A DNA stretch of 64,000 nucleotides. Source: Branchiostoma floridae (Eukaryota > Chordata > Leptocardii > Amphioxiformes > Branchiostomatidae). The DNA is taken from the NCBI RefSeq assembly GCF_000003815.2, contig NC_049980.1, forward strand, positions 9,918,964 through 9,982,963. The letters are read 5' to 3'. Below are positions 1-64,000 of this stretch, in pieces (the first letter of the stretch is position 1; each line of letters opens with the position of its first letter). The notes beneath the pieces were generated by a model. It made no database searches and was not told where the DNA came from. It saw only the letters and a program-made list of their open reading frames with translations. A program made the translations under genes and the position numbers.

Positions 1-3000
1 TACCCAGAGGAACTCAGTGTGATAGTCACAGAGGTGGTGGATGGCTGCCACTTCTGGGGCCAGGTTAATCAGGAGGTTTGTGCAGTGCTTTTAATAGTTG
101 TTGAGAATTAACTAGATACTGCATTACTTCATTTGCATACCGGTAGTTTATATATAGCAGATATTTCAGTGGAAAGTTCTCTCAGACACTGCAGTATTGA
201 AATCACTGTTGTCAAGCTTAGTTGGGCAACCAGAAACTCGGTGATAATTGAAAATAGATCGTGTAAAATCCAATGCAGACCACAATTAACATGTAGCTGT
301 GCATATTAACCGTCCCACCCATGGTGTATAGAGCCTACTATTCTAAGCTGTGCCCTAACTTTGTGCTACCGTACTTATCCCAGGGGAAGAACAACCTGTT
401 AGAACTGCAAGAGCTCCAGAAGGGTCTGAACCAGCTGTGTCCTGCCCCGCCCCTCCCCCCTGGAGACAGGATTGGGGCAGCACCTTTTGAAGGGGATTGG
501 TACAGGTATGGTGCCTCTATACATATAAGCATCCCAGTTCAGGGCATTGTTAGACTTCCTTAGAGTCAGAATATTAGTCTTACTCTTAGGGCTTTGTGCT
601 TTTGACTATCTTGTATTCTGATTACAAACTGCTTTGTACAGTATAGTCTAAAACTTTTTTTCGGAAATGGCCAAAAGTTGATGCACACGCAGATCTCATC
701 CAATTATAATCAGATCAACATGACCTTATGTGCTCATAACACTCAAGTCTTTGTTGTTAAGGACAAACTTCTTTGCCATTGTGTAGAGTGTGGATACAGG
801 AAGAACTCCCAGAAGACCAGCTGCAGATGGTGTTTGTGGACTATGGCAACTCTGCAGTATTACCACGCACAGAGGTTTCACCCCTGCTCATTCCACAGTT
901 TTGGGACCTTCCACCTCAAGCAGTACCCTTTAAACTAGCAGGTTGGTATCTCTGAAGGCATTCAACAATCATAAAGCTTAGTACAATGCTAAACTTTCTT
1001 CCAAGTTCACACAAAAGTGCACATAAATCAAATTTTCAACAACCACTGTCGCCTTCTTCACGATCAATACTAATGACCAATCACTTTAGAATGTAAACTT
1101 GTCAAACATGCCAGGAAGTACTAGGATTACTACCAACACAGATGAGCTTCCATGATAATCATAAAGCATGTCTTGTGTGCATTTGTATTATATATTGTTT
1201 CAAACCTCAGAGTGTTCATTTCTTGGTTCATTTGTTGTCCTGGATTTTAAATCCTTGAATTTTCATCTACAGGACTGAGCTCTGCCACAAGCAATGGACA
1301 TGACAAGCTGAAGGAGATACTGAGCTGGCAAGTGGTCTCAGTGAAGCAAAGTCAGTCCAGAACATGCGAGGTGGGTTCATCGGGATACAACGGTGTATCT
1401 TGGTATAAATTCACGAAACTAAAGGCATTGTAGTAATAGTCTTGAAATAATTGTAGCCATTTTTTTTTCAGTTTTGGTAGTAACGCTAGTTCACCTTTAA
1501 CCATTGTGTAACCTATATCCGTTGCTTTTAAAAACGTGGTATTTGGGGATATCATGTCAACGGACGTTGGTTTAAAATTGCAATATTTTCACTACATTGC
1601 AGCTTAAAACTACCACCTGTCGACTTGATGTGCCTAAGTGCACTGTTCTGAAAAACAACGGATATAGGTTACCCTGCGGATAAAAGGGAACCAGTGTTAC
1701 CTCTTTACTTTGATGTCATGACAATGTGTGTGTGTGTTAACTTTTTGTTTCCTCTGAGAAAACCTCCATTTCACTCTTTAATCCCTGCCAAAATAAATAG
1801 ATTTACAGCACCTTATAATTTGGCTTCATTGCAAACAGGAAAAATGACATATTGCGATGAAATTAACTCTCGATTCTTTAATACATATGTATATATAACA
1901 GTATATTGTTACTTCAACAGCCCCATATTCTAGAAGTGGAGGTTTACATTCCAGATGCCACAGACTCTACATCAGTCAACTCCATGATGAAAAGGGAGAC
2001 ATGTGAAGAGGGTCATTCATTCCCAGAGAAGACTAATAAAGGTGTCACACAAGAAGAACCAAATTGCCACCCCAACATCAGCACGTCTGTGCCAACAGTA
2101 GAAGACAGAACAAGGGAGCACAGTATTTCTAGACAAAGAGCTGAGAAAGCCACTACAGGTAAAACAGGAGGTATAGGAGATATTTTCTCTAACAGCACAA
2201 CTCTAAATCAAGAAAGAAAGCATTCCTCAGAACAGAAAGAAGCTGGCAGAAAGTTTGACAACGAGACATTCCAGCAGAGAAGTGGTGAAAGGAGTCACCA
2301 GAAGTTTCAGTCACCTTTCCTGAGTGAAAAGGAAGAAGCAGTGTTGAGGAGGATAAGTGAAGGTAACCAGAGAGTGTACCACACAGAGATGGGAAGAAGA
2401 CACCAGGAGACACCAGTAGGGCAGCAGCAAAGGTTGATTGGAGGACAGCATAGTACAGTTCAACATCAGCAAGGACTGCTGGGTACACCGATCAACAAAT
2501 ATGCCCCTCAGCTTCTGTTTAAAGGGAAAAGGTTTGCCCTCCTGGCAAAGGTTTCTGAGGTACGCTTCTTCCAACTTACAAGAATGATGGACACAAGCAT
2601 TAGTGTTTCTTACTATATTGTAACAAGACTTAGAGTGGCCTTTGAAGTACATGTACTTAGAATCTACTAGGTTCATGCACTAAAGAAAGCTCTGAACTTA
2701 GCCTACATCAAATTTTCATATCATTGTAATAATATACACGTAGTCTTTCTTTAGGGCTTCACATCTCCTACTCTTCAAAACACAGTAATTTTTTTTTTTT
2801 TACTCAATGGTCACCACGTAACAAGGCCTGAAGGCCACTCAAGGTTACGGGTTACATGATTGGAACTGTAACAGCAACTCTTCGCCCTAGGTCAGAAACA
2901 TCATGATTGAGACCAGCCCAATTGCTCACTATGAGTGAGGACTAACTGACCCAATAGGCAAAGCAGGGGTTACGAGGGCTGTGAGTAATGTTCCCAATGT

Positions 3001-5532
3001 GTGTATTGCTGTTCATGACAGTTGTGTGTGTTTTCTAGGTGGTGACACCAGACCGGTTCTACATCCAGTCTGCAGACAGCCCCCTGCTGAACAAGGTGTC
3101 TCAGAGTCTCCAGGAGGCAGCTAATAAAAGGACAGCACAGGTAGGGAGGAATGTCAGATTGGTTTATACTGGCATCAGTTTGTAGTTGTTCCTGTCTAGA
3201 AGTCTGGACCTTGGGATCTATTGAAATGGCCCATTGGATTTGATACTGTTCAAATTGACAGAATTTATATGAGAGATCTTTCAAATTGATCTCGTCAGTG
3301 TCTTTTGGTCATCTTTATTAAAGAAGTTCTTATAGTATGCTACCTTCAGGCATTTTTCCAGTATACTTGTCTTTATGTTGAGCTTTTATATTTTTGTTAT
3401 ATCTTTTTACAATTAGGAGTTGTCAGATTTGAGGACCCTGTGTTACGAGACTGGTCAGGTGATGTGCACTTACAGTGAGAAACACCACATGTGGAGGAGG
3501 GTGCGCATCGACGGTATTCTGCCAGATATGGTGAGTCTTAACTATACTGTAAAGGAATAGTAACAGTAACAGTATAGTCTTAACTATACTGTGTGATTTT
3601 GCATAGTCAGAATTCATTTGTGAAAAAGAGATTATTTTTGAAAGTAGTGAGAAAATTCAATTGTAATGTAAGATTGACGAAAACGTTTAATATTCAGATA
3701 TGCTTTTAGAAACCTTGATGTCTCTCCTCAGATTAATGTGCAGCATGTGGACTATGGAACCATGGAGCTGACTCAGCTGCACAACCTGTTCCCCCTCCCA
3801 CCTGACATACTGTCCGTCCCCATACTGGCCAGACCAGCGTGCCTTGCCAATACTGCCCCCCTCCCCAAGGATGGCCACTGGACAGAGGGAGCCAACGCCT
3901 TCCTCAAGGGGCTCACAGCCAACAAGGTCAGGAAAGATGTCTCAAACTTACATCTGGAAAAGAGTTCGTCTTAAATCTATATGCATTCATTTATTAGACT
4001 TAAGGGAAATGTAACAGTTTCATTCAGTTCTGCTTCCCCCCCCCCCCCCCCCCCAACTTCTCTAGGTCCTGTTTGCAGAGGTAACTGGAGAACAGGCAGG
4101 GGACAAGCTGGTGGTCACACTGTGGAGCTCCATGGACAAAAAAAACAACCTCTCCCAACAGCTCATGGATCAAAACTATGCGATCTACAGTCAGCCACTT
4201 CCTGTCACACAGATGCCTTCACAGAACCCAAGCTTTACCCAGGGGAAACCACTACCAGTACTTCTGCCTACTCCCCAGCCTCCGCAAATCAGCAACCAGC
4301 CCTTCTTTGATCAACAACCACACTTACCCATCCCACAATATCCACTGTTTACCCCTCATGTCCCTTACCAACATCCTAGGCCAAAACACAGGATGAAGGT
4401 GGGGGAAAGGTTCTCACTACTGGGCAATCAGAAGACACCGGCCCCATCGTTGGGAGGAGAAGGTGCCTTTAAGATAATTGTGAGAGCAGAAGAAGGGAAG
4501 GAAAGAACCACAAGTAGAGGAGAGAAGATTGAGCCTCCTACAGGTCAGTCCTCAGACAGTGCTCAGGGAAGATATGTCAAGGACCACAATTACGGAGCAA
4601 CAGACATGAATGGAAACAAGGGCCCCAGTTTTGCAACAGTGCAGCCCAGTAAGCTTGTTTCACACAATGTCAGAAGCACTGGAAAACAATACCATCCTGG
4701 CAACAGCAATAGAGCAAGCAGGAACAGTGGGAACAAGTTTGGAAAAGGTGGCAGTCCCCTATCTCTTGGTGCACAGAGAAACATCCTGCACCAAATAGTC
4801 GGTGATGTACAGGAGACAAGCAACAAGTCTCAGCCAAACTGTGAGTCTGGACAAGCAAACAAAGTGGAAAAGGAAAGGAGAGACTCTGGTGCCAGCAATA
4901 TATCAACTGAGCTGGAAAACAGGTTGGTGTTCAAATGAAAAAAAAGTATTTCTTCCTTGATAGGGGTGGGTACCTGACTACCGGTACAGAAAATTCAGGT
5001 CCAGGTCCAGGCTGTTTTAGACCAAGTTTGACTGTGGAGACTTGGTAAAAATGACTATAAACTCTTGGACCTTGTTAGCCCCCAAACACTAGAACGCCTG
5101 TCGGTTTAATCTGTCCATTATCTAATCAGTCCAAAGTCTGATGCACTGATTTTTTTCAGGTTGGGTTTTTCTGGACCGGTCCAAGAAGAAAAAAAAAACA
5201 TTTTGTACCGGTACCCAACCCTATTCCTAAATTAGACTCTATTTAGAGTCAACATGTGTAGCATGTTCATTTGGTAACATCAATGTGGCACCATCACAAT
5301 AAGATTGCTGAATGTTTGTTTGCACAGATTGCAGCAGCTTGTTCAGGTAGACACAGGCGAGGGGAGAGAAAATGCAGAAAACTGCACACCAACTAGTGAG
5401 GGTCTACCTACAAACCAGCACCAGAAGGGTCTGCTCGAGAGCGAGTTCAAGGGATGTTTGCCGACCACCAGTGGAATGTCAGCAGTTGACATCCTAACCT
5501 CCCAGCTTATTGAACTGCACACAGAGGAGTAG
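1..5532 (+). CDS. Tudor domain-containing protein (TDRD5/TDRD7-like), 3' part
   Basis: Ten in-phase exons run off the left edge: 1-75, 384-505, 787-941, 1273-1370, 1921-2559, 3039-3140, 3417-3530, 3732-3926, 4066-4922 and 5328-5532. Together they give about 853 codons and a TAG stop. Two extended Tudor domains are visible. The first has SVIVTEVVDGCHFWGQV, then GDWYR and VFVDYGNSAVLPRTEV. The second has KVSEVVTPDRFYIQSADS, then MWRRVRIDG and VQHVDYGTMELTQL. The VDYG(N/T) strand and the aromatic residues before it are typical of Tudor modules that bind methylated arginine on Piwi-type proteins in germ granules; that role is family knowledge, not seen here. A Ser/Gln/Lys-rich linker of about 200 residues separates the Tudors, and a disordered polar tail of about 300 residues follows. 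LOTUS domains, which would settle TDRD5 versus TDRD7, would lie left of the window. The first Tudor lacks the usual Cys before its GDWYR segment (GAAPFEGDW). Confidence 0.85.
1471..1703. repeat. MITE, TAACCTATATCCGTTG family, copy 1
   Basis: Inner inverted repeats read TAACCTATATCCGTTG (from about 1508) and CAACGGATATAGGTTA (to about 1671). Weaker outer complementarity is GTAACGCTAGTTC against the complement of GAACCAGTGTTAC. The element sits in a Tudor-gene intron. A second copy is at 21562-21806. There is no coding capacity, so it is a non-autonomous DNA transposon. Confidence 0.7.
2789..2985. repeat. Interspersed repeat shared with 30479-31010
   Basis: The segment runs from TTTTTACTCAATGGTCACC through AACATCATGATTGAG to GCAGGGGTTACGA. 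The same order of blocks occurs at 30479-31010, where unrelated sequence splits them. It lies in a Tudor-gene intron. The class is not recognised. Confidence 0.55.
4962..5226. repeat. Inverted-repeat element in a Tudor-gene intron
   Basis: The left arm contains ATAGGGGTGGGTACCTGACT and CCGGTACA. The right arm has TGTACCGGTACCCAACCCTA, its near-complement. The element fills most of the last intron and has no ORF. It is most likely a MITE. Confidence 0.55.
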
Positions 5533-6662
5533 TAACATGTTTTTTTTTGTAGTTAAATTTGTACTTGCAGTCTAACTAGAATTGATTGTAATAGAAATTT
5601 GACCAAGGGTATCTAGAGATGTGTACTATGCAAGCTAACCATCTAACAGTGCTTAGAGATCTAGAGCACCCCAGGTTCAGTTTAAAGATTGTCCAAGAGA
5701 TAGACCTTTGATTTTTTGTGCTGAAATTTTTGTGAAGCTATTTGATTGACGCACACTCAATCTGTAATCATCCTGCTTGATAACAAAGGTAATTGTTAAA
5801 TTGGTAGCTGTCAATTGAAGATAAATTGTGTGAAACTTTGTCAGGAAAAGGATGGTGCTGAAATGCAAGTTACTGCCTGATCATTGTTCTGTTCGAATTT
5901 ATGTCAGCAATATGTTGGAAGATGTTTTGTAGCAGTTCTTGTACGAATGAGACTTCTCTTTCTATGCCATTGTTTTATGATATTACATGTACTAGCCTTT
6001 GCACTTCAGCAGATTTCTAGTGGTGACCTTGAAGTGAAGCTCCAAATATGTTTGTACATCTTACATGTACGATGATCCCTTGTTTATGTTTATTATTTAT
6101 TCAAGAATAGCCCATTGTTATAGAACTAGCACCCTTAGCTTACAGACAGTATGCTTTGACAGTTGCCACCAAATGGTATCAAAACCAGTGAAAAAATTAG
6201 CTGTTTGTATTTTTTTCTTTGTCAAGGAACCCACTTAGTTTGGTTTATAATGGTGGTTGTGGCACAAGATTCTATATCTATTATACTAACAGTTGTTAAA
6301 TTTGTTATTTTGTCCTGTACATTCCATGAACAGAAAGAAAACCAGTAGTTATAGATGTATTATTTATTCACACAGACATTAGTTTAGTAGTTGTTCTATG
6401 ATGCTGAGTACTTAACTTTGCAAATATAACCAAGCTGTTACAAAATACATCAGATATTTGTCTTTTTTAGCCTCTTATTATTTGGACAAAATACTAAATG
6501 ATATCGAGTCTCTAGACTAGTGTATAATCACAATTATGTTCATCACCAACTGCAATTACAACTTAAAGATTTCATTTCCCAGATTGAAGTCTACTGTGAC
6601 TAATTAGAATTGCTTTTCATGAATAATGATTTCAATTGAAAAATACATTTGTATAAAATAAA
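5533..6662 (+). other. 3'UTR of the Tudor gene with poly(A) signal
   Basis: This AT-rich, non-coding stretch follows the Tudor stop codon. A canonical AATAAA lies at about 6657-6662, the likely polyadenylation signal. The convergent DOLK gene ends at 6823, so the two transcripts finish within about 160 bases of each other and may overlap. No other gene is visible here. Confidence 0.6.
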
Positions 6663-6822
6663 GTTTTCTTTAAATCCCTTCAAGATTTTTCCATAGCCAT
6701 TTACAAATCTAAATTGAAACATGACTTGCAGAAATCATTGAATTAAAACAGATAATTACACATGCTGCAAACATGATAACTCTATCCCTGAGTATGAGAG
6801 TATCCCAGTGTGCTGTGTTGGA

Positions 6823-9800
6823 TCATGATGAAAGCCCACTGCTGAAGAGTGCATACATGTAGAGAGGGGTCACAATGTTGTCCACCTGGGAGGTGAAGGC
6901 TTCCAGTAATGACGTCAGACACACGGCTGTCACTATGGGGATCAAGTTGGCTGTGAACCCTGGCTGGATCCCTACAAACAAATAAAGCATAATTTGAAAA
7001 AGATGCCTGAATACATGTACAATGTACATGTAGGTCAAATTGTATAGTTACTGTTCTACCATGATATAAGAATCTTTTAGCCTGAAAACGTAAGATCCCA
7101 AAGTTTAACACAGGCATATTTTCTGCATAAAAAGTTTTTATATGTCACTTTGACACAATCATGTTGGCATTGGCCATGAGATACACAGTAATCACATACA
7201 AACTTCTCCACTCACCAAGTAAACTCAGTGTGCAACAGGCTGCCAATTGTGCTACCACAGCAGCCAGGGTGCCCTCTACTGTTTTCTTTGTACCTGTAAG
7301 AAAAAAAAGAGCTTCAATATTACAGTTACAGCAGTCTCTACATCAGGTATACAACCTTTTCTCTAAATGTATGCATAGGAAAAAAATGTATTTCTAAAAA
7401 TCACTAGATGATTACACAGTGATTTAGAAATTCTGATATGGTGAAGGATGTAGATATCCAGCATACATTTTATACTGAATAACAAAGCATGACTATACAT
7501 GTATGCAAGTTTTGACCCTTTAAATCACAATACCAGCTATATCCTTGTTGAAATCTTGGCAAATCATCAGAAATTACTCTAAATGCAGAAAAAAAATTGT
7601 AGTGTGATGCCAAACCTTGAAGTTACTCATATGCACACTTGTAAACATTACAGTAAAGTATATCTAATGATCACAATACCTGGCCATCTGTGTCTGCCCA
7701 GCTTTGATCCAATGACAGAGGCAGCAGTGTCCCCAACTCCCAAGGAGATGACACCACTGTACATCGCCAGCTCTGTACCTAGAACAATAACTTTGCTTTA
7801 CAATATCGGGGTACGGATACTACTGGCATTACGGACAAACGGTACTAACGCTACTGGGGGTACAGACACTACTGCTGGTACAGACACTACTGCGGGTAGG
7901 AACACTACTGGTGGTATGGACACTACTGGGGCTACGGACACTACTGGGGCTACGGACACTACTGGGGCTACGGATCTAACGAAGGTAAGTCTCAACCTAA
8001 CGCATGCCACAATGCTGATGTTGGGGGTGGCTAAATAATCACGTTTCCTAGCTGCCCTTTTCCGTTCAAGGGCAGTTTGATAGTCTGGTATCAAGACCTA
8101 CTATTAGATAGCTGTCAAATCTCTGCAAATTTATCATAGCTGCAGAATCATGTCTTCCTGCAAAAATATTTCCATTAGAGGATGTGGAGATTTGGCAGCT
8201 ATAAAGTTTAATACATGTGTAGTGTGTAGGTTTGGATAACTGGGTAGCAGTTTGATACAGGAAAGGGCAACTGCAACAAGGTGAACCATCTATCTTCTCC
8301 AAACATCTAGCCTTGTACATTGAGAAAGTGTGATGAGGTAAATCTGAACCATACTAAGAGAATGTCTTGTTATGTTTTTTATGCAAACATCTTACTTAAG
8401 CAACAGCTCAACCTACTCTATCTATTAGATTACCTATTGTGTATGCAGAAGGGTACAGCCATAGAGGCAGGGAACAGCCCAGCAGAAGGTAGATGTGGGT
8501 GAGGATGGCCACTCCTCTGTCCTTCTCATCAACAAACACACGCAGGGATGTGTGTAAGGATTCACCAAAGGGTTGGATTCTGTACATCCGCACATACTGT
8601 GGAACACAAACAACAGGCATTGATCACACCCATAACAAGATTGAAGTAATTCAAAGAGCAGAGCCACAAAAACAAGTTTTCCACTCTCAAAATAGAAGAC
8701 TATAGTATACATGTAGGTTATTCTGAACTCAAAGATATGACTACTACTTAAGGTAAATATATGCATGTTCAACTTGTGACAACTAGTTTTCAGGGCACAT
8801 GGTAAGTCACTGATTGTCAGTTGTTATTCCATAAAGTCAGCTGTTTACCAGTTGTTTATACATGTACCTGGAGGCAGGATAAGCTGATCTGCTACAAAGC
8901 ATCTTGTTCACACTTAATGATGACACATACACATGTATATGAGTCTTCTTTGCTTTTGGCTATGGAAATAAGATCTTTCAAACATAGCCTGGGTGCCATC
9001 CTCCAAAGTAACCATTGTCTCAATATTTTCCCTTGCTATCTGTGGTTAGCAAGTGAAGATTGAGCCAGCAGTTATTACAGAGAATGGCACCCAGGCTATC
9101 TAAAACATGCTTACTTCCAGCAGAATAAAGGCTCCCAAAGCTGCTACAGATCCTATGTACAGCAGCTGGGGATTCCGCATCAGTCCAGGTAAGAAAACTG
9201 CTATGGCGATCAGATGGAAATACTTCCTCACAATGGTGGAACCTGCACCTGCAGGGTTGGTCCTGTTCTGCCTGGCAACTGTTGCTATGGCAACCAATGT
9301 CATCACACTCCAGTAGCCAATCAGAGAGATCTAGAAAAGAGATGACCAGAAGAGCTGGAACTTTGAAGTACACCTTTTTTTATCAAAAGGGAACATTGAT
9401 TTTAGAAAAAGCACATTGTACATTGACCGATTGCATTCAGTAGGTCGTGAGTTTGATCCTCGGCCGAGTCATACCAAAGACTTTAAAAATGGTACATGCT
9501 GCTCTCTCTGCTTAGCACTAAGCATTCAGGAAAGAATATGGAAGTTAAACACACACCACTACCAGTGGACTTAAGACTCCTACTGTAGTGATTGCACAAA
9601 GTTGTGTGGCTCAGGGCTACTGATATGGAGATGGGTGCCGCCCTATGTGCCATCAAGCACAGGAAGGACTTTGACATTGTTCATGTACAAGTAACTGATA
9701 GAGAACAGGCAGAGATGGTCTTGGGTTAAGCTTCTTGAAACAGCCTTCAGCTATACTTACACTGCTGTCACAAGCCAGTATGAAGCCCATGAGCCACAGG

Positions 9801-12800
9801 ATCGGGATCCTTCCCAGAAGCCACCACAGGTGGGGGACACAGATGAGCACCACCACACTAAGTACCAGGATGTAGAATCTCAAGGAGTCTTTCCAGGATG
9901 CTGTGCTGGGATGGAAAGTAACAGTCAGTATTTTGTTTAAATCATTCCATGGCAGAGTAAACTACTAGATTTTCAAGTGATCCATCATCTTTAAGAATGA
10001 AGATAAGGTAAATGATACGTGTATGCATGTATGCAATTTTTCTACCTCTGTTTTCCTGTCTTGTCGTTTGTCACAAACATAAGCGCCGACGCTACTCCAA
10101 TGATTGCCAGGCCAAGCGCAACTGACTGAAATGAAAAATTGCATTTTCATAATGATAAAGCACTGAACAAACTTTACATTTGAAATTTATTTGGTTTGAT
10201 ATTGTAAAGGTTAAAACTGCATAGGTTTTGTGAACAATTCATCTACTATACACAAATCAAAATACACAACCTTGGCTTCACTATTCAGTAGTATATGAGG
10301 GTTGAATTTGTTAGGAGGCAACCTGAACAGTGAACACTGGTCATTTGCATTGCAATATCGATCTATAGACATCCTCAAAAAGAAAGTCCTTCTACCTGTA
10401 AAAGCTCATACTCCAAACTTCTGTTCCTATAGAAAACATTCTGACAGCTGTCAATCATCAGCAAGGCCACCCCCTCGGAGGCAATCATAGCCTCTCCCAA
10501 GGAGAGGCTGCTGGGAAGGCTGGTCAGCAGGCCATGGAGGACACAGAGACAGAAGACCACACCCAGAATCCCTATGGTAAAATTCCCTATACCTATGGTG
10601 GCAGAGGGGTTTTGTAGTTAGTACACATTCATGGTGAAATGGAGCTCACAATTTATCTTTTTTTTCATCCGAATTATTCTTTTTCCAGTAGCTAGCAGTG
10701 CAATGTGACAATTGCCCATGCTTTAGGCCATTACATTGGGTCCCCCTGTTCTTCAAGCAGAGGTTCTGGTCAGGTGGATTAAGTAGTGGCCAGGATTTCT
10801 TACTGCCACATTGCTTACAAAGCTGCAAGAATTCCAGCCACTACTACAAGTATTCCCACAAATGAAACTTCTGCTTGTACAATAGGTCACCCCTAATCTT
10901 CTCGAGAAGGGCGTTGGGTTATTTTATTTTCAGAAGTTCTGATGTCTGAGGCTGGAGCTCCCACATACAGGGGCTGCCAGCTTTATGTCACATGTACACA
11001 AACCAGCTCAGCAATAACATTAACATCATCTAAAAGTACTGAAAGCTCAGTTTAAGTCCAGTACTGTACCTAGTGGTAGATCCTGTAAAAGCAGGATGAG
11101 GAAGACAGAGATAGTGGTGGCTATGGTGCCCATGGTCCTGATGCTGGGTCTGTCTGGATGCAGGTCTGACTTACTGAGCCATACCAAACACACGGCAGCA
11201 TGGCTCATACACAGGCTGTAGGCACAGAACATCCCACTCACTCCTGTAACAACATGGGGAGAGACTTAGTCTGTATCACTACACACACCATACTAAACAC
11301 ACGGCAGCATGGCTCATACACGGGCTGTAGGCACAGAATATCACACTCACTCCTGTAACAACACGGGGAGAGACTTAGTCTGTATCACTGCACACACCAT
11401 ACTAAACACACGGCAGCATGGCTCATACACGGGCTGTAGGCACAGAATATCACACTCACTCCTGTAACAACACGGGGAGAGACTTAGTCTGTATCACTGC
11501 ACACACCATACTAAACACACCGCAGCATGGCTCATACACGGGCTGTAGGCACAGAATATCACACTCACTCCTGTAACAACACGGGGAGAGACTTAGTCTG
11601 TATCACTGCACACACCATACTAAACACACCGCAGCATGGCTCATACACATGTAGCTGTAGGCACAGAATATCACACTCACTCCTGTAACAACATGGGGAG
11701 AGAGTTTGTCTAAGTCACTGCAAGAAGTTAATGTTTGATAAGAAAAGGCAGAGACAATTTCTTGGCTCCAGAAGCTTCTTGATGATCTTCTTATTATAAA
11801 ACCAAAGGTTGCACAAATCCAACTCATGTTGTTACAGTCACAAATGTAAAGGAGTCCTTACAAAGGGCCACTATCTAATGTTAATCTGGCAGCACTCAGT
11901 ACCAGATGTGCTTACCATATTCTTTGGCATTTCCATGGAGATTATTGGCCACGAGGACCATGGGGATGAGAATGCTTCCTGTAACCAGCCCACTACCAGC
12001 TCCAGGTCTTACAAAAAGGGAAGGAGAAAATATTTCAACATGTGTTATTGAGCTCTAAACTAAAATTGCATATCAGTAATGTTTAGGCTAGATTACTAAA
12101 TATGTGAATTGCACAACAGAAAATTGAAACTATGAGTATGAGTTTTGCCGGGACTATCTCACTCAGTTATTTTCATCATCATACCTATAGTCAACTTTTA
12201 ATGAAATAAAATGCTTCCCATCAGCCCCTCCCTATTACCATCCTTACCTGAGGTTCCAGCCAAGTGTTTGATCAACAGAACATTTGGGCCATGTTGACTG
12301 CAATGAAAATGCTCCAATAAACACTGCAATGAAAAGGAAATAATTATTCTCATTACTAGTGCAGAACATACTGCCTCAATGTTTTCTGTGAAATATCCCT
12401 GAAAACGACAGCATAGGTGACATTCTAGCTCCCTTACTCTTCTCTTGGCATGGAAGCCATGGAAAACTTGACGGTCTGCCTAAACACCACAAACAACCAC
12501 AAACGACTCTAATATGCAGTGTATATGGTGTAACAACCTTGTGTGACGCACTGGAGACCATGTTTAATATGCATTTATGAATTTAAAAAACGCAGCAACT
12601 CCTACTTATTCACCAGTTATTTCGAGTTAGTCCGCTGGTTTCAAGATCGAAGCAATTCTTGGCCTCCATGTTGGATCGCCCATGCTAGGAGTCTGCATGG
12701 GGAAGTTCTCGCTACCTTCCTCTGCGCCATAGACGACAGAGCAATAAAAATATGGAAGCTGTTGGTTCATAGATTATAGCATACTGCAATTCTATCAAAG

Positions 12801-13820
12801 TTGAACTTATAAAACTTGTATACTAAGTGTTTTTCAGCCTCAAATTCAAGCAAGCTCAATCCAAAAATATGGTAGCCAAGAATTGCTTTAATCTCCAATT
12901 TGGACTAACTCGAAATAACTGGTGAACACGTAGGACTTGCTGCATTTTTTAAATTCATAATTGTATAAACAATGTCTCCAGAGCGTCACACAAGGTCCAC
13001 AAGACCCATATATACTGCATATTAGAGTTGTTTGTGGTCGTTTGTGGTGTTCAGGCAGACCCAAACTTAAACTAAAGTAAATTCAATACCACCCTGGCTG
13101 TAAAAAAAGTTAGGTACAGATGTATATGTAAATACTGTTATTAGAAATCTCAGTGCAACACAACTTAAAGGAGGGTTAGGACCACCCTTATACTGTAATG
13201 CTGTCATGTTTTCTATGATACCATTCAGACACAGTAATGGACGGGTTTCAATTTGATACCAGTGTGCAGGGTTGTAGCCAGCCTGAAATCCTTTTCAGTC
13301 CCCTTGATTTTGAATGGGAATCCTATCGAGCACCGAGGGCATGGCGTGACGTTGCTCGTCATTTCTAGGGGGTCTGGGTCCCAGAAAATTTTTGAATCAA
13401 GACCTTCTGAAACACTATTTCCTGCATTTTGAGGTGCAAATTTTGCTTGTAGACTAAGGCATCTGTTTTGGTGAAGAAGAACACATGGGTTTCAGTTTTT
13501 TTATACCTTTACATATCAATTTTTGTCTGTCCCAGGGGACGGAATGGGGAAAACTTTTTTCAGTCCCCAGCTGCAAAATTCCTTCAAAGGACTGAAGGAC
13601 AGGTGCTGGCTACAACCCTGCCAGTGTGTAATGTCAGTGAGCAAAGTAATTACCACAGCATAACATATCAGATGAGTCTTAATTTACCTATGATAGTAGG
13701 CAGGATGAGGTTGGGAGCCATGTTGTAAGCTGTCCACATCACACCTGTGAAGATGACCACACCCTCCCAAACCTCTGCTCCAGGTGTGGCACCTGCTGGG
13801 GTGGGCATCTCAGCTGCCAT
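6823..13820 (-). CDS. DOLK: Dolichol kinase
   Basis: The enzyme phosphorylates dolichol with CTP in the ER membrane, giving the carrier for N-glycosylation, O-mannosylation and GPI anchors. Twelve coding exons (descending): 13820-13688, 12323-12248, 12007-11916, 11243-11070, 10586-10396, 10125-10046, 9905-9761, 9330-9115, 8596-8434, 7778-7680, 7293-7216 and 6971-6823. They join in phase to 1596 bases, 531 aa, against about 538 in human. Family motifs are clear: [18 protein letters not shown] near residue 332, VFVDEKDRG plus [10 protein letters not shown] near 385-400, the CTP-binding [20 protein letters not shown] near 437, KKTVEGT near 459, and [18 protein letters not shown] near the C-terminus. 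The product is highly hydrophobic, with many membrane segments. The start [10 protein letters not shown] was chosen because the upstream exon (about 14293-14400) is out of frame with it. The human gene is single-exon; this one is split by many introns. Confidence 0.95.
7800..7985. repeat. 18-bp minisatellite in a DOLK intron
   Basis: About ten degenerate copies of an 18-bp unit, consensus ACTACTGGGGCTACGGAC, lie just outside the acceptor of the exon that starts at 7778. The unit is a multiple of three, so a spurious Thr/Gly-rich ORF runs through it. A much longer array of the same unit lies in an HSD17B4 intron at 60985-61365. Confidence 0.8.
8985..9099. repeat. Short hairpin element
   Basis: TAGCCTGGGTGCCAT (about 8986-9000) and ATGGCACCCAGGCTA (about 9083-9098) are perfect inverted copies around an 80-base loop. 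The element lies immediately next to the splice donor at 9115. A similar small palindrome occurs at 53530-53596. Confidence 0.6.
9415..9665 (+). repeat. tRNA-derived SINE, copy 1
   Basis: A tRNA-like head with the B-box-like string GTAGGTCGTGAGTTTGATCC is followed by a shared body (GCTTAGCACTAAGCATTC, CACTACCAGTGGA, GATTGCACAAAG). Related copies are at 20935-21212 (+) and 26910-27275 (-). It lies in a DOLK intron. Confidence 0.65.
11241..11700. repeat. 109-bp tandem array derived from a DOLK exon boundary
   Basis: The string CTCCTGTAAC recurs at 11241, 11350, 11459, 11568 and 11680, giving a period of 109, 109, 109 and 112 bases. On the - strand each unit contains a splice acceptor (GTTACAG), the first 60 or so bases of the DOLK exon 11243-11070, and intron sequence. 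Each exon fragment reads [10 protein letters not shown]...HAAVCLVW and then meets a stop. The copies lie upstream of the intact exon in the transcript, so they are pseudo-exons. Confidence 0.85.
12470..13070. repeat. Large inverted repeat (foldback element) in a DOLK intron
   Basis: The arms are roughly 12470-12680 and 12865-13068. Pairs include GTCTGCCTAAACACCACAAA with its near-complement at the right end, CACCAGTTATTTCGAGTTAG with CTAACTCGAAATAACTGGTG, and CCAAGAATTGCTT with AAGCAATTCTTGG. The loop is about 190 bases and no protein is encoded. A transcript through it would form a hairpin with about 200-bp arms. Confidence 0.75.
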
Positions 13821-14292
13821 CTGACATGGCTGGTAAGAACAATCAGGCTGAAATAAAAGTTGACGACAAACTTGACTGTAAGGCTACGGTATTTCAAGAT
13901 CTGTCCTGGAAATGAGACTTATAAACATTGGATTATCTTGAGTAGAATTTCGTAGGTAAAAGTTGGCATGCATAGGTTGATAGGATGTTCCTGTCAATAA
14001 TTAAAGAATTTTGGCACTCTCAAGTTAAAGCCATCCAATAAAAATCGTTCCTGTCAATAGATGTTTGGGGCACTGTTGACAAGAAATCTTTGCATCATTG
14101 ACCAAATGTTCTTGTTAATAAGATGTCTTTGTACTATTGATGTTCCTGTCATTAAGAACTCTGTAATGGCATTATTGACAAGATATTATCGTCAAATTAA
14201 CGTTAACGTTATAAATAGTCACACCGAACAAAGTTTGTCGTCTGCTAAACATTATGTGAGGTCTAGTCGAATCGAGCTCTAACGCTAAATAC

Positions 14293-14654
14293 CTTTGAAC
14301 ACAACGTAGACTTGGGATAAGGAACAGACTCTGCACCAAAAGACTCCACAGTACAGGACTGATACTTCGTGCAAGCAACGATGGTGAAGAAAACTTCCTT
14401 TATGGTGACAAATTTCGTAATGTTGCGATCACGCCAGCGATCAGCTGATATGGACCGGCCCAGTTTACAGCTGTCGTAAATCAGAGGTATGAAGGGAATG
14501 CTGTTAAAGATATGAAACTATATGCATCTATAGTCTTGCAAAATGCATATATTGGGGATATTTTCTCACAAAGGCAAAGTTAGATGCGTCAAAATAATAG
14601 AAAATACTATGTCGTAAAATAGGGGCGTATCGCGTTGGTGGCACTTTTTCCAAA
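14293..14654. promoter_or_regulatory. Probable shared DOLK/SLC35A4 promoter and 5' exon region
   Basis: DOLK transcribes leftward and SLC35A4 rightward from this interval. A - strand donor at about 14293 (CTACGTTGTGTTCAAAG then GTATTT) suggests a non-coding first DOLK exon near 14293-14400. The SLC35A4 ATG is at 14655. That leaves about 250 bases between the genes, which fits a bidirectional promoter. No TATA box stands out. Transcription starts are inferred. Confidence 0.5.
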
Positions 14655-17600
14655 ATGGCGGCGATTTCAAGAGAGGTAATTCCGAAATCAATGAAAATAT
14701 CATTTTTAAGTCGTTCTGTGTTTGTTTTTCTCGTATCGAATGGCTCCCTTGTGATGTTTGTATTTTCCAGAAGCTTCCACTGTACTTAAATGAGAGACAT
14801 GGGGACAGACAACCCAGCAGTCTTCAGTGGACCGTTATGTTGATATCTGGGTGAGGCACATACTAGTACTAGTATTGATCGATCTTTGAAATTTGATAAA
14901 TCTCTTATGTTTGTAATATGAACATGATGAGACTATAATAACTATGACAGATAATTGATGTATATTATTATTAAATACTTATTCAAATGAATTCCTGTCA
15001 ATAAGACTTTTTATTGCACCACTGGCAGGATGTTCCTGTCAATAACCATGGTGTTGACAGATTTCGCTTTTGTTTCACCAGTGTCTTGATCTACGGGTCT
15101 CACTCTGTACTACTGAACCTGTGTAAGGTGGACGGCAAGATTCCTTTTAACTCAGCATCAGTCGTTCTCATGATAGAGCTGACAAAGGTAAACTATATGT
15201 AATGTTAACGATGTTACTATAGCTAGTGATCTAGAAAACAATAAGTCATGTCCCTCATTTATCTTAATTATACAATCTGTTCTGTTTTGCTTTAAGTGTA
15301 AAAACCTCTATCATTGTGATCTGAACAGTGACAAACTAAGTGCATAATGTTGCTGATTCAATGTAAGAAACATTGATAACCTTTGAAGTTTGAGTATATA
15401 TCATACAACGATATGTTATGGATTTCTCGCTTGCACTACTAGTGCTATTCATTCTGAAACTTTGAATGAATGAAGTCTGAGTTCATTCTTAAAAATTTCT
15501 CCTCTAATGTGGATCAAGGCAAGCATCATTCGTTCATCATTAAGATTTTAAAGAAACTGTATCAGTATATGTTAAATTGTTTTGAGAGGTGAATATCACA
15601 TTAATAACATTCTATATTTGCAGCTGTTGTTTTCATTAACAATGCGGCGCCTGGAGCTGGGTATCAGAGTTGGTAGCGGCAGGCTGGGGTTACCCAAGGT
15701 GAAGTACTGGGTCCCCTTCAGTGTCCCCGCCCTGCTGTACTGTATCAACAATAACATTGTGGTGCACATACAACTGTATATGGACCCTGCCAGCTTTCAG
15801 GTATGGTATCTCCCTATAACTGACCAGTACCTTCCCCAACAACATGATAATCATCATCATTCTTGCCACACTTTGCCGCCAAAATATAACCAGAAAAAAT
15901 TATGATGGGAAGGATGCCTTCCCATTACTGCTGTATTGGCATGACTTGTAAGACATGTTTTCTAAACATTGTTTGGAAGTGTGTTTTTCCCTGTTTTACG
16001 TTAGGAAAATATTTGTTAATTAGGTCCTAAGCAGTGTTACTGTTTTTCAGGTATTGAGTAACTTGAAGATAGCAGCAACAGCTGTATTATACAGAATGGT
16101 CATGCAAAGGTAATTGCCTTTTCACATTGTTTACTGAATATAAATACTATACCGTAAACATCACAGATATAGAAATGTATGCTTGTGAAGTTCAAATAGT
16201 ATTTTTTTGTTTTGCTAATGGTGGTACCTGCCACCTATGTAGTATTTCTCATACAATGATTCTCTGTACAGACCACTTAATTTGCAAACGTGCTCCCTAC
16301 CAGAAGCTCTTGATGTAGTTCCCCCATGTTCCAACAGGAGGCTCTCCTGGATACAGTGGTCAGCTCTAGCACTGCTCACCATAGCAGGGATCAGTAACAG
16401 GTTCGTAACTTTTTAACAAATTCCTGCATGCTCAGCACTAAGGCAAACAGTTTCTAGTTATGGGCACCTATTGGCAACATACACAGTCATCTGTTTCTTC
16501 TTACATGCCAAGGATGTACTCTTTTGTTCATGCTCTTGTATGTGCTTTAAAAAGCTTGTAAGTTGTAGTCAAAGCTTCATAAGCTTTTGCCTGCAATGTA
16601 CACATACTAAAAGCATTCATGCTGTTGTTTTGACATTTGTCCCACAGCTATGGGGGCCTGATGAATGCTGGCACTGTTGATGAATATGACACATCAAGTA
16701 AAGTCCATGTCACCATGTGGGGTCTTGTGCTTGTCCTTACCTACTGTGCAATATCTGGTACATCAGGTGTTTATACAGGTAACTCCTTCAAGTGTATGAT
16801 GGGTTGTAACTGGGGGTAGTTTGCCGACAGCAAACAATTGTTGAAATGACTCATATTAGAAGTATTGAGACTATCAATGTGCAACTTGCATTGCTTATCT
16901 CACTTTGGCGTGCAGCATTGCATTTTGATTCATTTTCTTTGAAAACATTGTCAGTTCTTAGTATCAGTTCTATTGGGTAATGTATTTGTTAAAATGGTTG
17001 TATCTATTCCTTTACAGAGTTTATTTTGAAGAGACAACCACAGCTGTCTCTGCATGTTCAGAACATCTTGCTGTACATCTTTGGAGCTGTCCTCAACTTG
17101 TTCGTCTTCCTGGGTAGTAGTTGGTCAAGCACTGATGGTGAGGCAATAATCTCTTGCATTTGCCAACCACTGACATGAAAACTTAATGCTTTTTTTTCTT
17201 TTATTGAAAAGAGAATGATGATATGACGATTGATACGTTTCTTCAGGAACAGCAGATTTCTTTGCCGGGTATACTGTGATAACATGGGTGATCATCCTGA
17301 CACAGGTCAGTGGTTCATACATTCATGGAGGAGTGAATACTGTAGACCGATCTTGACTGTCCATCACAATTAGCACTTCAACCAATTATAGAATTACAAT
17401 TAGCTGTTTGACCAATCAGAGAATGGCTGTATGTCTACATTTGAACAGATGTTGGCAGGGCTATGGCCCAAAATAGGGATCAGTCTATTCAAGGTGGATA
17501 AAACCTCCAAGGTTTGTTGGGTGTGTAGTTTGCTTGCGGAAGTTTGATGAACATGTGTTTTCTACACAGCTTATTTTCTATGAGAAATTCTATCACTGTG

Positions 17601-17990
17601 TAGTGATGTTGATGATTGTCAGTGCTATATTCACACATAAATAGCATCAATGGCAATCATACTTTCAAGTTTCACTTCATCATTAGAATGAATGAAGAAT
17701 TACACATGATGCAACTAGAAAGCCATGTTGTGTTCCACTTTGTTGTTGGGGATGGGTGTGATGCTAATATAAATATGCATGCTTTTTTTATTTTGTAGGC
17801 AGGAAATGGCTTAATCATCTCAGCAGTGATGAAACATGCCAGTAACATCACCAGACTCTTCATCATCTCCTGTGCCATGCTGGTCACCACTGTAGCCTCC
17901 ATGGTGCTGTTTTCTCTGGAGCTCAACCTCTACTTCTGCTTCTCCTTTGTGTTAGTTATAGTAGCCATGGTACTGTACCATAGGAAATGA
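14655..17990 (+). CDS. SLC35A4: Nucleotide-sugar transporter-like protein SLC35A4
   Basis: Ten exons: 14655-14675, 14771-14850, 15082-15187, 15624-15800, 16051-16109, 16338-16400, 16648-16778, 17018-17137, 17247-17305 and 17799-17990. They join in phase to 1008 bases (335 aa; human about 324). The protein has about ten hydrophobic segments. It matches SLC35A4 closely: GSHSVLLNLCKVDGKIPF, SVVLMIELTKLL, LLYCINNNIVVHIQLYMDPA, FQVLSNLKIAATAVLY, NGLIISAVMKHASNITRLF and the C-terminal FVLVIVAMVLYHRK. Family members carry nucleotide sugars or related ligands in the Golgi; the substrate of SLC35A4 is not settled. The start MAAISRE follows an upstream CpG-rich stretch and is the first in-frame ATG. 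The human gene has a conserved upstream ORF microprotein; I see no equivalent upstream here. Confidence 0.93.
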
Positions 17991-18644
17991 GCATGACGTA
18001 AATACATGTGCTTGGATATACAATGCTGGGGCAACCCCAAAAGTAAGGGTGTAGAAGTACATGTAGACACATTTGGTATTTTCTTTGGTGCTGAATTTTT
18101 TTATTCATTTGTTTATTGTATGGCAGGAAACTACAGATGTACATACGTTTAAAACAAAACTGGGGAACATTTACATATTGCTTGCAGGTACATGAACATT
18201 TTAGAATGTGTGGATGAATGTACAAATGTTAGAACATGTAAACCATTTATTGTAACTCTTATTGAAACTTAAGCAACTCTTACAGGTACAAGTCATGCTG
18301 TAATATTTCATCATTGCAAATATTTGATAACCAATATTTGAGAGAGTCATGTTTGTTCCTACATTTAAAATCAAATGACATGCCCTACTCTCTTCATTAA
18401 GGACTGCAATATTAATTGGATTTACAGTATTAAGTCACATCAAGTGTTATAACAAGTGCAATAATGCAGTATCTGTCTGTAATATGACAATCAAATGTCC
18501 AAAAAAAATGGAAGTTAGGACATGAAATATTTATTCAGTCAAACAGGAATAACTGTGTACATGTATTAATATTAAATCTAATACATTCTGTTTTTTAGTA
18601 TATAGGTTTGAGTTGTTGGTTTTGTTGTTGTTGTTGTTGTTTCA
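17991..18644. other. Convergent 3'UTRs of SLC35A4 and the small secreted gene
   Basis: AT-rich non-coding sequence lies between two convergent stop codons. On the + strand there is an ATTAAA near 18569. On the - strand, TTTATT strings (AATAAA in complement) occur near 18099, 18110, 18245 and 18530. The two transcripts probably overlap here. No ORF stands out. Confidence 0.45.
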
Positions 18645-20095
18645 TCATGTCCAGGAAGCGACTTGTTGCCAGACCGTTTCCCCAGCGGGAAGTCTCAGAA
18701 TTCCTGTGTCATTAGCTGTAATGGTAGAGAAGACGTATTATAGGGTGCTACACAAAGTATGGTATTCAAGTTGCTCAAAAGATGTTATATGTATTCACAG
18801 TGCCAAAATCTATAAATGATTGGTAGTAAAGAAATTTGTGGACCAACAGGAAATGGTGTGATGAGCTCAAAAGTTTAGAACAGCCGTTCAGCACCATGGA
18901 GAAATCCAATGGAATACAGTACAGGAATTCATAGGATTTGGAATTTTTTCTGAAAGATGCAATACTGTGAGGTTGGAAGGTCTGTGTTGTAGGAAAAAAA
19001 AACTTTGGAACTGTAGGTATTAACGGAAAGTATTGGATTTGTATTATAGCAATGCCAAGAATGGAAATACATTTCTGTTATTTTAACCCGAAAATGAATA
19101 TCCAGAAGGTCTGGATTCAATGTGAAAACATAATTGTAGGCAATGCATTGAATATGAATGCAAATTCTCATTCTCATTGACAAGGTAACTTGTAAGGTGC
19201 ATCCTGACGAAAATGGTATGTTGTGGTTTAAGTAAAAGTTGCACACTAACCTCTCCATGTAGTCCCGTATGCTGTAGAGCCGTCTGCGTTTTCCCCTTCT
19301 CTTACCTCCATGGCGGGTACATAGTCCGCCCCCCTGGCCCTGGTCCAGTCGTCCCGCGGGACGGAGTACCAGTTCCTCCCGTCATCCTCGCTCACCATGT
19401 AGGCCCTGCCGCAGTGACTCACCCCGTACAGCTGGGACTCCGCCTGGGACACACCAAGCAGGCTGCCCAGCATAGGGCTCAGAACTACAACAGGGACAAA
19501 ATGTTTTAGTAGACTTCGTCAAAATATTTGGTACTACTTATTTTACTTGCTAATACTAATAACACTGACAATTTTTGAAATTATGACTCCACATAAGTTA
19601 ACACTATCCTGTATTTGTTAAGTTAAGATGGTTTGAATTTTTGGGACCATTTCCATATCGTTTTTTTCTCGAATTCTTGTTACATGCACACGCTTAATGG
19701 TTTCTCAATTCTATGATGAGAGCGCAAACGTGTCGAATAACTACAGTTTCCCCACCTCTCCAGTTCTCATGTTGGGACGGGTTGTTCTCATCGTGGGTAA
19801 AACAGGCATTTAAACCTCGACGGCGTCTGAAATGAAGTTCATGATAACTCCTTATAGTTGACCTTCGCAGGATGTGCGCATGTACATCAACAATTAAATT
19901 CCAGAGTTGGTCACTTTTGGGCGTGATAGGCCTAGTCGTATCATTAAAAGTAGGTATGAGCTTGCTGAGTCGAAGAGGGCTGTTTAGGTAGCATATAGTT
20001 ACGCTCTGTGATTGGTATTGTTAACATTACTTACCTAGCGTAGTTACAAAAGTACACCTTGCTGTGTTGAGAATCAACCAGAAAGCTCTTCTCAT
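18645..20095 (-). CDS. Small secreted protein with an Asp-box motif
   Basis: Three exons (20095-20035, 19484-19251, 18715-18645) join in phase to 366 bases, giving 121 aa and a TGA stop. The N-terminus has an Arg pair and a hydrophobic run ending VTTLVLSPMLGSLLGVSQA, which looks like a signal peptide cut before ESQ. The mature part contains QLYGVSHCGRAYMVSEDDG; SEDDGRNW matches the Asp-box pattern S-x-D-x-G-x-x-W of beta-propeller hairpins. It ends in WQQVASWT. A 27-base exon at 20288-20262 may be 5'UTR. These exons could instead be the C-terminus of the large gene to the right, but no splice path through that gene's last exon keeps this frame, so I treat it as separate. No function is assigned. 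Confidence 0.6.
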
Positions 20096-20484
20096 AAAAT
20101 TCTGAAATAAGAGAGGAAATTGCTAAAGTTTAGTTACCATTCAAGCACATGGATATTAATTATAACCGACGGCGGGCAAGACATTACAAATGAAATAACG
20201 TACAAGATCCAACATTAGGATTTCTTAACTACAGTTTTGTATGGTCTTTTGTTTTACTTACCTGGGACGGTCCGTCGGTCAGCCTCAGCTGTAAGAATGC
20301 CAAACAATAAATTACTTTCAACAGGCATCAGCTAAATTAATGCATGCAACTTCCTGATATTCCGAGAACAGTAATGCACATAGCACTGAGGTATCGCATA
20401 CAACATCTAGGTGCTTGACGAGTGTATGACAAGAAAACATAATCATCAGGAGGACAAAAAATCATCAAATCAACGTGGCGTGCG
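20096..20484 (-). other. Gap between the small and large - strand genes
   Basis: A 27-base segment at 20262-20288 has an acceptor (CTTACAG) and a donor (GTAAGT) on the - strand. It fits a 5'UTR exon of the small secreted gene. A donor-like GTATGT also occurs at the end of the large gene's last exon (just below 20493), so read-through splicing is possible but leads to a frame that stops early. Confidence 0.35.
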
Positions 20485-23400
20485 TTACATACGAAGTATT
20501 TTGTAGAAGAATTGCAGCAGCTTTGCCTCGGTACGCAGCCGTTTCCCCGGGAGGGCTGTCCCGCGGTACAGGGTCTCCACAGGCCCCACAAAGCGGTGGT
20601 CTCCCGCCCGCTCCTTTTGGTCAGGGTCGATCCGCATCTTAAATGTGAACCTGAGTCGATCGGTTAGGCCCAGCTGAGGCCACTGAGAAAAGATTTGGAG
20701 TGGTAGAAGCAAACATTGTTGATGTAGGTCTAACTCTTTTGAATGAAGAAAAGAACAGTCCACAGGAAATCTCGAGCAAGCTTATCTCATTGCAAACTTG
20801 CTTGCAAACAAGTTTGAAAACTTAGCAATTAGGAAAGCATTATTGCTTCCATCGACAAAATGCTACAAAGAAATGGCAATCTTATCAATTCAATATAGGC
20901 ACCACATCAATAGATGACGCTTTCTCTCCCTGTATCACGGGCGCAATGGTCAAAGGGATAGACTGTTAACCTTGCAGTCGGTAGGTCGTGAGTTCCATAC
21001 ACGACCGAATCATACATATCAAAGAGTGATAAAGAATGATACATGGTAATTTCTCTGCTGAGCACTAAGCATTTGAGCAAGTGTATGGTAGTTGAACACG
21101 TACAGTACTACCAGTGGAATATCCTCCTGCATACAGAGATTGCACAAAGCTGTGTGGCCAAAGGCTACAGGAACGGAGATGGGTGCTGCCCAGTGTACTA
21201 TTTGGTTAAAAAAGGATTCCTTTTTTCTCTCACTCCGCGTCTTACCTTGAACAGAATGGTATTCGCCTTAAGGACCACAGTTGGCTTTGACCCATCATCG
21301 AGTTTTCCGAAGCTGACGAACTTGACGAACGGTGTTGAGATGAGTTTGACCGTGACGTTATACGCCGTCGCCGTGGAGTTGGGGTCGTGACGTAGGTCAA
21401 CGTTAAACGTCACCATTTCCCTACAAATGATTGCTAACGGTTAACGATTTCATTTTAAATTTATACAAGTAAGAAGGGGATAAGCTTCTATACATGAAGC
21501 AGTGATTGTTGGTTAAGTTAAGAGTTAAACGTGATTCGAGAGAAGACCAGCGAATGTATTGACGTAGCGCTAGCCCTTTATCCGCGGGTCGCGAGGTACT
21601 AGTAACCTATATCCGTTGTTTATAAAAACAGGATATTTAGGGATATCTAGTCGACGGATGCGTTCGGCGGTTTTGATTTGAAATATTTCGATTATAGTGC
21701 AATCTAAAACCGCTGATGTGATACCCCTAAATGCCCTGTACATGTGTTTAAAGCGACGGATACAGGTTACCCGGCGTATAAAAGTGTAGTAGCGTTACGC
21801 TTTTGCTCGGGGATATGACAAGACAACACTTTCAGTGTCTGTATTGTAGTAATCTTCACGATAAGCTCCTACCCCCTGCCGAGGTTACCAGGGTCGGTGA
21901 CAGAGGCGTCCAGCTCCAGTAGCGGTTTGCCCCGTGGTACGACTGTGACGGGGATGGCACCAGTCCATATCACGGTGTCTAACGCAACGCAACCGGCACT
22001 GACCTTCAAAATCAGAAGAAGAAAAGAGCTGTAAGGACTGAACAGTTGATTTAAAATCTGGTGAAACGTTCTCAGTAAATAAAGAGGTTGCATCGATATG
22101 CCAATAGCATATAACGTTGCACCTTTATAATCTGTTAGTTAATTTTAGATTATAAATGTTATAAAATACTTTGAAGCAAATTGATATAAGTTCCGATATC
22201 GAATTAGTCAACCAATTATGAAGTGCAAGCATTACACAAGCTGCGTCTAGCCCGCTTGTGTTATAAAAAAACGGTTTGTTGTTGTTTATACCTACCCTTG
22301 CCCAGACTTCTTCTGGAGTCGAGAAGGCCTCGTCCCTCGTAAACTCGAATATAGCAACGAGCTTCAAGAAGTTGTTCTCTACCCCGAGTGTAGAGATATC
22401 GTCTAGTTCCAACACCCAGCGATCGTCCTGTGAAAAGTATCAAAGTTGACAAAATATTACGACATCTACGATCTCATACCTTCGCCAAATAACGTTGGAC
22501 ATTTCAGTCATCCTCCTGGAAAGGTTTTATTAACAAAAACACCCCTGCAGTCCCGATAGATCAAACTACCAGTGGGCCCAAACAGCATGCCCAGGATGTC
22601 CAGGATAGAACAAAAGATATCAAAAAGTTTTGCTGCAGTGCGAAGGGCATAGGCCTCATGTATCCAAAATCATAAATCACATTTGATGCGTATATTCTCA
22701 AATAGTCGACGTCTGTCAGTTACAACTGTTTTTGCAGGGCAGACCCTCCCTTTCAATACTGCATAGTCAACTTTACCTTCTTGATGATCGGTAACGAACT
22801 TTGCTGAGAGGTGCTGTTCCGTCCAAACAGCCGTACGTTCTCCTCGACCTCGGCAGGGCTGAAGTGTGTGATGGAGAGTGGTAGAATAGAACCCAGCGTG
22901 GGGAAATGCACTTCAACAACCAGCCTGTCCCATTTCAGCCGGGGGAGCAACACGATGATGGACATCTAGAGTTCAAGAAAAATTTGTTTATCTCTATGTT
23001 GAATGTTGTATAGGTTGTGTATATGAGATTCATTTATACGTTTTCTGACATGTAGACAATGTTCAAATTCTATCTAAAATTTAAAACTGTTGTAAAACCG
23101 AGTAATGATGACGTCAAGTACGACTATGAATAAGGGAAATAGATTAAGTCGTTTTAAAGACCTCAAAAATACTCCAATTTTGGAATAAAATTCTATAAAT
23201 ATTTCGCATAGCACAAAACAAACATGTAAGACATGATTTCCAACTCACGTTAAATTTCTCACCAAAGGTTATATTTCCCTCACTCAGCCAGGATATGTTG
23301 AACGTAGGAAGGGAGCCGGCTATGGCAAATGACGCGTTGTTGGGGTAAACCGGTCCCAAAAACTGTTCGTATCCGAAATTCCATACAGCGTAGGTCACAT

Positions 23401-26400
23401 TTATGTATACTGAAAGTTTCTGTCTGTAGTACACCGTATCTGAAAAAGGAACACAATGGATTCAGTTAGCAGTCAAGGATTGAATGAAATGATCGATTAA
23501 AGATTGTTCCCATTTCCACCTCTACAATACATTCAGCAGACTTCCATTCTTTTAGAGTAAGAAAATCATATAGACTTCTAAATGTCACACTTACCAGAAG
23601 TAAAATAACTACATGTACTTACAGTTTTATATGAATTGGAAACAGATGTAGCCTGAGTACCTCCAATAGTGCCAGCGGTCACTACGGGGGATGGCTAAAC
23701 AGAGAGGTTAAACATATACTTTTTAACCTCCTTGGGCTAAATAAGAGGAGCAACGCATCACATACCTTTGACGTTTCCAGTGATATTGCCGTTTAGTTCT
23801 AGTAGACTGGAACTGTTGGAGATGGTAATGGTGTTCAGGTCCTAAAGATCAACAAGTCAGTTGTACAATTGAATCCACAACTAGAATCATCATAGCATCA
23901 TTCGTCACCGATGTTACCGACGTTTGTTATGGCCTGAGCCGGGGCCCAAACCTACACAAGTTCTTGTTTACATCGAAAAGCTATTTGCCACCAAAACTCA
24001 AACCAATAGCATGTCGAAGACAAAAATTACAACAAAAAAAACGAAAGTTCTTCTGCAGTACCACGGTAACAGACCAGGGGCCCAAAACTTGACCTTTGTC
24101 TACTCAACCCACACACAAAAATCATTACCGGTTCTAAAGTTATGCTGACCACAAATATCCGGAAGCACAATACACACACACAGACACACAGACACACCAA
24201 AACCTCCATTTTTCATTGAGGTAATAAAGAGACTGTGGTACCTCCAGCGAGTCGGAATGGAACTGCAGTGTGATGTTAACCAGGGCCCTGTCTGACGCCA
24301 TGGTGAGGTTGTACTCCATCGTGACCAGATTCCCTCCCTGGAACCTGTCTGCCGGTTCACCTGGCGTTCTGAGATCCCACCTTAGCTGCACGTCTGTAGA
24401 AGCTGAAAGTTGAAAGGAATAATCTTGGAGGCATCAAAATAGAGCAATACATGTACTATCGCGCGCAATACATTCACTTACTTTTGGAGCTACGGTGTGC
24501 TCTATTGGAGACAACGTTGAACATACTTGAATGCAATAGTTCATCTGTAACCGTAATCAACATTATGTTACAATTTAAAACTTTATATCCGTACACAAAA
24601 CATCAATAAAGCGCTTACCAACAAGATTTCGATCATTCCTCTGATACTTATCAAGTGGAAATGACCCAAAGCCTTGCTGGTTAGCGCTTTACTTTGTGTA
24701 CGGATATAAAGCTTAAAATTGTAACATAACTTTAGACATGTTTATTTACATGACGAAAGTGGGAACCTTTGAAGAAAAAGTACAAGAAAGTCAATCACTA
24801 GTCAACCCTGTATGATTTGATTGTTTCATTTCTCTAACATCTTCCATGCTCAAATCAGACCTTTTTCACATTTGTAAGATTTGACTCACCGCAGTTGTGT
24901 TGAGAGAAGGCGACATCCATGTGTGGCGTCACCGCTACAGTGGCCCAGTCGATGACGTTGCCTCCGTTGTTGCAGTTGTAGAAGTCCATCATCTCCCGCG
25001 GCGAGAGGACATGGTCCCACACGTTGAAGCGTGCCAGGTCCCCTCTGTGTGCCTGAATCATGTAAACATTCACACAGACAGTTGCATGAAGTCATGCCTG
25101 TGGTATATAACACACATCCACCCACACTCCTTTGTACACATTTAGTCTTTAGTGTGAGAGAGATAACATCTGCTATCTTTTATTAGTAACGCTGAAGAGA
25201 TTTGGTTGGATAGCGGGTTTTACATCCTAACTAAGAATTGATATGCAATTAAAGAGTTGACGACAATTTCGCAGTCCAATAGGAAACAAGAGTAAGATAA
25301 TTTTCTGCTCTGATGACAAGAAACGTAATCACCCTGGCGTTCATGACAACTGCTACTCAACGAAAGGGTCTCCTTTCTGCGTTCATGGCAACCTTCGTTC
25401 TCCAGCCACTTTGTACTGTAGAAAATCTGTAAAGTACGATAAGTAACCTCGTTTGCGCTGAAGCCTCCTCCGAGGGTATCCGGGTCCTGTCCTAGAATCC
25501 AGACGCCATTGGCCCTGACCAAGTGACCTGCACCCAGTCCAGACCCAGCCCCCGTCTGTTGTCCATCCATGTAAAACGCCCATTCACCGTTATCACTTAG
25601 CCAGGTGATGCACAGGTGGTGCCAGCGATTGGCTTGTATGGGGAGATCGAATGCAGGGCCTCTGTCCCTGTTGATTATCAGCTGGACGAAAAGGGCCACA
25701 AGAAAAAAATAGATGAATGTAGTTTTCCAAGCGCATCGACTGGTAATCTCCAAGCAGATCCTACAATTGCATAAGATAGTGCCAAACTGCCGGCCAAGGA
25801 GTGTAGTCAGCCATGAGGTGTCCATTTGCCATGTATATAGCCAAACACACTCCTAAGCCGGCTTCACTCCTCTGGCAGCTTTTTATCTTATGCTACCGTA
25901 GGATCTGCTTGGAGATTAATTGAATGGAAGGATTTGGGTCTATCTCTTCGCTCCTTATATCGTGGATAAAATGATTTTATGTACGCTGGTTGGCCGTTAC
26001 TAATCGATTTCCCTTTATCTGCGAATACTATATGTGTCAGTAGATTTTATACGTAGCCTTCATACTTTAACTTGTACCGTACGTACATTTGCGTGCACTC
26101 GATTTCTGGATATGGATATGCATATTCATGAGTTATTCTTGCAAATCTTGTACATGTAGAGAAAAATGTCAAAACTACAAATATGAAATTTAACGGTCCA
26201 GGCCCCACAGGTCGTTGGAAAAATGATAGAAATTGGACAAACGTAAACAGGTAACATGTCGGACGAGTTAGCTGGGTCGCTAACCATAACTCTCGGTCAG
26301 CTAACTCATCTGGCATGTTATGTATCTATACATATTTGTCCAATTTGTACTATTTTCCTGCGACGTGTGGAGCCTGGTAGAGTCTAAGAGCTTCATACGC

Positions 26401-29400
26401 ACCTCAAACGGACTTGAATATATACCCATGTGTGATCCCACCTATATATGGTTACTCCATTTACTGACCCAATGACTCGATTTCGTTTTGAAATGCATCC
26501 TGGTTAACCTACTTCGTAAGTCGTTGTCCCCTGTCTCCCCCAGACAACAACTTCGTTACCACGCGCGCTCTCCGCCGTGGCGTAACTGAAGAGTGTACCG
26601 CTGGACGAGTCTGGAACCCGGAGCTTCATGCAGACGGTTAGCGCAGCGAGCGGAGCATCCATGGAGGCGTGAACCTCCACGTAGTTAGTGACGGACGGCT
26701 CCGAGGGAAATGTCATCTTCAACGTCTCTAATGTTTTCGGTCCTTGAAAAAGAAAAGGAAGAATACAAATGAAAAACAATTCCGTAAACAAGTTGAACAA
26801 TCTTTGGTTGAACAAGATCCAAAGGAACCATACCTTATAATGTACAATGCATTTTTTAAAAATTTAAAGTCCTGAATTCCGAATTCCCGAAACAGATCGT
26901 GCATAGACGACCCCCATCTCCGTTTCAGTAGCCCTGAGCCATACGATTTTGTGCAGTTACTATAGCAGGGGGCTAGTCCACTGGTAGTGGTGTGTGTTCA
27001 GCTTCCATACTCTTTTCCGAATGCTGAGTGCTAAGCAGGTAAAGCAGCATGTACCATTTTAAAGTCTTTAGTATTACTTGGCCGGGGATGGAACTCACTA
27101 TTCTCCAAGCAGAGGTTGGGTCACGGAGAAAGAGCAGTGGTCGGAATTTTTACCGGCGAGCTGGTAAAAATCCCAACCACTGCGATCTGGGAGAATACGG
27201 AATTCACGTCCTACCGAATGCAAGCCGAACACTCTACCCATTCGGCCATTGCACCGGCGCCTATGCACGTCAAGCAGCATGGAAAATTTTCAGGTGAGAG
27301 GACAAGACAGGGGACTACAATAAGCTGTTGGAAAATCATCTCTTAATGCACATCCCTAAAAGAACAACACTCACCATGGGCGTCCAAATACAGTGACACC
27401 GGTACCGACGAACGAATTAACTCACACCGGCCACGGCCACACGGGAATACATCTTCGCTACCCGTCTGACCGCTGTACAGGCGAACCTGTAGGACATGGT
27501 GAAAACACATTTTTTAAAAGGAACCTATAGGACCTAAGAATAAAATGACCATGCTGTAAACCTTTGTCGACTGGTTTATTGTCCACAAAAAGGGGGTTGT
27601 TGGCAACCTTAAAAGGCTGAATCGTACAGCTTTGACAGTACTAGTAAATACATGTTATTTCGCAGCTTGATAACACATGGAATGCACATACGAATTTATG
27701 GAGGACAAAATCACTCGACTATTCTTCCTATACAGTGCGTATTTGGTGCAGTAATTTTGCTAGCATTTTATGCCTATGATCCTACAGCTTATGTTTATCC
27801 CTGCACTAACCTGGTCTAGAATAATCTTGTCATTGCCACCAGTCCTCAGCTGAAGCATTTCTGGATGACGCAAATCAGAGGCCTCAAAGTAATGCAATCG
27901 TGCCCTGTTATATACATTGACAATACATAAGTGTAATGAAGTGTCATTGGACTTAGGAGTGAGTTGGTCGTATATGCCGTATATACAGACGGTGCGCGGT
28001 CACATAGGCCGTGCGATCATCGTACGATTTTGATGCCATAGGATTTTCAAGCAGGCCGTGACAGAACCAACCACCGACATGGATCAAAAACAGCATTTTG
28101 TGTACCAAGACAGATGAACTTTGCAGGAGACATACATTTCTGTCCCCCATAATGCCCGCAGTTAGCGATCGTACGACGATCGTGCGACGATCGCACAACC
28201 TATGTGACCGCGCCCTAAGGTTGACACGGTTGTTTTCCCAACATTACGGATCAATCACACGAAATACGTTCTACCCTTGTTTTCAGTCCACCTCTGGCCT
28301 GAAAAAGGAGTAGGTTCTATTGGCTTTCCTGTGGTACGTCATCAGTGGAAACTACAGGACTAAAGAGGATTACAAAACTCAGAGAAGGCTTTCTACAAGG
28401 AGACCTTATACAGAAGTGTACTGAAATGTACAATGCTGTTTGTTTACCTTCCTCGTCTGAAGTTGCCCGGCACAGTAGTGGACGCACACCAGCCACCACA
28501 GCCCGTAGAGTAGATCGTCACTGTCACATTTTCGCCTCCTGCTGCATATGGGACGTCAGCGACGTCCAATGACATTCTGTACAGGTTGGCTGGTTCATGG
28601 TGTCGGAAAGAAATGTTATTTCATTTTGCGTACGTGCGTTGAGTCGCCTATAACATTATCAATGTGATATTTACTTAATCTAACACTAATATAAAGAAAA
28701 ACACCGTACAATCATTTTGAATGTTGCCCTGCTTTACTCAATGTAAAAATGGTACATGTATATTCTGCTTGGTACTTCTTCCCAAAACTTTAACGTTAGT
28801 GCTAACAGAGTAAAGATAAAAGAGTAAAGAGTAAAGTTCAATTGCGGTAGAATTTTTTGCACGAAACTGCTTTATTAAGCTTTGACCTGCTGCAAGATCT
28901 TCGTCCACATCTCCGTCGCCATCGTTGTCCTGTCCGTCCAGCAGTTCTTCATCAATCCGGCCGTCACAGTCGTTATCCAGCCCGTCCCCGGGACCGGCGG
29001 CGGTGGGGCTGCAGGGTGCGGCGATCCGGGCCAGCCGCAGACCTGCCGGGTAGCCGTACGACTCGGCCCTGCTGAACCCGTACACGGTAACCCCGAAGGT
29101 GACGATGGGTGAGGTGTGGACCAGCGTGTGCGTGCCGGGAGGGATGTCCATGTGGGTCCCTGCCAGGTCGGTCCCTGGAATGGACGTCCATGTGACGCCG
29201 GAAGCTAGAGCCGTGCCGTCCAGACGTAGTCCGTCCTTCTCAGAATTCTTAAGAAATAAATAATTGGCGTATTGTTATTACAGACATTGAATGAATGAAC
29301 TTTACTGCACGATATTTGTACATAGTACAATGTAAGGCAAACATGATCAATGAATTTATACAATGCTACACATAATCTCGTAATACCCGCCTCACATTAT

Positions 29401-32400
29401 ATACGATCTTCGGACGTACTTCGCGATCGCAGGAAGGTCGGCTGATTGTAAGATCTTAAGATGGTCTTGCGTATTTTTCGCCCAAAATCTGTTCCCCTCA
29501 CATATAAGCGAGCCTCGTGCGATCGACGGTGAATAAATCTATGATAATGAACCTCCCATGACCTCTTGCACGCGGACAAGGGAACACAAAACGTTCCTCA
29601 AAAAAGGCAAGAGATCAATAAATGTTGCTTATTTTGTTATCGGAATCTTTTTAATCAATGAATGGAATGCGCGGGCATAATAGAAATGACACAAGAAAGG
29701 AAAGTGTTTCACAAAGCCAGCCTACATACTGCCAAAGGGGCCACAATGTTAGAATTACCCTCACATTCCCAGAAATTCAATATTTGTAAACAATCGGAAG
29801 TCGGGTGAACGTCGCCCGAACGTCACCCGACTAACGGGCGTTCGCCATCCGATTTGCGTTCGATGATTAATAACTATGTCTGTGCTCGCCTATCGGTCTT
29901 CAATCGTTGGGTTGACGCAAGACTATTGACCGATACCCTTGCGAGGTACGCACGATTTGCACGCACGATCTGCGACTCGGTAACGAGCTCTGCGATCTCG
30001 GAGATCTCCTGCGACTTGTCGCTTATGTTAAGAACATGTTTCGCTGCACCGTGACCGTCGTAAGACTCCTGAAAATTGCCGGCGATCCCTAAAAATCGCA
30101 AGATTATCGTGAGAACACCGGACATCTTACTCACGAAAATGTCATTTAGAGCTCGTAAACTAGTCTTCCGATCGAATCGCGCCTAATGTGAGGCGGGTAT
30201 AATGAGTCTGAGTATTACTAAGCAATGAGACTGAGTCACAAAAAGGAACTGTCGCCAAAGCTAATTGTCATTAATCTGAAATTGTTCCATGTTACCTTTA
30301 TTGCTATGTTGACATGATGAGTCAGTGTGCCGGGTTTGTGAATAAGCTGAGAGGTGGTAAAGGTGTAGTCAGCTGCGAACAGCTGTACGGGCGGGACCAG
30401 CAGCATGAAGGGGTCGCTGTCCGTGCTGTCGGCGGCACCGGTCTTACTATGGGGGAATCGGACGAGTGAAGGTCACACTTTTTTACTCAATGGTTACCAC
30501 GTAACAAGACCTGAAGGTCATTTCAAGGTGTGACCCGAAGACTGGGATACATATTTACAGCATACGTCGATGTAGGTTAGACATCCAGGTAATAAGATAC
30601 GCCAAAAATAGTTACTCAAGCAACTGGATATGGTTTTGAAACGGTCAGACGTTTCGGATAGAATCCACTATCCTTCGTCAGTGACACTGAAGAGATCTGG
30701 AAGAAACAGGTCTTTTATACTCTAACTTTGAATGAAGACAATTTCAGATGTCCAATAGGAAAGGTTGTGAGACAATTCAGACTGACGGACTGAAGACAAT
30801 TTGGATTCCAAAGAAAACAAAGCTAAGCCAAAGTCAAGCTGAAGACAATTTGGATTTCAAAGGATTTACAGCATATTTACAGCATATATTACAGCATATA
30901 TTTTCTCCCTAGGTCAAAAACATCATGATTGAGTCCAGCTCAATTGCTACACTAAGAGTGAGGCCTAACTGACACATTAGGCGAGGCAGGGGTTACGAAA
31001 GTTGCTCGGGAAAGCTCCCTACCAGACTTTTATATTGACGTTTAGATCCATGATCAGCAATTGAATTCACTTAAGGTAGATGACGAACTAACTTGCGCGC
31101 GCGCGTGGGCACACACACGCACGCACGCACGCACTCACGCACCTACGCACGCACGCACCCCCCCCACACACACACCCACCCCCACCCCCACACACACTTC
31201 GATATTGAAAAAAATGTGCAAAAAGTGAGTGCGTATGTGTGTGGCATGGCCATAACAGTCATCCTTACCTATACTGCATAAGCATGACGGGTTCAGTGGC
31301 AGAGACATGTAGGTATTCGTCCGAACCAGCTCCAAAGTTCCAGAAATCCCCGGCGTTGAGAGTGGTCGTGCTTTTTCCTGTGGCGTCGACCTAAAGTACC
31401 ACAAATGTATTATATTAACTTTATTGACTACCGGTATTTCAAAAGAAATCAGGAAGCTAGTGGTTTTTACCTTTATCTTGATGTGAAGGAATTTTATCGC
31501 ACGTAACCAATGTTTTTCAATAACCGACGTTTCGGCGGAGCGTCTGCCAAATTTCGTCGGAACAGTACTGATTTGTCTTACTTCCAACTGCAACTAGGTG
31601 TCGCTGCAGTGAGACTGATTCGGTCTTAAACGGGACTGATGAGTTTGTGCTTGAGCTTGTTTTCTCGTATTTTACTCTTTCAAGGATCCCATCGCATAAT
31701 GGGGAAACTATAAATAACGCAGGGGTGGGGGCAATATCATTACCATGGCAACTTAGACGGGGTACATTACGCATGCGCCACTTATGCGTTCTGTTGTCCT
31801 CAAAGGTAGCTCTATCTGGTCACGCCATGGTATGACGTCATAATGCGCCCGTGAAGTATTTTGAGGGTCTTGTGGAAAGGGCGACATGCTGTACTTTGCT
31901 TTGGTCCTATTTTGGCAAAGCAGTAAAGAAAGATTATATCTTTTTGTTTTCTAAACGTTGATATATGATGACATTAGGCTGAAATTATATGCGGTGATTT
32001 AAAGGTGACGGTTGTTATTAGAAACTCTGAGCCCAGAACCTCAAGGTAGACATTGTATGGAAATGCCATATATCTTTCTGTCAGATTGTTTGCAGTTTTC
32101 GGATATCTCGATAGAAGCCGCTGGTGCACGGTGTTTGACTTCGTCTACTATAATCATTCTACACATGTGCAAAGCAATGTGTCACCCTGTCGTTGAGCTG
32201 TGCACCCGTGTAACGTGATACGCCAGTTAAATCCTTGAATAGTTTGTACTGGCGTAGCTGGAACTCTGTGGTAAATACTTGCTATTTGTGCAGTCCCCAA
32301 GAGACGCTAAATGGCTGCAATTGGGATGACCTACGCAAGTCTTTCTCTGTTCATGGGACTGACGTCCTTGACACAAATCATCGGCCTTTCACCCCCCGAT

Positions 32401-35400
32401 CAGCCACCGTCATGGCCTTTGACTTTCTCGGTAAGTTTTCACGAAGAGCATCGGGTATGGATCACCCCCCTCGCCAGTAAAGCCCCCTTCACACGAGAGC
32501 ACGAATGAGCCGGAATGCCGTCCGAATGACCTTTTTTTCCTATACGTGGCAATTCCTCGCAATTCGTACTGCATTCTTAACATTCGTACTGCATTCCAGA
32601 TATTCGTCCCCGTTCTTTTGGCTGGCTCGAAAGTTTTTGACATGTTAAAAACTGTCGAGGTGCATTCGAAGTGGAGAAATATCGAATGGCATTCATAGTG
32701 GATTCTAAGTGCATTCTGCCTATTCTAACTGCAGTCTGACCGCATTCTACGGCATTCCAACATTGTTCGAAACATTCTTATCTCATTCGATGGAGAACCG
32801 AAATGGCAAGCCACTTCGAATCCTGCCCGAATGTGGCCGAAAGAATATCTCGAATGCAGTGAGAATACACTACGAATTCACAGGAACAGGAAAGAATTTT
32901 CATTCTGATAGCATTCTGGCTCATTCCTTCTCGTGTGAAGGGGATTTAAGGCCCATTTGGAATTCCCACCCGAATGACCCCGAATGTGGCACGAATTTTG
33001 CAAATACTTCATTCCGGCTGGTTCGGCTTGATTCCTGCTGATTCGGTTTCAGTGTGAAGGCCCTATAACGCCGGCGCCTGGCACTACGACTTCAGTATCA
33101 AGAGAGCAAGATTCGACCATTTGCAGGGCCAGATAGACAATTTTTGCCACGGTCGCGGTCTAGAGTTGAAGGACTCGCGCGGCGACTGCCATCTTCTGTT
33201 CAACACCACGGACATGTACGTGCACTACCCCCGGGAAGAGAAGTGTTGCCGTGCCTGTGGGGTCGCCGAGGGGTGCACCGTACTGAAGCCGACTTGGATG
33301 GCGGGGGCTACGTACCTCGGGACCGAAAACATCAACGGAACGGTGTGCCATGGCTGGGAGGCGGACGGGGCCGCCGCAAGGGACAGGTGCGTCTGAAATC
33401 ATCTTTCTTTTTTCCCTATAGCTACAACTTGAATGAAAGAAGAATTTTCTTCCCCATCGATCTGATGCATACTATATATAATTGTTGGACCACCGTTGAG
33501 GCGTCATCGTCATTGCATACAATGTCTGTGTGACGCCGTGGTCACATTCGCCGTAGTCACTTTTTAAGCAGGCTGTGACAGACAACCACTGACAAAGGTC
33601 TCAAACAGCATTTTCAGTATTACAAGAAGACAGCTGAATTTTGTACAATACGTAACGTGTTATGTATACATGCAAGTCTGAACTAACCCAATTATGCCCG
33701 GAGTTTGAGATCTTATACGACGATCGTACAACAACTTGTGTGACAACGCCCTCGGCCAACGGCTGTTAGCAAAGATTCACCACAATATTTAGCAAGTACG
33801 GTTGACTCTAACATTGTGTCTGGTAGCTTGTTTAACGTTGTTACACGATGTTGACAAAAAATTGCTGATCGAGTGACACCCAGAACCGGTAGCAACTTAC
33901 TGAGGGTCACCTTTATGAGGTTTATGTACACTGGCGCCACACTTACCGCCCCTTTGGGCAAATACTGCAATGCAGGAAACGCTGACGAAGGGGTTAAAGA
34001 TCTAGGACAGGTCAGTCAGTAAGCCAACATAGTGCGTGGTCGTCGTACTCGGTATAGTTAGTAGCTATAGGTCTTTTTGTGGACTGATAGCGCAAGTTGA
34101 TCAAACAGGTGAAGCATACCGAGCCTAACATCCCCAAAACAGTAAATCACATTACGCTATAATCTTTCGTCCTGTAATATATCAAATGCCAACATATTAT
34201 TTTTCTGTTGAAATCTGTATTAGTGTCTGCATAGCGAGTGCAGCTGATTTCAATACACAGGACGACCTGAAATTACATTTTTTTTCATTGCATGGAGAAG
34301 ATTTAGTAAAGTAGATGATGATCTATTATGTAGGTATGGACAGCGGGGTGCAGCTGCATGTTAGTAACTTTTTCCTCTCCCCTTCCATCTTTCCCGCTCC
34401 AGGTGGTACCAAGCAGAAGACGGCATCCCCTGTCGGTACTCGGAGACGATCAAATTCTGGCCGCACTCAAGTCACAACATCACCTTCAACATGAGGTCCT
34501 ACAGCCGCAACCCCATCCCGAATAGCGTCTTCAACATACCCACATACTGCCACACAAGATGTCCATTTCCCTGGCGGCATTTTCCCATAGAATAGAAGGG
34601 AAACACTATAGCACTTAGAGACTTGAAATGGTTTCATTTCTGTCCGGATAAATTTCTCTGGTTAACAACGTTTTCCACACGTAACCAATGCACGTATGTC
34701 ACCTGCCGACGTTTCGGTGGTTCAGCTGCCACTTTACCAGAATACTAGTAACACGGACTTGTTGTACTTCGCACTGTAGCTAGGTGGCGCTGTAAGTGAG
34801 AGGGATGCGATCCCAAACGTGACTGAGCTTGGGGATAAAGAAGACCTATGGGTAATAACGCAAAGAGGAGCGGGGGCAATATCATTACCATGGCAACTTA
34901 GACCGGATATAATACGCATGCGCTGCTTATACGTATCATTGTAATGATGTTGTTTCTGGTTTGCTCCCTTGCATTGATTATACCCATAGTTCCCCGTTTG
35001 TCCCATCATACCGTGTCAAATTTCTATAACAATATCAGCATCCACAGAGAGTGTGACCTTTATCGAAGGCACTTCAAATTATCGCCCCCCCCCCAAGGTT
35101 TAACTATGCTGTAAATCGCACAAGGCAGCTGTAAAATGAGAAAATATATGCCCTACATCTATAGAGTGATAACAATATATAGGAAAACGGATACTAATGT
35201 CATTATAAGGTCAAAGAAGGAGATATGAAAGAACAAAAATTAAAACTGTTATTTAGTATACCATACTCTGTGTGTTTAGTAATTTGTTCAACCTTCGTGA
35301 AAACTTTTTGTTTTGGCCAAACTGTTTTTTTTTGCACGCTCGCACCAACGTTGGGGTTTGCAGAGGATGTTGCCATCCATCCATATAATCAAATCAACAT

Positions 35401-38198
35401 GGCCTAACCTGTGTATTGTCTCTAGCTGCGATGACCCTGAAAACATCCCCCGCCGTCCTCTTTTTGAGCGGCACGGTGACGAACTGCCTCCCCCAGGTGT
35501 CCACGGGTGGGACCATCTCCACTATGTGGTCTCCTGATCCAGACCGCCCGTTACCAACGGTAACGAAAAGGTTTCCACTGAAGACCGCCACGCTCTTGTC
35601 GGAAGTGATATGAGACCCTGTAAAAATAACTAAGGTTTGTCATTACATTATAACCAAACGTTAGCCACTCGGATATCATTATCGCGCAGATATCAAAGAT
35701 TTATTTATGCGTTGTCATTTGGATTTTTCCTCCCGTTTTTTCCCCATCAACAATCCCCGTCCCATCGACCTTTATTATCTATTGTTCTTATGACTACTTT
35801 AGTTTGTACTCATCTGCATATGCGTTACGTTCAGTTTATTTCAGTTATTAATCATGTTTTGTTTGGCATTATTTCTATCTAATTTTTGCATACAAAACCT
35901 AGATGATGATTATGTTATTTCGTGTTCAGCTCTGATCTCTCCCGTTCAATTTAAGTCACCTCAGTTGATTTTGTTAATTTTTCTGTTTACAAATTTAGCT
36001 TAAATTTTTTCTGTTTACATATTTTGAATGAAAATCCTGTCGGACGCGCCACGATCCTGGGAGGGGGGTGCTTGAGGTATTCTCCCCAGGAAAAATCTTA
36101 AATGCTATTTCCTTTATTTTGAAGGGCAAATTTTGCTGGTAGCCTCAGCTGGTTGGCTCAAATAGAATCTTTATATGCCGATTTTTGCCGAGGACGGAAT
36201 GGGCATAATGTTTGCCCGGCCCAGCAGCAAACTTTCTTCAAAGGACGAAAGGACGGACGCTGGCTAGAACAAACAAACCTGTGAGGTCCCCATCACTCTG
36301 CAGTTGGAGGCACTGCAGCCGGTCCAGTGTAACGGTGATGGTCTGTCCGGCCGCGTACGCCAGCCCGTCAAACGTCACGCCCTGCTTCGGCACAATGCTC
36401 ACAGTGGTCCCATCGTCCGTCCCGACGACGCCAATCTGAGACGGAAACGAGCCGGACGGAGGGGAGCAGGACGCGAAGTGCTCCGTCCCCAGGACGTCGG
36501 TGGGAAGGGCCAAGAAGGCGTCAGAGGTCGCAGACTCAGTGAAGACTCCGTAAACAGTGATCTCCTCGGAGGCGGTGACGTGGATGCCTTTGTCCTGAAC
36601 TCCGCTACCTCGCAGTTCTACTGCAACACGGGGCAAGTCAACGGTCTTCACCTGAACACAACAGCAAACAAACAAACAAACAAACAAACATTAGAGGGAG
36701 TAATTCACAGTACCTTCCAATAAGACTATTCCATATTTTCGACCGAGAAATTCCAGATTACCAAGCCGATTAAGTCTTTCTGCTTGTTTTCATCAAAATT
36801 ACAGCTTTACAGCTGTCGAGAACGTATACGGGTAATACTATAGGCCTACGTCACATTTCCAAACCGGGGCCCGGCCGGGCAGCTTTCGGGAACGAAAAGT
36901 ATGATACAAAAGCCACCAAACTACAGAAGACGTAAAGAGAATAGCCGTGGGTATTATTTGTGTATATTTTTGCGTACACATTTCTATTTTCCGTTTCCAC
37001 AAACAGCCCGGCCGGGCCCGGTTTGGAAATGTAACGTTAGCCTAAGCCGATAAAATTGGCCAATGGGCCGACGAGCACAGCTAGCTACACATGAACACAC
37101 AGAGAAACAAACACTCAGTCAACCAAGCAAGCCTAGCTTCACGACTTACCTCTCCGAAGCTGACATTAAATGTCGTGGTGAATCCGACCGCTGGAGCCTC
37201 CACAGTGACTGTGGCGGGAGTCTGGGTCGTCCCCACCGCCTGTAGCTTCGCGTCGTGCTCGTCACGCTGCAGGTTCTCCGTGAACGTCAGAATGAACTCC
37301 GTGCCTTTGTTGTCACGGGCCCCTGTCAAAAAATTCCAAGTTTAGTGAAAAAGCAACACAACCATTAGAGGTGCAATAGAGGTACAATTCTGCAATACAC
37401 TTTTCAGCATCGTCTGACTCAGGATTCTCCAGCCAAATACCATTGTTGGCAACTTTGCAATCCAACCGACCAGCAAGCTTGGCGTGACAGATACACGTTC
37501 GTTATAGATTCCTGTAAACCACTCTATCCACTTTATAACGTTGTGTGTGCAGTCCTTGGGTATGGACTCTCCTGCCTAACGATATGCAAACGTGATCGAT
37601 TTTTTTTTACAATCAACAGATTCGTTACTTTTTTTGATGAGGTTCAGTCACAATATAAAATTAATAGGCATTTGATTGATTACATGCATATGGAGGGCAG
37701 ATTTTTTTTTATATCAAATGTAACAGGTACATGCGCAAACTTCAATACACTGTGTACAATTACCGACTGTTTGCGGAAACGAAAAATCAAATAAAGTTTA
37801 TGCCAACAAATATGCACAAGGCACCTTACGTGTCTCAGGCGCAGATTTGTACAGTACACATTTGTCTGGTCACGATTATCTACATTTCATATGCATGTAC
37901 ACCGACTATTCATGATCAACCAACAACCAATAAAATGTTAAGGCTACTACCTTCTTTTACAGCTTTATCTCTTTTCTAGGTTCTCCGTAAATACATATAA
38001 CGTTATCAAACAAAAGAAAAATCGTCATCAAGTAACATTTCTGTTAGCGAATGCTTCAGTATCATTCTCAGTATTCAGTACCATTTTGCCATTTGGTTTA
38101 GTCCACCTACCAGTGTTGCTAGCCGCTGAATCTGCCAGGTATCCTTTGAGAAGAAAGTTTGCGCTCAACAAGTACAGGGCTGTGATCCAAAAAGTCAT
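20485..38198 (-). CDS. Secreted IgGFc-binding/pentraxin multidomain protein
   Basis: Twenty-one exons join in phase to 3705 bases (1234 aa): 38198-38111, 37322-37150, 36651-36279, 35617-35409, 31390-31269, 30446-30296, 29247-28887, 28589-28448, 27904-27811, 27486-27375, 26742-26513, 25681-25448, 25052-24890, 24402-24242, 23841-23766, 23439-23249, 22965-22777, 22427-22296, 22003-21873, 21420-21246, 20682-20485. Residues 1-25 are a signal peptide (FWITALYLLSANFLL). Residues 30-450 match the FCGBP-type IgGFc-binding domain (KGTEFILTFTEN, LPTDVLGTEHF, SVAVFSGNLFVTVGNG, VPPVDTWGRQF, FGVTVYGFSRAESYGYPAGL). Residues 460-492 are acidic and Ca-binding-like (DGLDNDCDGRIDEE, DNDGDGDVDED). Residues 610-817 are a pentraxin domain with the family signature HLCITWLS and GQDPDTLGGGF. 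Residues 818-1234 are beta-rich, N-glycosylation-rich repeats I cannot name (for example VDLRHDPNSTATAYNVTV). It ends FFYKILRM without a membrane segment. The C-terminal end is the least certain part. Confidence 0.8.
20935..21212 (+). repeat. tRNA-derived SINE, copy 2
   Basis: The tRNA-like head has an A-box-like TGGTCAAAGGGATAGA and a B-box-like GGTAGGTCGTGAGTTCCA. The body matches the copy at 9415-9665 (GAGCACTAAGCATTTGAG, TACTACCAGTGGA, GGAGATGGGTGCTGCC). It lies in an intron of the large secreted gene. Confidence 0.7.
21562..21806. repeat. MITE, TAACCTATATCCGTTG family, copy 2
   Basis: It shares the left inverted repeat (TAACCTATATCCGTTG) and the internal layout of the copy at 1471-1703. 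The right arm is CGACGGATACAGGTTACC. Outer ends read GTAGCGCTAG and AGTAGCGTTAC. It is intronic in the large secreted gene. Confidence 0.7.
24565..24728. repeat. Inverted-repeat element (MITE-like)
   Basis: TTTATATCCGTACACAAA and TTTGTGTACGGATATAAA are inverted copies; the flanking GTTACAATTTAAA and its near-complement extend the arms to about 33 bases. The element lies between coding exons of the large secreted gene. Confidence 0.6.
25741..25922. repeat. Inverted-repeat element next to the pentraxin exon
   Basis: TAATCTCCAAGCAGATCCTA (left) and TAGGATCTGCTTGGAGATTA (right) are perfect inverted copies. Inner arms CTGCCGGCCAAGGAGTG and the CACTCC...GCCGGC side also pair. It begins about 60 bases upstream (in transcript sense) of the acceptor at 25681. 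Confidence 0.6.
26910..27275 (-). repeat. tRNA-derived SINE, copy 3, with nested palindrome
   Basis: Read on the - strand, a tRNA-like head (GGTGCAATGGCCGAATGGGT, then CATTCGGTAGGACGTGAATT) is followed by a palindromic block (GGGATTTTTACCAGC and GGTAAAAATTCCGACC) and the same body as the other copies. The palindrome may be a later insertion. Confidence 0.6.
27988..28217. repeat. MITE, GCGGTCACATAGG family, copy 1
   Basis: The ends are GTGCGCGGTCACATAGG and CCTATGTGACCGCGCCC. Subterminal ATCGTACGA motifs repeat. A diverged second copy is at 33528-33754, sharing the internal GCAGGCCGTGACAGAACCAA and CAAAAACAGCATTTTGTG blocks. Confidence 0.7.
29381..30202. repeat. Non-autonomous DNA transposon with 19-bp TIRs
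   Basis: The left end TAATACCCGCCTCACATTA and the right end TAATGTGAGGCGGGTATAAT are inverted copies about 820 bases apart. The interior has further palindromes around GTCGGGTGAACGTCGCCCGA. No transposase ORF is present. It fills an intron of the large secreted gene. Confidence 0.7.
30479..31010. repeat. Composite repeat with a Penelope-like terminus inside
   Basis: The outer parts match the repeat at 2789-2985. The inner part (about 30540-30905) contains, on the - strand, CTGACGAAGGATAG, a short loop, and CTATCCGAAACGTC. That arrangement resembles the hammerhead-like motif at the ends of Penelope-like retroelements. Confidence 0.5.
31095..31200. repeat. Purine/pyrimidine microsatellite
   Basis: Alternating GC dinucleotides, CACACG and GCAC repeats, and a CCCCACACACACCC run make a simple-sequence tract that could adopt Z-DNA. 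It is intronic. Confidence 0.7.
31490..31800. repeat. Penelope-like/terminal repeat, left flank of the nested gene
   Basis: Blocks CACGTAACCAATG, CCGACGTTTCGGCGG, CAATATCATTACCATGGCAA and ACGCATGCGC occur in the same order at 34675-34950. On the - strand CCGAAACGTCGG follows a CGACGAAA core, a decayed hammerhead-like arrangement. Confidence 0.5.
32311..34595 (+). CDS. Nested secreted cysteine-rich protein (LVN1.2/ependymin-like), MITE-interrupted
   Basis: The gene lies on the opposite strand inside an intron (35409-31390) of the large secreted gene. Coding blocks are 32311-32480, 33069-33386 and 34403-34595; the first two are one exon split by a transposon. Leaving out the insert and one copy of its TAA target duplication gives 681 bases, exactly 227 codons, with no intron needed. 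The N-terminus (SLSLFMGLTSLTQIIGLS) is a signal peptide. Cysteine motifs include NFCHGRGLEL, REEKCCRACGVAEGCTVL and IPTYCHTRCPFPW, with sites NTT, NGT and NIT for N-glycosylation. The pattern resembles sea-urchin LVN1.2/ependymin-related secreted proteins, but that is a tentative family call from memory. As sequenced, the frame enters the insert and stops at 32508, so this haplotype probably makes no full protein. Confidence 0.6.
32481..33065. mobile_element. PIF/Harbinger-like MITE inserted in a coding exon
   Basis: The ends read GCCCCCTTCACACGAGAG and CAGTGTGAAGGCCCTA, and are flanked by TAA on both sides (32478-32480 and 33066-33068). A 3-bp TAA duplication and GGGCCTTCACAC-type ends fit PIF/Harbinger. 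Interior ATTCGNA-rich motifs repeat, and a second CGTGTGAAGGGGATTT lies near 32930. There is no transposase, so it is non-autonomous. Confidence 0.75.
33528..33754. repeat. MITE, GCGGTCACATAGG family, copy 2
   Basis: Ends GACGCCGTGGTCACATTCG and TTGTGTGACAACGCCCTC, plus internal AAGCAGGCTGTGACAGA, correspond block by block to the element at 27988-28217. It sits in the intron of the nested gene. Confidence 0.6.
34675..34950. repeat. Penelope-like/terminal repeat, right flank of the nested gene
   Basis: This is a direct-orientation relative of 31490-31800: CACGTAACCAATGCACG, CCGACGTTTCGGTGG, AATATCATTACCATGGCAAC and ACGCATGCGCTGCTTAT are all present. The two copies bracket the nested secreted gene. 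Confidence 0.5.
36841..37045. repeat. MITE with GC-rich inverted repeats
   Basis: CATTTCCAAACCGGGGCCCG (36852 on) and CGGGCCCGGTTTGGAAATG (to 37032) are near-perfect inverted copies. Outer sequence GGCCTACGTCA and TAACGTTAGCC extends the pairing. It lies in an early intron of the large secreted gene. Confidence 0.65.
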
Positions 38199-40200
38199 AA
38201 TGGCAGAGAATTTCGTGACTTTTTCCTTCTGAAGTACATGTACATGTCTCAGAATTCAAAGCGACCTTTCAGTGATATGACGCCTACGAAAGACGGACTT
38301 GCACGGCTGCTGTTACAGGTCATCACTTGTGCATACAGTATGTATGACGCTTTTATTATGTTTTCACCCGTACCTTTTCAGACAAAAGATATGATGAAAG
38401 CACTGATGAAGAATTTGTGATATGAAAGGAGAAGCGCTTTATAATCATTGTCGAAGACGCACGTTGGTAAAAGTTCACAATAGTTCCCCTGCGACCTGTT
38501 AAATCTTCTGTACACACATTGGAATTTGCTCTCATAAAATTTGCAACAGCTCATCTCGCGGCTTTCTCATCACATTATTGAAAGCTATTCTATGCTGAAG
38601 TAGGTGCAAAGGCGCACACAAAAGTGGCGTTGGCCCTTTTAAGCAGGGATAGATTATGTTTCAAAGCTGCTCATGCAAAGCGCCTTGGCGACAGGACGGT
38701 TGTACTCAAATGGTGAATCATTGCGCTTTTTGGTCTCATATACCAATCATGACCTGCCATTTGTTACAATTACTAAATACCCAACTTTTATGGGCGCAAA
38801 TCCATTCGGAAACAGTTTGTCCTTCCTATAGATGAATAGTACAGTACCTCGAGACCACGTCTAGCGATGGAATTTACGTTAAACAGTGATATTAACACCA
38901 ACAACAATAACTTGTAAATAGCTAGAATCTATAGAAATAGAAAACTTTATTAGAAGGTTCGGAGTCTGTTGCATGGAACTTCTGTTGCATGCCACTATAT
39001 AAAAACTCCGTCGACTCTCACTCACTTCTGCATAGGGCGGTACACTAGATACATAGTATTTTGTAAATTGAACACTTACACATATTGAAGTTGTTGAGAA
39101 AACTTTTTGCTACTTTTTTCTCAGATGGCCCATGCAGTTATTCTGTCACATGATATATGCAGTACTGATATCTTCCTATTTCAAGGTGCTGACCTGATGC
39201 AGCTGCTAAGTCTCCTTGGTGTGTGTTCTTCCAATGACATTCATTAAAGATTTATTTCTGGAGTGATATATCACTTGACATTGGAAGGTTATTTGCATAA
39301 TTTTACCAATGGTACTTTTAGTACAGTAGTTCCATAGACAATATCACTGTGGTAGCCCTCATGCAACAGCAACAGTTAGTCCCCAGGGTGGTATCATATT
39401 TCCATTCAATCTGACCAACCCAACCCACCGGCGGGAAAGTCTAACCATAAAGATCGCAGTTTTTTTAGCTGCACGCTGTCATATTGAACAAAATTTCATT
39501 TTTTGTTTGCTTACCACTTCCAAGAGATTGAAAATTCAAATAGTATTTGAATTTCATAAGAAGTACAAGTCCCTGACTACGTTGTTGTTTCGCTGACACT
39601 TCTGGTAACTTCGACCACAAAATTTTTGCGATGATTAAAAAGGACTTTAAAACCCATTCAAACGGTTTGATAGAAGATCCCTTTCTTTCAGTGATGACTT
39701 GGTAAGTTATGGCTACGCACTGAAATAATCGCCTAAACCCTGACTCCCGCTGTCGGGAGCCCGACGCGTTCTCTTTATACGCAGTTTGAAGTTGTCGGGG
39801 ACTCCCGCTGAGCCTACGGGCATGCACTTCGGAGTGGACGGGAGAAAATTTGAAGACAACGGGACTACAACGACGGGAACTCTGTTTACATGGGGCTCCC
39901 GCTCTCGCCAGTCCCGCTCTCGCGAAAACCGTAATGTAAAGTGGGCCTAAATCTCTTCTAGTTATAATCTAAGCCAAATTTAACAGCAGAATTAATAATC
40001 AAAATGTCCTTGTCAATCCCACTTATAGATGGCAAGCTGCTGGCAATGGAAACTTTGAAAAGTTCAGAAAACTGTTGTAGCCAGAGCGAACACCCGGCAA
40101 ACACCCCCCAAAACCAATGAGCAGTTGCTTAGAAGGGGAAAACAATTTCATCATATATTTGCAGTGACAAAATGCACCAGACAATACTTAACAAAGCCTC
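38199..40200. other. Upstream region of the large secreted gene, no gene seen
   Basis: A promoter for the 38198 start is expected within the first few hundred bases, but no clear TATA or initiator could be fixed. A GC-rich patch with inverted GGGACTCCCGCT/GGGAGCCCGACG motifs lies at 39730-39950. ORFs here are short and lack family features. Confidence 0.4.
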
Positions 40201-40839
40201 CACCACTTAACCCTGCTTGTACTATAGATTTAAAAGCAGGCCCAAAAATCAAGTGAATATGACTGGCCCAAAATTACCTGCATACAATATGGAAATGGCA
40301 TCACCAAAGAAACACAGGAAAAATCATACACATACCTTTCTCCTATGCTCATGCTCTATTCATTTCTGCTCCACTTTAGAAAGTTGTATCTTCTTCTGTT
40401 TAACCATGATTGCCAAACAGGGTAAAGGAACTTGTACCAGAACTCATGAAAACTCTGAGTATTATACAGCTGTCAAAACACCACAAAGACTAAGAAGCAA
40501 ACTCAAATTATACCCAACCAGTATGGCAGGAGCAAAAAGCACAAAAAATACCACCTTCAATGTCAAGGTCAAGCACCAGGAGGCCCAAAATCACACCTGA
40601 GTGTCAAGCTACCACCCCCAACCCACGTACCAAAAATCGTCGTGCTCGCACCATCCGTTCTCGAGATACAGCGCCCTAAATCCCCAGCTTCCAAAAATTC
40701 CCACGCCCATGAAAACCATACCTGCATACATGCAGGTAATCATGATTACAGGTTTGCGATAGCAAAACCTGTTCTGTTTTTCGTTGCATTTAGGGGCGCC
40801 GCCATTTTGTTTTGAGGTGTATGACGGGAAGGGTGGCGC
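40201..40839. other. Probable interspersed repeat, unassigned
   Basis: An open frame of 127 codons (40217-40600) is Lys/Thr-rich and resembles no family I know. The following block (CTACCACCCCCAACCCACG to GGGGCGCCGCCATTTTG) has the look of a repeat end. No gene is claimed. Confidence 0.3.
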
Positions 40840-41520
40840 CATTTGGATTTGATGGATTAGTGTGTTGTATGAAGTGATGTGATAAGATGACTAGGAAATG
40901 TGATCTTGTGCTCTTGTCGGAAACGGAAGGACAGCAAGAGCCACAAGCATGAAGGGTTAGTGTGTTGTATGAAGGAATTGGATGGGATCTTTAGGAAATG
41001 TTGTTAGTGTGTTGTATGTAGGGATTGGATGGGATGGTTAGGAAATGTGATCTTGTGCTCTTGTCGGAAACGGCAGGACGGCAAGGGCCACAAGTATGAA
41101 GGGTTGGTGTGTTGTATGAAGGAATTGGATGGGATGGTTAGGAAATGTGATCTTGTGCTCTTGTCGGAAACGGCAGGACGGCAAGAGCCACAAGCATAAA
41201 GGGTTAGTGTCTTGTATGAAGGAATTGGATGGGATGGTTAGGAAATGTGATCTTGTGCTCTTGTCGGAAACGGCAGGACGGCAAGAGCCACAAGCATGAA
41301 AGGTTAGTGTGTTGTATGAAGGGATTAGATGTGATGGTTAGGAAATAATATGACCTTGTGCTCTTGTCGGAAACGGCAGGACGTCAAGAGCCACAAGCAT
41401 GATGGGTTGGTGTGTTGTATGAAAGGATTGGATGAGATGGTTAGGGAATATGATCTTGTGCTCTTGTCGGAAGCGGCAGGACGGCAAGAGCCACAAGTAT
41501 GAAGGGTTAGTATGTTGTAA
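40840..41520. repeat. 100-bp satellite, about seven units
   Basis: CTCTTGTCGGAAACGGCAGG recurs (with variants) at about 40911, 41058, 41158, 41258, 41361 and 41461, a period near 100 bases after one irregular spacing. Each unit also has GTGTGTTGTATGAAGG and GAGCCACAAGCAT. It lies in an intergenic region. Confidence 0.85.
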
Positions 41521-42289
41521 AGTTAGGAAAATTACGACAACATCTCCAACTTGGACATGTAACAAATATATACAGGTTCCTTTAGTTGCCGACTGGAATT
41601 TGAAGATCAGCACATGAAGGATAAAGAAATGACGCAGAGACAAGAATTTCCGTACGCTAGGCACGGAATACGTTTAACGTTATAACAGACTTCATAATAA
41701 TGCTATCTCACTCAGGCCTTAACTGAAGTTCTCTATTGTCTCTCCTGAACTGAATGCTCTTACCTTACACTCTCGTCTTCACATTCTGTCTCAGTACCAG
41801 ACAAATGTCTGCTCTCCCGAACTGCCGTAGAAATCTTCCGTCTTTGTATTCTGTTTTACCTGACAGACATCTACTCAACTCCGCTCATATCACTCAACAT
41901 TGGTTACTTGTACATCTCGGTCTGTTGCAGTTTACGTCATCAAACGAATAACTGTCTAAGAATAACAATCATAGTACAATAATACATCACTACATTAATA
42001 CATTATTATATCTAGCAAACGTTGTGTTGTATCTTCTTGTAAGTGACGGAGTGAAAGGCTGCTGCAGCTTGTATGCACAATATACTTGTAAGGTCCCATT
42101 GACGTATTACTCCGAGATCCAAAAAGTCCCAAAAAGTAAACGGCTGCATGGACGTGTATTTGTAGCGTTGAGAAACTCCCGAAAACGTTAGATTGGTAAA
42201 AGTCTGTTTGTAACTCAAGAAATTTGCAGGCAACGTTTGAATTATGTAAATGACATGCTAGAAATAACATGTTGACTTATTCATATCTG

Positions 42290-42390
42290 TAAATATGCAT
42301 ATACGTCTGCTTAGTTGTATTGTATGTACTTGTTATAATCCTCACGAAAGTCGCTGTACTTTTGTCGTGTCAATAAAGATTTCATATACA
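42290..42390 (+). repeat. 3' tail of a retroposon, copy 1
   Basis: GAAAGTCGCTGTACTTTTGT followed by CGTGTCAATAAAGATTTC has a built-in AATAAA. The reverse-complement version occurs at 54600-54690. This is a typical LINE/SINE 3' end. Confidence 0.55.
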
Positions 42391-43661
42391 TTTGGTTGGG
42401 ATGTCTACCATTCGTATATCCACCCTTTAGACCGTCGTTGTCTAGGTCAATTGAATTATTTTTTTACATTCCTTAATATGACATAATAGAATAGACAACA
42501 GGTAATCGTAAAAGTCAAATAACGCAGACAGCACATGTATGTTAGTCCATGAATTCTCTAACTGCAGTCAGTTTTTCCTTCAATAGCAGCGCAATCGCTT
42601 GGTTGCACGCGGCTCTGCTGCCGGTCTGGCATTTCCCTCTCATGGCCTTGCTCCTTCGGGCAACATTGTTTCTGGTTTTGCATGGCACCCAGCCTCAGTC
42701 CCCTTGTAGCAATTTGCACACGGATGTCCTTCCCTTCAGTGATACAGCTCGTCTTCCAGTGTAAGCCATCAGCGACGTCCCTTGCGGCGGTAGGAGTTCG
42801 TGTGGATCTCTCTTGCCCGACCTGTGCTGAGTTCGAGAGATCAGAGAGACACACACATATCAACCTGTACCTGAACACTTATTGAGCCCAACAAAATATT
42901 CAAAATATTCGAATATGTTGATTCGCTTTTAAATAAGAATAAGAAGAATAAAAGTGATAAGGAAAAGAATAATAAGTCCATGTTGATGAGATGTTTCCTT
43001 TTCACTGCAAGTATTCTAGTTGTACTTCTTAGACATCTTTATGATGAGCCCCTGCAACAAGAATGCCAAAAAGGACAGGTCAATTGCATTTACCTATACA
43101 TTTGAAAAATCCAAAACTAACAATTAAATCAAGTTCATAATCCAACTATACCTGGCTCTGACCAAAGAACACGATCAATTATTCCTCTTGACTATGCAGA
43201 AGTGGAACTGGAAGCTGATTACTTACCGAATTGCAGTGCGTGGGGGCAGTCGCTATTAATCATCAGAGACAGGTCCCAGAGCCGTGTTGTCTCCTCTCTG
43301 CCTGGCAGCGAAATGACTGCTGTGTTCGTAATCAGCTTGGTTTACGTTGCATCTGCATTACGCAATATGAATCCTAGGCAGCTCATTGGCCAGCGACCAT
43401 GGGTTATTCCATAGCGGAAAAGGGGGGCTAGGAAAGAGGAGCAAGGTAGTAAAAAACCGGCCAACATGTAGAAAAAAAAGAATCTCACCAAACTTGAAAG
43501 CTTTGACATATTCTCCAAACATTCTATTGGCCGTGGCGGGGACTGCGGGTATGCTATAAGCCACAGCGACATACTAGTATCATGTGTAAAGCACACGTAG
43601 AAAAAAACACCCTAACGTTAGTTCTAACATGATCTGTTCCCATTGTATTGCATGCGATTGT
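42391..43661. other. Intergenic sequence, no gene identified
   Basis: Open frames of 60-106 codons occur on both strands (for example 42558-42878 on the -), but none has recognisable motifs, start context or splice structure. I read this as non-coding or repeat-derived. Confidence 0.3.
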
Positions 43662-43839
43662 GCCAATAGGGAACACGTACGGTGACGACTCAAGGATGAC
43701 AGTGAGCGCATAGTCAGGAGCACAATCTATTTGGCAACATCTAGATGGAACCCATAATGATGAACAACCGGACCCTACCACTAGTTGCATGGGGGTGGTC
43801 CAAACCTCTTATAACATTAACACTATACAATAGTGGCGT
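43662..43839 (-). repeat. LTR (3' in element sense)
   Basis: This is a 178-base direct repeat, starting GCCAATAGGGAACACGTACG and ending TACAATAGTGGCGT on the + strand. I found no difference from the copy at 47838-48015. Confidence 0.8.
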
Positions 43840-44069
43840 GATCTGTCTCTTCTTTCCCTTCTCTTTTTTTTCCTTCTCTAACTCTCTGACTACTTAACAA
43901 AGGGTGAGTAAGAAGGTGTGGTAAAATGTCGTGTATTGGAAGTCTAAACTTGAATACTGTTGTCTTCAAATATTAACTTGCTACATATAAGGAACATGAG
44001 TTAAACTAACTACAGAATATGTGTTACGTGAACAAGTAAACAAATATAACGGTAACAATAACTTGAATA

Positions 44070-44780
44070 GAGTTTGTTGAAGCCTTGCATTAGGTTTTGT
44101 CCTTGCATTCCTTGTACTTTACATAAATTGTGCAGATATGGAAAAATAAACTGAGTAGAGTTCTGCTTTGACCTTGCCGTATATACTATTCTTGAGTCCC
44201 TTACACTCTAGATACGTTTTGTGTAGACATGGAGAAATACTAGTACATGGAATAAAGCTCTGTTTTAACCTTGTAGTATATACTGTCCTTGCGTTCCTGA
44301 ATCCTGGTACTTTAGAAAAATTCTGTGTTAACATAGATAGAGAAATAAATCGTCTTAAATTGTTTAAACCTCCCATTAGGTTCTGTCCTTAAGTTCCTTG
44401 TGATCTCAATAAATTTTGTGTTGATGGTGAGAATAAATGGAATAATATTCTGTATCAATCTTGCACTAGGTTCTGTCCGTGAGTTCTTTGTACTCTAGAG
44501 AAGTTCTGTGTGGAGTCCACGGACCATGAAAAATAAATTGAATAAAGTTCTGTTTTGATCTTGCGCATAAAGTTCTGTTCTTCAGTTCTTTGTACTTTCT
44601 TTGTACGCTAGATAAATTCTGTGTTGACCTGGAAACTAAATGAATAAAGTTCTGTTTTAACCTTGTAGTAGGTTCTGTCCTTGAGTTCTTTGTATAACTC
44701 TAGAGGGTTCTGTGTTCACCTTGAGAAAACGTTGAGCGTGAGTTCTGTTTTGTCTATGAAACAAAGTTCTGTGGGTGACC
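44070..44780. repeat. Degenerate tandem array, about 110 bp period
   Basis: About six diverged units share GTTCTGTTTTAACCTTG, TAGGTTCTGTCCTTGAGTTC, TTTGTACTCTAGA and AATTCTGTGTTGAC. The array lies inside the LTR element, between the 3' LTR and the 54-bp array. Confidence 0.65.
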
Positions 44781-44889
44781 GTCGTGTTGACCCGGAAGCA
44801 CAGTCTCCCAGTTGATTCACACAGACGGGGGTGGCTTAGGTGGGGGCCGAACCGCTGGATGATGATGTACAGGAGCATCGGACGGGTGT

Positions 44890-46745
44890 GGACGCTCTCC
44901 CTTCAGCTGCTGTGTTGCGCCTGCTGATGGAGGGGACGGTTGGTACTCTCCCTTTAGCTGCTGTGAGTCACCTTCTGCTGATGGAAGTGAAGGCTGGTTC
45001 TCTCCCTTCAGCTGTTGTGTGTCACCTTCTGCTGATGGAAGTGAAGGCTGGTTCTCTCCCTTCAGCTGCTGTGTGTCACCTTCTGCTGATGGAAGTGAAG
45101 GCTGGTTCTCTCCCCTCAGCTGTTGTGTGTCACCTTCTGCTGATGGAGGAGAAGGCTGGTACTCTCCCTTCAGCTGTTGTGTGTCACCTTCTGCTGATGG
45201 AGGAGAAGGCTGGTACTCTCCCTTCAGCTGTTGTGTGTCACCTTCTGCTGATGGAGGAGAAGGCTGGTACTCTCCCTTCAGCTGTTGTGTGTCACCTTCT
45301 GCTGATGGAAGTGAAGGCTGGTTCTCTCCCTTCAGCTGTTGTGTGTCACCTTCTGCTGATGGAGGGGAAGGCTGGTTCTCCCCGTTCAGCTGTTGTGTGT
45401 CACCTTCTGCTGATGGAGGAGAAGGCTGGTACTCTCCCTTCAGCTGCTGTGTGTCACCTTCTGCTGATTGAAGTGAAGGCTGGTTCTCCCCGTTCAGCTG
45501 TTGTGTGTCACCTTCTGCTGATGGAGGAGAAGGCTGGTTCTCCCCGTTCAGCTGTTGTGTGTCACCTTCTGCTGATGGAGGGGAAGGCTGGTTCTCCCCG
45601 TTCAGCTGTTGTGTGTCACCTTCTGCTGATGGAGGAGAAGGCTGGTACTCTCCCTTCAGCTGCTGTGTGTCACCTTCTGCTGATGGAAGTGAAGGCTGGT
45701 TCTCTCCCTTCAGCTGCGATGTGTCACCTGCTGATGGAAGTGAAGGCTGGTTCTCTCCCTTCAGCTGTTGTGTGTCACCTTCTGCTGATGGAAGTGAAGG
45801 CTGGTTCTCTCCCTTCAGCTGTTGTGTGTCACCTTCTGCTGATGGAGGGGAAGGCTGGTTCTCCCCGTTCAGCTGTTGTGTGTCACCTTCTGCTGATGGA
45901 GGAGAAGGCTGGTACTCTCCCTTTAGCTGTTGTGTGTCACCTTCTGCTGATGGAAGTGAAGGCTGGTACTCTCCCTTCAGCTGTTGTGTGTCACCTTCTG
46001 CTGATGGAAGTGAAGGCTGGTACTCTCCCTTCAGCTGTTGTGTGTCACCTTCTGCTGATGGAAGTGAAGGCTGGTTCTCTCTCTTCAGCTGCTGTGTGTC
46101 ACCTTCTGCTGATGGAAGTGAAGGCTGGTTCTCTCCCTTCAGCTGTTGTGTGTCACCTGCTGATGGAAGTGAAGGCTGGTTCTCTCCCTTCAGCTGTTGT
46201 GTGTCACCTTCTGCTGATGGAAGTGAAGGCTGGTTCTCTCCCTTCAGCTGCTGTGTGTCACCTGCTTATGGAGGTGATGACTGGTAATCTCCCTTCAGCT
46301 GCTGTGTGTCACCTTCTGCTGATGGAAGTGAAGGTTGGTACTCTCCCTTCAGCTGTTGTGTGTCACCTTCTGCTGATGGAGGAGAAGGCTGGTACTCTCC
46401 CTTCAGCTGCTGTCTTTCACCTTCTGCTGATGGAAGTGAAGGCTGGTTCTCTCCCCTCAGCTGTTGTGTGTCACCTTCTGCTGATGGAAGTGAAGGCTGG
46501 TTCTCTCCCCTCAGCTGTTGTGTGTCACCTTCTGCTGATGGAAGTGAAGGTTGGTACTCTCCCTTTAGCTGTTGTGTGTCACCTTCTGCTGATGGAAGTG
46601 AAGGCTGGTACTCTCCCTCCAGCTGCTGTGTGTCACCTTCTGCTGATGGAAGTGAAGGCTGGTTCTCCCCGTTCAGCTGTTGTGTGTCACCTTCTGCTGA
46701 TGGAGGAGAAGGCTGGTACTCTCCCTTCAGCTGCTGTGTGTGGTA
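44890..46745. repeat. 54-bp minisatellite, about 34 units
   Basis: The unit includes TTCTGCTGATGGAAGTGAAG, GCTGGTTCTCTCCCTTCAGC and TGTTGTGTGTCACC. 54 is a multiple of three, so + strand frames stay open: one for 679 codons (44840-46879, 18-residue repeat around VCHLLLMEVKAGSLPSAV) and another for 150-260 codons per block (SPSADGSEGWFSPFSCCV). A few units are 51 bases long, still in frame. I do not claim a gene; the array is antisense to the LTR element. Confidence 0.85.
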
Positions 46746-46835
46746 CTCTCCCTCATGTGCAGTGGAAGCCTCCGATGTTGGAGGAGAGAGTTGGTACCCT
46801 ACCTCTACCTGTGCAGTGGCAGCTTCTGCTGATGG

Positions 46836-47717
46836 TTATGAAAACTGGTAGTCTAAGTCTAACTCCACAGGTGTTGTGAGAGGCTGGTGCTTGTTCTTCT
46901 CTAGTATGGTAGGTGATCTTGCCTTTGTTGGCACTTCATTCATAGTAGGGTTGGGCATAGAGGTAGCATGGAGTATGTGCATGATCTTGGTTGACTGATG
47001 AGGTGTCATTCGGGTATCGGTTACTAGTCTGGGGCATGGCACGTTGTTGGTAAAGACACTGTGTATGCATGGCGTCGATTGCGTTGTGGATGGAGAATAG
47101 TTCGAGGTGTATCCATCAGAAAGTTGAATCTGATGTTTACTGAAGTTGATGATTAAACTGTTGGATTCCAAGAAAGAAGTTCCGGCTACAATAGGTTCGG
47201 CGAGGTCGTCAACCACGAAAGCATCAAATTTCAGAGGGACTTTCTCCCTGTAGAACGTAGTAGAGCACTCACCTATGACGGAGAGTCGCCGCCCATCTGC
47301 TTGGATTGACTTGAGATTTGCTGCGTGTTGCGATTTACGGACGGGTACATTCAGACGCTGTGCTTCGGCAGCTCGGATCAAGCTTGTTTCGGCTCCCGAC
47401 TTTAAGTTGATCCTGATTGCGTGCCCCTCATGGAAGGCATCCAAGCGAGGTAAAGCACGAACGCTGACTCCCCTCGCCTGCGCACGTGGGGAATCCCCGA
47501 CGTTGTCAGGACGTTGGTGGGGAGGGCGAGGGTACGATTTCTCTTCGCCTGACAAGAAAGGACAAGTGCTAAGGACGTGGTTGACATATGGGACAGATCT
47601 TCTTAGGTCCTCGTTTCCTCGGGTGTGATCTTGATGGACCCGGGGTAGAAAAGTGTGGAAGTTGAGTCGGTGTGGAACACCATTCATAAGGTCCCGGATG
47701 TTGACTCGCCATGACAT
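46836..47717 (-). CDS. Retropepsin-like ORF of the LTR element, catalytic Asp absent
   Basis: A 293-codon ORF begins MSWRVNIRDL just inside the 5' LTR and ends in a stop next to the 54-bp array. The N-terminal third is basic and gag-like but has no zinc knuckle. The middle shows a retropepsin fold pattern: LKSGAETSLI where active enzymes have (L)D(S/T)GA, then ADGRRLSVIGE, FDAFVVDDL and PIVAGTSFLESNSLII. The catalytic Asp position is Lys, so it should not be proteolytic. Reverse transcriptase is missing. It may be a retained, non-catalytic gag-protease fragment. Confidence 0.65.
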   Translation of the reverse strand: MSWRVNIRDLMNGVPHRLNFHTFLPRVHQDHTRGNEDLRRSVPYVNHVLSTCPFLSGEEKSYPRPPHQRPDNVGDSPRAQARGVSVRALPRLDAFHEGHAIRINLKSGAETSLIRAAEAQRLNVPVRKSQHAANLKSIQADGRRLSVIGECSTTFYREKVPLKFDAFVVDDLAEPIVAGTSFLESNSLIINFSKHQIQLSDGYTSNYSPSTTQSTPCIHSVFTNNVPCPRLVTDTRMTPHQSTKIMHILHATSMPNPTMNEVPTKARSPTILEKNKHQPLTTPVELDLDYQFS

Positions 47718-47837
47718 GTGCGGACTTGCTATTCTGCCCTTTTCCCCGGTCGTCGTTGCGCGTTATTTACCTGGTTGCGTGGCATCCAAGCTTCTTGGTG
47801 CGTGTGTGGGTTCTAGGAGACCAACCGGTGCCACCAC

Positions 47838-48015
47838 GCCAATAGGGAACACGTACGGTGACGACTCAAGGATGACAGTGAGCGCATAGTCAGGAGCACA
47901 ATCTATTTGGCAACATCTAGATGGAACCCATAATGATGAACAACCGGACCCTACCACTAGTTGCATGGGGGTGGTCCAAACCTCTTATAACATTAACACT
48001 ATACAATAGTGGCGT
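47838..48015 (-). repeat. LTR (5' in element sense)
   Basis: This is the second copy of the 178-base direct repeat. The adjacent TGGTGGCACCGG on the - strand fits a tRNA primer-binding site. Confidence 0.8.
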
Positions 48016-48700
48016 TGCGCAATTCCATGCCACCTGAATGAAACCTTTGAAACCAAAGAATTCTAAAAAGCAAGATACACCGTCACGAATAGTAAAATGA
48101 AAACTGTATATGCAGACAAGTCGTCCATCTTGATATTTTCCTCGTTGGCTTCTCGGGTCCAAAATATAACTAATAATACTGTGCTGTCAATTTATAAATA
48201 TACACGACAACTACGTTTTCGCAAATATCTCAACACACTTAGGATATGTCGAAAAAGACCCACCGGTGCTAAATAGGTCACATGGTTCCTTGTGTTGTTG
48301 TTGTCGCAAATCCAGCGATGTCCAGCATTACAACAAGCTCCTCGGAGGTGGTGGGGTGGCGGGAACGTCTTAATACGTCGTACAAGAAATTGTTGGCGTT
48401 GGTCTGCATGATGTGGGCAACGTACGGAAGGATGCCTTTGTGTTATCCAAAATAATGAAGCCCTTGGTTGCGCCGAGGATGTCGCCACCGCCGTATGCAG
48501 GTAGCCAACAATCAGTAATTCCAGTGCATTTCCAAGTCTGTCTTCGGAAACAACGGACACATCGAAGGGAGACATTACCGTTCATGAAAAGGAACAGAAA
48601 TGAGACAGTAAACAAATATCAGGCCTGATTGTGGGAACCCCAAACGTTGTGTCAGACAGTATCAGCTTTCTCTGCTCCGGGGTCATCGGGTTATCGGGGT
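48016..48700 (-). other. Unassigned coding-like patch
   Basis: On the - strand, overlapping open frames between 48620 and 48280 look protein-like (for example DRLGNALELLIVGYLHTA in one frame, HIMQTNANNFLYDVLRRSR in another). They could be exons or a frameshifted remnant of one gene. I cannot name the family or find a consistent splice model. Confidence 0.25.
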
Positions 48701-49570
48701 CATCAGAGAAATCCGGGTTTTGTCACGTTTTCAATTAAGCGGCAAAATAGCAAGGTGTCAGGTTCACACGCTTCCTGTCAATCATCCAAACTGTCATTTG
48801 GTTTGATTTCCTCTATCTTTTAACTGTCCCGTGTTCTGTGAAATAGGTGGGGGTTGTGATTTTAATGAAACGTAGACTTTTGGTGATCTACTCATTGGCA
48901 AACGCTCGGACAAATTGTGGCAACAGTTTGAAATAAACTTTCTTTCGGTCTCGTCGTGAAGACTGCGTTCAGTATGCTATACTTAAACAGTCTACCGTGG
49001 ACAAATAGAGTTTTATAACGACCTCTTTCTATCTCTAATGGATAAGCGCTTATTCTTAACTTAAAGCGCTTAGATATGGCGGATCTTTATTCGAACTCAG
49101 GTAATTTTCCATCGAATATATATTTGGACTTGAAACCTTAAAGGGCATATTGGCTTACCGTGATTTGTAGACGATTTGCAAAAGAATGTTTGACGTACAT
49201 ATCAGTAAGTCCTCCTTTAATTAACAATGTACATATATTTTCATTGCCTACAGGGTAATTGGTGTTCCATAAGAAGGAATATCACTCGGAAAGTTGGAGT
49301 AACCAGCTCTTCTTGCAATTATTTCACATATTGTATTGTTGACACAGTAAAACGTTCACCTGTAAGGGATGTGTGTGGATGTCCAGTTGCTTCAGTCTCA
49401 GCCAATACTTAAGTACAAGAACACTGATACTTCCATATCTATTTGGAATACCCCCAGTTTTGCCCTACTAGCTAGGTTACACGAATTTCTGTGTGCACTA
49501 AGGATCGGTGTTTTTACAAAAGCAGTTCTATATGTTAATATTTCAACAGGGCAATAGTCATTTGAGTGAA
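48701..49570. other. Intergenic, nothing identified
   Basis: AT-rich sequence without convincing ORFs, RNA genes or long repeats. Confidence 0.4.
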
Positions 49571-49661
49571 CTTTGCTGGGGCTAGCCCTTTGTAATAGCC
49601 ATAGGCTAGTTGGGCAGCCCTGGCTGTGTGTTCGGTGCAGCCAAACCAATAAATAAATAAG
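49571..49661 (+). repeat. Retroposon 3' tail
   Basis: GGGGCTAGCCCTTTG, ATAGGCTAGTTGGGCAGCCC and a terminal AATAAATAAATAAG form a stem-loop plus short tandem tail, typical of a LINE 3' end. Confidence 0.5.
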
Positions 49662-50000
49662 TGAACTTTGCCTCAGATCTCAACAGCATTTATAGACTTG
49701 ATATATGCATTGTCATGTTTAAGTAGGGCCTTAGAGGATAACAAAGTCTACATGAGGGTTTTGATACCGAAAGCGGCTTTCTGTGCCTTTCAAGACAGTT
49801 GATTTAGCTAAAGAATAACTGCCTGACGAGGACAGGCCTGGATAAAGAGCGTCATTTGGAAACTTGATGTTCCTGAAAGTCCATCCTATTTTTTTTTAAA
49901 CCACCACTTTAGTTGTCTTTAGTCTTGAATCTTCCATTTCACACAAAAGACGTTATATAAGCTTGTCCAGTGTACGCAACACAAAACACGGTTCTCTACG

Positions 50001-50196
50001 TCTACGGCGACAGTGGTGTCGTGTCTGAACATGCACCTGCATGATCATGAGTCATGGGAAATTCCCTGACGAGGTGACGGCCCAAAACCCCCACGCCTCT
50101 ACGGCGACAGTGGTGTCGTGTTTGAACATGCACCTGCATGATCATGAGTCATGGGAAATTCCCTGACGAGATGACGGCCAAAAAAACCCACGCCTC
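50001..50196. repeat. 97-bp tandem duplication
   Basis: TCTACGGCGACAGTGGTGTC begins at 50001 and again at 50098. The two units differ at only a few positions, so the duplication is recent. Each contains the palindrome-rich TGCATGATCATGAGTCATG. Confidence 0.85.
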
Positions 50197-50199
50197 CCC

Positions 50200-50460
50200 A
50201 CATGATCGTAAATGCGCGATTTTATTTTTACAAAAATGCATTTATGACGATTGTGAATAAAAGACATGCGGGATTTTTTTTCGAATGTCAATATGAATAT
50301 GTTTTTTTTTTTTTTTTTTGCAAATGTCAATATGACGATTGTGAGTGAAAGAAATACGGGATTCTTTACGGATGCAATTACGACGACTTTGAATTAAAGA
50401 AGTGTGGGATTTGTTACAAATGATGACGATGGTGAATGATAAAGACATGTGGGAAAGAAA
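50200..50460. repeat. Degenerate tandem array, 50-60 bp period
   Basis: Four or five units share (A)TGACGATTGTGAATAAAAGA and (A)TGCGGGATTTTTT-like blocks, with a poly-T insertion near 50300. No gene. Confidence 0.6.
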
Positions 50461-52310
50461 TGCTACTAGTTATAGCAGCACCCCAATGAGTCCACACAGT
50501 ACATGTATAGTCAGGACCGTGCAACTGAACATAAAATGGACATGCCAGAGAATGATTTGTTTTTCCGGTCATTATTTTGATCGCAGCTACCAGTAGTCTA
50601 CCGGAATCTGGCACCGATGATGACTAGCGTGTATGTTGGTTGACAAAGACATTGAGAAATGATTGTTTTCAATAGAAAATTTACGGGTGAGCAGTGACGC
50701 TTGTACCAAGGAGCTTCAAACTCTCCCTGCATGACAAATCCCCGGTGTGCTTATCTAAAGGTGCCCTCTCTCAGCGGCACATGCGTCACTGCGGGGTTCG
50801 TTCACTGCGTTACTGTTTTGCTATTTTCTCCGATATTTCATAATTTAGATATTGCGTAATACGTAAAAGTATGAATACGACAATATTACGCTATATTTTT
50901 AGATATTGACAGCAGAACTTGAAACAGCTAGACAAATATTAGCCTGGATGCCAGACGGCCTCCAATTTCTCGGCTCACGGGCTAACATGTATTCTCTACC
51001 AGACTGACTACGCTGGCTGTTATAGGGAGAATACTTTGCCTGGGAAGTTTTGCTACCAGAGGGTTTGGTCGGCCACGTAATCCCAACCTGATCTAACCTA
51101 ATAGCGTGTACTGATTCCCCTGGCCAATTTCCCGATTTTCTTGCCGAATTTCACGATCCCTGGACCCACGTAGGAAGGTGTAGTCTAGCCAGCATGCTCC
51201 GACTAAATAAATTCTACATCAGACCCCCCCCCCCCCCCCAGTTATATTTTACAGATACGTTGATATGTTTATCTTTTTTAGCAGAAGTGTTTTTGATGCA
51301 GGTGCCTATAGAAGAGTCCATCCTCACACAGGGAGGGGCAATCGTTTAAATGCAATTCTGGACAGGATGATTATGCGAAGTCCGTTCTTTGATGAGAGGA
51401 GCAGTAATTGAACGGGTCCATTTTACATGAAAATAGCACTACAATACTCCATTACCCCGCGAGAGAGTCATTTTGCTAAATTTAATTTTAGACTGGAGTG
51501 TTTAGGCAAAGTCCATTTTATTTTAGAGAAAGTGTTTCTAAACCATAACATTTGACATATGGGTGCTGGCCAATGGAAGAGTCCATTCTCGCACAGTTAA
51601 TTTTTAGCCTGATTAAATCTCGCTTAATCTGATTAAATCTCGCTGTATAGCAGCCCGCCCAACATCCACCCTTGAGGAGGGGCCAGTTACAGCCCAGCGT
51701 TGCACAGACTAAGTTAATTTTGGACTGTGGTCATTATGCAAAAGACAATTTTTGAGCAGAAGGGTTATTGAACTGGTCCACTACATTGTAGTTGTTGACA
51801 TATGTCAGAAGAAAGGTCCATTCTCTTTTTAAAGATTCAGTCTACGAATTTGATGATAATGCCTTCGGAACTTCTTTGGTAAGGCTCATGCATAGTCCAT
51901 TTTAACCGGAAGTGTTTTTAACGTCAATTTTAATATTCATGTTAATTTATCCCGCATAAATTACTCACACGCAAACCTGTATATATATTTGCTGGAACAG
52001 CTAATATTTAACTCTAGTTATGTCTGCACTCATGTGCACGCTGCTATTATGATGAATTCTGGGGTGTCTTACCTCTTCGAATTCACTTTGGGGCCCTTAA
52101 TGTAAATCGGGATTTACATCAAGGATCCCAAAATTATTGACTTTACTAGCACTGCTAGGCGAAATACTAGTGACTAGTAGTAGGTTGTTATGCTAACTTC
52201 AAACTCCCCCTCCTATGTAATTGGTACCGCCCTTCGTCATGACCTTTGACACTCATTTCCCCAGTTGAAGTGTGTGATTGCTGTCCTTCCACTGATGATG
52301 ACATGCCGGC
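50461..52310. other. Intergenic with degenerate repeats
   Basis: Between about 51240 and 51910 blocks such as AGAGTCCATTCTC, AGTCCATTTTA and AGAAGTGTTTTTGA recur at roughly 100-200 base spacing, suggesting an old tandem array. A fragment at 51600-51690 (TATAGCAGCCCGCCCAACAT) matches one at 56970-57000. No gene is seen. The C3orf38-like promoter should lie at the right end. Confidence 0.4.
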
Positions 52311-54302
52311 ATGCTGTCGGATAAAGAAAAGCGGTGCTTTGCAGAACTGTTGCAGCTCATCCCTCAAGACCAACTCTTGTCACTGAAGGACACGGTAACG
52401 AACAGGGCCATAGAAGTGCGAAGCAGAAATGGTAAGACGACAGGCATGGTAGATTTGTCTAGCTATGCACCCCTCCCCCTTCACACTTCCGGGTACTAAC
52501 CTGGTCGAAACATGGGCAAAGTCATTAGACAAAAATAACGGTAGGGGGTGGGGTAGAAGAGGCTGTATTTGAGGGGAGAATTCAAGCATCTGCATTTGAA
52601 CTAGGGTAGGGTTTATGCAATTTTGTGTCCGGGGGGTTGGGTCAGAAGTAGGATTGGGACCTCTTCCACCCCCCTTCTTTGAAATGAATAATCCTTGAAA
52701 CAGCCCATTGGGAACTCTATGCTATGAGGTGTGTGCAAATTTGTAGCTATTCTACCCTCCCCCATTTTTTTCATTTTTCAACAGCTACTTGAATAGCTCA
52801 ATAGAAAATGACAATTATAAGTTTCTGTTTCTCTAGCTATGTACATACAGGAATGAACTGTTGATAAGAAGCACATGAACATCAGGATGAATCTTCATTG
52901 TCTTATAAAAGAAATAATGCTACATTTAGATTACTGTTATTGGTGTTGCTATTTCCTCTTGACAAGTATTATGTGCAATTTTAATATTAACTTGTATATC
53001 AATGTCACAGTACTTTGTATGGATATAAAAGGTAGAATGTCTTCTGATTTGATGAGGAAGCCTGTGGTGCAAAGTCAACTGTAGCCCTGTTCTGTGCTGG
53101 AAATTGCTTTTATTTTTTTTGTGTTCGTAAGGTTTGGACAAGTAGACTAGGAGTGACAATAATGACTGTAACTCATGTGTTATACTATATGTCCACAGAG
53201 GCTGTCCGTGCCATTGTGTCCTACTCAGAGTCACCAGAACAACTCCTGAAGAGAAGGAAGATCAAGAGAGACTTACTGTTCCAGTACCTTGCCAGGAATA
53301 ATGTCATCATCACACCAACCGCAAGCAAGACAGACCTGATCCAGAGAGTACTGCAGTTCTGGGGGATTGAGGTGGCCAGAAATGTGCAATGGGAGGATGA
53401 GGTAGACATTCTTTCTGTAATTCCTTAAGTTTTTATTTGATTACCAAACATACATTGATAGCTTGGCTAAGATTGGTAAGACACAGAAAAAACTGTCACT
53501 CAATCAGGGGTCAATCAAGTGAGGGTTCCACTAGCCTGGAGTCTAGCCTCATTCTAAGCTTCCATGAGCAAAGAAGGCTGGACTCCAGGCTAGGGTTCTT
53601 CCTAACAAATTATCAGCACCCTGGCAAGAGATGAGATGTAATTATGGTAGAAGTAACGAAGATGTGACTTTTTGGACATATAGCTCACAGGATAAGTTGT
53701 GATCATGCAATTGATTCCATATTTTTAAGCTCTACCTATTAGAGTAACATACATATGAATTGATTTGATTCCAGGAGGACAAAAGGGTATCTGCACAAGT
53801 CAAACCTAAAGACGAGATTCAGCTGCTAGCAGAACAGTTCTGTACCTGGTTCTTCAACCTTCTCAACTCCCATCATCCTTTGAAGAACAGCCCTGTGGAA
53901 GGGTGGGGTCCTCAGCACTTCTGGGCCGACACCCAGCTCAAGATGGAGTACCACACCCCTGATCTGCACCAGGAACAGTACCAAGGGGCTGACCTGGTCA
54001 GCCAGAGACTTCTGGCCATCGTAAGGGATGACCTGCTGATATTCAACCCCAACATAGCAGCTGACGGTGTGAAGGGAAAGAAAGATCCACACGGTTTGGT
54101 GGCAGTCTTGGTTTGTGGTACAGTGCATCGACAAGAGAGATGCCTAGGCATGTTCGAACAGTGCTTCTGTCTTGTCAGCGATCCAGACAAGCACAACAAC
54201 TACAAGATCAAGTCTACAAACTTGAGGATTCGTGGGAGGGAAGTCATGGGTATTCCCAGACTTGAAGCTGGAAGTGATGAGCTACTTCCAATAACTGCTT
54301 AG
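52311..54302 (+). CDS. C3orf38 homologue
   Basis: Three exons (52311-52431, 53199-53401, 53775-54302) join in phase to 852 bases, 283 aa, compared with about 329 in human C3orf38. Shared blocks are LKDTVTNRA near residue 27, IVSYSESPEQLLKRRKIKRD near 47-66, FCTWFFNLLNS near 127, WGPQHFWADTQLKMEY near 148, and PHGLVAVLVCGTVHRQERCL followed by GMFEQCFCL near 220. The C-terminal half has the feel of an NTF2-like fold. The human protein is described as pro-apoptotic in some reports; its biochemical role is not established. The ATG at 52311 precedes the conserved region by the expected distance. The protein lacks most of the human C-terminal tail. Confidence 0.9.
53530..53596. repeat. Short palindrome
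   Basis: TAGCCTGGAGTCTAGCC and GGCTGGACTCCAGGCTA are near-perfect inverted copies around 30 bases. It is similar in style to the hairpin at 8985-9099 and lies in an intron of the C3orf38-like gene. Confidence 0.6.
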
Positions 54303-55540
54303 TCTTATGGAATCTCACATAAATGTTAGTGAGACATAACTGATTTACAGTTTTGATGTTTGTCTTTTCTGAGGCGTTGTTATCATTTATTGATAGGCTT
54401 TAAAGATAGTGCAAATTTGGCAACTTTGTGGCATCTGTTGGCATAACAGCCATGTGTTTGGCCCAGAACCCAAGAGGTCCTGGGTCTGAATTCTGTCATG
54501 TCACCTATCTTGTGCCCTCGGGATAGACACTTTGCATGACTTTCCTCAGGTAAAAATGAGTACCGAACTTTGGTTGGGGCCCTCCCTTTGATAGAACGTT
54601 TAATAGAGAAATCTTTATTGACGCGACAAAAGTACAGCGACTTTCGTAAGGTCTTACATGTATAACAACTACTTACAGTACAGCTAAACGGACATATATG
54701 GATATCTATAGGTATGAATGTACGTTAAATGTAAGTTAAATGTAGGTCATGTGTTTGTGGAAAGCCTGACCACAAACAAGAAACCATCACACTTATTGAA
54801 AAGAGTATATGTCTAGAGCTCTCAGACTGATTGGTTTTTAAGCAAGTAATAAGATAAAAGAAATTGGATGCTACCAACAACTTTTGCAGTCTACATGTCG
54901 TAGTATTTCTGCAATTGTGAAATTCATGTGTGCATAAATTAAGTTGTTACAGCTGTCAGGACTTTTTTTTTGCTAGATGCAAATTGCTACTGTTTGTTAG
55001 TTGTTATTGTTACCCTACAATAGAGACAATACATTGATCTTCAGTCAGTATTTGTTTTGTATTACAGGTCAGTTTCAATTTATTGTCAGTGTATTTGGAA
55101 TTCTGTCAGTTGGTACTGTTGTATATTTTTATGTACTTCTAAAGAAGGCTATAAGAAGAATTTTCAGACAAAGATGTTTTCTTTAATCCTGATGATATTT
55201 GTCATTCAGCAATTATTTTGTTATCTACAAGTTACTTATGTAGAAGAAAGTTATTCTTTTCAAAGAGTTTGAAATATGAGTTTTCTTCATCTACAAGACA
55301 CATACAGGAGTTGGCGCTTTAATGTAAGTTTACAGTGGAATTCGATCACATTGGTTCCATCTGTAATTTCTATACATTCAAGTAGTTACAATGTAGTCTA
55401 CATAATGTACAGATCTGTGGTGACCAATGTAAGTCAAGTGGTGCTGGGGAGGTACATGGATATTGAAGTGTAATAATACCAGATTAATTCCTCTATAATA
55501 GCAACAAATAATTAAGGAACATCAAGTCAGAAGAAAAGAA
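54303..55540. other. 3' flank of the C3orf38-like gene
   Basis: Mostly AT-rich, with short ORFs only. A reverse-complement retroposon tail (GAAATCTTTATTGACGCGAC, ACAGCGACTTTCG) lies at 54608-54690 and matches 42290-42390. A TTTATT string at about 55548 could be the LSM6 poly(A) signal on the - strand. Confidence 0.4.
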
Positions 55541-55923
55541 GTGCTTTTATTTTGCACCACCAATGGTACAATACATAAAACAAAGGAGTACAAAATTTGA
55601 CCAAGGAGCTTTCATCCAGCTGACAGCATGTATGTACTCAAATGATAATACAATGTATTTCCATAGTCCCAATTCTCATCAATATAGCTTGCTACAAAGT
55701 AATCTTAGGATGAGTCAATACAGTTTGCTACAAAGAAATCTTAGAAAAAAACAATAAAATGGTATCTACAAAGAACTCAAGTTAATCCTTATCCTTAAAT
55801 CACTGTCAGCTCTCTTAGAACATATTGACAATAACAAACAAAGAATGTAGATGTATATCATAGACCAGAATACTTCAGTATATCAAAAATAAAACAGGTC
55901 TCTGCAAAGATGCAGTGCTTGGA

Positions 55924-57461
55924 CTATGCACGTCTTACAGCTTTCTGTGTACTGATGTACAGGACTGAAACAAGAAAAAAAAAGAAACACTTTAATCACA
56001 TTGCAAAACTCCTTGACAAAACTTATTGTTTGTACATCTGACTGCTGCCTATCCTGCGTCAGGGACTCCAGCAGCAGTATAATCAAACAACGGATAGTGA
56101 GTGAGTTATACTGCTGAATAGGTATCATTAGATATAAGATTGCAACCCTACTTTTAACACTTAAATTGTCACTAATGACTTTATTGTTTGTTGTAGCTCC
56201 ATATATCCTTCTTTCATCCAAAAAGAATTATTGTTCAACATTTTGCTTAAAAAAGCTTTCCATATTATATACAGGACCAGGGTTGGACAAGTTTTCTGAA
56301 ATTCACTTGTCCTATCAGGCAAGTAGTACTGTACATAAAAAATTTGCTTGCCAAACCAACTTTTCACATTCCCAAAATTTGAATAACATTCTAAAAATGT
56401 TTTTTTCACTTCCAGTATGGTACTCTTTTATTATTAGCTTTCTTTTTCTATGTTGACCAATGCTTGTTGCCATGATCATGACAGTGAAAGGTAACAAGTA
56501 TATCAAAACCTCACTCATGGAAAAATCTTACTTGTTCGATCGGGGAAGTGGGGTAGGACATGCACTTGCCCTGGACAATCGGGCTAGTGGACTTGTCCAA
56601 CCCTGAGGGCTTTATAGCTATATGGAATATTATATTTGCATGTACTTTTACAATTGTGCATAAATTTTTTGTACCTACCATTGTTCCCCCTGATGAATGC
56701 ATCGCCATATTTGTTTTTGAGCTGCCCGTTGACGTACTCCTCAGTCTGCTCCAGAGCTATGTTCATGTAGCCATCTAGGCAAGCCAGAACTCCTGCAATG
56801 CAAGATGATGGGTTACAAATTGGAGATTAGGGTTAGCAATGCAGAGCAACACTGTTCAGTTCAGAAGTCTGAAAGACAGGGAACAACGGACGCTACACAG
56901 GATAGGGAGCGTGAGTGAGTTTTGCCACCATTTTTCTATTATAGAACTTACTTAGCCTGATAAATCACGCATATTATAGCAGCCTGCCCAACATCCAACG
57001 GGCTCCCTTGAAGGCCAGATACAAGACGGCAGAGTTTGCCTGAAACAGACAACTTTCTGGCTACAGTAGATCTAATTCAGTAATTGGAATTTTATGTACA
57101 TTTTTGTGTACTATACATTGCACACAAAGATGATAAAATGGATGTTTTTCCCTAGAACTATTATATAGCATAACTTTGCTAAAGAGTGGGTCAAACCAAG
57201 TGGACCAGGCAAGGGCATCCTCAACAGATAGCAAAGGCTAGGGGTGACAGGTTGTTCAGTGTGATATAACCAGCTGCTGCCGCCCTGCATTCCTGCAAAT
57301 CTGGGGTGCACAGAAGGGCGGATCTGCTGGCTATACAGGTACAGAAAGGATGCATATGAGATACACATACCTCTGTAATCTACACCTGAGTTCAGCTTGA
57401 CCACCACCGGCCTGCCTATGATCTGCTTCAGGAAGTCGCTAGGTGTCTGCTTTCTGGACAT
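55924..57461 (-). CDS. LSM6: U6 snRNA-associated Sm-like protein LSm6
   Basis: Three exons (57461-57371, 56792-56679, 55964-55924) join in phase to 246 bases, 81 aa (human 80). The sequence is almost the vertebrate protein: MSRKQTPSDFLKQIIGRPVV, VKLNSGVDYRG, LACLDGYMNIALEQTEEYVN, KYGDAFIRGNN and the C-terminal VLYISTQKAVRRA. It carries the Sm1 (GVDYRG...DGYMN) and Sm2 (IRGNN) motifs. LSm6 is a subunit of the LSm1-7 ring (cytoplasmic mRNA decapping) and the LSm2-8 ring (U6 snRNA in the spliceosome). The start matches the family start exactly. It is divergent from HSD17B4 and convergent with the C3orf38-like gene. Confidence 0.97.
56945..57010. repeat. Short interspersed fragment
   Basis: TATAGCAGCCTGCCCAACAT is shared with about 51645-51670. 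This is probably a fragment of an old repeat, in an LSM6 intron. Confidence 0.35.
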
Positions 57462-58160
57462 GACGGCTGTGGAAGTGATGTCGTGATGATCGGTTAGAAA
57501 AGCAAAACTAAGTGATATGCTTGTATAAGGATGACAGGGCGTCCCTTCAGGTCGAACCAGAACACAATATATCGTCAAAAACAGTGAACAAGCCGCTAGA
57601 CAAAGGACGTTAAAATAAACCTGCTTGGAGATATACCAAATGATGCTGACCGACCAAAAGGCAACGACATTAATGACCTGTTCCACAATTCTAAGAAGAT
57701 TTATGTGATTTCTGAAAAATGACATTACCCATAAACAATGTGCATCTTACAAATATAAAAGGGCAGAAGGCATGCCAAACTAGATAACGATGCAGCAAAG
57801 GGATTGTCCTGAAACACAGCTGCGAAAGCCTGAACATGACCAACTACACGTACAATAATCTGTCATCAGGAGATTCTCCTTACATTTATTAATAGGTTAC
57901 AAGATTTTGCCATTCTTTTGCAAATATTATTCACACTTTTTGTGTGCCCCCCTTCCCCCAGCAAACACACAACCACACAAAATTTCCCACTTGATCGCCA
58001 TACTCAGTGCATACATCAACATGTTTCCAAAAACATATCCTTGATACTAATTCAATCCTACCAAATGGAGAAAATAGTGCTTACATGGCGCAAGGTGTCC
58101 AAATTAAGCGGGATAAAACTAAACTGGACTGCAACAAAGCTGGAGAAGCATGGATAGCAG

Positions 58161-58414
58161 AGCACGTCACCGGAACGTACTGCGCCTGCGCGAAAAGTAT
58201 AGACATGCTAAACCTTGCTAAACCCCCGGTTTACTAAAGGGCCGCATCTAAGAAAGTACGTGCGTATATAAGGGTAAAATCCCGTGTACGTTTTACATTA
58301 AACCATGTCTCTAACATATACTGTGCAACAAGCGGGATTTCAATGCAACGTTGACCAAACCAAGCCCCAAAACACCAGGGTTCGCGCAGGCGCAGTACGT
58401 TCCGGTGACGTGCT
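58161..58414. mobile_element. MITE with 34-bp perfect TIRs and 9-bp target duplication
   Basis: Arms 58161-58194 and 58381-58414 are perfect inverted copies (beginning AGCACGTCACCGGAACGTAC). The 9-mer GGATAGCAG directly flanks both ends (58152-58160 and 58415-58423). A 9-bp duplication fits Mutator-like elements. The interior has no ORF. It lies between the divergent LSM6 (57461) and HSD17B4 (58643) starts. Confidence 0.9.
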
Positions 58415-58642
58415 GGATAGCAGCCACCTCTGACCTATTTCAGACTGTACCAAAAAATATAGGTGCTCTCTAATGGTATTTCCAGAAAACTTGAAAGTAA
58501 CATAGTGGATGATCTCATCTCAAAACAGAAAAAGTTGTAGATATCTGAAGTTATGATTTTCTTTGCAGGCAGCACTTTGAATCTGAATTTTAGGAATGTC
58601 TGATTTTACGCGCCACCCCTTCTTTCTTTGGTATCATCCATC

Positions 58643-61600
58643 ATGGCGGGTGAGCTGCGTTTTGATGGTCGAGTCGTTCTCATCACGGGCGCCGGGAACG
58701 GTAAGTCGGAAATATCAGGGAATTTTCATAATTTCTACTGATCAAACATCAACACAAGTTCAAGTTGAGCTGTTAGAATGGTTGTCCTCGCAAGTGTGGC
58801 CTGGTGAAAGGCGCGGAGTCGGTCCAACTTGCACCTGCTGCACCTCGAAAAAGTTGGAGCAAAGTTCACTGACACTACGGTTAATCACGCGACTTATATA
58901 TAACGTTAGTAGCTAGTAAGCTACACGTTTGCTACTCGTGTTTTCCTTAACTAATCTCTGTGGATTTACTGTGCTGTTCAATCGTGTAATATGATACATT
59001 TAGATACACAGATAGCATATATGTAAAAATGCCAAAGCGGTTGTCGCACATGTCGTTCACATGCTCAGAAAAAGTTTCAGATTCGTTTACAGAGGTGGGT
59101 GGGTACTTTTATGATTACATCAAATCAGAAAGGAAAGCTGTGTGTGTTTATTCAGTTACCAAAAATGTATGCATATTTTGTTGCAGACAAAAGATATCGT
59201 ATTTGTGTTATGTATTGCGCATTCACCACTTTTTAACAAGTCTTTTTTCCCATGATGATTATGGTAGAAAGCCTCAGGAAAGGTCAATGACCTAAAGGGC
59301 ATCAAACCTTTGTCCTTTGTGTAACAATCAATCTACTGCATATGGGCAAATACTACTAGTAGAATGTGATATGTTGAAGTACCAGCAAGGCAGTACTATT
59401 TTTTGTGGCTTTTACAATATAACTGTTCCTGTATATACAAATGTTTTAAGATCACAATTTGAATGAAGTCATCTGAATTCAATATAAAGAAAGTCTTACT
59501 TTTATATTTATACATACTAATGTCTGGCCTTTCCTTTCTATATGCAGGCATTGGTAGAGACTATGCTCTCGCCTTTGCAGAGAGGGGCGCTTCTGTTGTT
59601 GGTGAGTACTTGTATCTCTTTCTGACCTGCTGTGTTTTCTTCGATTCTTCCAGATATTCAATTTTTTTATAATTGTTTATTGTTTATTTGCACATAGATG
59701 TAATACATGAAGTGAATCAATTATATTGTTCAGATCATATGGTTTTCTTTCCTCACAGTGAATGACCTAGGAGGAAGCTTCACAGGGGAGGGTGCGAGTT
59801 CCCGCCCAGCTGATGTGGTGGTGGAAGAGATCAAGGCAAAGGGAGGGAAGGCCGTGGCCAACTATGGTGAGGGGAATCATTGCAGTTTTAGTGAAATGGC
59901 ATGGAATACATTTTTTAAGCTTATGCCTATGAATTGAGGTAGCCATTTCTAAGGGACACAAATAAAACTTTTTCAAGAACAGTGTTGTAACTAATGTAAG
60001 ATCATATTGTTGTCTCCATAGACTCCGTGGAGGATGGGGCCAAGGTGGTGCAGACTGCTCTGGACCATTTTGGTAGAATTGGTAAGGACTTTCAGGACAT
60101 TTATACATGTATACAACATTGCTTTGTATGTGAGCCTTGCACTCATTTTTTCTAGAATTAGAATCTAGCATCTTTTTTGGTTTGTTTCCTTGTAGAAGTA
60201 AAATGCAATACATGCATCTCCAAAGAACCTGTATTTTTACGTTACGCAACATTTGTTTTAATCTTTTGATAATGATAGCCCAGCATGTGCATCGTAACCC
60301 ATTTCTAAAATTCCTAATGAAACCAGTACTGTTTTATTGTAGCAGAGACTACTCTTCCAACCTATTCTCTTAATGTCTTACAGATGTAGTGATCAACAAT
60401 GCAGGGTGGGTACAGTTTTCTCATGAAGTCTAGAACACAGTTCTCTTTATCAAAATTTGTCAAATTTCATTCAGCGTAATCTTTAATTCAGTTTACTACT
60501 TGAATGTAGAGAGCAGCGTTGATGTCCCTGAGTGTCAAACAAGCAAGCTTAAATGATCCTTACCTAGCAAAGATTATAGATTATTTCATATAAAACATAT
60601 ATTCAGCATTAAATGCTTACGCTGCCTTACAACAGAAATGTTCTTGTTTTCCACAGTATCCTTCGTGACAAGTCATTTGCAAGGATCAGTGACACAGACT
60701 GGGGTAAGTGCACCATATTTCAAGACAGCAGTTTTATACATATCAATGCCTTTCAGAACTGAAGCAGTTGTTACTGATACGTTCATAGATTTATAATCAT
60801 AGACGTTAACTCTCTTGTTCTCCCCAGACTTGATCCACAGAGTCCACCTGAGAGGGTCCTTCATGGTGACCAGGGCTGCCTGGGAGCACATGAAGAAACA
60901 GAAATTTGGCAGGTGAGACTGTCACAAATGATCAATGAAATAAGCAATAGTGTTTGTGCCCCCTTTTGTGCCCATACACTCAGTATGGTCCGTACCCAAA
61001 GTAGTGCCCGTAGCCCCAGTAATCTTCGAACCCCCAGTAGTGTCCGTCCCCAAGTAGTGCCCATTCTCCAAGCAGTTTCTATACCCCCAGCAGTGTCCGT
61101 ACCCCCAGTAGTGTCCGTATCCCCAGTACTGTCCTGTACAGTAATGTCCTTACCCCCAATTAGTGTCCATACCCCCAGTAGTGTCTGTACCCCCAGTAGT
61201 GTCCGTACCCCCAGTAGTGTCCGTTTCCCCAGTAGTGTCCGTACTCCCAGTAGTGTCCTGTACAGTAATGTCCTTACCCCCTAGTAGTGTCAATACCCCC
61301 AGTAGTGTCCGTACCCCCAGTACTGCCTGTAGCCCCATATTGTCCACACCCCCAGTAGATATATTTCAGCAGGGACATATGATGACAGATGTTTTTTGTT
61401 TGTTTATTTGTTTTCAGGATCATCATGACAACCTCCAGCTCTGGTATCTATGGTAACTTTGGTCAGGCCAACTACAGTGCAGGTGAGTCAACAATGGGAA
61501 TGGGAAAGTGGTTGTCTAAGTTTCCTAATCAGGGACTTTATTGGGAACATTTCATAACATAGTGCAACTTTTAGAATTGTACAGTTTCTGAACAGCTTAT

Positions 61601-64000
61601 TGATCTGGTGAGACTTAGTGGAGGTATGATATTATCACAAGTAAAGATAGTTTTATTTTTTATTTAAAAATACCACACATTTAGTTCAGAGACAAAAACT
61701 GTTGATGATCTGTGTTCTGATTGTTTTTTTTTTATTTCAACAGCAAAGCTTGGCCTTCTTGGGCTTGCCAACACCCTGAGGTGGAAGGAAAGAAGTACNN
61801 NNNNNNNNNNNNNNNNNNNNNNNNNNNNNNNNNNNNNNNNNNNNNNNNNNNNNNNNNNNNNNNNNNNNNNNNNNNNNNNNNNNNNNNNNNNNNNNNNNNN
61901 NNNNNNNNNNNNNNNNNNNNNNNNNNNNNNNNNNNNNNNNNNNNNNNNNNNNNNNNNNNNNNNNNNNNNNNNNNNNNNNNNNNNNNNNNNNNNNNNNNNN
62001 NNNNNNNNNNNNNNNNNNNNNNNNNNNNNNNNNNNNNNNNNNNNNNNNNNNNNNNNNNNNNNNNNNNNNNNNNNNNNNNNNNNNNNNNNNNNNNNNNNNN
62101 NNNNNNNNNNNNNNNNNNNNNNNNNNNNNNNNNNNNNNNNNNNNNNNNNNNNNNNNNNNNNNNNNNNNNNNNNNNNNNNNNNNNNNNNNNNNNNNNNNNN
62201 NNNNNNNNNNNNNNNNNNNNNNNNNNNNNNNNNNNNNNNNNNNNNNNNNNNNNNNNNNNNNNNNNNNNNNNNNNNNNNNNNNNNNNNNNNNNNNNNNNNN
62301 NNNNNNNNNNNNNNNNNNNNNNNNNNNNNNNNNNNNNNNNNNNNNNNNNNNNNNNNNNNNNNNNNNNNNNNNNNNNNNNNNNNNNNNNNNNNNNNNNNNN
62401 NNNNNNNNNNNNNNNNNNNNNNNNNNNNNNNNNNNNNNNNNNNNNNNNNNNNNNNNNNNNNNNNNNNNNNNNNNNNNNNNNNNNNNNNNNNNNNNNNNNN
62501 NNNNNNNNNNNNNNNNNNNNNNNNNNNNNNNNNNNNNNNNNNNNNNNNNNNNNNNNNNNNNNNNNNNNNNNNNNNNNNNNNNNNNNNNNNNNNNNNNNNN
62601 NNNNNNNNNNNNNNNNNNNNNNNNNNNNNNNNNNNNNNNNNNNNNNNNNNNNNNNNNNNNNNNNNNNNNNNNNNNNNNNNNNNNNNNNNNNNNNNNNNNN
62701 NNNNNNNNNNNNNNNNNNNNNNNNNNNNNNGCCCATTGAGGATGTCACCCAGTGTTTTTTAATAGGGCTTTGTAGATACCGAAGAGTAGCAGGCCTACTG
62801 GGAAGCCGATTTCGCCTAGCCCGTACAAGCTTTCCGGTGTATATTCCTTTCCCGGCATATATTCCTTTCCCGGCATATTCCGGGTTAAAAATCGGGAATC
62901 GACCTATTAGTACCGCCTTACCCCCCCCCCCCCCCAAAAAAAAAAATTGCCAAGCTTCCCAGAGAGGCCGGTGAAGGAGGCTACACTTTGTAAGAGTTTA
63001 CTGAAACTGAAGTCAATTGTGCAGATATTTGCAAAGCAGTTGATTTCATTGTTCTTTTGTACTGTATGCACGTACAAATTGTCTTGAGTACATTTATGAT
63101 CTGATTCAGTACTGTTCAGTACAAATAATGCCTGGCTGCCACAAGTCTGCCTTTAGTTTATAATCTCATGTACATGTAGATGATCTTTTTATCCTCAATG
63201 AAACACGTCAAATGACATTGTAGAGCCTGACTCATTTCCCTGATAATATTCCATGTACAAATGTACATCCAATGTATTTTCCCACAGAGGTGCTGGACAT
63301 GCTGAACCCGAGCTACATCGCCCCACTGGTGATGTACCTGTGCCACGAGAGTTGTCAGGAGAATGGAGGCCTGTTTGAAGTGGGAGGGGGGTGGATCTCA
63401 AAGTGTACGTCATCTTATTACCATTTTCAGTACAGTAACTGCATGGGCTACTTTGTTGTCACTTTTCTGTACTACACTAAAGAGCTCATTTTTTCTTCTG
63501 GTGCTAAAGGACCTACTCAGGCCTGTCTGATAAAGTAATTAAATCCTCCTGTGGTTCCCACAGCTTTCTGTGTGTACATTGTATATGTAGTGGCAGTGCC
63601 CATTTCCCTCTGATCACACAGGCTACTATCATTAGGGCTAGTCTTCTTATAGTGGAGTGGAAGGCAAATGCTGCACCCCTAGACCATTGCTCCAGTGAAC
63701 TGCATGTATAATTTATTAGGGGAGGGAAATGTGCCAAGTTGAAAAAAAATGTTCCCTTCTTAAGGTGCATAACTGTGTAAAATTCTTCTTTGCATGACAG
63801 TGAGATGGCAGAGGACCCAGGGTGCCATGGTGGGCAGGCCTAACAAGACCATGACTCCAGAGGATGGTATGTACATGACAATGTATACGTACGCTAGTTG
63901 CTGTGTGTATGGCAACATGGCTGTATATGTAGTTGCATTACAAATCTAACTCTATATCCCGACCTTGTGTAATGGCCAATCCATAATCAAACAACACATC
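58643..64000 (+). CDS. HSD17B4: Peroxisomal D-bifunctional protein (17-beta-HSD type 4), 5' part
   Basis: The protein catalyses hydration and (3R)-hydroxyacyl-CoA dehydrogenation in peroxisomal beta-oxidation; the window holds its N-terminal dehydrogenase domain. Exons: 58643-58700, 59548-59601, 59759-59866, 60022-60081, 60384-60405, 60657-60703, 60828-60912, 61418-61482, 61744-61798 (into the gap), 63288-63404 and 63801-63866, continuing to the right. Motifs are all present: [19 protein letters not shown] with GIGR (NAD-binding), [74 protein letters not shown] (catalytic Ser, Tyr, Lys), [20 protein letters not shown] and [12 protein letters not shown]. The hydratase and SCP2 domains lie outside. 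Next to the gap the frame reads TLRWKERS where VEGKKY is expected one base over, probably a contig-end error. Confidence 0.95.
60985..61365. repeat. 18-bp minisatellite in an HSD17B4 intron
   Basis: About 20 units of AGTAGTGTCCGTACCCCC, some with a CTGTACAGTAATGTCCTT variant. The complement is the same unit as the DOLK intron array at 7800-7985. The array fills most of the intron between exons ending 60912 and starting 61418. Confidence 0.85.
61799..62730. other. Assembly gap (932 Ns)
   Basis: A run of unresolved bases interrupts HSD17B4 within the exon starting at 61744. At least one missing exon (after YSAAK and before [10 protein letters not shown]) must lie inside or nearby. Confidence 0.98.
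62731..63287. other. HSD17B4 intron right of the gap
   Basis: It has two tandem TATTCCTTTCCCGGCATA units at about 62840-62880 and a poly-C/poly-A junction near 62920. No exon is recognised. Confidence 0.5.

Follow-up and report, generated by a model that had tools for sequence, protein, structure and literature searches.

A 585-bp MITE has inserted into the first coding exon of a duplicated amphioxus gene, and the assembled allele is likely to be null, with an uninterrupted near-duplicate of the gene on contig C5 possibly buffering the loss; judging from the sequence, we give this reading a probability of about 0.87. The gene is located in a window of 64,000 nucleotides (positions 9918964-9982963 of contig C2) that belongs to a 513.4-Mb assembly of 431 contigs, and searches of the complete assembly with both coding parts of the gene returned the window locus as a single copy.

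The host gene consists of two exons (32311-34595; Table 1). When the element is skipped together with one TAA (588 bp), the exact empty site is recovered, exon 1 measures 488 nt (32311-33386), and the joined exons encode 226 residues followed by the stop. A preceding sequence-only reading had proposed that a Harbinger-like MITE, flanked by TAA on both sides, splits a coding exon and that its removal restores a frame of exactly 227 codons. The split, the flanking duplication and the restored frame were all recovered in our analysis, as was the codon count, but the codons extend to 34595, and position 33386, which had been taken as the right limit, is the end of exon 1 only. As sequenced, the frame runs into a stop at codon 66, inside the element and at the very position, 32508, where translation had been predicted to end. 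Apart from the insert, no further stops or frameshifts were detected in the window gene, and the frame stays open through all 226 codons that lie outside the element.

Table 1. Coordinates of the element, its target site and the host gene, numbered from the first position of the window.
Feature	Position	Strand	Remarks
Coding exon 1, left part	32311..32477	+	codons 1-55 and first two bases of codon 56; open frame
Donor-like decoy GTAAGT, exonic	32431..32436	+	also inside the uninterrupted C5 exon
Left target site duplication, TAA	32478..32480	+	identical to right copy
MITE, 585 bp, non-autonomous, PIF/Harbinger-like	32481..33065		many near full-length relatives
Left terminal inverted repeat	32481..32494	+	9/14 bases match right end
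Internal long fold-back	32484..32943		main palindrome; outer 15-bp arms perfect
First in-frame stop	32506..32508	+	inside element; frame as sequenced
Right terminal inverted repeat	33052..33065	-	partner of left end
Right target site duplication, TAA	33066..33068	+	identical to left copy
Coding exon 1, right part	33069..33386	+	runs to GT donor at 33387
Coding exon 2, including stop	34403..34595	+	acceptor AG ends at 34402; in frame

The inverted repeat at the ends of the element is imperfect: within the outermost 14 bases, the match (9/14) is weak over the first six, and CCTTCACAC is common to both ends. Its ends read AGCCCCCTTCACAC ... GTGTGAAGGCCCTA. Most of the element is taken up by the main palindrome, with about 120 bp at the right side lying outside it, and the folding strength of the whole element corresponds to a z value of -7.5. 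The longest stop-to-stop frame wholly within the element comprises 110 aa (32709-33041).

A genome search, in which the best 40 of 1197 first-look candidates were scored, identified, besides the window copy, at least 39 near full-length places at 91-95% identity, plus one match at 85% that adjoins one of the 39. Measured between the common ends, the 39 copies are 590-597 bp long, and 25 of them are flanked by a perfect 3-bp duplication. We then surveyed the flanks of 59 loci, namely these 39 and 20 of the 22 places added by a second search; both ends are present in 52 of the loci and the flanks are distinct in 51 (7 partial copies and one copy with duplicate flanks were left out). The two 3-bp halves are identical in 37 of the 51 other copies (36 TWA and 1 TGA), and a matched duplication is absent in the remaining 14 (10 mismatches of the centre base and 4 other cases). 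A PIF/Harbinger (Tourist-like) MITE is recognised by TWA duplications, terminal inverted repeats, many copies of a homogeneous short length and the lack of a transposase gene; the number of copies, the TWA duplications and the strong fold-back place the window element in this group by its sequence, as the sequence-only reading had suspected. From the ends and the duplication, we infer that a Harbinger transposase moved the element by cut-and-paste.

The insertion point is preserved, without the element, in the paralogues of the host gene. A search with the 105 residues to the right of the insert yielded nine genome matches including the gene itself: C5 at 97% identity over these residues, two loci on C9 at 66 and 64%, two on C14 at 62 and 57%, and, again on C9, three weaker pieces derived from two genes. 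With exon 2 as the query, eight matches were obtained, which include C5 at 80% protein identity and a C8 match (69% over 45 residues) that is not accompanied by an exon 1 match. Among the fetched loci, seven paralogous exons span the insertion point (C5, C9a, C9b, C14a, C14b and two in C9c), and none of the seven contains the element. Homologous sequence at this point in other family members had been named in advance as the observation that would speak against a gene-breaking insertion; instead, all seven exons are uninterrupted by the element, and the frame of the window gene ends inside it. Across the insertion point, C5 reads PLAR-NAGAWHYDF and C14a reads PISR-NAGAWYYDF (for C14a, the data comprise the first two coding pieces and stop at the codons preceding exon 2); the residues that follow the point are N-A-G-A-W in C5, C14a and C14b, and N-E-G-T-W in C9b. 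The length varies at this point, with two codons fewer in C9a and one more in the C9c exons.

The C5 copy is the closest relative: protein identity to it is 90% over the entire exon 1 and lower in the left part. The DNA match between the two genes covers the upstream, intron and downstream regions, in three exon-including blocks (72, 84 and 76% identity) and an additional intron match of 36 bp (94%), so that C5 is taken to have arisen by duplication at the DNA level and not by retrocopying.

Several paralogues carry introns of their own downstream of the insertion point. One, common to C14a and C14b, follows it by about 14 codons, and another, in the two C9c genes, by about 28. We considered the possibility that such introns were made by MITEs, given that the donor of the C14b intron is soon followed by a fold-back of about 354 bp, and rejected it: C14a matches parts of this intron that lie at the right edge of the fold-back and further on, and the intron accordingly looks older than the fold-back.

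The most likely sequence of events is that a non-autonomous Harbinger-type MITE entered a TAA in exon 1 of a gene from a small family and that this TAA was duplicated in the process. A transcript that retains the element would end after 65 codons, 878 nt ahead of the exon 1-exon 2 junction. Messages with a stop well ahead of an exon junction are usually degraded. Either decay of the message or production of an N-terminal stub only would be expected, and, because a transcript with the element should have one of these two fates, the assembled allele is most likely null. The uninterrupted near-duplicate on C5 may have made the loss tolerable.

This outcome would be avoided if the element behaved as a new, introner-like intron that is removed by splicing, either by itself or together with part of the flanking exon, with a protein still being made. 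A MITE in such a position is mentioned in PMC5802833, where LanceletTn-2 is placed in an intron gained by amphioxus PRHOXNB, and the window element resembles it, by that description, in being a MITE inside an amphioxus gene. We enumerated 881 donor-acceptor pairs with crude matrices, and 47 of these keep the frame to the true stop. None of the 47 has both of its sites close to the element ends (at most 15 bases from the left end for the donor and 20 from the right end for the acceptor), and none consists of two sites of non-negative score. The best pair uses the exonic GTAAGT at 32431 as donor (score 4.7) and an AG at 33126 as acceptor (-0.8) and leaves 190 residues, at the cost of 36 that include invariant W, Y, D, R, F, D and H; the same GTAAGT also occurs within the uninterrupted C5 exon. 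On the same crude scale, higher values of 5.1 and 6.1 are reached by the genuine donor of exon 1 and acceptor of exon 2. In contrast to what is described of LanceletTn-2, we found no workable splice sites around the window element. Rescue by splicing appears unlikely on these predictions, and we see little chance that the element is a functional intron.

Selection on the gene pair bears on whether anything of importance was lost. The overall dN/dS of the window gene and C5 is 0.19, which shows that the pair as a whole is under purifying selection. The parts of the gene differ: to the right of the insert, the comparison with C5 shows 17 synonymous and 4 non-synonymous changes (dN/dS 0.05), to the left 6 synonymous and 12 non-synonymous ones (dN/dS 0.60; Fisher p 0.004 for the left and right counts), and in exon 2 11.5 of each (dN/dS 0.215). 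Polarised changes in the left part number 6 non-synonymous and 2 synonymous in the window gene, and 4 and 0 in C5. Since non-synonymous changes are found in both lineages, the excess on the left does not stem from the insert, and this part of the gene may therefore have been weakly constrained anyway. Some of the excess falls in the presumed signal peptide, as judged by eye.

These values could be taken to mean that the gene was already a pseudogene, or little constrained, when the element landed, so that the insertion broke nothing important. The high dN/dS on the left and the presence of a near-duplicate on C5 are in keeping with this possibility, but the low ratio to the right of the insert and the open codons outside the element are not what it would lead one to expect. 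Furthermore, polarised changes over the whole gene are distributed alike in the two lineages, with 11 non-synonymous and 8 synonymous in the window gene vs 9 and 14 in C5 (Fisher p 0.35; another 11 and 9 are unassigned to a lineage, and C14b gives no good data for exon 2). We consider prior loss of function unlikely. Under free drift since the insertion, the probability that no further stop or frameshift would have appeared is about 0.19 with assumed nonsense and indel rates, such that the intact remainder points slightly towards a younger insertion or some remaining use. The selection counts are compatible with some remaining function but do not establish it.

The age of the insertion was estimated from the element itself. 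The window copy forms a small subfamily with the copies on C3 and C14, with 21 states common to both partners vs the main group. It carries 11 private substitutions (1.9% of 585 bp) and one 9-bp deletion; the other two subfamily copies have 9 and 12 private substitutions. Given that the window gene and C5 differ by a dS of 0.283 (dN 0.054), half of which is assigned to each lineage, the insertion falls approximately within the last 13% of the branch of the gene since the C5 duplication, and the description of the event as recent thus holds relative to the gene. The insertion is known from a single assembly, and an error in assembly or in the merging of haplotypes might be suspected of having placed the element there; however, the element is full-length, retains both ends, lies between the halves of a matched 3-bp duplication and is set apart by private differences from the copies with which it was compared, and we regard such an artefact as extremely improbable.

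At the mutation rates given in PMC7417228 (3e-9 to 1e-8 per generation, with one-year generations), 1.9% corresponds to approximately 2-6 million years. The same source, which names 10 B. floridae samples with resequencing reads, puts heterozygosity in B. belcheri at about 2%, and an allelic SNP difference of 4.39% is reported for this species in PMC4284660. The age of the insertion is thus about that of ordinary allele divergence, as far as these figures for B. belcheri go, and the insertion could therefore be segregating or fixed; heterozygosity for the element in the population is plausible. In B. belcheri, 36,859 indels of 300-10,000 bp are described, of which about 65-77% are ascribed to transposable elements (PMC4284660). 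The window insertion resembles these polymorphic indels in being a sub-kilobase transposon insertion of an age close to allele divergence, and differs, from what is stated of them there, in its location within a coding exon and in being known from one assembly. Amphioxus Harbinger transposons are reported to have a high copy number (PMC9179366) and are, by their description, alike in superfamily and host. Among the matches listed in a search of the open-access literature, we found no named report of the window insertion.

The target site duplications of the family present a peculiarity of their own. In ten of the 51 other copies, one flank is TAA and the other TTA, and among the copies with TWA on both sides the centre base is mismatched in 10 of 46. 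With an assumed expectation of 1% per copy, the binomial P for this count is 3e-11, and with an assumed 3%, it is 9e-7; mismatched halves are thus commoner than the age of the copies should give. No report of mismatched Harbinger target duplications was found among the matches listed in the open-access literature.

The closest well-described counterpart of the element is mPing of rice, a Tourist-like MITE for which 109 of 110 excisions from the mPing-ADE2 yeast reporter were perfect (PMC2836001). The window family is like mPing in its short body, many copies and 3-bp duplication, mostly TWA, and, as in mPing-ADE2, removal of the element with one TAA brings the coding frame back exactly. The differences are that the window family is an animal one, that its outermost inverted repeat is poor, that the element contains a long internal fold-back with additional sequence to the right of it, and that target halves are mismatched in the copies noted above. 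By analogy, the break could be reversible, with a transposase excising the element and one TAA to give a working allele and, in the population, an on/off switch. The mismatches would arise when the TWA overhang of the donor is carried along and joined to the new site. We found no description of such carry-over in the PIF/Harbinger literature consulted, and we consider this scenario improbable. The preferred reading remains an insertion that probably inactivated the allele.

The host protein belongs to a small family whose start, judged by eye, resembles a signal peptide. No Pfam family was matched by the joined protein at E up to 10, nor by any of the five proteins of the paralogue alignment at the same threshold, and a profile search retrieved no PDB chain. 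A sub-threshold match of the exon 2 piece to the Pfam spermine synthase domain (E 0.075) and a single PDB match at E 0.97 were taken as chance. An ependymin-related identity, suggested by eye from the cysteine and C-terminal patterns, was set aside, with no support from Pfam or PDB. Ependymin-related proteins are described as having three conserved cysteines, the first of them near the N terminus, at alignment position 23 (PMC6280359); the joined host protein has 10 cysteines, the first at residue 83 in its own numbering.

Taken as a whole, the locus appears to be a clear, if rather commonplace, example of a duplicated gene disrupted by a mobile element. The mismatched target duplications of the family could bear on the way in which Harbinger elements are joined to DNA. 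The window locus itself provides a clean, datable MITE in a coding exon of a duplicated pair, with the empty site preserved in the paralogues, and population reads already available for lancelets could be used to type the insertion.

Among the 51 other copies of the MITE in the genome that have both ends and distinct flanks, 10 have a target duplication whose two halves differ at the centre base, one reading TAA and the other TTA, a frequency far above the expectation from the age of the copies. The base six positions to the left of the target duplication is C in 33 of these 51 copies.

Elsewhere in the window, a repeat region with a 54-bp unit (approximately 34 repeats) contains long stop-free frames, of 679 aa on the plus strand and 482 aa on the minus strand. 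Two arrays, 53 kb apart, are built from an 18-bp unit that reads CTACTGGGGGTACGGACA in one and, as its reverse complement, GTCCGTACCCCCAGTAGT in the other. Several long stop-free frames around a run of N, which is either withheld sequence or a gap, are a product of that run.

Coordinates of the features (window, or fetched genome stretches designated L)
Feature	Stretch	Positions	Basis
MITE copies with TAA/TTA flanks, examples	L012, L015, L021, L022, L031, L039, L047		flank comparison
C14 paralogue intron	L061	2242-3675, reverse complement	
C14 paralogue intron	L060	1507-2254, reverse complement	
C9c paralogue introns	L062	3229-3589 and 5705-6133	
54-bp repeat region	window	44817-46879	
Repeats of the 54-bp unit	window	44895-46741	
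18-bp-unit arrays	window	7851-7974 and 60988-61358	
N run	window	61799-62730	

The paralogues of C2, the window gene that carries the MITE in its first coding exon, include members with introns downstream of the insertion point. In the C14 paralogues, an intron lies approximately 14 codons downstream of this point, and C2, C5, C9a and C9b have no intron there. The C14b intron contains a fold-back of approximately 354 bp that starts 5 bp into the intron, and that of C14a has its own, weaker fold-back. Both C9c paralogues contain an intron approximately 28 codons downstream of the insertion point, a position that differs from that of the C14 intron; thus, the exon is split at differing points among members of the family.
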